Shown here in pieces: positions 1-38,243 of a DNA stretch of 38,243 nt. Position numbers and translations under genes: made by a program. The notes beneath the pieces were generated by a model. That model was not told where the DNA came from. It was given only the letters and a program-made list of their open reading frames with translations, and did not search any database. Each line of letters opens with the position of its first letter. Within the stretch, counting starts at the first letter, position 1. This DNA comes from Bathymodiolus heckerae thiotrophic gill symbiont (GTDB taxonomy: Bacteria; Pseudomonadota; Gammaproteobacteria; PS1; Pseudothioglobaceae), in contig NZ_FXLV01000006.1 of assembly GCF_900180345.1 (NCBI RefSeq), positions 1-38,243 on the forward strand, in the 5' to 3' direction.

Positions 1-213
1 TTCGTTGTATTCGGTATTAAGATCTAGGTAGGATTGCTTATTAAACTGATTAACATCGCCAGCAGAGGTAACATTAAGGGATAGGGTTAAAGCGCTAAAG
101 GCTAAGAAGTGCTTGAGTTTGTTTAGTGTGCTAAAGTGTCCTTTCGAAATATGGGTAATTAGGTTGATGGTATTGTTGTAAGTTGTGGAGGTGTTTTTTA
201 TTGGTGTTTTCAT
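1..213 (-). CDS. N-terminal part of an exported protein of unknown function, cut by the window edge
   Basis: An ATG at 213-211 opens a frame of 71 codons that is still open at base 1, so only the N-terminus is visible. It begins MKTPIKNTSTTYNN. After about 35 polar residues comes a hydrophobic stretch (FLAFSALTLSLNV, residues ~37-49) ending TSA-GD, which looks like a Sec signal peptide with a signal peptidase I site and an unusually long n-region. The mature part seen (VNQFNKQSYLDLN) is Asn/Gln-rich and I do not recognise it. A good promoter lies 50-75 bases upstream. The gene is likely real because promoter, start and signal peptide agree. The function is unknown. Confidence 0.6.
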   Translation of the reverse strand, partial: MKTPIKNTSTTYNNTINLITHISKGHFSTLNKLKHFLAFSALTLSLNVTSAGDVNQFNKQSYLDLNTEYNE

Positions 214-261
214 TTTATTATTAAGTTTATAAAAAAATTATTTTCTTATTCTACAGTAAGA

Positions 262-290
262 ATTTTACATAAATTAAATTTTTTTGACAA
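262..290 (-). promoter_or_regulatory. Sigma-70-type promoter for the exported-protein gene
   Basis: Read on the minus strand: TTGTCA (290-285), a 17-base spacer and TAAAAT (267-262). The -10 box is about 50 bases before the ATG at 213. The MITE-A copy at 303-462 ends just 12 bases upstream of the -35 box, so anything further upstream has been replaced. Confidence 0.5.
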
Positions 291-302
291 ACTTTACATT
301 TA

Positions 303-462
303 GGGACCTTTGCATAAATATGAATAATCATCAAAAATCCACTTTTTACCAACTTAGTAATTTTTTAAACCCAGCCTTGGCCTTGCTAGGGTAAAGTTTA
401 AAAAAATACCAATTCGACAAAAATTGAATTCTGTTGATCATTCATATTTATGCAAAGGTCTC
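303..462. mobile_element. MITE-A copy 1, complete miniature inverted-repeat element (~160 bp)
   Basis: The ends are GGGACCTTTGCATAAATA and TATTTATGCAAAGGTCTC. The two halves also match each other imperfectly along the whole element, so one strand could fold into one long hairpin. It encodes nothing. Internal sequence matches the copies at 9842, 11068, 12859 and 30766; the orientation is that of the 11068 copy. The flanks (ATTTA left, ATAAG right) do not form a convincing target duplication. Its right end truncates a transposase gene, so it either inserted there or recombined with neighbouring element debris. Confidence 0.85.
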
Positions 463-1003
463 ATAAGTGTATTTCCCTGCCTTAAATGTCCATCTTGCTT
501 CTTTATCATCTGAATATTGAACTGGATCACTATCAATCTCATAAACCTCATTGTTTTTGTGTGTTGTGATGGTCTTTTTGGCGCACCGAGCGCTTTGGAT
601 CAGAGTGGCGTCTATAGCAACATGCTTGCCATTGGATAGTTTGAGTTGATTGTTCTCAAGCATGGTATTAATGCTACTCAAAAGCCTATCAAATAGATTT
701 TGTTTGCTTAGTTTGGTTCTAAATCTGCCAATGGTTGTAGCATCAGGCTTGTTGCCAGCTAGACTAAAGTTACAAAAGTTAATAAAGACTAACTCTCTAC
801 TAAGGCTATCAGCCAACTTCTCATCAGAGAGATTATGCCATTGCCTATTATAGCAATGCTTTAAACAAGCTAACGGGCGAATAATCAACACTAATATGGG
901 CTAGTTCTTTAGCTATTACCTTCCAATTGATGATTTTGTTAACAATGTCTAGTTGGGGGTGGTATGTTGATGAGACTATCGGCAAAGGTTTATTCTTGGG
1001 TGG
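463..1003 (-). pseudogene. IS5-family transposase, N-terminal part, frameshifted and truncated
   Basis: Two frames together give the N-terminal part of an IS5-type transposase. The upstream frame (from ~1003) reads ...QLDIVNKIINWKVIAKELAHI... and ...SLFKALL, then meets a stop. The protein continues in the next frame near base 850 with RQWHNLSDEKLADSLS, then GRFRTKLSKQNLFDRL and VAIDATLIQSARC, where the first catalytic Asp (DDE) would be. It breaks off at DKEARWTFKAGKYTY, just before the expected GYK motif, where the MITE-A at 303-462 begins. The C-terminal half with the remaining catalytic residues is absent. At least two lesions make it inactive. The family call rests on motif order, and the exact IS5 subgroup is unknown. 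Confidence 0.8.
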
Positions 1004-1128
1004 TTATAACGCACATTATTATTTATATAAGTAGTTGATAACTATAGTATTTTACTATAAATTTCAGGATAAATACAAGATTTTTAGGGTTAATTTAGGA
1101 TTTTTTTTTGGTTTAATACAGAGGTCTT
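463..1128. mobile_element. Remnant of the insertion sequence that carried the decayed transposase
   Basis: The upstream end of the element is visible at 1112-1128 (TTTAATACAGAGGTCTT). On the transposase strand it reads AAGACCTCTGTATTAAA, and ~125 bases of AT-rich leader separate it from the transposase frame. This terminus matches the MITE-B ends at 27758-27936 and 12976-13134 (GAGACC.CTG.ATTAA), so the IS is a plausible source of that family. The downstream end is missing. The terminus sits inside a MITE-A fragment (1129-1181), which implies that it inserted into a MITE-A. Confidence 0.65.
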
Positions 1129-1181
1129 AATTTGACAAAAATTGAATTCTGCTAATCATCTATATTTATGCAAAAGGTCTC
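1129..1181. mobile_element. MITE-A fragment (one end only)
   Basis: The last ~53 bases match the end of MITE-A copy 3 (AAAAATTGAATT, GCTAATCATC, TATTTATGCAAAAGGTCTC), with one extra A in the terminal repeat. The rest of the element is missing, apparently because the IS above inserted at 1128/1129 and the other side was later lost. Confidence 0.7.
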
Positions 1182-1204
1182 ATTTAATATATCAAAATAT
1201 AAGC

Positions 1205-1238
1205 AATAAAAAGCCCCGTTTACACAGGGCTTTTTATT
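1205..1238 (-). terminator. Rho-independent terminator after the outer-membrane protein gene
   Basis: A perfect 12-bp inverted repeat, AATAAAAAGCCC (1205-1216) and GGGCTTTTTATT (1227-1238), has a 10-base loop. On the minus strand the stem ends in a U-rich run, 20 bases past the stop of the gene at 1258. The symmetry could make it bidirectional. Confidence 0.8.
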
Positions 1239-1257
1239 AGGAGTTGTTTTTGTCTGT

Positions 1258-1836
1258 TTAAAAACCAACCAACAAAGCAACGCCAATATTATTCATATAA
1301 TCGCTATCCGCTTTCAGCCGTTCAAACTCAACACGATATTTCATTGTCTCGTTAATCTTGCCATCCACACCAACAGCATAAAGCACATCGGTGCCATCAT
1401 CTTTTACTGATTTTCCACCAACTTTATTTTTTGAATTCCAAGAGTGTATACCTAATTTAACAAAAGGTGAAAAATCACCCTGCGGGTTGAAGTAATACAA
1501 CCCAGCAACACCAAGACTGTTCCCAGAAAAATTGAGTGTAAATGGCACTTCGTTTACTGCAACACTACCACTGTTTTTTTTAGCAAAATCAACATATTGC
1601 AACTCAACAGCCATATTATCATTTAAACGTTTGCCAATTAATGCCTTGTAATTATTTTTTTTGTATTTCATTTTGTATTTTATAGTGGCATTACCACTAC
1701 TAATACTATCCGTGTTGCTTAATTTTGATTGATACATTCCAATACCAAAATACATACTATTAGTGTCACTGTTTGCATACACCGACGAAACCAATAAACT
1801 CAATGTTAATGCAATTACTTTTGTTAAATTTTTCAT
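1258..1836 (-). CDS. Small outer-membrane beta-barrel protein
   Basis: The 192-residue protein has a clear Sec signal peptide (MKNLTKVIALTLSLLVSSVYA, cleavage before NSDTN). The rest alternates polar and hydrophobic residues in strand-like segments (YFGIGMYQSKL, YKALIGKRL, MAVELQYVDF, LGVAGLYYF, FSPFVKLGIHSW, KYRVEFERL) and ends in VALLVGF, with the terminal Phe needed for BAM recognition. This fits the OmpA/OmpW-like 8-strand barrel class; the ligand or transport role is unknown. It is transcribed alone and divergently from murF, with its own terminator. A 7-base direct repeat, TGCAAGT, occurs twice in the 72-base gap to murF and might be a control site, but that is weak. Confidence 0.75.
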   Translation of the reverse strand: MKNLTKVIALTLSLLVSSVYANSDTNSMYFGIGMYQSKLSNTDSISSGNATIKYKMKYKKNNYKALIGKRLNDNMAVELQYVDFAKKNSGSVAVNEVPFTLNFSGNSLGVAGLYYFNPQGDFSPFVKLGIHSWNSKNKVGGKSVKDDGTDVLYAVGVDGKINETMKYRVEFERLKADSDYMNNIGVALLVGF

Positions 1837-1908
1837 TCTTTATCTTTATAATAATTAAAATAATACCTGCAAGTCATTGTTGCAAGTACAGTAATTATAC
1901 CTAAAAAA

Positions 1909-3162
1909 ATGCTATTATCCAACACACAAACTATTGCCAAAACCTTAAACACAGATTGCACTACTAATATTGAATTTAGTGGAATTTGTACCGACACCCG
2001 AAAACGCATGGATGGGGCTTTGTTTATTGCCTTAGTGGGGGACAACTTTGATGCACATGACTATATCGATCAAGCTCAAAAAATGGGAGCAGTGGCTGTT
2101 GTAGTCAGCAAAAAAGTGGATTCAAATCTTCCTGTGTTAATGGTTAAAAATACGGAAATAGCACTAAGTGCAATTGCCAGTTGGCATCTGCAAAATGTTA
2201 AACCTGCTGTGATTGCCATTACTGGTAGCAATGGTAAAACCACTACCAAGAATATGTTGAAAAATATTCTGCAATTAAAAGCACCAACCTTAGCGACCAA
2301 AGGCAATCTTAACAATCACCTTGGTGTGCCAATGACCTTGCTTGAATTGGAGGAAAAACACCAATATGCAGTGATTGAAATGGGGGCGAATCATTTGGGC
2401 GAAATTGCCCATCTTTGCACCATCGCACCGCCTGATGTTGCAGTCGTTACCAATACCTTGGATGCACATATTGGCGAATTTGGTGGGTTTGATAATTTGG
2501 TCAAAGCCAAAAGTGAGATTTATGCACCCAACACTAAAAATATTGTCAATACTGCCACTGGCTTTAGTGGCGATGTGAGTTTTGGCGATGGCGGTGATAT
2601 TTTTGCCAGTAATATTAGTCATAGTAGTTTTGATTTAAATATTTTTGATAAAAAAGTTACCATCATTTTGCAACTGCTTGGCAGGCATAATATTAACAAC
2701 GCCTTGGCGGCTAGTGCTTGTGCTTATGCACTGGGGATTGATATTAGCCTAATCAAACAAGGCTTAGAAAATACTGCGGCTGAAAAAGGCAGATTGACTG
2801 TTATTCAACAGGGAGATTTAACCCTTATTGACGATACTTACAATGCTAGCCCACAATCAATGAAAGCCGCAATTGCTACTTTACAAACCTTTCAAGGGGA
2901 AAAAATTGCCGTGTTTGGCGATATGGGTGAACTGGGTAATAACGCCAAAGCCTTCCATCAAGAAATCGGGCAATTGGCAAAAAATACACTTGATAAAGTT
3001 TACTCCTACGGAGAATTAGCAAAGCATTATGGTAGCATTCACTTTGATGATTTGGAGTGCTTAGCGTCACATCTTTTAACCCATCACCCCAGTGCCACTA
3101 TACTCATTAAAGGCTCAAGAATCGCCCAGCTAGATAAGTTGATTAAAATTTTACAAAAATAA
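1909..3162 (+). CDS. murF: UDP-N-acetylmuramoyl-tripeptide--D-alanyl-D-alanine ligase
   Basis: This cytoplasmic ligase adds D-Ala-D-Ala to the UDP-MurNAc-tripeptide using ATP, the last soluble step of peptidoglycan precursor synthesis. The 417-residue protein has the Mur ligase order: an N-terminal domain with SGICTDTRK, the ATP-binding loop GSNGKTTTK (~108-116), the central-domain motif GNLNNHLGVP and MGANHLGEI, and the C-terminal LIDDTYNASPQSMKAA and AVFGDMGELG characteristic of MurF. It is slightly shorter than E. coli MurF (452). It is not next to murE or mraY here, so the usual dcw cluster is split. Start at ATG 1909 because the conserved N-terminus begins at once. Confidence 0.95.
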   Translation: MLLSNTQTIAKTLNTDCTTNIEFSGICTDTRKRMDGALFIALVGDNFDAHDYIDQAQKMGAVAVVVSKKVDSNLPVLMVKNTEIALSAIASWHLQNVKPAVIAITGSNGKTTTKNMLKNILQLKAPTLATKGNLNNHLGVPMTLLELEEKHQYAVIEMGANHLGEIAHLCTIAPPDVAVVTNTLDAHIGEFGGFDNLVKAKSEIYAPNTKNIVNTATGFSGDVSFGDGGDIFASNISHSSFDLNIFDKKVTIILQLLGRHNINNALAASACAYALGIDISLIKQGLENTAAEKGRLTVIQQGDLTLIDDTYNASPQSMKAAIATLQTFQGEKIAVFGDMGELGNNAKAFHQEIGQLAKNTLDKVYSYGELAKHYGSIHFDDLECLASHLLTHHPSATILIKGSRIAQLDKLIKILQK

Positions 3163-3174
3163 ACCACTTTTCAC

Positions 3175-3203
3175 TTGACCTTTTGCCCAAACCTAGCGAT
3201 AAT
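3175..3203 (+). promoter_or_regulatory. Promoter of tRNA-Arg
   Basis: TTGACC (3175-3180), a 17-base spacer and GATAAT (3198-3203) lie 12 bases before the first base of the tRNA. Confidence 0.65.
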
Positions 3204-3215
3204 TATACGCTTGAT

Positions 3216-3292
3216 GGGCCCGTAGCTCAACTGGATAGAGTACTCGGCTACGAACCGAGCGGTTACAAGTTCGACTCTTGTCGGGCCCACCA
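3216..3292 (+). tRNA. tRNA-Arg (anticodon ACG)
   Basis: A full cloverleaf is visible: acceptor GGGCCCG pairing with CGGGCCC, D-arm GCTCAACTGGATAGAGT, anticodon stem CTCGG/CCGAG with loop CTACGAA (anticodon ACG, read as ICG), T-arm with GTTCGACTC, and an encoded CCA end. Length is 77 bases. Confidence 0.95.
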
Positions 3293-3347
3293 TCAATTTT
3301 CCATCGAGTTTATTCTACCCAAAACAGCTTCTGTATAGAATATACCT

Positions 3348-3932
3348 ATGATGACAATCCCCAATTTAATCACACTTTCTAGAATTTTCTTAATTCCAGT
3401 TTTTGTCGTCCTCTATTATTTTCAGCCAAACTACACGGACGCCCCCGTCTTTACTTGGATTAATTTCTGTTTAACAGGGGCTTACGCCTTTATCAGTATC
3501 ACCGATTATTTGGATGGCTATCTTGCCAGAAAGCTCAATATGACCTCTCAACTGGGTGCTTTTTTAGATCCAGTTGCTGACAAACTCATCGTCTCTACTG
3601 CGCTCATTATGCTGGTGGATTTCTACCCTTCACAATCACATTGGTACATTACAATTGCAGCGTTGATTATCATTTCTCGTGAAATTCTAGTCTCTGCATT
3701 GAGAGAATGGATGAGCATAATTGGCCAAAGGTCAAATGTTAATGTCTCTTTCATCGGAAAAATTAAAACATTTGTGCAAATTTTTGCTGTTTTATTCTTA
3801 CTCTATCAGCAACCGTTCTTTGGACTACCAAGTTTTAAAATCGGCGTTACTCTACTGATAGCAGCCACATTTTTAACTCTTTGGTCTGGATTTATTTATT
3901 TAAAAGAAGGTATCAAGACTTTTGATAATTAA
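3348..3932 (+). CDS. pgsA: CDP-diacylglycerol--glycerol-3-phosphate 3-phosphatidyltransferase
   Basis: This inner-membrane enzyme makes phosphatidylglycerol phosphate from CDP-diacylglycerol and glycerol-3-phosphate, the committed step to phosphatidylglycerol and cardiolipin. The 194-residue protein begins with the typical TIPNLITLSRI. It carries the CDP-alcohol phosphotransferase signature at ~61-87 (DYLDGYLAR, then GAFLDPVADK, all metal-binding aspartates present), followed by several hydrophobic helices. Length is normal for PgsA. The first codons are ATG ATG, so the start could be 3348 or 3351. It lies between tRNA genes and has no evident operon partner. A second, divergent member of the same superfamily is at 29340-29999. 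Confidence 0.92.
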   Translation: MMTIPNLITLSRIFLIPVFVVLYYFQPNYTDAPVFTWINFCLTGAYAFISITDYLDGYLARKLNMTSQLGAFLDPVADKLIVSTALIMLVDFYPSQSHWYITIAALIIISREILVSALREWMSIIGQRSNVNVSFIGKIKTFVQIFAVLFLLYQQPFFGLPSFKIGVTLLIAATFLTLWSGFIYLKEGIKTFDN

Positions 3933-3945
3933 TATTGAATCAGTC

Positions 3946-3973
3946 TTGACTATTTTGAAAAAAACACTATAAT
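3946..3973 (+). promoter_or_regulatory. Promoter of the tRNA-Gly gene
   Basis: TTGACT (3946-3951), a 16-base spacer and a perfect TATAAT (3968-3973) lie 13 bases before tRNA-Gly. It overlaps nothing coding, as pgsA stops at 3932. Confidence 0.75.
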
Positions 3974-3986
3974 TTCACTTTCTATT

Positions 3987-4062
3987 GCGGGAATAGCTCA
4001 GCTGGTAGAGCATCACGTTGCCAACGTGAATGTCGCGAGTTCGAATCTCGTTTCCCGCTCCA
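3987..4062 (+). tRNA. tRNA-Gly (anticodon GCC)
   Basis: Acceptor GCGGGAA pairs with TTCCCGC. The D-arm is GCTCAGCTGGTAGAGC, the anticodon stem TCACG/CGTGA has loop TTGCCAA (anticodon GCC), the T-arm contains GTTCGAATC, and CCA is encoded. Confidence 0.95.
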
Positions 4063-4068
4063 GATTTT

Positions 4069-4095
4069 AAAAAGGCCTGTTTATCAGGTCTTTTT
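4069..4095 (+). terminator. Terminator after tRNA-Gly
   Basis: An 11-bp stem, AAAAAGGCCTG (4069-4079) and CAGGTCTTTTT (4085-4095), has one G-T pair, a TTTAT loop and a terminal T-run. It begins 7 bases after the tRNA and separates tRNA-Gly from tRNA-Cys. Confidence 0.7.
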
Positions 4096-4122
4096 CTTAT
4101 ACAACCCTTTGCGTGTTTCTTT

Positions 4123-4196
4123 GGCCGGATAGCAAAGCGGTTATGCAGGGGCCTGCAAAGCCTTACAGACCAGTTCGACTCTGGTTCCGGCCTCCA
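4123..4196 (+). tRNA. tRNA-Cys (anticodon GCA)
   Basis: Acceptor GGCCGGA pairs with TCCGGCC, with discriminator T and encoded CCA. The anticodon stem GGGGC/GCCTT (two G-T pairs) holds loop CTGCAAA (anticodon GCA). The T-arm contains GTTCGACTC. The weak anticodon stem is the only unusual point. With no clear promoter between the terminator and this gene, it may depend on read-through or a weak local promoter. Confidence 0.9.
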
Positions 4197-4201
4197 TATA
4201 T

Positions 4202-4234
4202 AAAAAATCCCGATTTCTAATCGGGCTTTTTTTT
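4202..4234 (+). terminator. Terminator after tRNA-Cys
   Basis: Stem CCCGATT (4209-4215) and AATCGGG (4219-4225), flanked by an A-run upstream and eight T residues (4227-4234). This is a classic Rho-independent terminator, 6 bases after the tRNA CCA end. Confidence 0.85.
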
Positions 4235-4504
4235 GTTTATTCAACCCTCGTCTAAGTTTAGACATCAACTTTTTGGAACAGAGTTTTAACCCTGATCTGC
4301 TCAATTTCATCATCTCTTTTTTGGACTAATTTTAGCGCCTGAGCATCTGTCATAATGGAACGGTATAAGAATTCTCAAGGCTTTTCCCTATTTTTCTGCA
4401 AGAATTGCCTTATTATGAACACTCAGACTTAATGACTCACTTGCAATTTGATTTAAACCTATAATTAACTTTTTTTGATTAAATTCTATATTTTCCGATA
4501 TACA
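4235..4504. other. Non-coding stretch between the tRNA block and argG
   Basis: This is a convergent region: tRNAs end on the left (plus strand) and argG ends on the right (minus strand). I see no convincing gene. One 31-codon minus-strand frame (MTDAQALKLVQKRDDEIEQ..., start ~4352) has no ribosome binding site and no family I recognise. There is no strong terminator hairpin for argG beyond AT-rich runs. Confidence 0.4.
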
Positions 4505-5716
4505 TCATTTTAAAGCCTTAAGACGTAAACGCAGTGCGTTTAACTTAATAAAACCTGCAGCATCTTTTTGATTATAAGCACCCTCATCATCTTCAAAAGT
4601 GGCAATTTTCTCACTAAACAGTGAATTGTCAGATTGACGGCCCACCACAATCACATTACCCTTATAAAACTTCAAGCGCACTGTGCCATTCACAACTGCT
4701 TGAGTTTGGTCGATGGCAGCTTGTAACATTTCACGCTCTGGTGCAAACCAAAAGCCGTTGTAAACCATATTGGCGTATTTGGGCATGAGTTCGTCTTTAA
4801 GGTGAGCTGCTTCTCTGTCTAGCGTTAGGCTTTCCATCGCACGATGGGCTTTCAGCATCACCGTACCAGCAGGTGTCTCGTAACAACCACGAGATTTCAT
4901 ACCAACAAAACGATTTTCAACAATATCATCACGACCAATACCATGCGCACCTGCACGCTTGTTTAAATCCTCCATCACGCTGGCTGGGCTCATTGGTTGT
5001 CCATTAATGGCTGTAATATCACCTTTTTCGTAGGTGAGTTCTACATATTCTGCTTTATCAGGTGCATTTTCAGGCGACACTGTCCAACGCCACATATCCT
5101 CTTCAGGCTCTGCCCAAGGGTCTTCTAAAATATCGCCTTCGTAAGAGATATGCAGTAAGTTGGCATCCATTGAATAGGGGGATTTTTTATCTTGCTTTTG
5201 ATAGTCAATTTCAATACCGTGTTTCTCGGCATAATCCATCAACGACTCACGCGAGGATAAATCCCATTCACGCCACGGGGCAATCACTTGAATATTGGCA
5301 TCTAAAGCGTAGGCATTGAGTTCAAAGCGCACTTGGTCGTTACCCTTGCCAGTTGCACCGTGACTAATAGCATCGGCATTCACTTGATTGGCGATTTCCA
5401 CCAAACGCTTAGATATCAGTGGACGAGCAATAGAAGTGCCGAGCAGGTATTCGCCTTCATAAATAGCATTCGCACGGAACATAGGAAAGACAAAATCTCG
5501 TGCAAATTCTTCACGCAAATCTTCAATATAAATCTCATTAACGCCAGATGCTTTGGCTTTGGCACGAGCTGGCTCTACTTCTTCGCCTTGCCCAATATCG
5601 GCAGTGAAAGTAACCACTTCGCACTGGTAAGTGTCTTGTAGCCATTTAACGATAATGCTGGTGTCCAATCCGCCTGAATAGGCGAGCACCACTTTGTTTA
5701 TTTTTGTTTTATTCAT
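4505..5716 (-). CDS. argG: Argininosuccinate synthase
   Basis: It condenses citrulline and aspartate with ATP to argininosuccinate in arginine synthesis, in the cytosol. The 403-residue protein is the normal length for the shorter ArgG type. It has the ATP pyrophosphatase P-loop AYSGGLDTS (~12-20), [16 protein letters not shown] (~116-131, citrulline and aspartate binding) and the conserved [10 protein letters not shown] and [12 protein letters not shown]. The start is fixed by the motif spacing. The upstream DUF2914 gene overlaps the start codon by 4 bases (ATGA), so the two are probably translationally coupled. Confidence 0.96.
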
Positions 5717-6120
5717 TTGCTTTTTTTATACTCGAATGTTTTTGTTAATAAAATTTGATTATGCCGATTTAGCACTTCAACCGTCCATTGCCCTGTCCAT
5801 CTGCGCCATAAGTTTTTACTTGACCACACACGCCAGCGGTTACCCCTAATATCAAAACTAATTTCAGCCTTGACTTTGCCTTTATACGACCAACGATGGG
5901 TAATTTTATCGCCAGACAAATGACGAATATTGGTAAAAAAGTAAATTTTACCTAAAGTGCTATCGGCTTCTGTGATTATCTCAACTGGCGTTCTGTCTTT
6001 GACGGATTTGGCGAATACAGCTTGGGAAATATCTTCATGTGGCCATGCGGAAAACGCATTGCCACTCAAAAACAAACAGCCTAATATCAAAGCCTTAAAA
6101 AAATTGTAATAATTATCCAT
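5713..6120 (-). CDS. DUF2914-domain periplasmic protein
   Basis: The 135-residue protein has an N-terminal hydrophobic segment ([19 protein letters not shown]) that looks like a signal peptide. The body matches the DUF2914 pattern: [44 protein letters not shown], a WRVWSSK block and GQWTVEVL. That domain usually sits alone or at the C-terminus of envelope proteins, and its function is not established. The stop codon overlaps the argG start (ATGA), and the gene precedes argG in the same transcript. No link to arginine metabolism is known to me, so co-transcription may be incidental. Confidence 0.75.
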
Positions 6121-6150
6121 AATGGTGTAATTTTTGTCTAAAAATTTCTG

Positions 6151-6615
6151 CTATTCTACCCAATTAACGATATGTTTATAGACTTCTTCTGGCGCTATCT
6201 CATCATCTCTAAAAGTGCGTCCACGCACAGAAATACCTGCCAAATGCACTGAATTCACATCCCCACTAATCAGCGGATGCCAATCAAACAATGGCTTGCC
6301 TTCAGACAATAGGCGATAAGCACAAGTCGCTGGCAGCCAATTAAATTTTGTGCCCCAATCAGGATAAATCGTCAAACAATCTGGCACCAAGGCTTGACGC
6401 GTTTCATAGTGCGGACACTGGCAAGTTTCTTCGTCAAGATAGCGGCAAGCAACATCGGTAAAATAAATTTCATTGGTGTCTTCGTCCTCAATTTTATGCA
6501 AACAACAACGCCCACACCCATCACATAATGATTCCCATTGTGTTCGTGTCATCTCCGACAAAGAAAGTGTTTGCCAAAAATCTACCTCTGCCATATGTGC
6601 CATAAAATCTATCAA
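6151..6615 (-). CDS. YcgN/UPF0260-type cysteine-cluster protein
   Basis: The 154-residue protein has the CxxCxxCC metal-binding signature near residues 32-39 (CDGCGRCCLHK). Further conserved cysteines follow in ACRYLDEETCQCPHYETR, in VPDCLTIYPDW and in LPATCAYRLL. The WHPLISGD and SVRGRT blocks near the C-terminus are typical of the YcgN family (UPF0260). Such proteins are thought to bind Zn or an Fe-S cluster, but no reaction is assigned. Its ATG overlaps the stop of the Sel1 gene by 4 bases, which supports this start over the internal Met codons at 5 and 8. It is the last gene of an efp-epmA-sel1-ycgN run. Confidence 0.82.
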   Translation of the reverse strand: MIDFMAHMAEVDFWQTLSLSEMTRTQWESLCDGCGRCCLHKIEDEDTNEIYFTDVACRYLDEETCQCPHYETRQALVPDCLTIYPDWGTKFNWLPATCAYRLLSEGKPLFDWHPLISGDVNSVHLAGISVRGRTFRDDEIAPEEVYKHIVNWVE

Positions 6616-8327
6616 CGATAAGAGGTGAAATACAGCAAAATCTGCTCACCGCCTTTATCACCTTGCTTAGCAGAAGCACTCGCCCAAAGATACGCAAGGC
6701 GATAACTTTGGCTTACGCCGATACCCTTAAAATACATCATTGCCAAAGAATTTTGAGATTGTGTCACACCCTGTTTAGCCGCCATTTGCATCAATACAAA
6801 AGCCTTTCTATCATTTTTCGGCACCAATGCGCCAATGCTAAATAAAATACTCAAATTGTGTTGTGCAGTAGGGTTGCCCTTTTTGGCACTGAGCATCAAC
6901 GACTTAATATTCTCATCTAAAACCTTAATATTATTTAACAATGAGCGCTCAATTTTTTTCGTAGTAGAAGTCATAGTCGTCGTTGGTTTCTTTGAGACTT
7001 CAACCGCCTTAGGTGTTTCAACAATAAGTGGTTTTTCTAAGGTTTTGACTACCTTTGGCGCTTTAATAATAAGCGGTTTTTCTGAAATTTTGACTGCTTT
7101 AGATGGTTTAGGTGGTCTAGCAATAAATGATTTTTTTAAGGCTTTGATGGCTTGACGAGCAACTTGCCTAGTCTTTTCATCCGTTACTATATTTGCCTCA
7201 ACCTGTCTTAAAAATGATTTTTCCGATGTATGATTTTGTTCAGAAGCCTTTTTATACCAGTACTTTGCCTGTTTCAAATTATACGGAATCTGCACACTAT
7301 GATGATAAATACGCGCCACTAAAAACTGCGCTTCAGCATCATTTTTCTCAGCTGCCATTAATGCCCACTTAAGCGCTTCAACATCATCTTTTTTAGTCAA
7401 ACGCCCTCTATAATAAATGTCAGCTAAACGAGATTGTGCTTGGATAACACCTTGTGTGGCTGATTTTTGATACATCAATAACGCTTGCACAAACTTCTCT
7501 TGCCGCTCAAAAAAATCAGCCAAATAATATTGTGCCTCAGCATCTGATTGTATAGCGGCAGACTCATACCAATGCTGCGCCTTAATTAAATCCTGCTCTA
7601 TACCTAGTCCATAATCATACAATTTGGCTAATGCTAATTGCGCAGGTGCAAGCCCATGCTTTGCGGCTTTTTCATACCAATATCGTGCCTGTGCATAATC
7701 AACTTCAGCGCCTTCTCCATAATGATACATTTTGGCTAAATTATATTGCGCATCTGTAAAATCTTGCTGTGCTGCCTGGTCGTACCAAAACACCGCTTGT
7801 TTAAAATCTTGTGCAGTACCAATACCATAATAATAACATTCAGCCAAGGTAAACTGCGCTGAAGCATATCCCGACTCGGCGACCTGAGAATACCAATAAA
7901 ACGCCAATTTTTTATCTTGTCTGGTATTAAGTCCATAGCGATACATATTTGCCAAACTAAGTTGCGCCCTTGTGTCTCCTCGTTTGGCGTCTTTTTTCAG
8001 TTGGATTAAAATTTTCCCAGCAGACAACTGCTCAGAATGAGGTTGAGCTAATTTTTGTTCTCCCGAAAGGCTACTATATGGCGCTTGCCCTCCCAGAGGA
8101 CTGCTGTGTGGCGCTTGCCCTCCCAGAGGACTGCTGTGTGGCGCTTGCCCTCCCAGAGGACTGCTGTGTGGCGCTTGCCCTCCCAGAGGACTGCTGTGTG
8201 GCGCTTGCCCTCCCAGAGGACTGCTGTGTGGCGCTTGCTCAACTACACCCTGTGCGCTGTTGGATTGTAGAAACTGCAATGCCTGTGCATTTACACTTAA
8301 TAATAATAGTAAAATAAAACGAATCAT
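6612..8327 (-). CDS. Sel1-repeat (TPR-like) exported protein with an APHSSPLGGQ tandem segment
   Basis: The 571-residue protein starts with a signal peptide (MIRFILLLLLSVNAQA). Residues ~34-86 are a low-complexity segment built from the decapeptide APHSSPLGGQ, encoded by perfect 30-bp DNA repeats. About nine Sel1 repeats follow (pattern AQxxLAxxYxxGxG...A..WYxxAA), roughly seven at 119-385 and two at 485-565. They are separated by a Lys/Pro-rich linker with repeated KxPLIxxxPKxVxx units. Sel1 proteins are scaffolds for envelope or host-interaction complexes, and no specific partner is visible here. The start is 4 bases past the epmA stop and the end overlaps ycgN by 4 bases, so the genes form one transcript. 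The tandem segment is probably variable in copy number. Confidence 0.85.
   Translation of the reverse strand: MIRFILLLLLSVNAQALQFLQSNSAQGVVEQAPHSSPLGGQAPHSSPLGGQAPHSSPLGGQAPHSSPLGGQAPHSSPLGGQAPYSSLSGEQKLAQPHSEQLSAGKILIQLKKDAKRGDTRAQLSLANMYRYGLNTRQDKKLAFYWYSQVAESGYASAQFTLAECYYYGIGTAQDFKQAVFWYDQAAQQDFTDAQYNLAKMYHYGEGAEVDYAQARYWYEKAAKHGLAPAQLALAKLYDYGLGIEQDLIKAQHWYESAAIQSDAEAQYYLADFFERQEKFVQALLMYQKSATQGVIQAQSRLADIYYRGRLTKKDDVEALKWALMAAEKNDAEAQFLVARIYHHSVQIPYNLKQAKYWYKKASEQNHTSEKSFLRQVEANIVTDEKTRQVARQAIKALKKSFIARPPKPSKAVKISEKPLIIKAPKVVKTLEKPLIVETPKAVEVSKKPTTTMTSTTKKIERSLLNNIKVLDENIKSLMLSAKKGNPTAQHNLSILFSIGALVPKNDRKAFVLMQMAAKQGVTQSQNSLAMMYFKGIGVSQSYRLAYLWASASAKQGDKGGEQILLYFTSYR
8080..8229. repeat. 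Five perfect 30-bp tandem repeats inside the Sel1-protein gene
   Basis: The unit begins GGCGCTTGCCCTCCCAGAGG and ends ACTGCTGTGT. Five identical copies are followed by a partial copy (8230-8238), and a degenerate copy lies before them (~8058-8079). The period is a multiple of three, so copy-number change keeps the frame. The unit is much richer in GC than the surrounding gene, which suggests recent expansion or foreign origin. There are no spacers, so it is not a CRISPR array. Confidence 0.95.
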
Positions 8328-8331
8328 AGGC

Positions 8332-9219
8332 TCATTTTAAAGCGTTTTTAGGCACTTTTGACAATAATCTCTCTATCCCAATAGCAACACCTGCACATGG
8401 CGGCAAGGAATTTTGTAATGCGTTTAAAAAACCCTCATCTAATTTGGGTGAGTATTTCCCCAATTGATGGCGTTTTTTAATATCGTTAGCAAACACTTGT
8501 CGGTAATCCGCCTGATACTGCAATTCATCGTAGCCATTTGCCACTTCAACCCCCTCTAAATACAGCTCAAAACGGTGTGCCACTTGACCTTCTACTTTAG
8601 CAAGTGCAGATTGACTATTTGGATAATCATAAATAAAACATATCGATAAATCTATTAATTTTGGCTCAATTAAATGAGTAAATAACAAAATCTGTAAATC
8701 TTCAATCCACTCAAAATCAGTGCATAATCCGTGTGTTTTGGCAATCTTTTTCAATGCGTCAAAATTGGTATTAAGAATATCAATATTCGCAAATTCATTA
8801 AACACTTGCGCATAAGACAGCCGATGAACTGAGCCGCACAAACCCAAACACTGTAACAGTTTAACCATATCATCCATTAATTGATAGCGGTCAAACCCTA
8901 GGCGATAATATTCTAACATCGTGAATTCGTTAAAATTATGCTCACCCTGTTCGTTATCACGAAACACTTGGCAAATCTGATAAATATCCCCACTGCCATT
9001 CGCCAGCAGTTTTTTCATCTCCAGTTCGGGGGAAGTGTGCAGATATTGTGTCTTTGGCTCAATCTTTTGATTGACTTGCATAGCAATGCTATCAATGTAA
9101 ACATCCGTGGCTGGATAACCTAAAAGTTGAGGCGTACATACCTCAACAACCTTTCTTTGGGAAAAAAATTGTCGTATATTTGCTAAAAAATCACTACGCT
9201 GTTTAAGTGCGTCCCGCAT
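8332..9219 (-). CDS. epmA: EF-P--(R)-beta-lysine ligase (class II LysRS-like)
   Basis: EpmA attaches (R)-beta-lysine to the conserved lysine of elongation factor P. The 295-residue protein is a LysRS-type catalytic core without an anticodon-binding domain. It has motif 1 ([16 protein letters not shown]), motif 2 ([24 protein letters not shown] split over ~95-118), and motif 3 ([10 protein letters not shown] at the C-terminus). It is slightly shorter than E. coli EpmA (325), mainly at the N-terminus. It follows efp directly and its start lies 17 bases inside the efp end, so they are translationally coupled. The lysine 2,3-aminomutase EpmB is not in this window. The pairing with efp makes the call very firm. 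Confidence 0.93.
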
Positions 9220-9766
9220 ACTCGTTCGTGCGTGTGTCCACTTTCACCTTCTCACCAATGCTGATAAATAACGGCACTTGCACCACCACACCTGTATTCA
9301 TGGTTGCTGGTTTGCCACCTGTGCCAGCCGTATCGCCTTTCAACCCAGGGTCAGTATCCACTACTTCAAGCATCACATGATTCGGTGGCGTGACAGAAAT
9401 CGGATTATTATTCCAAAGCGTAACCACGCACATATCCTGCTCCACCAAATACCCTTTAGCCTCGTCCATGCCCGTCTCATCAACTGCATATTGCTCGAAA
9501 GACTCTGGGTCCATAAAATTATAAGTATCACCATCGTTATACAAATACTGCATATCCAGCTCCATCACATCTGCCCCCTCCACAGACTCACCAGATTTAA
9601 AAGTCTTTTCCAAGGTTTTACCCGTAATTAAATCCTTAAGCCTAACCTTGTTAGAAGCCTGTCCCTTCCCAGGTTTGCGAATTTCATTGCTTATAATCGA
9701 ACAAGGATTGCCATCCAATATTAGTTTTAAGCCGTTTTTGAACTGACTGGTAGAGTAATTTGCCAT
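9203..9766 (-). CDS. efp: Elongation factor P
   Basis: EF-P binds between the P and E sites of stalled ribosomes and relieves stalling at polyproline stretches. At 187 residues it has the family length. The modified lysine is Lys34 in KPGKGQA (~31-37), the substrate of EpmA encoded next door. The OB-domain blocks ([19 protein letters not shown], and [10 protein letters not shown] near 150) and the end [12 protein letters not shown] are typical. A MITE-A begins 75 bases upstream, so the promoter must lie in that short gap; a weak candidate is TTGATA with AT-rich downstream sequence. Confidence 0.96.
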
Positions 9767-9841
9767 TTTTTAAAGGTTACAAAAATAAAACATCTAATTT
9801 TACGCAAATCCTATCAATTTTTGTTTGTAAAATAACACTAT

Positions 9842-10002
9842 GAGACCTTTGCATAAATAGGGATGATTAGAAAAATCCAATTTTTGCCAGATTGGTGATT
9901 TTATTAAACCTTGTCCTAGCAGGGCTAAGGCTGGGTTTAAAAAATCGCCAAGCGGGTGAAAAGTGGATTTTTGATGATTATTCATATTTATGCAAAGGTC
10001 TC
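9842..10002. mobile_element. MITE-A copy 2 with 5-bp target duplication
   Basis: The 161-bp element has GAGACCTTTGCATAAATA and its inverted copy at the ends. It is flanked on both sides by ACTAT (9837-9841 and 10003-10007), a likely 5-bp target duplication. The orientation is opposite to the copy at 11068. It lies between the efp promoter region and the first codon of the methyltransferase pseudogene, with only 3 bases between its end and that ATG. Confidence 0.9.
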
Positions 10003-10005
10003 ACT

Positions 10006-11000
10006 ATGTTAAAAGTAAAAGATACATCTAAAATTGACTATTCTCAAGAAGAGCCAATCAAGAAACATCTTGACTGTGTAGAAGAGACTTTTCAGATGGA
10101 ATTATTAGACCAATTTAAAACCAAAAAACCCGATTACAAATACAAGCCTAATTTTACTTTTATTGATTTATTCGCAGGCATCGGTGGCTTTCATTTAGCC
10201 GCCTAAAATCTAGGTGGACAATGTGTTTTTGCCAGCGAATTTGACGACAATGCTCGCAAAACTTACGAAGCAAATTTTTTAAAACACAATACAGAACTGT
10301 TTCATTCAGGTAACTTTGCAGGTGATATTACTGAAGTTAATGAAAAAAATATACCTAATTTTGACTTTTTATTTGCAGGCTTTCCTTGTCAGCCTTTTTC
10401 TCAAGCTGGATTTAAAAAAGGCTTTAGCGAAACAAGGGGAACTTTGTTTTTCAATATTGTAAAAATCATTCAAGAAAAACAACCTAATGTCTTTTTTTTG
10501 GAAAATGTAAGAGGCTTGTTAAGACATGATGATAAAGCCTTTGCAACTATAAAAAAGTGATTACCAAAAAATTAGGCTATTCATTTTTTTATAAAATTAT
10601 TAAAGCATCTGATTTTGGACTACCTCAGCACAGACCAAGATTATTTATGGTTGGCTTCAAAGATAAAAATATAAAATTTAAATTTCCAGAGGCTCAAGAA
10701 TTAAAAATAACGATGTCCGATATTTGGAACGGATATTGTCCGAAAAAAATTGGCTATACACTTAGAGTAGGTGGCAGAGGGTCGAAAATTGACGATAGAA
10801 GAAATTGGGATTCCTATGTGGTTGATGGCAATATTAAAAAAATAAGTTCCAATGAAGGAAAAAAAATGCAGGGGCTGCCCAATCACTTTATTTTCCCAGT
10901 TTCTGAAACACAAGCCATGAAGCAATTAGGTAATTCTGTTGCTGTGCCAGCAATTCAAGCGGTAATAAAGCAAATACTTAAAAAATTAAAAACACAATAA
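10006..11000 (+). pseudogene. DNA (cytosine-5-)-methyltransferase, broken by a nonsense codon and a frameshift
   Basis: Joined, the frames give a ~330-residue C5 methyltransferase with motif I FIDLFAGIGGFHLA, motif IV GFPCQPFSQAG (catalytic Cys), motif VI ENVRGL, motif VIII QHRPRLFMVGF, a short target-recognition region and motif X QLGNSVAVPAIQAV. Two lesions are visible. A TAA at 10204-10206 falls right after motif I, where CAA (Gln) would continue the protein. A one-base loss occurs in an A-run at ~10550-10556 (TIKK then VITKKLGYS). No restriction enzyme gene is adjacent, so it was an orphan or has lost its partner. The MITE at 9842-10002 ends 3 bases before the ATG, replacing any ribosome binding site. 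All motifs are otherwise intact, so decay is recent. Confidence 0.9.
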
Positions 11001-11067
11001 GTGTAACCTTTACCTTAACAAAAGTGCAAACTACAATAGAGATGAGTTCTTAACTTATTTATATGAA

Positions 11068-11229
11068 GAGACCTTTGCATAAATATGAATAATCATCAAA
11101 AATCCACTTTTCACCCGCTTGGCGATTTTTTAAACCCAGCCTTAGCCCTGCTAGGACAAGGTTTAATAAAATCACCAATCTGGTAAAAATTGAATTTTGC
11201 TAATCATCCCTATTTATGCAAAGGTCTCC
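11068..11229. mobile_element. MITE-A copy 3, inverted relative to copy 2
   Basis: The 162-bp element has perfect terminal repeats (GAGACCTTTGCATAAATA / TATTTATGCAAAGGTCTC). Its sequence is nearly the reverse complement of the copy at 9842-10002. Its two halves also match each other imperfectly over their whole length, meeting near the CTGCTAGGACAAGG centre. The flanks (ATGAA left, CTATT right) do not match each other. The right flank CTAT does match the left flank of copy 2. Confidence 0.9.
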
Positions 11230-11266
11230 TATTAAATAAAAAAAACTAGCGAACTCCTTAAAAAAT

Positions 11267-12858
11267 ATGAACACTAAAAACACCTACAAAATTGGTCAAG
11301 ATAATATCAATATGCTTGGATTGGATATACACAATCCTGTTTTTGTCGTCTCTAGCATATCAATTATTATTTTTATAGTCATTACTTTGTTGTTCCAGCA
11401 GCAAGTGGCAAGCTTCTTCGGCTGGCTAAGACCCGCAATAACCAATACATTTGATTGGCTGTTTTTGTCTGCTGCGAATATTTTTGTTATATTTTCCCTG
11501 TTTTTAGCGGTAAGTCCGCTAGGAAAAATACGCCTTGGCGGTGTGGATGCCAAACCCGATTATAGTTATGTTGGTTGGTTTTCCTTAATTTTTGCAGCAG
11601 GGATGGGGATAGGGCTGATGTTTTTTGGCGTATCAGAGCCTATCTCGCACTTTAATTCTTCTATGTGTTGACCGAAGGCGTACGCACAGACTGGGCACCA
11701 CTAGGGGCGGCAGTAGGCGATACCAATGCTGCTAAAAATCTCGCAATGGCAGCCACCATATTTCATTGGGGCTTACACCCTTGGGCAATTTATGCTGTTG
11801 TTGCTTTGGCTTTGGCGTTTTTTACTTACAATAAAGGCTTACCACTAACACTTCGTTCTGCATTTTATCCTTTATTAGGCGACAAAGTATGGGGCTGGGC
11901 TGGACATATTATTGATGTGGTGGCAGTATTTGCTACACTATTTGGCTTGGCGACTTCATTAGGTTTTGGCACCACACAAGCGCTTGCTGGTCTTAACTCT
12001 TTATACGGATGGGGAAATGGCTCACTGGCAATATTTATTTTCATTACAGCGGTAACATCAATGGCAATTATTTCAGTGGTTAGAGGACTTGATAATGGTA
12101 TAAAAATATTATCTGAAATCAACATAGGCTTGGCAGTATTGCTTGTGCTCTTTATCCTTGTAGCTGGTCCAACTGCCGATATCGTCTCCACTATATTCTC
12201 AGGTGGTGCGGCTTATATTCAAAACCTAATCCCATTATCTATGCCATTTGGGCGTGAAGATACTAACTTCTCTCAAGGCTGGACTGCATTTTATTGGGCT
12301 TGGTGGCTTTCATGGTCGCCATTTGTAGGTATGTTTATTGCCCGCATATCCAGAGGTAGAACAGTGCGTGAATTTATTGTGTCGGTTATTTTAATTCCAA
12401 CCATATTCTCCATCATTTGGATGTCAGTCTTTGGTGGAACGGCGATTAGTCAGGTAATTGCAAATGCAGTCGCTCCTGTTGCCAGCGTCGCTCAAGAACT
12501 TAAATTATTTGCCATGGTGGAAAATTTCCCAATCGCTGGGCTGCTGTCTATGGTTGGCATCATGTTGGTGGTGGTATTCTTTGTCACCTCATCTGATTCA
12601 GGCTCACTTGTCATTGACACAATCACAGCAGGTGGCAAAGAGAATGTTCCCGTTCAGCAAAGAATATTCTGGTGTTCTTTTGAAGGGCTGGTCGCCATAA
12701 CATTGCTTCTAGTGGGTGGAAACAGTGCCCTCACAGCATTACAAGCGATGACGGTATCCACTGGCCTGCCCTTTACAATAATACTGCTGGCGATGTGTTA
12801 CAGTGTTTACAAAGGTCTTAATGAAGAAAGCAAAAAAAAATTTATAGCACACTCATTA
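11267..12858 (+). pseudogene. BCCT-family (betaine/choline/carnitine) transporter, frameshifted and truncated
   Basis: The first frame (11267-11671) begins LDIHNPVFVVSS and runs to GMGIGLMFFGVSEPISHFNSS. The protein then resumes in another frame from ~11665 with LTEGVRTDWAPLGAA. A few codons plus a frame are lost at ~11655-11670. The rest shows a dozen membrane helices and the diagnostic WAWWLSWSPFVGMFIARISRG and TSSDSGSLVIDTI. These sodium- or proton-coupled carriers import compatible solutes such as glycine betaine. The C-terminus is replaced at ~12859 by a MITE-A, whose sequence supplies the present stop codon. Two lesions make function unlikely. The specific substrate cannot be told. Confidence 0.88.
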
Positions 12859-13187
12859 GAGACCTTTAATTTAACCTGCCCCTATTATTCTCCAAATAAT
12901 TTTTGTCAAATTGGTATTTTTTTTTAAACTCTGTCCTAGCAAGGCTAAGGCTGGGTTTAAAAAAATTACCAAGTTGAGACCCCTGCATTAACTTTCAAAA
13001 CTTAAAATATGGGTTTTAAAAACTCACTAAACCAGTAAAAATATACTTTTTTGTGTTTATAAATATCAAATTTAGCGAGTTTATGGTTATTTTTTTCCAC
13101 CAATTTTTAATTATTTTTCTAATGCAGGGGTCTTAAGTTGGCAAAAAGTGGATTTTTGATGATTATTCATATTTATGCAAAGGTCTC
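12859..13187. mobile_element. MITE-A copy 4, split by a nested MITE-B
   Basis: The left part (12859-12975) starts GAGACCTTTAATTTAACC and is the most diverged end in the family. It joins well-conserved internal sequence (CAAGGCTAAGGCTGGGTTT). The right part (13140-13187) is canonical and ends TATTTATGCAAAGGTCTC. Between them sits the MITE-B at 12976-13134. Removing it and one AAGTT restores a continuous MITE-A sequence like copy 1. The left end cuts off the transporter gene. Confidence 0.85.
12976..13134. mobile_element. MITE-B copy nested in MITE-A, with AAGTT target duplication
   Basis: The 159-bp non-coding element has ends GAGACCCCTGCATTA and TAATGCAGGGGTCTT. It is flanked by AAGTT at 12971-12975 and 13135-13139. 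The interior is unlike MITE-A. The empty site is known from MITE-A copy 1 (reverse complement ...CTAAGTTGGTAAAAAG...), which carries a single AAGTT. Confidence 0.88.
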
Positions 13188-13215
13188 TATTTGTATTTAA
13201 TTTACACTGATGTCT

Positions 13216-13566
13216 TTATTTTCCATTTAAAAAATCGCCATCAATAATTAATAACTGCACACCGTTTTTGGTAATTGAACGATGAGAGCTTAGATTATCA
13301 GAAACAATATACGACATACCTTCGCATAAGATAGATTTTTTTCCATCTTTTAATTCATTTGTTACTTCACCTTTTAAGCAATAAACGATATGCCCTTTTT
13401 CGCACCAGTGATCGGCTTTATAGTTTTTAGAATATTCCACACGCCTAATTCGCAAACCTCCAAATTGAATCGTTTGCCAGCAGGCTGTGCCAGTTTCTCC
13501 ACTGTGTTCAGTTTGCGGGATGTTTTTCCAGTTTATTGCCTGAAATGGGATGTTCAAATTTTGCAT
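13216..13566 (-). CDS. Small cupin of the DHCW-motif family
   Basis: The 116-residue protein forms a single cupin barrel. The conserved metal-site block is ADHWCEKGHIVYCLKGE (~50-66), with two His and a Glu/Cys pattern, followed by SYIVSDNLSSHRS with the second-motif His. Proteins annotated 'DHCW motif cupin fold' match this order, but no substrate is established. It lies downstream of dsrR on the same strand, where A. vinosum has dsrS. The gap is 64 bases and holds a possible promoter, so membership in the dsr transcript is uncertain. A MITE-A ends 28 bases past the stop. Confidence 0.75.
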   Translation of the reverse strand: MQNLNIPFQAINWKNIPQTEHSGETGTACWQTIQFGGLRIRRVEYSKNYKADHWCEKGHIVYCLKGEVTNELKDGKKSILCEGMSYIVSDNLSSHRSITKNGVQLLIIDGDFLNGK

Positions 13567-13603
13567 TCTTGTGCCTAATTGTTTAATTTACATACAAAGG
13601 ATT

Positions 13604-13624
13604 GGTATAAATTATATCTATACC
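13604..13624. promoter_or_regulatory. Imperfect palindrome with a TATAAT box between dsrR and the cupin gene
   Basis: GGTATAAATTATATCTATACC is a hyphenated 21-bp palindrome, and on the minus strand it contains TATAAT ~40 bases before the cupin ATG. It could be a cupin promoter with an operator, or a weak end signal for the dsr transcript. No good -35 box is seen. Confidence 0.3.
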
Positions 13625-13630
13625 CACTCA

Positions 13631-13966
13631 TCAATTATTTTTATTAGGTGCGATATCGCCCTTAGGTGGCACATAATTTGGGTCATTTGGATTCATAAAA
13701 ATAAATCCGTAGCCGCTTTCAGTGTCAATCTCATCAAAATCAACTACCATACCTTCTAGTAGCTCTTTTTGTGCATAGGCAAGCACATACTCAATGCCGT
13801 TTGATTGTAGGTGAATATCGCCATCTGTACGCTCATCAAAGCCCATTAAATATCGAAAACCTTCGTCTGTTTTATCCACGGCAAAGCGCATTAATAAACC
13901 TTGTGTGTCTGGGTTTTGGGTAGAAAGTTCAATTTCTTCAGCGGCGCATTTAGTAATTGTAATCAT
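13631..13966 (-). CDS. dsrR: DsrR, A-type scaffold-like protein lacking the cluster cysteines
   Basis: The 111-residue protein has the IscA/HesB fold pattern (MITITKCAAEEI, LLMRFAVDKTDEGFRYLMGFDER, GIEYVLAYAQKELLEGMVVDF, FIFMNPNDP). The three cysteines that bind iron-sulfur clusters in IscA are absent, and the single Cys (residue 7) is elsewhere. This matches DsrR of A. vinosum, which supports dsr expression rather than carrying a cluster. It is the last recognised gene of the dsr cluster, 31 bases after dsrN. Confidence 0.85.
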   Translation of the reverse strand: MITITKCAAEEIELSTQNPDTQGLLMRFAVDKTDEGFRYLMGFDERTDGDIHLQSNGIEYVLAYAQKELLEGMVVDFDEIDTESGYGFIFMNPNDPNYVPPKGDIAPNKNN

Positions 13967-13997
13967 AATTTTTTTTAGTAATGTAAATGTAAAGGGT

Positions 13998-15353
13998 TCA
14001 ACTTCTTACATGGTGAATAAAATTAACAAACTGCTTAACCCAGTGGTTGTTGCCCACATTACGCAAATGTGCGTAAGTGGCTAGCAGATTGTAGGCTAAA
14101 ATTCCATCGTGCTTATTATCCACACCCACACCGCGTAAAACCTTGTAGACATAACGGGTTTTAGGGTTGATATTTTCAAGTTTTGAATAATGAAACTCGT
14201 GTGCGTAAATCTTGTTGGCAACCTTTTTCCAAGGGTGATCGTTACAGGGTTCTAATTGTACATAGCCTCTGCCAATTGGTTTAGGTGTCATCACGGTGTC
14301 CGCTTGAATAACGCCTGCCATTTTGTGCGACTTGCCTTGATAAGTAATTTTGCGACTAAGATACATTAATCCGCCACATTCTGCGTAAGTAGGCAGGCCT
14401 TGTTCTATTTTTAATTTAATGTCGTTTAATAAAGATGTATTGGTAGATAAGGCTTGTAATTGCATTTCAGGAAAACCACCACCAATAAACAAACCATCAC
14501 ATTTGGGTAACTTTGGTGTTTTTAATGTATCAAAATAGACAACTCTAACCCCTAAAGACTTGAAAGCATCTACATCATCTTGATAATAAAAACCAAAGGC
14601 CTGATCTTTTGCTACAGCAATCGTTAAGTTACTGGTGGATGTGATTGGCGCTGGTGTATTAGCTAAGGGCTTTTCATTATTAAAAGATAAAATTTTCTCT
14701 AAATCCACTTGGTTGGCAATTATCTTGGCAGTACTGTCAATAAAGATTTGCGATTGTGCAGACTCATTTGCTGGCACAAGTCCCAAATGTCGTTCATCAA
14801 TGGCAAGGTCTTTAGAGCGACGAATCGCACCTAAAACAGGAATATCCGTGTAATGTTCGATGGCTTGGATAAGTTTTGATTCATGGCGCTCGCCAGCAAC
14901 TTTATTAAGAATAACACCTGCAATATTGACCTCTGCATCAAACACTTGATAACCCTTTAATAACGGGGCAACACCTCGGGTAATGCCAGTGGCATCAATC
15001 ACTAAAATAACGCTGCTATTTAGCAATTTCGCCATATCGGCGTTGGCATCGCCACCTGTAACGCTCATGCCGTCATACAAGCCTTTGTTACCTTCAATAA
15101 TGGCAATATCGCTGCTACTAATATGTCGCCCGTATAGGCTGATTATTTCATCCTTGGACATAGTGTAAAAATCCAAATTGTAGCAAGGATTGCCACTGGC
15201 CTGAGTTAGCCATAAGGGGTCGATATAATCAGGGCCTTTTTTGAACGCAGCAACTTTAAGCGATTGTGCCTTAAATGCCGCACACAATCCTAGACTGACA
15301 ACAGTCTTACCTGAAGATTTATGAGCGGCAGAAAGGTAGATAGATGAGGGCAT
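13998..15353 (-). CDS. dsrN: DsrN, siroheme amidase (CobB/CbiA-like glutamine amidotransferase)
   Basis: DsrN amidates siroheme to siroamide, the prosthetic group of DsrAB, using glutamine and ATP. The 451-residue protein resembles cobyrinate a,c-diamide synthase. It has an N-terminal ATP-binding domain (SGKTVVSLGLC; FKKGPDYIDPLW; IIEGNKGLYDG) and a C-terminal class I glutamine amidotransferase domain with the nucleophile in YAECGGLMYLS (~317-327), preceded by the GLFIGGGFPEMQ turn. No cobalamin genes are nearby, so the dsr context decides the role. It lies 13 bases from dsrP. Confidence 0.92.
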   Translation of the reverse strand: MPSSIYLSAAHKSSGKTVVSLGLCAAFKAQSLKVAAFKKGPDYIDPLWLTQASGNPCYNLDFYTMSKDEIISLYGRHISSSDIAIIEGNKGLYDGMSVTGGDANADMAKLLNSSVILVIDATGITRGVAPLLKGYQVFDAEVNIAGVILNKVAGERHESKLIQAIEHYTDIPVLGAIRRSKDLAIDERHLGLVPANESAQSQIFIDSTAKIIANQVDLEKILSFNNEKPLANTPAPITSTSNLTIAVAKDQAFGFYYQDDVDAFKSLGVRVVYFDTLKTPKLPKCDGLFIGGGFPEMQLQALSTNTSLLNDIKLKIEQGLPTYAECGGLMYLSRKITYQGKSHKMAGVIQADTVMTPKPIGRGYVQLEPCNDHPWKKVANKIYAHEFHYSKLENINPKTRYVYKVLRGVGVDNKHDGILAYNLLATYAHLRNVGNNHWVKQFVNFIHHVRS

Positions 15354-15366
15354 ACCTCATTATGGG

Positions 15367-16566
15367 TTAAATTTTATGATGTGGGTCTGCCACTTTGTCT
15401 GCTAGACTTTCAGGTAAGAATGGCAAAAACTTTACTAAAAGAGTAACAACAACTAATGCCAACGCCAGACCACCAACACCCAAGGCTATTTCAGGAAATG
15501 ATGGTGTATATGCTACAATACCGCCATAACCTTCTAAAATATCTTTGCCTGGGAACATTTCTAATGGATAGGCTTGACCGCCAACAATTAATACATACAT
15601 TTGAACAATGCCGCCAATAATAACCAATATCGATGCCAAACCTAAAACAGAACGATTGCCTTTCACTGCTGGGTGATAAATTAAGACAAGTGGCACAATT
15701 GAGCCTAATATTATTTGCCCATACCAAAATAAATTGGTGTAAATACTCCCATTAGCAAATAAAATCATTTCTACATTGTTGTTTTCAGCAAGATAAATAT
15801 TACCAATATGAAACACAATCACAAAATACAAAACGGCTGCCACAAATACACCAAGTAAGTTTCTTAGGCGATTTAAAATTACATCACCCAATGGACGATC
15901 GCCCCATTTGTAACTTGCTATCAAAATTAAAATAAAGAAAGCCAAGCCAAAAGAAAACGACATAACGATAAATTTAGGCGCCATAATCATGGCATCGTAA
16001 GTATGACGAGCAACCAATAAACCAAAAATAGAACCTGTGCCAGTAGTTAATACCAAACGCCAAATAAACGCCGCTATGCCAATTTTCCGACTAAATTTAT
16101 TCATTCTGCGTTCAAACATCATCCACAAATACACCGCAACAATGACAAAAAAACCATTATATAAAATAATATTCCAAGCAAAAATTGACTTAAAATTATA
16201 CTCCGTCATTGCCACAATTAGACGATCAGGGCGACCTAAATCAAGCACCAAAACCATTAAGCCACCTGCTAATAATGCCAACGACACCAAACCTGATAAG
16301 CGTGATAAAGGCTTATAAAGTTTATTTTGAAATACCGATGCAATAGAGGCAACATTAAGCGCACCTGAGGCGGCGATAATCAAAAATAAAGCGAATACAT
16401 GTGGTATTCCCCATACAATACGATTATTCATACCCGTCACATAATGACCGTGATGCTCCATAAAATACACACTGCCCAATGCAGTTAAAATAAGAACGCC
16501 TAGACCTGCAACAAGTGCATAAAAACCTAAACTTCTACCTTCTATTTGTTGATAACGAATGTTCAT
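15367..16566 (-). CDS. dsrP: DsrP, NrfD-like membrane subunit of DsrMKJOP
   Basis: DsrP is the quinone-interacting integral membrane subunit. The 399-residue protein shows about ten hydrophobic helices (for example FYALVAGLGVLILTALGSVYF and VALFLIIAASGALNVASIASV regions). It has conserved charged sites typical of the NrfD/PsrC family (LDLGRPDR at ~110, NIILYNGFF, GTGSIFGLLVARHTYDA). It contains no cofactor motif, as expected. It lies 18 bases after dsrO, with which it forms the MOP module. Confidence 0.92.
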   Translation of the reverse strand: MNIRYQQIEGRSLGFYALVAGLGVLILTALGSVYFMEHHGHYVTGMNNRIVWGIPHVFALFLIIAASGALNVASIASVFQNKLYKPLSRLSGLVSLALLAGGLMVLVLDLGRPDRLIVAMTEYNFKSIFAWNIILYNGFFVIVAVYLWMMFERRMNKFSRKIGIAAFIWRLVLTTGTGSIFGLLVARHTYDAMIMAPKFIVMSFSFGLAFFILILIASYKWGDRPLGDVILNRLRNLLGVFVAAVLYFVIVFHIGNIYLAENNNVEMILFANGSIYTNLFWYGQIILGSIVPLVLIYHPAVKGNRSVLGLASILVIIGGIVQMYVLIVGGQAYPLEMFPGKDILEGYGGIVAYTPSFPEIALGVGGLALALVVVTLLVKFLPFLPESLADKVADPHHKI

Positions 16567-16584
16567 AATTACTCTTTAAGCCTT

Positions 16585-17313
16585 TTAAATTCCGCTATAG
16601 CGAACACCAGTATTCAGATTTAAATCTGTTCTGATTTGTGTAGATTGAATTTTCTTAAGTGTTTGATTAATCTTGCTATTGGCATCATACAAATCACCAA
16701 AAATAACGCCGTTGCTACTCACTGCCTCAGCACAAGCAGGCATTTCGCCTTTATCAACACGATGAACACACATTGTGCAAGATTCAACTGTGCCTTTGCC
16801 ACGAGGCATATGTTCTTTTTGATTACTCAAATCTTCATGCACAAACGAGCGCGCATCGTAAGGGCAAGCCATCATACAATAGCGACAACCAATACATAAG
16901 TGCTTGTCCACCAACACAATGCCATCTTCACGCTTCATTGAGGCGTTAGTTGGGCAAACATCTACGCAAGGTGGGTGTTCGCAGTGTTGACACATCATTG
17001 GTAGCATATCAATCTTACCAGTAACCTTATCCTTTACTTTAATCTTCTTAATCCAGCTTGGTTTTTGATGACCAGTAGAATGTATTTCACTGCCCCAACC
17101 ATTTTCTTCTTGACAAGCGTTAACCATATCATTAATATTCGACTCGGTCAGTTTGTTGGTGTCAACCAACATTCCCCAGCGTTTTTCGTTGGTTACTGGA
17201 TTGTCATTAGCGGCAAATGTAGTGAGCGTAATGCCACTAGCAATCGTTGCTACACCCGCCGTAACAGCCGTTGTATTCTTAAGAAAATCACGGCGATTTA
17301 GTTCTTTATTCAT
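16585..17313 (-). CDS. dsrO: DsrO, periplasmic iron-sulfur protein of DsrMKJOP
   Basis: From the ATG at 17313 the protein has 242 residues and starts MNKELNRRDFLKN, a twin-arginine signal (RRDFLK) followed by a hydrophobic stretch to TFA. A longer frame runs upstream, but the ATG overlapping the dsrJ stop (ATGA) gives the correct Tat leader. Four ferredoxin-type cluster sites follow: CQHCEHPPCVDVCP, CIGCRYCMMACP, CTMCVHRVDKGEMPACAEA and an N-terminal set (CQEEN...). It passes electrons between DsrJ and DsrP on the periplasmic side. Confidence 0.93.
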   Translation of the reverse strand: MNKELNRRDFLKNTTAVTAGVATIASGITLTTFAANDNPVTNEKRWGMLVDTNKLTESNINDMVNACQEENGWGSEIHSTGHQKPSWIKKIKVKDKVTGKIDMLPMMCQHCEHPPCVDVCPTNASMKREDGIVLVDKHLCIGCRYCMMACPYDARSFVHEDLSNQKEHMPRGKGTVESCTMCVHRVDKGEMPACAEAVSSNGVIFGDLYDANSKINQTLKKIQSTQIRTDLNLNTGVRYSGI

Positions 17314-17690
17314 AATCCCTCTTTTGGTGTGGTGCGATGACAAGAGAAACAATCTAAGCTTGTGCCTACTTTTTGATGGCAGGTTGAGCAGAATTGATCC
17401 GGTGCATTAATAGGCACATATTCATCATTCTTAGTAGAACTATGGCAATTAACACATTCTTTTAAGGAATCACGCTGAGTGCGAACGCCTTGACGTAATG
17501 TCTTATCGCGTTTATGCAATAAAAACTCAGGGTGCATTTTTCTAATCTCAGCAAGACTAGGATGAATATCCCTACTCTTACCCTCATCTTTTAACTCAGT
17601 GGCTCTATCGCCAAGGTTAACATGTTTATCAGCATGCGCAAACACACTGGTAAACGCTAGGGCTAAAAAAATAATCAACAAATGTCTCAT
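17310..17690 (-). CDS. dsrJ: DsrJ, triheme c-type cytochrome of DsrMKJOP
   Basis: From the ATG at 17690 the protein is 126 residues with a signal peptide (MRHLLIIFLALAFTSVFAHA). It has exactly three heme-binding motifs: CVNCH, CSTCH and CFSCH. The longer upstream frame overlaps dsrL and lacks sense. The protein contains only the six heme cysteines. A. vinosum DsrJ is reported to have an extra Cys acting as an unusual axial ligand on one heme, and no equivalent is visible here (see findings). It overlaps the dsrO start by 4 bases and lies 19 bases after dsrL. Confidence 0.92.
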   Translation of the reverse strand: MRHLLIIFLALAFTSVFAHADKHVNLGDRATELKDEGKSRDIHPSLAEIRKMHPEFLLHKRDKTLRQGVRTQRDSLKECVNCHSSTKNDEYVPINAPDQFCSTCHQKVGTSLDCFSCHRTTPKEGL

Positions 17691-17709
17691 AATCGCTCTC
17701 TTTGTGTAA

Positions 17710-19674
17710 TTATTCACCAAGTCCCATTTGAATATAGCCTGTTGGACATACATCGGCACAGATATGACAACCAATACACTTATTATAGTCAGTGTCAACA
17801 TAACGACCTAGCGTTGCTTGATCTTTCTTGACTTTAAATACTGCATCTTGTGGGCAATACATCACGCAGTTATCGCACTCAAAACACAAACCACAAGACA
17901 TACAACGACCTGCTTCTTTTTGTGCTTCTTCTTCACTATAACCAATTAAACGCTCCTCAAAGTTGCCCAATACATTGTCAACATTGACCAATTTATGGTT
18001 GCGTGCATGACGTTCTTCGTTGTCAAAGTGCCCTAAGAATAATTCTGTATGTGGAATAATAGAGGCAAATGAGCGGTCTTCGTAGTTATGTACCGCATAA
18101 TCCGCAGTATCTGTAGCTTCACCAAACGCACCGCCTTTTTCATAATCTGAAGGCGCTAAGTCCCATTCATTCAACTTGTCCATTAAATCAAAGTAATGCA
18201 CATCAACCTTGCTACGCACTTTTTGGTTACTACCCTCAAGATAATCACCAATACTTTCAGCAACAATACCCGCTTGACCAATCGCAGTTGTTAATAAATG
18301 CGGACGAACCACATCACCACAAACAAAGAAACCGGGTTTATTCGGCACTTGGAAGTTTTTATCTGCATCAATAAAGCCACGTTCATTGAAAAAAGAATCA
18401 TCCAGCCCCTCAGCGTCAACACTTTGGCCAATTGCCGAAACAATTAACTCACATTCAATATCAAATTCAGAACCTTCAATTGGCGTAGATCCGTCTGACT
18501 CTAGGCGCACCATGCGTAATGCAATTGCTCGCCCGTCTTCGTCTTTAACAACTTCTACGGGTTGTAATTGTCCTTGAATTTCAACGCCTTCACGATTGGC
18601 ATCATCAATTTCTTCTTGTGCTGCTGGCATATTCTCAATAGTTGAGCGCGTTGTTAATAACACATCCGCACCTAAGCGCTTAGAAGTATCAACCACATCG
18701 TGTGCAGTATCATCAAAAATCACTCGTTCAGGGCGGTCTTTATCAGCCGCATTTTCAATATTACCCAAACGACGAGCAACAGAGACCACATCAATCGAAG
18801 TGTCACCACCGCCAATACATATTACTTTGCCCGTAATATGCTTAAGACGGCCTTGGTTATAAGCCTCAAGGAAGGCAACACCTGATACACAATTGTCTGC
18901 ATCGCCACCTGGAATTGGCAACGCACGACCACTCATGGCGCCAATCGCAAACAACACTGCATCATAATCTTTTTCTAAATCTTGCATAGAAACATCAACA
19001 CCAACTTTGGTGTTCATTTTAGTTTCCACACCTGTTTCTATAATGCGTTCAATTTCATATTGCAACACATCACGCGGCACACGATAATCAGGAATACCGT
19101 ACATCATCATTCCACCAAGTTGCTCGTATTTCTCAAATACAGTAACGCTATGGCCTTGCTTGCGTAATTGCAATGCTGCCGTTAAACCACCACAACCGCC
19201 ACCGATAATTGCCACTTTTTTACCTGTGTCTTTTGCATTAATTTCAAATTTATAGCCTTGTTCTTTTGCTGTGTCGCCAATAAATTGCTCCACCGCATTA
19301 ATACCAACCGTGTCTTCAACTTCGTTACGGTTACAGCCATCTTCACATGGTGCTGGACAAACACGACCCATAATTGAGGGAAATGGATTTGCATCAGTCG
19401 AACGACGGAAGGCATATTCCTGCCATGACATATCACCAGAAGGCTTTTCCATACCACGAACAATATCTAACCAACCACGAATATTGTGACCAGAAGGGCA
19501 AGACCCTTGACATGGTGGCGTTTGACTGACATAAGTTGGACACTTATGAGAGGTATCATTTTGAAAAATCTTTTGATTCCATGGTACTGTGCCTAAATCA
19601 TCACCCTCATCCTTAAACATTCTAAATGTGTGATTGTCGCCTTTATGAATTTGTCCGTACGGGTTCTTTTGCAT
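17710..19674 (-). CDS. dsrL: DsrL, NAD(P)H-linked iron-sulfur flavoprotein
   Basis: DsrL is the cytoplasmic electron partner of reverse-type DsrAB, taking electrons from sulfur oxidation to NAD(P)+. The 654-residue protein resembles the glutamate synthase small subunit. It has N-terminal cluster cysteines ([25 protein letters not shown]), an FAD fold (GGGCGGLTAALQLRKQG), an NAD(P) fold (CIGGGDTSIDVVSVARR) and a second FAD motif (FFVCGDVVRP). A C-terminal linker and a ferredoxin domain follow, with CMSCGLCFECDNCVMYCP and CIGCHICADVCP. The C-terminal domain separates it from GltD. The ribosome binding site AAGGAG lies 8 bases before the ATG. Confidence 0.94.
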   Translation of the reverse strand: MQKNPYGQIHKGDNHTFRMFKDEGDDLGTVPWNQKIFQNDTSHKCPTYVSQTPPCQGSCPSGHNIRGWLDIVRGMEKPSGDMSWQEYAFRRSTDANPFPSIMGRVCPAPCEDGCNRNEVEDTVGINAVEQFIGDTAKEQGYKFEINAKDTGKKVAIIGGGCGGLTAALQLRKQGHSVTVFEKYEQLGGMMMYGIPDYRVPRDVLQYEIERIIETGVETKMNTKVGVDVSMQDLEKDYDAVLFAIGAMSGRALPIPGGDADNCVSGVAFLEAYNQGRLKHITGKVICIGGGDTSIDVVSVARRLGNIENAADKDRPERVIFDDTAHDVVDTSKRLGADVLLTTRSTIENMPAAQEEIDDANREGVEIQGQLQPVEVVKDEDGRAIALRMVRLESDGSTPIEGSEFDIECELIVSAIGQSVDAEGLDDSFFNERGFIDADKNFQVPNKPGFFVCGDVVRPHLLTTAIGQAGIVAESIGDYLEGSNQKVRSKVDVHYFDLMDKLNEWDLAPSDYEKGGAFGEATDTADYAVHNYEDRSFASIIPHTELFLGHFDNEERHARNHKLVNVDNVLGNFEERLIGYSEEEAQKEAGRCMSCGLCFECDNCVMYCPQDAVFKVKKDQATLGRYVDTDYNKCIGCHICADVCPTGYIQMGLGE

Positions 19675-19692
19675 GTCAAATCTCCTTATCTG

Positions 19693-21282
19693 TTAGTCTA
19701 CTTTTTCTGTTTCTGCTTCTTTTGCCACTTCGGCTTGAGAATCATCTGTTTGTGGTTTGTCCATAATAATTGCTTCACTCACTAACTGATGAGCACTCAC
19801 AATCATATAAGGGTCAAAATCAAATTTTGGTAAAACTTTGCTGAACTGTGATTTACAGATTGCACAAATAGCAACCAGCGTATCAACAGCATCAGACTTC
19901 TCTACTTCTTTTAGTGCTTGCATTCTCGGCATCGCACCTTTAATACGAATCTCCATTAAATCATCGGTTAATAGTCCGCCACCGCCGCCACAACAAAATG
20001 TAGATTCCATAATCGTGCCTCTCTCCATATCTACGAAATTATTACAAACTGCTTTAATCACCTCACGAGGAAGGATGAATTGACCGTTTGGAATGCCGCC
20101 CATATTGGTCGCACGGGCAACATTACAAGAATCGTGGAAAGTAACTGTTCTATCGTCATTAGCAGACTTATCAAAATCCAACTTACCGCGTTGAATTAAG
20201 TCATGTGTGTATTCAATAATATGTTGTGGTTGTGGATAACGAGAATCCAACTGGTTTTGTAATTTTTGAGCAAATTCGTCTGTTGCGCTAGCACCAGCAC
20301 CTACCCCTGTTAAGGTATTCCAAAAACTATAAGCCACACGCCAAGCGTGACCACATTCGCCTACCATCACACGAGACACTTCAAGATCAAGTGCCGCCTT
20401 ACGAATTCTCAGTGCTGCTTTACGCATAATGTCGTAAGAACCAATGAACATACCAAAGTTTGCCCCTTCAGCGGCGTAAGAGCTCATTGTCCAGCTCACG
20501 CCATCTTGATGGAAAACCTTGCCATAACCAATCAAACCGTCAATATGCGGTTCAGCAAAAAAATCTGCTGAAGGAGTAATGAGTAAAATCTCAGCACCTT
20601 TGACATCTAATGGGTATTTAACCGCAACGCCAGTTTCTTCTTCAATTTCTTCTTCAAGATCAAGCAAAGTATCTCGTAATGCTGGCTCAGGTAAACCTAA
20701 GTTATTGCCAATCGTAATTGCTTTGCCTAAGATTTGATTGCAGTATTTTTGACCTACGCCAACAGCATCTAACACTTCACGGGCTGCCATTGAAATCTCA
20801 GCAGTGTCAATACCGTATGGGCAAAACACGCTACAACGGCGACATTGTGAACACTGGTGAAAATAGTTATACCAATCATCTAGCATCTCATCGTCCAACT
20901 CTTTTGCCCCCACTAATTTAGGGAAGTATTTACCTGCAAAAGTAAAGTGGCGACGATAAACGCTTCTGAACAAATCTTGACGAGCCACTGGCATATTTTT
21001 AGGGTCTGATGAGCCTAAAAAATAATGGCATTTATCCGTACAAGCGCCGCATTTCACGCAAGCATCTAGAAATACTTGAACTGAGCGATACTTAGATTTA
21101 AGTTCGCCCATTTTGTTGATAGCGACCTCTTGCCAATTATCAACTTTCTCACCCGGAAAGCCGAGTGGAGTTTGAAACTCCTTAGAAGATTTAAATGGAC
21201 CTTTGCCCTCCATAGCCCCTTCATTAATTTCAGGAATCTCTAGATAAGTGGGTAATTTTGGAATGTCAAATTCTTTTGCCAT
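19693..21282 (-). CDS. dsrK: DsrK, heterodisulfide reductase-like catalytic subunit of DsrMKJOP
   Basis: DsrK handles the DsrC trisulfide or disulfide on the cytoplasmic face. From the ATG at 21282 (MAKEFDIPKLP) it has 529 residues; the upstream nine codons of the open frame overlap dsrM and are not needed. Two [4Fe4S] sites (CVKCGACTDKCHYF; CSQCRRCSVFCPYG) precede two CCG-type cysteine clusters of the HdrD family (GECGHAWR and FHDSCNVARATN; STFCCGGGGG and AICAICKSQF) that bind the special catalytic cluster. The C-terminus is acidic. It follows dsrM with one base between stop and start. Confidence 0.94.
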   Translation of the reverse strand: MAKEFDIPKLPTYLEIPEINEGAMEGKGPFKSSKEFQTPLGFPGEKVDNWQEVAINKMGELKSKYRSVQVFLDACVKCGACTDKCHYFLGSSDPKNMPVARQDLFRSVYRRHFTFAGKYFPKLVGAKELDDEMLDDWYNYFHQCSQCRRCSVFCPYGIDTAEISMAAREVLDAVGVGQKYCNQILGKAITIGNNLGLPEPALRDTLLDLEEEIEEETGVAVKYPLDVKGAEILLITPSADFFAEPHIDGLIGYGKVFHQDGVSWTMSSYAAEGANFGMFIGSYDIMRKAALRIRKAALDLEVSRVMVGECGHAWRVAYSFWNTLTGVGAGASATDEFAQKLQNQLDSRYPQPQHIIEYTHDLIQRGKLDFDKSANDDRTVTFHDSCNVARATNMGGIPNGQFILPREVIKAVCNNFVDMERGTIMESTFCCGGGGGLLTDDLMEIRIKGAMPRMQALKEVEKSDAVDTLVAICAICKSQFSKVLPKFDFDPYMIVSAHQLVSEAIIMDKPQTDDSQAEVAKEAETEKVD

Positions 21283-21283
21283 G

Positions 21284-22066
21284 TTATTTTCCCTCACTGT
21301 CTTGACCAAGGGTTTGGTCTAATTTAATTGCGTGTTCTTGCTCTTGTTTAAGTGCCCATGGTGAAATGTGTCGTTTTTTACGCGCATCATCTACTTGGTT
21401 GCGAGTGGGGCTGAAAAACACACCAGGCACATGAAGTAATTTTGAAATTGGGAAAATTGCCATCAGCACAAATACCATAAAGATATGCACCAAGAAATGC
21501 ACCTCTGTTGGTAAATCTGCCCAATTAAAAACAATCAAACCAGAGGCAAATTCTTTTACCATAATCACATCAGTGTGGTTGCTGGTGAATGTCATTACTA
21601 CGCCACTCACGCCAATTACCAACAACAAAAGCAACATTAAATAATCACTAGGTGCTGAAATGTAACGGATACGCTCAACAAAAAATCGACGACCAAGCAA
21701 ACCAAACAACCCAATAACCATCGCAAAAGCTGCGTATTTAAAAGGCTGAATCAATAAAAAGATTTCAGGCAGATCGCCTGGCCAAAAATAACGAGCGTGG
21801 CGAATTAAAACCAATAACAAACCAACATGGAATAACCAGCCAAACAGCCAAGTCCACTTGTTAGACTTGAACAAACTTTCAAACAACACAACTTCGCGTG
21901 CTAGTCGCATAACCACACCTGTTTGTGTTAATGGAGTTGGTGCGGTTGGAATTTTAAGAGGTACAGGTGTCATCCAATACTGATAGATTTTTCTCGTCAT
22001 TCCAATCAGAAATATCGCCAGTGATATATAAAATAAAGCCGTAAAAAAAATACTTACTACAGACAT
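21284..22066 (-). CDS. dsrM: DsrM, membrane cytochrome b subunit of DsrMKJOP
   Basis: The ATG at 22066 (MSVVSIFFTALFYISLA) has GAGAG 6 bases upstream and is preferred over the longer frame that runs into the terminator hairpin. The 260-residue protein has about six hydrophobic helices with histidines placed as in the NarI-like diheme cytochrome b family (GWLFHVGLLLVLIRH, VHFLVHIFMVFVL). It has a positively charged C-terminal tail. It links the quinone pool to DsrK. It is separated from dsrC by a 100-base gap with a hairpin. Confidence 0.92.
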   Translation of the reverse strand: MSVVSIFFTALFYISLAIFLIGMTRKIYQYWMTPVPLKIPTAPTPLTQTGVVMRLAREVVLFESLFKSNKWTWLFGWLFHVGLLLVLIRHARYFWPGDLPEIFLLIQPFKYAAFAMVIGLFGLLGRRFFVERIRYISAPSDYLMLLLLLVIGVSGVVMTFTSNHTDVIMVKEFASGLIVFNWADLPTEVHFLVHIFMVFVLMAIFPISKLLHVPGVFFSPTRNQVDDARKKRHISPWALKQEQEHAIKLDQTLGQDSEGK

Positions 22067-22094
22067 ATTGCTCTCAAAAAATTTAAAATTTGGG

Positions 22095-22120
22095 AAAACA
22101 CCCGAATAAACGGGTGCTTT
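22095..22120 (-). terminator. Terminator-like hairpin between dsrC and dsrM
   Basis: Read on the minus strand: AAAGCACCCG, loop TTTATT, CGGGTGTTTT. The 10-bp stem contains one G-U pair and ends in U residues, 47 bases past the dsrC stop and ~30 before the dsrM start. It would end many transcripts after dsrC or act as an attenuator. Confidence 0.7.
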
Positions 22121-22166
22121 CAATTAATATTTGATCAAGAAGCTTTGGGCTTCTCAAATCCAATAT

Positions 22167-22490
22167 TTAGATACAGCCAGTTGGTTTAGGCAGACCAGCA
22201 AAACGACAACCTTGCTTACCAGGACCATACGGGAATAAAGAATACAAGTACTTAGAGTTACCTTTTTCTTTACCAAATTGCTTGCCAATTGCTTTGGTTA
22301 ATACACGAACCGCTGGTGCAATTTGATATTCTTCAAAATAATCACGCAAGAAATTAATTACATCCCAATGCTCTTCAGATAAATCAATATCATCACCTTT
22401 TGCCATTTCTACAGCAATTTCCTTCGTCCAATCTTTAAGATCTACCAAGAAACCTTCTTCATCTACTTCTGCGCCTAAAATATCAGCCAT
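22167..22490 (-). CDS. dsrC: DsrC, sulfur-carrier protein (TusE/DsrC family)
   Basis: DsrC carries sulfur on its mobile C-terminal arm as substrate of DsrAB and DsrMKJOP. The 107-residue protein has the family body (HWDVINFLRDYFEEYQIAPAVR) and the C-terminal arm YGPGKQGCRFAGLPKPTGCI, with both conserved cysteines ten residues apart, the second being penultimate. This identifies a true DsrC and not TusE, which has only the last one. An AGGAG site lies 8 bases upstream. Hairpins on both sides suggest a separate, abundant transcript. Confidence 0.96.
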   Translation of the reverse strand: MADILGAEVDEEGFLVDLKDWTKEIAVEMAKGDDIDLSEEHWDVINFLRDYFEEYQIAPAVRVLTKAIGKQFGKEKGNSKYLYSLFPYGPGKQGCRFAGLPKPTGCI

Positions 22491-22530
22491 TTTTTACTCC
22501 TATTATTTAAATTAAAAAAATATTATTCCA

Positions 22531-22555
22531 AAAAAATTAATAACGGGTGTTATTA
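22531..22555 (-). terminator. Terminator-like hairpin between dsrH and dsrC
   Basis: On the minus strand TAATAAC, loop ACCC and GTTATTA form a perfect 7-bp stem followed by a run of U residues, 18 bases past the dsrH stop. The stem is AT-rich, so it may be leaky. dsrC begins about 40 bases further on, behind AT-rich sequence that could hold its own promoter. Confidence 0.55.
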
Positions 22556-22572
22556 AAGATTTTTGCAACAAC

Positions 22573-22869
22573 TTAAACCCATGAAACCGCAGTTCCATTC
22601 TCAATTACTAAATCAACAAAACCTGCATAATCAACCAATTTAATATTATCGGCAAGTTTTGATGAAATTCCTCGTGCTTCAACATCACCTTGCAACGCAT
22701 AAACTCTGCCTTGGGTGGCAAGCTCAGCAAGCATGAATGATTTTGAATTCTTTGCAGCGGAAATCACACCATCTTCAATCAATAAAATGACACTGCTGTC
22801 ATCAATTGTATTTAAGCAAGACTGCAAAGAATTGCGTTCGAAAGATGATTTATTTACTGTATGTAGCAT
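22573..22869 (-). CDS. dsrH: DsrH, subunit of the DsrEFH sulfur-transfer complex
   Basis: The 98-residue TusB-like subunit begins MLHTVNKSSFERNSLQSCL. The Cys at 18 corresponds to the conserved DsrH cysteine. The following SSVILLIEDGVISA and RVYALQGDVEARG are typical of the DsrE/F/H fold. DsrEFH is a cytoplasmic heterohexamer that passes sulfur to DsrC. It lies 12 bases after dsrF. Confidence 0.9.
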   Translation of the reverse strand: MLHTVNKSSFERNSLQSCLNTIDDSSVILLIEDGVISAAKNSKSFMLAELATQGRVYALQGDVEARGISSKLADNIKLVDYAGFVDLVIENGTAVSWV

Positions 22870-22881
22870 AATGAATACTCC

Positions 22882-23286
22882 TTAAAAACTTAAACATACA
22901 TCTTGTTCAGACATAATTTTAGTTAATTCAGCATTAGGAACCACCTTAATGCTTGGTTTTTCTGCCCAGTCGTCATCTTCATCTTCCCATACTAAAGGCA
23001 TAAGGTCATCTACACTCAGTCCTCTTTCTTCTAAAGATTCTGCTGACACGAAAAACTGGTTAATGTCATAATCGCCAAGCGCATGAAAAGTCTTAGAAAA
23101 GTTTTTCATACCAATACCATCAGTTTTTTGACCCTCAACGAGTTGATATACACCATCATCCATAAACGCTAAAGATACATCTTGATCAAAAGCAGCGGCA
23201 ATTAAAACCACTTCCAATGACTCTAATGCATACACAGTGCCGTAAGGTGCCCTACGGTTTAAATACATAAATTTCTTTATCGCCAT
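22882..23286 (-). CDS. dsrF: DsrF, subunit of the DsrEFH sulfur-transfer complex
   Basis: The start is ATG 23286 (MAIKKFMYLNRRAPYGTVYALE), with GGAG 8 bases upstream. A longer frame using TTG at 23298 overlaps dsrE and is less likely. The 134-residue TusC-like subunit has VLIAAAFDQDVSLAFMDDGVYQL, as usual for the family. It has only a C-terminal Cys (EQDVCLSF) and not an active cysteine in the DsrE position, consistent with its structural role. Confidence 0.9.
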   Translation of the reverse strand: MAIKKFMYLNRRAPYGTVYALESLEVVLIAAAFDQDVSLAFMDDGVYQLVEGQKTDGIGMKNFSKTFHALGDYDINQFFVSAESLEERGLSVDDLMPLVWEDEDDDWAEKPSIKVVPNAELTKIMSEQDVCLSF

Positions 23287-23287
23287 C

Positions 23288-23689
23288 TTAGTCTCCAAAT
23301 ACCACTAAACGATCAGATTGGATGCCAGCTTCAATCAACTGACCCAAACCTGAAATGCGGAATGCTGGGTGAATATTATTACCATCAATACCATTCTTAC
23401 CTGCTTCGCCTTCATCCAACATACCACGACGAAGCGCAGCAGCCACACAAACCACTAACTCAGGTTCGCCATCAGCATTCTTAATGTCTAAGGATGCCCA
23501 GTTGTTAACAATATTTCTGTCATCTTGTGGTGGAACAGTAAAACGCGAAGCATTATCAACGCCATCGTGATAAAAGAACACGCGAAAAATCTCGTGTCCT
23601 TTAGCAATTGCCGCTTTAGCAAACTGATACGCTGTATCAGAAGCTTGATGCTGGTAAGGACCTTCGTTAATTTGAATAGAAATTTTCAT
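23288..23689 (-). CDS. dsrE: DsrE, active sulfurtransferase subunit of DsrEFH
   Basis: The 133-residue TusD-like subunit carries the sulfur-binding cysteine at residue 81 in ELVVCVAAALRRGM, equivalent to Cys78 of A. vinosum DsrE. The N-terminus MKISIQINEGPYQHQASDTAYQFA is typical. DsrE takes sulfur from the TusA or rhodanese relay and hands it to DsrC. Its presence, together with dsrL and dsrN, marks the oxidative direction of the pathway. It lies 13 bases after dsrB. Confidence 0.93.
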   Translation of the reverse strand: MKISIQINEGPYQHQASDTAYQFAKAAIAKGHEIFRVFFYHDGVDNASRFTVPPQDDRNIVNNWASLDIKNADGEPELVVCVAAALRRGMLDEGEAGKNGIDGNNIHPAFRISGLGQLIEAGIQSDRLVVFGD

Positions 23690-23702
23690 TTTTAACTATC
23701 CC

Positions 23703-24776
23703 TTAGAGACGAATATAAGCAGATGAATTCAACTGATGGCGTGTACCTTTCCAGTCAGAAACATGAAATTTAGTAAACGGTAGACCTGTCTTTTCAAAGA
23801 ATGCTGGCCAGCCAATACGCTCAACCCACTCGCCAACTCTTTCCCAATCACGGGCATCGGTTTTATACACGGCTAAAATCTTCTTAACCACGGCACCAAC
23901 TTCTGGCCATCTTGGCGGATTGTTTGGTAGACCTGCTGCAACTAACTTTTGGAACGAAGGCTTGCTTCGTGCATTTGAGTGTTTGCCACCAACCCAGATA
24001 GCAATTTTAGAATGCTCAGGATCGTTAATTTGCATTGGCGGACAAGGTGGGAAGCAAGCGCCACAACAGATACATTTCTTCTCATCCACTTCCAAAGTAG
24101 GCTTGCCATTGACCATTGCAGGACGAATCGCAGCCACTGGACAACGCGCAACAACCGTTGGGCGTTCACAAACATTTGCCACTAAATCATGATTAATCTT
24201 AGGTGGCTTGGTGTGTTGAATATTGATCGCAATATCGCCGTGACCACCACAGTTAATTTGACAACATGAAGTCGTCATATGCACACGGTTTGGCATTTCT
24301 GCTTTTTTGTATTCTTCATACAATTCGTCCATCAATGCTTTTACTACACCTGAAGCGTCAGTGCCTGGAATATCGCAGTGCAGCCAACCTTGAGTGTGTG
24401 AAATCATTGATACCGTTGGACCGGTGCCACCTACTGGAAAACCAGCAGATTCTAGTGCTTCAATCAAAGGATTTACCTTGGCTTCAGTGTCCACCATAAA
24501 TTCAACATTTGAGCGAATGGTAAAACGAATGTAACCATCACCAAACTCATCGGCAATGTCTGCTAATTTTTTAATGGTGTAAACATCCATTTGTCTTTGT
24601 GTGCCACAACGAACGGTCCAAACTTCTTCATTGTGCTTTGAAGTGTGGCGCAAAACACCTGGACGCGGACGGTCGTGATAAGCCCATGCGCCATAGTTGC
24701 GACGCATAGTTGGGTGCATATATTGAACAGGATCAGGGCAACCTGATTCGATAGGCATTCTTACTGGCTCAGCCAT
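23703..24776 (-). CDS. dsrB: Reverse-type dissimilatory sulfite reductase, beta subunit
   Basis: The 357-residue protein carries the coupled siroheme-[4Fe4S] cysteines in TTSCCQINCGGHG (~167-179) and CPVAAIRP, then a ferredoxin insert (CICCGACFPPCPP, ~237-249). Basic substrate-site residues occur in the SNVEFM block. Together with DsrA it forms the alpha2beta2 enzyme that oxidises DsrC-bound sulfur to sulfite in the cytoplasm. It lies 47 bases after dsrA. The length is normal for oxidative-type DsrB. Confidence 0.96.
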   Translation of the reverse strand: MAEPVRMPIESGCPDPVQYMHPTMRRNYGAWAYHDRPRPGVLRHTSKHNEEVWTVRCGTQRQMDVYTIKKLADIADEFGDGYIRFTIRSNVEFMVDTEAKVNPLIEALESAGFPVGGTGPTVSMISHTQGWLHCDIPGTDASGVVKALMDELYEEYKKAEMPNRVHMTTSCCQINCGGHGDIAINIQHTKPPKINHDLVANVCERPTVVARCPVAAIRPAMVNGKPTLEVDEKKCICCGACFPPCPPMQINDPEHSKIAIWVGGKHSNARSKPSFQKLVAAGLPNNPPRWPEVGAVVKKILAVYKTDARDWERVGEWVERIGWPAFFEKTGLPFTKFHVSDWKGTRHQLNSSAYIRL

Positions 24777-24823
24777 AATTATTTCTCCTAAATATTTTAT
24801 ATAATAAAGATTATGCGTTGATA

Positions 24824-26128
24824 TTACGCGTTTGCTTCGGCTTTGTTTTCAAACCATTTAACTGCTTCTTCGTCCCACTTGTCCATACGAACATAAGACA
24901 TATAACGAGGCGAGTCAACCATGTTTGGATTAACTTCTAAGCCAATACCTTCCATAAAATTAACAATACCAATACGCTCAATCATTTCACCAGTACGCTC
25001 ATGCTCTAATGCATTTTCAGCAAAAAAGTCAATCACTTCACCTGCCAATTCTTCGATTGTTTCGTAATCTTCTTCAGTTTCAAGTTTCATAAATGGAACA
25101 ACAACTGTGCCGAACAAATCGCCGATTTTCAATGTGCGCTTACCGCCCATACAGATGGTTACACCTTTGTCATCGCCTGTTGCTAAAATTGCGCCTTCTG
25201 CTGCATCTTTAATGTATTTGTGCGTGAGTGGCGAAGTCGCATTTAAACAATGCATACACTTAACACAGTTTTTATTGTCAATCGTTAATGAAGTGTCTTT
25301 ATTAACTTTCATACATTGTGTAGGACAACGAGAAGTAATATTGTCAACCACATAATCCATACCTTTGTCAGCAACCATTGCTTTCCATGCATCTTGGTTG
25401 ATTTTAATATCATCTCTCCAAGTACCGATGGTTGCAAAGTCTGAACGCTCAATAGAGTTCATACAGTCATTTGCACAACCTGAAACTTTAAATTTCATTT
25501 TGTATGGCAATGCAGGACGATGCATATCATCAAGGAATGCATTAACTAAAGTTCTTAATGCCGCTTGCTCATTGGTGTTTGACATTTCACAACGCGCCGC
25601 ACCCACACATGACATACCTGTACGCACTGCAGGACCTGCACCACCCATATCAAAGCCATAATCATTAAGTTCATTGAAAATAGTTTGCGTAGTCTCTTCA
25701 GTCGCCCCTTGAAACATAATATCACCTGATTGACCGTGGAATGCAATCAAACCAGAACCGCCATTATCAACAAATATATCACACATGTCTCTCAATAACT
25801 TAGAGGTATAGTGCATACCTGCTGGTGGCTGAATTCTTAAAGTATGGAACTCGCCTGCTTCTTTAAATTTAAACTCGCCATTTTCATCCTTAAGTTCGTT
25901 AAAACGAGGGATTACACCGCCGCCATAACCAACAACACCAACAGTGCCACCTTTCCAGTAGCCTTTCTTAGTCACATAAGATGTTTCTAGTGTTGCTAAG
26001 ACATCACGAACCATGCCTGCACCTGCGTGATCGTCTTGCGCTAAACGCTTAAGACCTGTTACAAACGAAGGCCATGGACCATTTTCCAACTCATCAAGGT
26101 TGGGTGTGTTATATAACTCTTTTGCCAT
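24824..26128 (-). CDS. dsrA: Reverse-type dissimilatory sulfite reductase, alpha subunit
   Basis: The 434-residue protein has siroheme-cluster motifs SCVGAARCEMSN (~178-189) and SGCANDCMNSIERSD (~218-232), a ferredoxin domain with CPTQCMKV and CVKCMHCLNA (~265-300), and the N-terminal TPNLDELE-GPWPSF found in oxidative DsrA. It is the first gene of the dsr cluster. A TATAAT box lies ~65 bases upstream and a TTGGAG ribosome site precedes the ATG. Together with dsrL and dsrEFH this is the sulfur-oxidation form of the enzyme. Confidence 0.96.
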   Translation of the reverse strand: MAKELYNTPNLDELENGPWPSFVTGLKRLAQDDHAGAGMVRDVLATLETSYVTKKGYWKGGTVGVVGYGGGVIPRFNELKDENGEFKFKEAGEFHTLRIQPPAGMHYTSKLLRDMCDIFVDNGGSGLIAFHGQSGDIMFQGATEETTQTIFNELNDYGFDMGGAGPAVRTGMSCVGAARCEMSNTNEQAALRTLVNAFLDDMHRPALPYKMKFKVSGCANDCMNSIERSDFATIGTWRDDIKINQDAWKAMVADKGMDYVVDNITSRCPTQCMKVNKDTSLTIDNKNCVKCMHCLNATSPLTHKYIKDAAEGAILATGDDKGVTICMGGKRTLKIGDLFGTVVVPFMKLETEEDYETIEELAGEVIDFFAENALEHERTGEMIERIGIVNFMEGIGLEVNPNMVDSPRYMSYVRMDKWDEEAVKWFENKAEANA

Positions 26129-26193
26129 TTTATTTCTCCAATAGTTTTAATAAATTCCCTAATCTCAAAGAAAAGGAAATTGGAACAGAGGAA

Positions 26194-26199
26194 ATTATA
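26194..26199 (-). promoter_or_regulatory. -10 box of the dsr promoter
   Basis: A perfect TATAAT on the minus strand lies 65 bases before dsrA. At the right distance only a poor -35 sequence is present (GCAGGG with an 18-base spacer), which suggests that an activator is needed. The gap to gltD is 139 bases. Confidence 0.5.
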
Positions 26200-26246
26200 C
26201 GCAAATGCAAGAAAATACCCTGCTTTATTAGTAATATTTATGGCTA

Positions 26247-26257
26247 CCCCTTAGGGG
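26247..26257. promoter_or_regulatory. GC palindrome upstream of dsrA
   Basis: CCCCTTAGGGG, with arms CCCCT/AGGGG around one base, stands out in AT-rich sequence. It is ~50 bases upstream of the -10 box and 11 bases after the gltD stop. It lacks a T-run, so it is a weak candidate for a gltD terminator. It might be a regulator site for the dsr promoter. Confidence 0.3.
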
Positions 26258-26267
26258 ATATATTAGA

Positions 26268-27704
26268 CTAGCCAGTTAGATAACGATTAACTTGGACGGC
26301 AACGCCACGCCCTTCGTTGATTGCCCATACGACTAGAGATTGACCACGGCGACAATCGCCTGCGGTGAAAATACCTTTTTGAGAAGTGGTGTATTCGCCG
26401 TAGTTGGCTTGATAGTTGCCTCGTTCGTCAAGGCTGATATTAGCATCATCGCTTAAATAATGTTCGGGAGAAACAAAGCCCATTGATAAAAGCACCAATT
26501 GTGTGTTCCAAGTTTTTTCGCTGCCTTCAATCTCAATTAATTGCCCTTCTTTAAAATCAACATTAATAGTATTAAGCCCTGTTACTTTACCGTTTTCATC
26601 TTTAATAAATGATTTGGTCATTAAATGATATTGTCTTGGGTCTTTGCCAAACACTTTTGCCACTTCGGCGTGCCCATAATCAACCCGATAAATCAGCGGC
26701 CACAGCGGCCAAGGGTTACTGTCCGCCCGTTCAACAGGGGGTTTGCCCATCAGTTCAAAATTCACAATTGATTTTGCCCCTTGACGCAACGCCGTGCCAA
26801 TGCAGTCAGTACCTGTATCGCCACCGCCAATTACAATCACATCTTTACCCTTGGCAGATAAATCAGAATTATCGGCACTACCAGTGTCTAGCAAACTTTG
26901 GGTGCTCTTGGTCAAATACTCCATCGCCAAATACACGCCATGTGCATCACGATTATCCACCGGCAAATCACGCCCCTGTGTTGAGCCTGTGGTGAAAATG
27001 ATTGCATCAAAATCTTTTTGTAGTTGCTCAATGCTAATATCCCTGCCCACATCAACATTGGTAATAAATTCAATCCCTGAACTTTTTAACAAATCCACAC
27101 GACGATTGACCACATCCTTGCCGAGTTTCATATTCGGAATGCCATACATCAACAAACCACCAATACGGCTGGCACGCTCGAATACAACAACATTATGCCC
27201 CAGTTTGTTTAATTCATCTGCTGCTGCTAAACCCGCAGGTCCAGAGCCAATAATTGCCACTTTTTTGCCCGTACGATACGCAACCTGGTAAGGCTGAATC
27301 CAACCTTCTTCAAAGCCCTTATCAACAATCGCTTGTTCAATATTTTTAATAGTAATGGCAGGATTGTTCAACCCCAACACGCATGAACCTTCACAAGGTG
27401 CAGGGCAAACTCGTCCTGTAAACTCTGGGAAATTATTGGTTTTATGTAAGCGAATTAACGCTTCTTGCCATTTATCATGATAAATCAAATCATTCCATTC
27501 AGGAATCAGGTTGTCAACAGGGCAGCCATTTTCTGATTGACAAAACGGTACACCGCAGTCCATACATCTTGCCCCTTGCTCTTGCAAATGCGCAACATCA
27601 TGCGTGCCTGTGAAAATTTCACCGTAATCTTTAACACGCAATTCAACAGGACGATAATCCTCAGTTTTCCTGTCAAATTCCTTAAAGCCAGTTACTTTTC
27701 CCAT
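26268..27704 (-). CDS. gltD: Glutamate synthase small subunit (GltD-type NADPH oxidoreductase)
   Basis: From the ATG at 27704 ([13 protein letters not shown]) the protein has 478 residues. Fifty further upstream codons of the open frame run into a MITE-B and are not part of it. It has cluster cysteines [19 protein letters not shown] and [15 protein letters not shown], an FAD fold ([17 protein letters not shown]), an NADPH fold ([13 protein letters not shown]) and [16 protein letters not shown]. It feeds electrons to GltB for glutamate synthesis, but gltB is not next to it. It is a shorter paralogue of DsrL, lacking the C-terminal ferredoxin domain. It is immediately upstream of dsrA on the same strand. 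Confidence 0.92.
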
Positions 27705-27757
27705 GGTCAATTCACCCGATACATAAAGCACATAATTATGCCATAAATTTGCCTTGT

Positions 27758-27936
27758 GAGACCACTGCATTAACCCAGTGCGACTTAGGGAATATAAAAA
27801 ATAGTGCATTTTTATCCAAAAATGAGAAGAATAGCCAGTTATTTGTCCTCCCACAAAGATTGCTGTATAGTTTTTGGGTAAAAAGGTGCTATTTTATGCG
27901 TCTCATAGAGTTGTAATGGATTAATACAGTGGTCTC
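27758..27936. mobile_element. MITE-B copy between gltD and rplS
   Basis: The 179-bp non-coding element has ends GAGACCACTGCATTAA and TTAATACAGTGGTCTC. The terminal repeat matches the nested copy at 12976-13134 and the IS end at 1112-1128, while the interior is largely different. No clear target duplication is seen (left CTTGT, right CCTGC). It begins 53 bases before the gltD ATG and ends 14 bases before the rplS -35 box, so it now forms the upstream region of both genes. Confidence 0.85.
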
Positions 27937-27950
27937 CCTGCTCATTCGCC

Positions 27951-27979
27951 TTGTTTCATAATCGTAATGACTGTATAAT
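27951..27979 (+). promoter_or_regulatory. Promoter of rplS
   Basis: TTGTTT (27951-27956), a 17-base spacer and a perfect TATAAT (27974-27979) lie 38 bases before the rplS ATG. Together with the terminator after the gene this indicates a single-gene transcript. Confidence 0.75.
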
Positions 27980-28017
27980 TGCCCTTTTTTACAGATTCGA
28001 GAGAAAGGAAAGCGCCG

Positions 28018-28371
28018 ATGAATTTAATTGACCAAATTGAAAACGAACAACTAAGAACAGATATTCCTGAATTTTCATCAGGCGATACGGTTGTTGTCCA
28101 AGTTAAAGTGCGTGAAGGTGAACGCGAAAGATTGCAGGCATTTGAAGGCGTAGTCATTGCCAAGAAAAACCGTGGCATCGGTTCAGCCTTCACAGTTAGA
28201 AAAATTTCTCACGGCGAAGGCGTTGAGCGTATTTTTCAAACACATTCTAAGATGATTGATTCTGTAGCTGTTAAACGCCGTGGTAAAGTTCGCCAAGCGA
28301 AACTATACTATCTTCGTGAATTGACTGGTAAAGCAGCCAGAATTAAAGAAAAGTTGGCAATTAAAAAATAA
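28018..28371 (+). CDS. rplS: 50S ribosomal protein L19
   Basis: From the ATG at 28018 ([12 protein letters not shown]), with GAAAGGA 9-15 bases upstream, the protein has 117 residues, the usual L19 length. The motifs [56 protein letters not shown] and KAKLYYLRE-like [21 protein letters not shown] are conserved. It is normally the last gene of rpsP-rimM-trmD-rplS. Here the upstream neighbour is a MITE-B and a divergent gltD, so it has been separated from that operon. Confidence 0.96.
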
Positions 28372-28386
28372 CCATTGCCTATTCTT

Positions 28387-28416
28387 AAAAATACCGGTAA
28401 TTGCCGGTATTTTTTT
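28387..28416 (+). terminator. Terminator after rplS
   Basis: Stem AAAAATACCGG (28387-28397) and CCGGTATTTTT (28404-28414), a perfect 11-bp inverted repeat followed by further T residues. It begins 16 bases after the rplS stop and precedes xerD. Confidence 0.88.
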
Positions 28417-28432
28417 GTCTAAAATTTAACCA

Positions 28433-29305
28433 ATGAATGATTTAACACTAATTGATAACTTTCTTGACCACTACTGGCTTTCCTCAGGTGCTAGTCAAAA
28501 CACACTCAGTGCCTATCGTTCAGACCTGAAACTCTTCTCAAAATGGCTCAATACCCCATTAATAAAAGTTGATGACAAAGATATTAGCAATTATTTTGCA
28601 CATCGACAACTTACCCCTGCCACGCAAGCACGCATACTCACCTGTATCAGGACATTTTATCAATACTTACTGAGTGCACAAACAATTGACAGCAATCCAG
28701 CCGACAAACTACACCACCCAAAACAAACACAAAAACTCCCCACCTTTTTAAATATTACAGAAGTTGAACAATTATTAGGTGCTCCCGATAAAAAAACCAT
28801 TTTTGGCGTGCGTGACCGTGCTATGTTAGAGCTGTTATACTCCTGCGGACTGCGTGTGTCTGAGTTAATTAATCTGGATTATCACAACATCAACCTAAAC
28901 GAAGAATACATTCGCATTCACGGCAAAGGCAATAAAGAGCGTATGCTACCGATGGGGGAAATTGCAATGGATTATTTGACTATTTACGAACAAAAAGCCA
29001 GGTCTTTTCTGCTTAAATCAGGGCAAACCGATGCTTATTTTCTCAGCAATCGTGGTGTAGGCATGAGCCGACAAAATTTCTTCTACATTATCAAAGCCTA
29101 CGCCACCAAAGCTGGCATTGACAAACCCTTGTCTCCCCACACTTTGCGTCACGCTTTTGCCACTCACCTAGTTCAACAAGGGGCAGATTTGCGCAGTGTG
29201 CAGTTAATGCTAGGGCATAGTGATATTTCCACCACGCAAATTTACACCCATATTCAAAACACCCATCTCAAATCACAGCACTACAAACACCACCCTCGTG
29301 GCTAA
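28433..29305 (+). CDS. xerD: Tyrosine recombinase XerD
   Basis: XerD with XerC resolves chromosome dimers at dif. The 290-residue protein has the SAM-like N-terminal core-binding domain (IDNFLDHYWLSSGASQNTLSAYRSDLKLF). The catalytic domain carries Arg in LLYSCGLRVSEL, Lys in HGKGNKER, His-x-x-Arg in SPHTLRHAFATHLV, His in MLGHSDISTTQIYTH and the nucleophile Tyr in that last motif. The N-terminus fits XerD better than XerC. It is not a phage integrase, as no attachment site or phage genes are near. It starts 17 bases past the rplS terminator. Confidence 0.92.
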   Translation: MNDLTLIDNFLDHYWLSSGASQNTLSAYRSDLKLFSKWLNTPLIKVDDKDISNYFAHRQLTPATQARILTCIRTFYQYLLSAQTIDSNPADKLHHPKQTQKLPTFLNITEVEQLLGAPDKKTIFGVRDRAMLELLYSCGLRVSELINLDYHNINLNEEYIRIHGKGNKERMLPMGEIAMDYLTIYEQKARSFLLKSGQTDAYFLSNRGVGMSRQNFFYIIKAYATKAGIDKPLSPHTLRHAFATHLVQQGADLRSVQLMLGHSDISTTQIYTHIQNTHLKSQHYKHHPRG

Positions 29306-29339
29306 CCTTTATTGGTTAAAGACTTCTTTTTTGAAGATT

Positions 29340-29999
29340 TTAATGCTGTTCTATATTGTTATTAGCGCTCTTGCTGGCAAAAAAGGCATATAAGTAAGTT
29401 GTAAAAAAAACAATGGCAATATAAGGCGCTGAGATTGGCAATAATAAAGATACTATCAATGAAACATTAATCAATACAACAGATAATGCGGTTTTGGCCT
29501 GACTGCGAATCATTGCTGTCATTTTCTTTGACGATGACATAGAAATTGTGTTTAAAAACAACACGACAACCAAGATATAATCAGGATTTATGTTAAAAAT
29601 ATTACTCAATAGTAGCACAAACAATAAATGACGCATTAACTCATTCGTGGGTGAACCACCACTGAGAGTGTCAGGGTTTAGCCTAGAGGTTGCCCGAAGG
29701 ATGACTGCACCTGAGGCAACTATACTAGCAACAAGCACCACCCCACCAAAGTGCACTCCTAATGCAAGCGTTATAGCAACATGGGCAACTGCATCACAAA
29801 CATTGTCTAAATCAGCACCAAAACGGCTTCTGATGTTTAGTTTAGCCGCTAGAATACCATCAAGGTCATCCATGACATTGTTAAAAACAATCAGTGGGAG
29901 TAAATATTGATACCCATCATCTAAATACAATAAAGCCAAAGGTAAAACGCCCAATATTGAAACGATATTGGCACTATTTTTAAATAAGAAGTGGATCAT
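29340..29999 (-). CDS. CDP-alcohol phosphatidyltransferase-family membrane enzyme
   Basis: The 219-residue membrane protein has about six hydrophobic helices. The CDP-alcohol phosphotransferase signature lies near residues 44-70 (DDLDGILAAK, then FGADLDNVCDA), with all catalytic aspartates present and the usual Arg replaced by Lys. Such enzymes move a phospho-alcohol from a CDP-linked donor to a lipid or polyol. It is distinct from pgsA at 3348. Its start overlaps by 4 bases the stop of the nucleotidyltransferase upstream, which probably makes the CDP-linked donor. The acceptor and head group are not known from sequence. Confidence 0.82.
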   Translation of the reverse strand: MIHFLFKNSANIVSILGVLPLALLYLDDGYQYLLPLIVFNNVMDDLDGILAAKLNIRSRFGADLDNVCDAVAHVAITLALGVHFGGVVLVASIVASGAVILRATSRLNPDTLSGGSPTNELMRHLLFVLLLSNIFNINPDYILVVVLFLNTISMSSSKKMTAMIRSQAKTALSVVLINVSLIVSLLLPISAPYIAIVFFTTYLYAFFASKSANNNIEQH

Positions 30000-30730
30000 C
30001 GACTAAAAAGTTTTTCTGCCGCCTCTAAATCTTCGATGGTATCAATTTCATACCATTTTTTTTCATCAAACATAATAGCTTCAAAGGACAGGGTCTTATT
30101 TGCCACTAAATCTGCAAAAACAGCCTCATAATAGGTATTAAGGTTCTTTGCAGAAATATAATTATCTAACCTATCTAGCACTTTATACCAACTGCCTAAA
30201 GATAAACTACAAATATTAACGGTTTTATAATGTGGATTATTTAAAACATTAGCAGACATATGAAATATATTGACTTTATGATTATTATCTAATGACACTG
30301 TTGTACCATTCATCCAAGGCAAAATATTTGATACTGCGATGCGATTTGGATACATCATATCATCTAAAAGACTGGAATCAAACACCAAATCACTTTCCAT
30401 CAATATAAAATCTTCTTGAATAACTTGTCTAGTCAGCCATAAAGAATAAATATTATTGGTTGTTTGATAATTAGCATTAAAAATATATTCTATTACCATA
30501 TCACTGGCATGTTGCTCTAAATATTCACGAATACGGTGCTCCAAATAACCCGTTGCTACAATTATTTTCTTAATACCCTGAATACGGAATGTGTCTAATA
30601 AATGTTGTAGAATAGGTTTGCCTTTAATCATAGTAAGGCATTTTGGTGCATCCAGAGTGAGCGGTCGTAGACGAGACCCTGTACCAGCAGCCAATAAAAC
30701 AACTGTGGTAATTCGTTGCTCAACTTTCAT
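29996..30730 (-). CDS. LicC/PntC-like CTP:phospho-head-group cytidylyltransferase
   Basis: The 244-residue sugar-nucleotidyltransferase fold has the nucleotide loop LLAAGTGSRLRPLTLDAPKCL (~12-32) and GKPILQHLLD. The NNIYSLWL block and the ESDLVF metal site resemble choline-phosphate cytidylyltransferase LicC and 2-aminoethylphosphonate cytidylyltransferase PntC, as does the C-terminal KWYEIDTIEDLEAAEKLF. The likely product is a CDP-activated amino-alcohol or phosphonate head group for the overlapping gene. Two in-frame ATGs exist (30745 and 30730). GGAG lies 9 bases before the second, so I prefer 30730. No kinase, transporter or phosphonate mutase gene is adjacent. Confidence 0.75.
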   Translation of the reverse strand: MKVEQRITTVVLLAAGTGSRLRPLTLDAPKCLTMIKGKPILQHLLDTFRIQGIKKIIVATGYLEHRIREYLEQHASDMVIEYIFNANYQTTNNIYSLWLTRQVIQEDFILMESDLVFDSSLLDDMMYPNRIAVSNILPWMNGTTVSLDNNHKVNIFHMSANVLNNPHYKTVNICSLSLGSWYKVLDRLDNYISAKNLNTYYEAVFADLVANKTLSFEAIMFDEKKWYEIDTIEDLEAAEKLFSR

Positions 30731-30765
30731 AAAATTATTCTCCATTATTTAGAATTAATCATTAA

Positions 30766-30926
30766 GAGGCCTTTGCATAAATAGGGATGATTAGCAAAAT
30801 TCAATTTTTGCCAGATTGGTGATTTTATTAAACCTTGTCCTAGCAGGGCTAAGGCTGGGTTTAAAAAATCGCCAAGCGGGTGAAAAGTGGATTTTTGATG
30901 ATTATTCATATTTATGCAAAGGTCTC
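30766..30926. mobile_element. MITE-A copy 5 with 5-bp target duplication
   Basis: The 161-bp element has ends GAGGCCTTTGCATAAATA and TATTTATGCAAAGGTCTC. It is flanked by ATTAA on both sides (30761-30765 and 30927-30931). It is nearly identical to copy 2, in the same orientation. It fills most of the gap between greA (stop at 30938) and the cytidylyltransferase gene, which are on the same strand, so it may have split a former operon. Its long hairpin could end or slow greA transcription. Confidence 0.9.
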
Positions 30927-30937
30927 ATTAAGAAAAC

Positions 30938-31414
30938 TCAAATATATTGAATTTCTAAAATTTCATACTTTATATCGCCCTGAGGGGCTTTGACGGTAAC
31001 TTCATCGCCGACTTCGTTACTCATCAACGCACTGGCAATTGGCGAATAACAAGAAATTTTGTTTTTATCAATATCAGCCTCATCCTCTCCTACGATTTGG
31101 TAGGTAATTTTACACTCATCTTCAAGATTCATCAAGGTAATGGTGGTGCCAAATACACATCTGCCATCTTTGCTGAGTTTGGTCACATCGATGATTTGCA
31201 TATGTGAAAGCTTAGATTCTATTTCTTTAATGCGTCCTTCAATAAAGCCTTGTTCTTCTTTAGCGGCGTGATATTCGGCATTTTCTTTCAAGTCGCCATG
31301 GGCGCGGGCAGTGGCAATCTCTTCCACAATGCGTGGTCGTTCAGCATCTTTAAGATTGAGTAGCTCTACTTCTAAGGCTTTAGCGCCAGCAACGGTCATT
31401 GGGGTATTTTCCAT
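30938..31414 (-). CDS. greA: Transcription elongation factor GreA
   Basis: GreA enters the RNA polymerase secondary channel and stimulates cleavage of backtracked transcripts. The 158-residue protein has the N-terminal coiled coil with the acidic tip ([18 protein letters not shown], ~39-56, containing the conserved Asp and Glu) and the FKBP-like C-terminal domain ([23 protein letters not shown]). Length is as in E. coli. It is the last gene of carA-mlaA-carB-greA, 11 bases after carB, an arrangement known in other gammaproteobacteria for carB-greA. Confidence 0.95.
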
Positions 31415-31425
31415 ATTTTCCTCTC

Positions 31426-34400
31426 CTAATTATTTAGTGATTGTATCGTTCTTACGGTTAGTTTTTTGTTAACCTTCAAGCCATCCAGCATGGCAAAAGC
31501 CGCTGCCACAGTCGTGGTAAACGGCACTTTGTGTACCAAAGCTTGACAGCGAATTTCAGCAGCATCTTCAACGCCTTGGGTATCTTCGGTTGAGTTAACA
31601 ATCAAATCAATGGCATCATTTTTAATCATATCGACAATGTGTGGCGAACCTTCGGATACCTTATTCACCATTTTACATTCTAAGCCTGCATCGGTTAACG
31701 CCTCTTTATTACTACGAGTTGCGACTAGACTAAACCCTTGTGATACTAGACATCTTCCTAAATCAACTAAGTTATCCCTGTCTAATTTACGCAAACTGAC
31801 AAACACTTTGCCTTTTTCAGGAGCGCGACTGCCAGCGGCTAACTGAGCCTTATCAAATGCCGAGGCAAAATCATTGCCAATACCCATTACTTCGCCTGTT
31901 GAGCGCATCTCTGGACCTAAAATCGGATCTACGCCTAAGAATTTATTAAACGGAAATACCGCCTCTTTAACGCTGAAGTGTTTTGGAATAATTTCTTTGG
32001 TAAAACCTAATTGTTTGAGTGTTTTACCTGCCATGACCCGTGCCGCAATACTTGCAAGTGGTGTGCTAATCGCTTTAGAAACGAAGGGCACTGTGCGTGA
32101 AGCTCGAGGATTAACCTCGATTACATAAATTTCCCCATCTTGATACGCCAGCTGAGTGTTCATCAAGCCTACAACATTTAATGCTTTAGCCATGGCAATA
32201 ACTTGAGTGCGCATTTCATCTAAAACTTCACTCTCTAAAGAGTAAGGCGGTAACGAACAAGCAGAATCACCTGAGTGAATGCCTGCCTGCTCAATATGTT
32301 GCATAATACCGCCAATCACCACATCTTCGCCGTCACTAATAACATCAATATCAACTTCAATAGCATGATCAAGGAATGAGTCTAGTAATACTGGCGAGTC
32401 GTTTGAAACTTGCACGGCTGTGTGCATATAATGTTCAAGGCTGTCTTTGTTATACACAATTTCCATTGCCCGACCGCCTAGCACATAAGAGGGACGAACC
32501 ACTAGTGGAAAACCAATCCCATCAGCAATATCTTGCGCTTGTTCTAATGAACGGGCTGTGCCATTAAGGGGCTGTTTAAGCCCTAACTCTTGCAACATTT
32601 TAGAAAAGCGTTCACGATCTTCTGCCAAATCAATCGCATCAGGGCTGGTGCCGATAATCTTGGCGCCACTTTTTTCTAAAGCATCTGCTAATTTAAGGGG
32701 CGTTTGCCCACCATAATGCACAATAATACCGTCTGGGTTTTCTACATCTATCACCGCAAGAACATCTTCAAGCGTTAATGGTTCAAAATATAGGCGATCA
32801 GAAATGTCATAATCGGTAGAAACCGTTTCAGGATTACAGTTTACCATAATAGTCTCAAAACCATCTTCACGCAACGCTAAGGAAGCATGCACACAGCAGT
32901 AATCAAACTCAATGCCTTGTCCAATACGATTAGGTCCACCGCCCAAAACCATAATTTTCTTCTTGTTGTTTGGTTTGGCTTCACACTGCTGCTGGTAAGT
33001 GGAATACAAATACGCCGTTTGCGTATCAAACTCAGCTGCACAGCTGTCCACCCGCTTAAAAACGGGCTTAACATTGAGTGCTTTGCGACGCTCACGCACG
33101 GAGGATTCATTGCAATTCAGTAACTGTCCAAGGCGTGCATCTGAAAACCCCTTGCGCTTTAAAGCAAACATATCATCTGCTTCAATATCAGTAATATTGA
33201 TGCCGTTAATTTGCATTTCTGATGACACGATGTCTTCAATTTGTGCCAAGAACCAAGGGTCAACCTTGGATAAATCAAACACTTCATCTAAACTCATGCC
33301 CAATCTAAAAGCATCTGCCAGATAAAAAATACGCTCACCACGCGCCGTAATACACTCTGAACGAATTTTATTACGGGCATCATCGGCATTCAAATCAACC
33401 ATCGGATCCAACCCAACTTTATCGGTTTCTAGACCTCTGAGTGCTTTTTGCAAAGACTCTTGAAAAGTTGAACCCATGGCCATTACCTCGCCCACAGATT
33501 TCATTTGTGTGGTGAGTCTGTCATCAGCTTTAGGGAATTTCTCAAAAGCAAATCTTGGGATTTTAGTTACTACATAATCAATACTTGGCTCAAAAGAGGC
33601 AGGTGTTTTACCGTCAGTAATGTCGTTATCAAGTTCATCTAGGGTGTAGCCTACGGCTAATTTTGCAGCCACTTTTGCAATCGGAAAACCTGTGGCTTTT
33701 GAGGCTAAAGCGGATGAGCGAGAAACCCTTGGGTTCATCTCAATAATCGTCAAACGACCATCTTCTGGATTAAGTGCAAATTGCACATTTGAGCCGCCCG
33801 TATCTACACCAATCTCACGCAAAACAGCCAGTGAAGCGTTACGCATTACTTGGTATTCTTTATCAGTGAGCGTTTGTGCAGGGGCAACAGTGATTGAATC
33901 GCCTGTGTGAATGCCCATCGGGTCAAGATTTTCAATCGAACAAATAATAATACAGTTGTCTTTGCTGTCACGCACTACTTCCATTTCAAACTCTTTCCAG
34001 CCCAAAATCGACTCTTCAACCAACAACTCGTTGGTCGGGGAAAGATCTAGTCCTCGTTCACAAATTTCAACAAACTCTTCTTTGTTATAAGCGATACCGC
34101 CACCTGAACCACCCATAGTGAAAGAAGGGCGAATAACGGTTGGAAAGCCCACCGTTTTTTGCACAGCAAATGCCTCTTCCAAATTATGTGCCACGGCTGC
34201 TTTGGGCATATCTAAGCCAATTTTAAGCATCGCTTCACGGAATAAATCACGGTCTTCGGCTTTATCAATCGCCTCTTTTTTAGCGCCAATCATCTCCACG
34301 CCATGCTTTTTTAACACACCATGGCGTTCTAAATCAAGTGCACAATTCAGTGCCGTTTGTCCGCCCATAGTTGGCAGTAAGGCATCTGGTTTTTCCACCT

Positions 34401-34635
34401 CAATAATTTTTTCCACTGTGCGCCATTCAATCGGCTCAATGTAGGTTGCATCTGCCATTTGTGGGTCGGTCATAATCGTGGCTGGATTGGAATTCACCAA
34501 AATTACTCGGTAACCTTCCTCACGCAAGGCGCTACACGCTTGTGCGCCTGAGTAATCAAATTCACACGCCTGTCCAATAACAATAGGTCCAGCGCCAATA
34601 ATTAAAATACTTTTTATATCTTGTCTTTTTGGCAT
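31426..34635 (-). CDS. carB: Carbamoyl-phosphate synthase, large subunit
   Basis: CarB makes carbamoyl phosphate from bicarbonate, two ATP and ammonia delivered by CarA, feeding arginine and pyrimidine synthesis. The 1069-residue protein has the full family length, with two homologous ATP-grasp halves ([22 protein letters not shown] and [19 protein letters not shown]), the oligomerisation domain between them and a C-terminal MGS-like allosteric domain (~945-1069). The start MPKRQDIKS is standard. The first codon comes directly after the mlaA stop. Confidence 0.97.
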
Positions 34636-35319
34636 CTAAAACTCGTCGTCATCAGGTAAATTGCCGTTATGCACATCATACTTTCGTTTTTGTAAATAAG
34701 AAGAGCGCATTGCAATATAAGGGTCATCCGCTTTCTTAAGTAAGTCGGTTACTGGCAATAATTTAACACGGGTATCAATGGCTTGCGTTGCTGTCATAAG
34801 TGTTTTTTCTGTCGTGTTTAATGATTTAACTTCCTTAGTATGCATTAAACTATCTGCCACCTTGCCTGTTGCATCACGCAATGTTGAAGGTCCTAATACT
34901 GGCAATACTACGAAAGCACCTTCTGATGTACCCCAAACTGCCATGGTTTGCCCAAAATCCTCGCTGGTTTTTTCCAAACCTATCGCACTTGCCACATCAA
35001 ACAAACCTAACAGCCCTATAGTAGAATTGATTAAAACTCTACCCAGTGTATTAGCACTATTGACTAACTCAAATTGAGCTAATTCATTGCCTAGCGTTCC
35101 AACATCATCGATATTAGAATAAAAATCACTCACTCGATTTTGTGCTGTTTCAGGAATATTATCCTTATAAGTCTTAGCAACTGGCTCAAAAATGGCCTCA
35201 TCCAAACCTTGGTTAAATTCAAAAATTACCCTATTGGTGTCTTCAAATGGATCAACCTCTTCTGCCATGACAGCAAAACTAAGTATCAAAAACAAAAAGC
35301 CTGTTAGTAAATTTTTCAT
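34636..35319 (-). CDS. mlaA: MlaA (VacJ) family protein without lipobox cysteine
   Basis: MlaA removes misplaced phospholipids from the outer membrane outer leaflet with porins and the MlaC/FEDB system. The 227-residue protein matches from [31 protein letters not shown] through the [29 protein letters not shown] and [10 protein letters not shown] blocks to [12 protein letters not shown]. The leader is [21 protein letters not shown]. It has no Cys, so it should be processed by signal peptidase I rather than lipidated, unlike classical MlaA. It sits between carA (4-base ATGA overlap) and carB (no gap), which is unusual. No other mla genes are in view. Confidence 0.88.
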
Positions 35320-36437
35320 TGACTCATTTCCTGTATAAAGGTATCAAATAAATGACTCATATCATGTGGTCCTGGTGAAGCCTCAGGATGCCCCTGAAAA
35401 CCAAATGCTTTCTTACCCACCACTCTAACGCCTTGGATGGTATTATCAAACAACGACTTGTGTGTTATTTTAAGGTGTGCTGGCAGGTTGTCGCCCGATA
35501 CTGCAAAACCATGATTTTGCGAAGTAATCATCACTTGCTTGGAGGCTAAATCTTGCACTGGATGATTAGCGCCATGATGCCCAACAACCATCTTCTGCGT
35601 AGTTGCACCACTTGCCAATGACAACAATTGATGCCCCAAACAAATACCAAATATAGGTATATCTCTTTCCAACAAAGTTTGAATATTTTCAATCGCATAG
35701 CCACATGGCTCAGGGTCGCCAGGACCATTTGACAAAAACACACCATCAGGCTTCATCGCTAGAACATCTGCAACAGGCGTTTGCGCATTCACCACAGTTA
35801 AATTACAACCTCGGTCTACCAACATTCTTAAAATATTTTTCTTCACACCATAGTCGTAAACCACCACACTAAATTTTGCACTCAATGAGTTGAATTCACC
35901 TTTTTCAAGTGAGTAAGAGCCCTCATTAAATACGTATTGCTTACTGGTTGACACCACCTTTGCTAAATCCATATTTTTGAGTCCAGCAAAGGATTGTGCT
36001 CTCTCAACGGTTGCCACCTCATCAATACCATCGCCTGTCGCAATACAGCCTTTGAGTGCGCCTTTTTCACGCAAATGGCGTGTTAAAGCACGAGTATCAA
36101 TACCACTAATTGCAACAATATTATTTAGCTGGAGATATTCATCCAAAGGCATTGTATTACGCCAGTTACTCTGTAGCAGTGGTAAATCACGAATAATCAA
36201 ACCAGCCGCATAAATCTCAGCAGATTCTTCGTCAACTTTATTGGTGCCTGTATTACCAATATGTGGATAAGTCAGCGCAACGATTTGTTGCGCATAAGAA
36301 GGGTCAGTTAGGATTTCTTGATAGCCTGTCATTGAGGTGTTAAACACCACCTCGCCCAGTGTTTCGCCACTAGTGCCGATTGATTTTCCATGAAAAATCG
36401 ATCCATCTTCCAATGCTAATAAGGCCACTTGTGACAC
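35316..36437 (-). CDS. carA: Carbamoyl-phosphate synthase, small (glutaminase) subunit
   Basis: CarA hydrolyses glutamine and channels ammonia to CarB. The 373-residue protein has the N-terminal CPSase domain ([29 protein letters not shown]). Its class I amidotransferase domain has the nucleophile Cys in [13 protein letters not shown] (~258-270) and the His-x-Glu in [11 protein letters not shown] (~347-357). The start codon is GTG (36437-36435), with AGGAG 7 bases upstream; no ATG fits the conserved N-terminus. It is the first gene of carA-mlaA-carB-greA, divergent from the small metal-binding gene at 36543. Confidence 0.96.
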
Positions 36438-36542
36438 TCAATACTCCTAAGTTAAAAACTTCAAGAATTTTACCACACCATCATGCCCTAATGACATTCA
36501 AATACGATATAATAACACCTTCAAAACCGAATAAAGGGTGCT

Positions 36543-36812
36543 ATGCAAATTACAGTAGAAAACATAAAATGTGGTGGTTGTGCAGGCACAATCACCAAAA
36601 AACTCAACACAGAATTTAACACCGAAAGTGCCAAAGTAAATGTCGAACAAGGCACAGTTGATATTGATATTGAAGACATTAAACGCAACGAAGTAACTAA
36701 AATTCTGCTTGGTTTAGGCTACCCTGAAATCGATTCAGTGCAAGGCTTCGACTCAGCGAAAGCTAAAGCTAAATCCTTTGTTTCTTGTGCCATTGGCAAA
36801 ATAGACAGATGA
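36543..36812 (+). CDS. Small heavy-metal-associated (HMA) domain protein
   Basis: The 89-residue protein is an HMA/CopZ-like ferredoxin fold. MQITVENIKCGGCAGTITKKL has the metal site as CGGC, where CopZ-type sites are CxxC preceded by MxC. The predicted strand-helix order follows (AKVNVEQGTVDIDI, NEVTKILLGLGY). A ~20-residue tail carries another Cys (FVSCAIGK). It may bind Cu(I) or another soft metal. No copper ATPase is adjacent. Its stop overlaps the thiS start (ATGA), so the two are co-translated, which is unexpected. A TATAAT lies ~30 bases upstream. Confidence 0.8.
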   Translation: MQITVENIKCGGCAGTITKKLNTEFNTESAKVNVEQGTVDIDIEDIKRNEVTKILLGLGYPEIDSVQGFDSAKAKAKSFVSCAIGKIDR

Positions 36813-37009
36813 TTTTACAAGTCAATGGCAAGCAGTTTGAAGTTGCCAGCGGATCCACTGCCACCGATTTAATCACAAAACTCAACCATCAAAACCAACG
36901 CATCGCCTTAGAAGTCAATAAAGTTATTATCCCCAAATCAAACCACACCAAATTCACCTTAAACGAAGGTGACATTTGTGAAATTATTAAGGCCGTTGGT
37001 GGTGGCTAA
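36809..37009 (+). CDS. thiS: Sulfur carrier protein ThiS
   Basis: ThiS carries a C-terminal thiocarboxylate that donates sulfur to the thiazole of thiamine. From the ATG at 36809 (MILQVNGKQFEVASGSTATDL) it has 66 residues, ubiquitin-like fold spacing (NQRIALEVNKVIIPKS, FTLNEGDICEIIKAVGGG) and the required Gly-Gly end. The 24-base longer frame starting inside the upstream gene is not needed. thiG usually follows thiS, but here a palindrome and a RAYT gene come next, so thiG must be elsewhere. Confidence 0.88.
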   Translation: MILQVNGKQFEVASGSTATDLITKLNHQNQRIALEVNKVIIPKSNHTKFTLNEGDICEIIKAVGGG

Positions 37010-37032
37010 TTGTCAAGGTTGAACCTTGACAA
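37010..37032. repeat. REP-like palindrome, copy 1 (downstream of the RAYT gene)
   Basis: Perfect 11-bp arms TTGTCAAGGTT / AACCTTGACAA around a central G. It lies directly after the thiS stop and 1 base from the RAYT stop, so it could also act as a terminator for either strand. Confidence 0.85.
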
Positions 37033-37033
37033 G

Positions 37034-37683
37034 TTAAAACTCAAAGTCAGATTCTGCTAAAAGGATGTTTTTGTTATCAGCAAAAGCAATAGACGCTTGT
37101 TTAGCGTATACTTTATACCCCTCTAAGCCTTGAGCTTGGTCGATAATTTCGTTTATTTCGTCTGTATTACAAATACATTCACCTACCTCTTTCTCTAAAT
37201 ATTCAAAAATACTTGATTTAACCAATGTTTTCTTTGGGTCAATTCCATGATGTTTGTAATTCAAATTAACATAACTAGCGACATTCAATAAAGCATAATC
37301 GCCACTCAAATGATTTGCCTTAAATCTACCCTGAAACAAACTACCAGAGCGCTCTTCCATCTTATTAAAAAACATAGTGTAGGATGTTCCTAGCCTTTGC
37401 ATAAATTTGACAATACCATTATCAATATTTTGCTTCAATAGTAAATGAAAATGATTTGGTAATAAACAGTATGCCACGACATTAACCAATTGCTCATCAG
37501 CCTTTCTGTCAAGGTTGAACCTTGACAAAGGTCCTGATTTGGATTCTACATCATTAAGTAGAGACAGTCCTTTGAAAAATACATCAATTGCTCTTGGTTA
37601 TTAAAAATAACCCGTTTATCAACCCCGCGATTATAAATATGATAATACTCATCGTTTGCAAAGGTAATTTTTCTATTTCCCAT
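37034..37683 (-). pseudogene. REP-associated tyrosine transposase (RAYT, TnpA_REP), frameshifted
   Basis: The N-terminal frame starts at ATG 37683: MGNRKITFANDEYYHIYNRG and VDKRVIFNNQEQL. The rest continues in another frame from ~37577 (FKGLSLLNDVESKSGPLSRFNLDRK). The change is one base in a T-run (A-run 37575-37579 on the plus strand). Joined, it is ~215 residues of the Y1 family, with the HUH metal site PNHFHLLLK and a candidate catalytic Tyr in the LLNVASYVNLNYKHHG block. RAYTs act on REP palindromes by single-strand transfer. Palindromes lie just after the stop, 56 bases before the start and inside the gene. One lesion only, so it is either a young pseudogene or a slippage-dependent gene. 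Confidence 0.85.
37507..37527. repeat. REP-like palindrome, copy 2 (inside the RAYT gene)
   Basis: TGTCAAGGTT / AACCTTGACA around G, identical to the core of copy 1. It is 21 bases long and in frame, and it encodes the SRFNLD segment between the N-terminal domain and the HUH motif. Confidence 0.85.
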
Positions 37684-37738
37684 TCTTAGCATCAATTTTA
37701 AAAACAAATTATGCACATCATAACACGGTAATGTGTTT

Positions 37739-37759
37739 TGTCAAGGTTCAACCTTGACA
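37739..37759. repeat. REP-like palindrome, copy 3 (upstream of the RAYT gene)
   Basis: The same arms as copies 1 and 2, but with central C in place of G. Since the arms are symmetric, this is the inverted orientation. It lies 56 bases upstream of the RAYT start and 26 bases past the end of the toxin remnant. Confidence 0.85.
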
Positions 37760-37784
37760 TGGGTTAATCGTAAAAAGTCAGTAT

Positions 37785-37957
37785 CTACTTGAGTTTTTCC
37801 TCAATTTCTTGCATTTCGTTTTTATTGAGTTTAGTTAGCATATTTGAGGTGAATTTGCTGATATCAATTGCACGAATGTAATTACAAACAACATTTGAAT
37901 CATATTCTAATTGATCTTGAGATTAGCTAGGTAAATACTGCCTCTAACTACATTCAT
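37785..37957 (-). pseudogene. MazF/PemK-type toxin remnant with internal deletion
   Basis: The start (ATG 37957) overlaps the antitoxin stop and reads MNVVRGSIYLANL, the PemK/MazF N-terminus. A stop follows a few codons later. In another frame from ~37915 the C-terminus of the same family appears (CNYIRAIDISKFTSNMLTKLN, then NEMQEIEEKLK, stop at 37785). About 50 central residues of the ~110 are missing. The toxin is certainly inactive. Confidence 0.7.
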
Positions 37958-38046
37958 TTTTTCTCCCAAGGTGGTGGCAGATATTCCTCATCTATGGCTT
38001 CTTTGATTAAAAAGTTGTCTTGGGTTTTTAGGGTAATTGTTTTCAT
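37954..38046 (-). pseudogene. Antitoxin remnant of a MazEF-like pair
   Basis: A 30-codon frame begins MKTITLKTQDNFLIKEAID and ends EEYLPPPWEKK. The beginning resembles ribbon-helix-helix or MazE-type antitoxins and the end resembles the toxin-binding tail. The middle appears deleted, because a normal antitoxin is ~75-85 residues. Its stop overlaps the toxin start (ATGA), as in intact pairs. An element end abuts the ATG one base upstream, so its promoter is gone. Confidence 0.55.
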
Positions 38047-38047
38047 A

Positions 38048-38243
38048 AAGACCTTTGCATAATTCATAATTCCCCATCCTATTTTCAACCCTTGCAATTT
38101 TTCAAAAAAAATAGCTCAAAATTTCCGTATTTTTCCATAAAAATCTAAAAAACACCTTGTTTGTCTGATTTTTTTAGCCTTATTTCTCTCTTTTTAGCCT
38201 TTTTTACTCACTGGATGTAATAATCCCTTAGGCTTTTTAATCG
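38048..38243. mobile_element. Left end of another GAGACC-type element running off the window
   Basis: The terminal repeat AAGACCTTTGCATAATTC resembles the MITE-A end, but the sequence beyond it (TTCATAATTCCCCATCC...) is different. It is AT-rich and has no open frame of note in the 196 bases seen. It is either a larger IS with its leader here or a third miniature family. Only one end is in the window. Confidence 0.55.

Follow-up and report, generated by a model that had tools for sequence, protein, structure and literature searches.

The thiotrophic gill symbiont of Bathymodiolus heckerae carries a transposase gene with one palindrome before it, after it and inside it. This arrangement raises the question of whether enzyme and palindrome belong together as a unit and, if so, by what process the copies are kept alike. 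We analyzed the 38,243-nt stretch of DNA that contains the gene (the window), the genome from which it comes (G000; 1.44 Mb in 119 contigs), and related genes in other genomes.

The transposase locus and its palindromes

The palindrome, TGTCAAGGTT(G/C)AACCTTGACA, is 21 bp long with a single variable centre base. The first-pass annotation of the window had placed exact copies 3′ of the transposase stop (central G), within the gene (central G) and 5′ of its start (central C), and our coordinates and frames agreed with this (Table 1). The three copies are real, exact and far above chance: 100 dinucleotide shuffles yielded 0 copies against three exact ones in the real window, where they are the only perfect palindromes with an arm of at least 9. 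As the annotation had also stated, the window holds no fourth copy, even with up to three mismatches allowed. The two flanking copies are oppositely oriented in the window, as claimed, in an orientation that rests on one centre base of an otherwise perfect palindrome. The downstream copy lies 1 nt from the stop codon of thiS, which is encoded on the opposite strand.

Table 1 Features of the transposase locus in the window.
Feature	Position	Strand	Basis and remarks
thiS, convergent neighbour	36812..37009	+	Pfam ThiS, 3.3e-13
Palindrome, downstream copy	37011..37031	unstranded	Central G on + strand; 2 nt past transposase stop
RAYT-like Y1/HUH transposase gene, frame-broken	37034..37683	-	Pfam Y1_Tnp on open part; frames
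Palindrome, internal copy	37507..37527		Central G; in frame, SRFNLD; ~50 nt before HUH codons, conserved internal position 1
Promoter-like TTGACA-16-TATGAT	37717..37744	-	Consensus match only
Palindrome, upstream copy	37739..37759	unstranded	Central C on + strand; 55 nt before ATG

The gene had been taken as a RAYT and proved to be frame-broken. Beginning with the ATG at 37681–37683, the first frame is open until a stop at 37546–37548, and the remainder lies in a different frame that ends at the stop at 37034–37036. The switch occurs before the first stop, probably at a run of five T (37575–37579). Because the gene is broken while its palindromes stay perfect, the break should be either recent or an assembly error; the window unit may thus be newly dead, or the break may be an artefact of assembly. 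Among the best matches, relatives of the window transposase were 49–69% identical. Two more genes of the same clade are located on other contigs of G000 (C26 and C16; L041, L042), each with its own imperfect flanking palindrome, and C32 and C42 carry stop-broken pieces of transposase-clade or related genes. DNA similar to window positions 37742–37919, 5′ of the gene, occurs in another genus (G056, L113), where it adjoins decayed palindrome-like sequence.

The genome-wide count that the first-pass annotation had proposed revealed palindromes elsewhere: G000 holds nine copies in 1.44 Mb (eight exact, one with one mismatch), whereas a reversed-pattern control gave 0 matches. Each of the six copies beyond the window stands alone and outside genes; one lies inside a mechanical 63-aa ORF, and no plausible gene was found at any of the six. 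We saw no sequence common to all G000 copies beyond the 21 bp. None of the six outer copies (0/6) forms an inverted pair, and we rejected the REPIN layout for G000 that the annotation had proposed to check; the sole doublet noted lies in gcvP of G005 (L135), where two palindromes stand in frame and inverted to each other, 5 nt apart. Exact copies of the window palindrome were found in two of the 115 genomes searched, G000 itself and G003, and in the latter a copy also lies 3′ of thiS, followed by a ~30-nt remnant of the transposase 3′ end.

Flanking palindromes across the clade

Relatives of the open C-terminal part were found in 34 of 71 genomes, its own included. A wider scan covered 84,980 species genomes and gave 339 matches, of which we kept the best 80; these came from SUP05-family bacteria and many Patescibacteria, and the titles of the SUP05-family matches include Thioglobus, Ruthturnera, Thiodubiliella and a Bathymodiolus symbiont. 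We compared a SUP05 set, without fragments and pseudogenes (L019, L029, L043, L044 and L056), and a second set that consists mostly of Patescibacteria (9/57 loci are without that label). A tree of 91 proteins placed the two sets mostly apart, with four label changes needed. Five Patescibacteria-labelled genes fell inside the SUP05 clade with support, reflecting transfer or misbinning, and L046 and L194 were placed weakly.

In close relatives from the SUP05 family, nearly every gene has a palindrome right before the start and another right after the stop, with a sequence that differs by lineage. Perfect arms of at least 8 bp within 65 nt were present upstream of 22/29 and downstream of 22/30 genes in the SUP05 set, and at 46/57 and 37/55, respectively, in the second set, compared with 8/854 and 73/1961 background windows and with 0/13 and 0/13 for distant Y1 genes. 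The upstream and downstream sequences had a 9-mer in common at 28/29 and 39/55 loci, against 283/812 and 323/2970 cross-locus comparisons. At the 62 of 87 loci with a palindrome on both sides, choosing the best-matching pair where there were several, which favours a match, gave a median of 0/19 mismatches within a locus and 10 between loci; at most 3/19 mismatches were found in 55/62 own-locus and 129/3782 cross-locus comparisons. Nearly every clade gene thus stands between copies of a private palindrome, and enzyme and target appear to evolve together.

The inverted flanks that the first-pass annotation regarded as the expected layout did not hold up as a family rule, which we rejected: among these 62 loci the orientation was the same in 32, opposite in 22, tied in one and unmatched in seven. 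A GT(A/G)G head was absent from the consensus beside the palindromes.

Several scattered copies adjoin terminator-like hairpins, as would be expected of ordinary short repeats or terminators with no link to the enzyme. Such repeats would not account for the enrichment at clade genes or for an own-locus match far above controls, nor for copies upstream of the gene and in frame inside it. We set the terminator reading aside on the latter ground, and regard ordinary repeats in general as a very improbable explanation.

Classification of the enzyme

The enzyme has the HUH motif, the tyrosine and the Y1_Tnp profile of the TnpA_Y1 (IS200-like HUH/Tyr) superfamily, with Pfam PF01797 above the cut-off in both transposase proteins scanned. 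The N-H-x-H motif and the tyrosine of a YVNLN motif are invariant across 34 relatives, and we infer that this tyrosine is the catalytic one. The best fold match of a relative was 4er8, a REP transposase bound to a REP hairpin (E 2.5e-5). A sequence search against solved structures returned just ribonuclease-linker matches, which we took as spurious, and PHROGs gave no match for the two proteins submitted.

Membership of the canonical RAYTs is a separate matter. NCBIfam REP_Tyr_transpos was matched by 34/34 relatives at E ≤ 0.01, and the individual scores of four proteins were 24.5, 32.2, 30 and 20.5 bits against a cut-off of 80. The NP(L/V)(R/K)xG motif, which defines RAYTs according to PMC2817692, is absent next to the tyrosine in the 34-row alignment. 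With the GT(A/G)G head also absent and inverted orientation not general, the enzyme is not a canonical RAYT/TnpA_REP by strict published marks. What stands of the earlier identification is that a RAYT-like Y1 transposase and its palindromes are linked and that the genome holds more copies elsewhere. REPtrons have flanking palindromes private to the enzyme and copies elsewhere in the genome, and so does the clade, with the exception of G031.

Copies inside the reading frame

The first-pass annotation had noted the internal copy but neither its in-frame placement nor its conserved position. Many clade genes carry an in-frame internal copy at one or both of two recurrent positions, 30–60 nt before the HUH codons and ~230–290 nt after them, beyond the YVNLN motif. 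Script counts of internal copies (9/30 in the SUP05 set and 47/57 in the second set) include weak 11-mer matches, and the same script also called 3/10 distant genes through 11-mers without a palindrome. Manual reading identified a real internal palindrome in eight SUP05 genes (six with perfect arms, two with imperfect ones) and in 40 genes of the second set. The first internal copy matched its own flank with at most three mismatches in 26/28 cases, against 74/1708 across loci, and the second in 15/19 against 47/1159. When a relative was modelled from a 34-row alignment (mean pLDDT 81), residues 60–67, which lie in the region of the first copy, scored below 50.

Dispersed copies and differences between genomes

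Copy numbers are low across genomes, from 2 to 26. G005 has 26 copies of its own type (24 exact), G002 has 14 (eight exact), and G011 has five (four exact), three of them at its gene; in the complete genome G031, the palindrome is present just as two gene flanks. Dispersed copies usually, though not always, match the palindrome of the resident gene: in a manual tally of ten second-set genomes, the resident gene's loop was found in about 20/34 dispersed copies, and it was absent in G119 (0/5), G122 (0/3) and G120 (0/2). Where a cognate gene is lacking, most copies are imperfect (e.g., 0 exact of five in G004); G003 (1/2) and G008 (1/1, of the G005 type) nonetheless have exact ones, in what are small samples. 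At 20 G005 sites, many flanks lie within longer repeats (eight groups at a lenient threshold), and therefore not every copy is an independent insertion. In G005 gltB (L125), a palindrome lies in frame with the length of the gene unchanged, and G007 has a near-match there. Identity between G004 and the window genome is 98–99% at two of the palindrome sites (L061, L073) and about 75–84% at most of the other sites compared, a pattern of either recombination or mixed assembly.

Close alignment of flanks was possible at purL and ispH only. Downstream of purL, G000, G003 and G009 have different palindrome types, and G007, G006 and G008 have no palindrome; this is the sole resolvable empty site among the six outer G000 copies, the other intergenic stretches being too diverged. 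At the ispH intergenic site, the palindrome is absent in eight relatives, and G005 and G002 each hold their own, unrelated in sequence. Two more intergenic regions, the one preceding tkt and the one that separates gshA from mnmE, also hold different types in G000 and G005, the claim here being one of the same intergenic region.

These dispersed copies bear on whether the palindromes are operators or mRNA hairpins that control transposase expression, with scattered copies as by-products and all copies alike because the protein must bind them all. Upstream copies lie a median of ~34 nt from the start, the window copy overlaps a promoter-like element whose first box (TTGACA) is the inner-facing end of the palindrome, and G031 has the two flanking copies only, all of which would suit such autoregulation. 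It would, however, leave unexplained the six dispersed copies in G000, about 20 in G005 and at least ten in G002, as well as palindromes at an otherwise empty intergenic site, and selection alone could hardly drive point mutations to alter as many as eight arms in concert. We consider autoregulation improbable.

Ten SUP05-family genes at one position have downstream sequence in common, 68–80% identical over about 1.1–1.5 kb, and most also have upstream sequence in common, several of them with the G005 gene as well. These 11 positional genes carry six palindrome cores, with flanks identical in 8/11 and 2/17 apart in the other three, where an asymmetric copy is inverted. Identical cores occur in species whose synonymous divergence is high or saturated. 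The dN/dS values in the positional group were 0.05–0.18 where computable, showing purifying selection on the genes of one positional group.

Repeated horizontal transfer could instead swap the whole gene with its palindromes at one place, and no renewal in place would be needed. Members of the clade occur in both the SUP05 family and Patescibacteria, and some genes labelled Patescibacteria fall inside the SUP05 clade; the window type is at thiS, with the G005 gene at another place. Both observations are in keeping with such replacement. Yet inheritance looks vertical, because ten genes hold one position with conserved flanking DNA and same-core genes cluster in the tree. The dispersed purL and ispH copies are also of species-specific types, and replacement of whole units is accordingly, in our view, an unlikely account.

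We consider it probable that the locus is a REPtron-like unit in which a RAYT-like HUH/tyrosine transposase with tagless perfect palindromes recognises and renews its own hairpins. The transposase would recognise its palindrome as a single-stranded hairpin and cut, move or copy it, placing palindromes at both gene ends, at tolerated in-frame positions and at scattered extragenic places, and the palindrome set of a genome would change along with the enzyme. This reading builds on the observed linkage, the private match within loci, the conserved positions, the purifying selection on one positional group, the insertion at an otherwise empty site and the differing palindromes in one intergenic region; from these sequence patterns, hairpin recognition, cleavage and mobilisation by the enzyme seem likely, and replacement in place, besides fresh insertion, may be what keeps the copies alike. 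The low copy numbers, the restriction to flanks in G031, the loop mismatches, the longer repeats around many G005 copies and the broken window gene count against it.

A bolder version is possible but doubtful. The palindrome might be a renewable address with up to four copies per gene (two flanks, two internal); upon a shift in preference, the enzyme would overwrite all its copies in place, including its own codons and near-matching codons of other genes, producing concerted, protein-altering turnover across two phyla.

Relation to known systems

We compared the clade with published systems as described in the papers cited. REPtrons, the RAYT/TnpA_REP systems (Nunvar 2010, PMC2817692; Quentin 2018, PMC6006769), are alike in having an HUH-Tyr gene bracketed by its own palindromes, intergenic copies and enzyme–palindrome co-evolution, and also positionally stable orthologues with changed flanking REPs (PMC2817692). 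The clade differs in lacking the GT(A/G)G tag, an NP motif after the tyrosine and a fixed inversion, and in having few copies and short perfect palindromes. TnpA_Y1 subclass 2.4 (PMC6006769) likewise has REPs in frame inside the transposase gene, but there the insertion is generally between HuH and Y, the REPs are of the GT(A/G)G type and the motif is WQ/YIxNNP, whereas our clade falls outside this subclass, its tagless copies preceding HuH or following the Y motif and its motifs being FQ/YVNLN. Genes of subclass 2.6 and class 3 (PMC6006769) also stand between atypical structures that lack GT(A/G)G, and differ in their motifs (YIH[QN]NP; YV..EQ), in occurring mostly in other phyla and, for class 3, in a CnGA foot. 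TIRYT genes of TIRtrons (Di Nocera 2013, PMC3733652) are Y1 transposase genes with non-REP flanking repeats; these are long terminal inverted repeats, many with GGGGWSAS, in contrast to short palindromes that also lie inside the gene. IS200/IS605 elements (PMC6006769) have the Y1 catalytic fold and subterminal hairpins. Their element copies are near-identical, whereas clade genes in one genome differ in sequence and palindrome, and bare palindromes are scattered.

For other subclasses, PMC6006769 and PMC2817692 have already described RAYT–REP co-evolution, orthologues that kept their position while their REPs changed, and REPs in frame within the gene. As far as the literature was compared, the new elements are the clade itself, its tagless palindromes, the absence of the NP motif and a pair of conserved internal positions whose copies match the flanks. 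Our search of paper listings found none on this clade, and we do not claim absence from print. Di Nocera 2013 (PMC3733652) left open the relatedness and the enzymes of untagged perfect palindromes.

Such untagged perfect palindromes can now be linked with an enzyme clade of their own, which occurs in the SUP05 family and in Patescibacteria. Tagged RAYTs choose the strand partly via GTAG. In this clade, strand choice must work otherwise or be lost, because a one-base centre lets both strands fold almost alike. As the internal copies show, an enzyme can hold its target within its own protein sequence where the position tolerates it. With every gene bringing along its own target, the clade offers dozens of natural enzyme–target pairs for the study of how hairpin specificity evolves.
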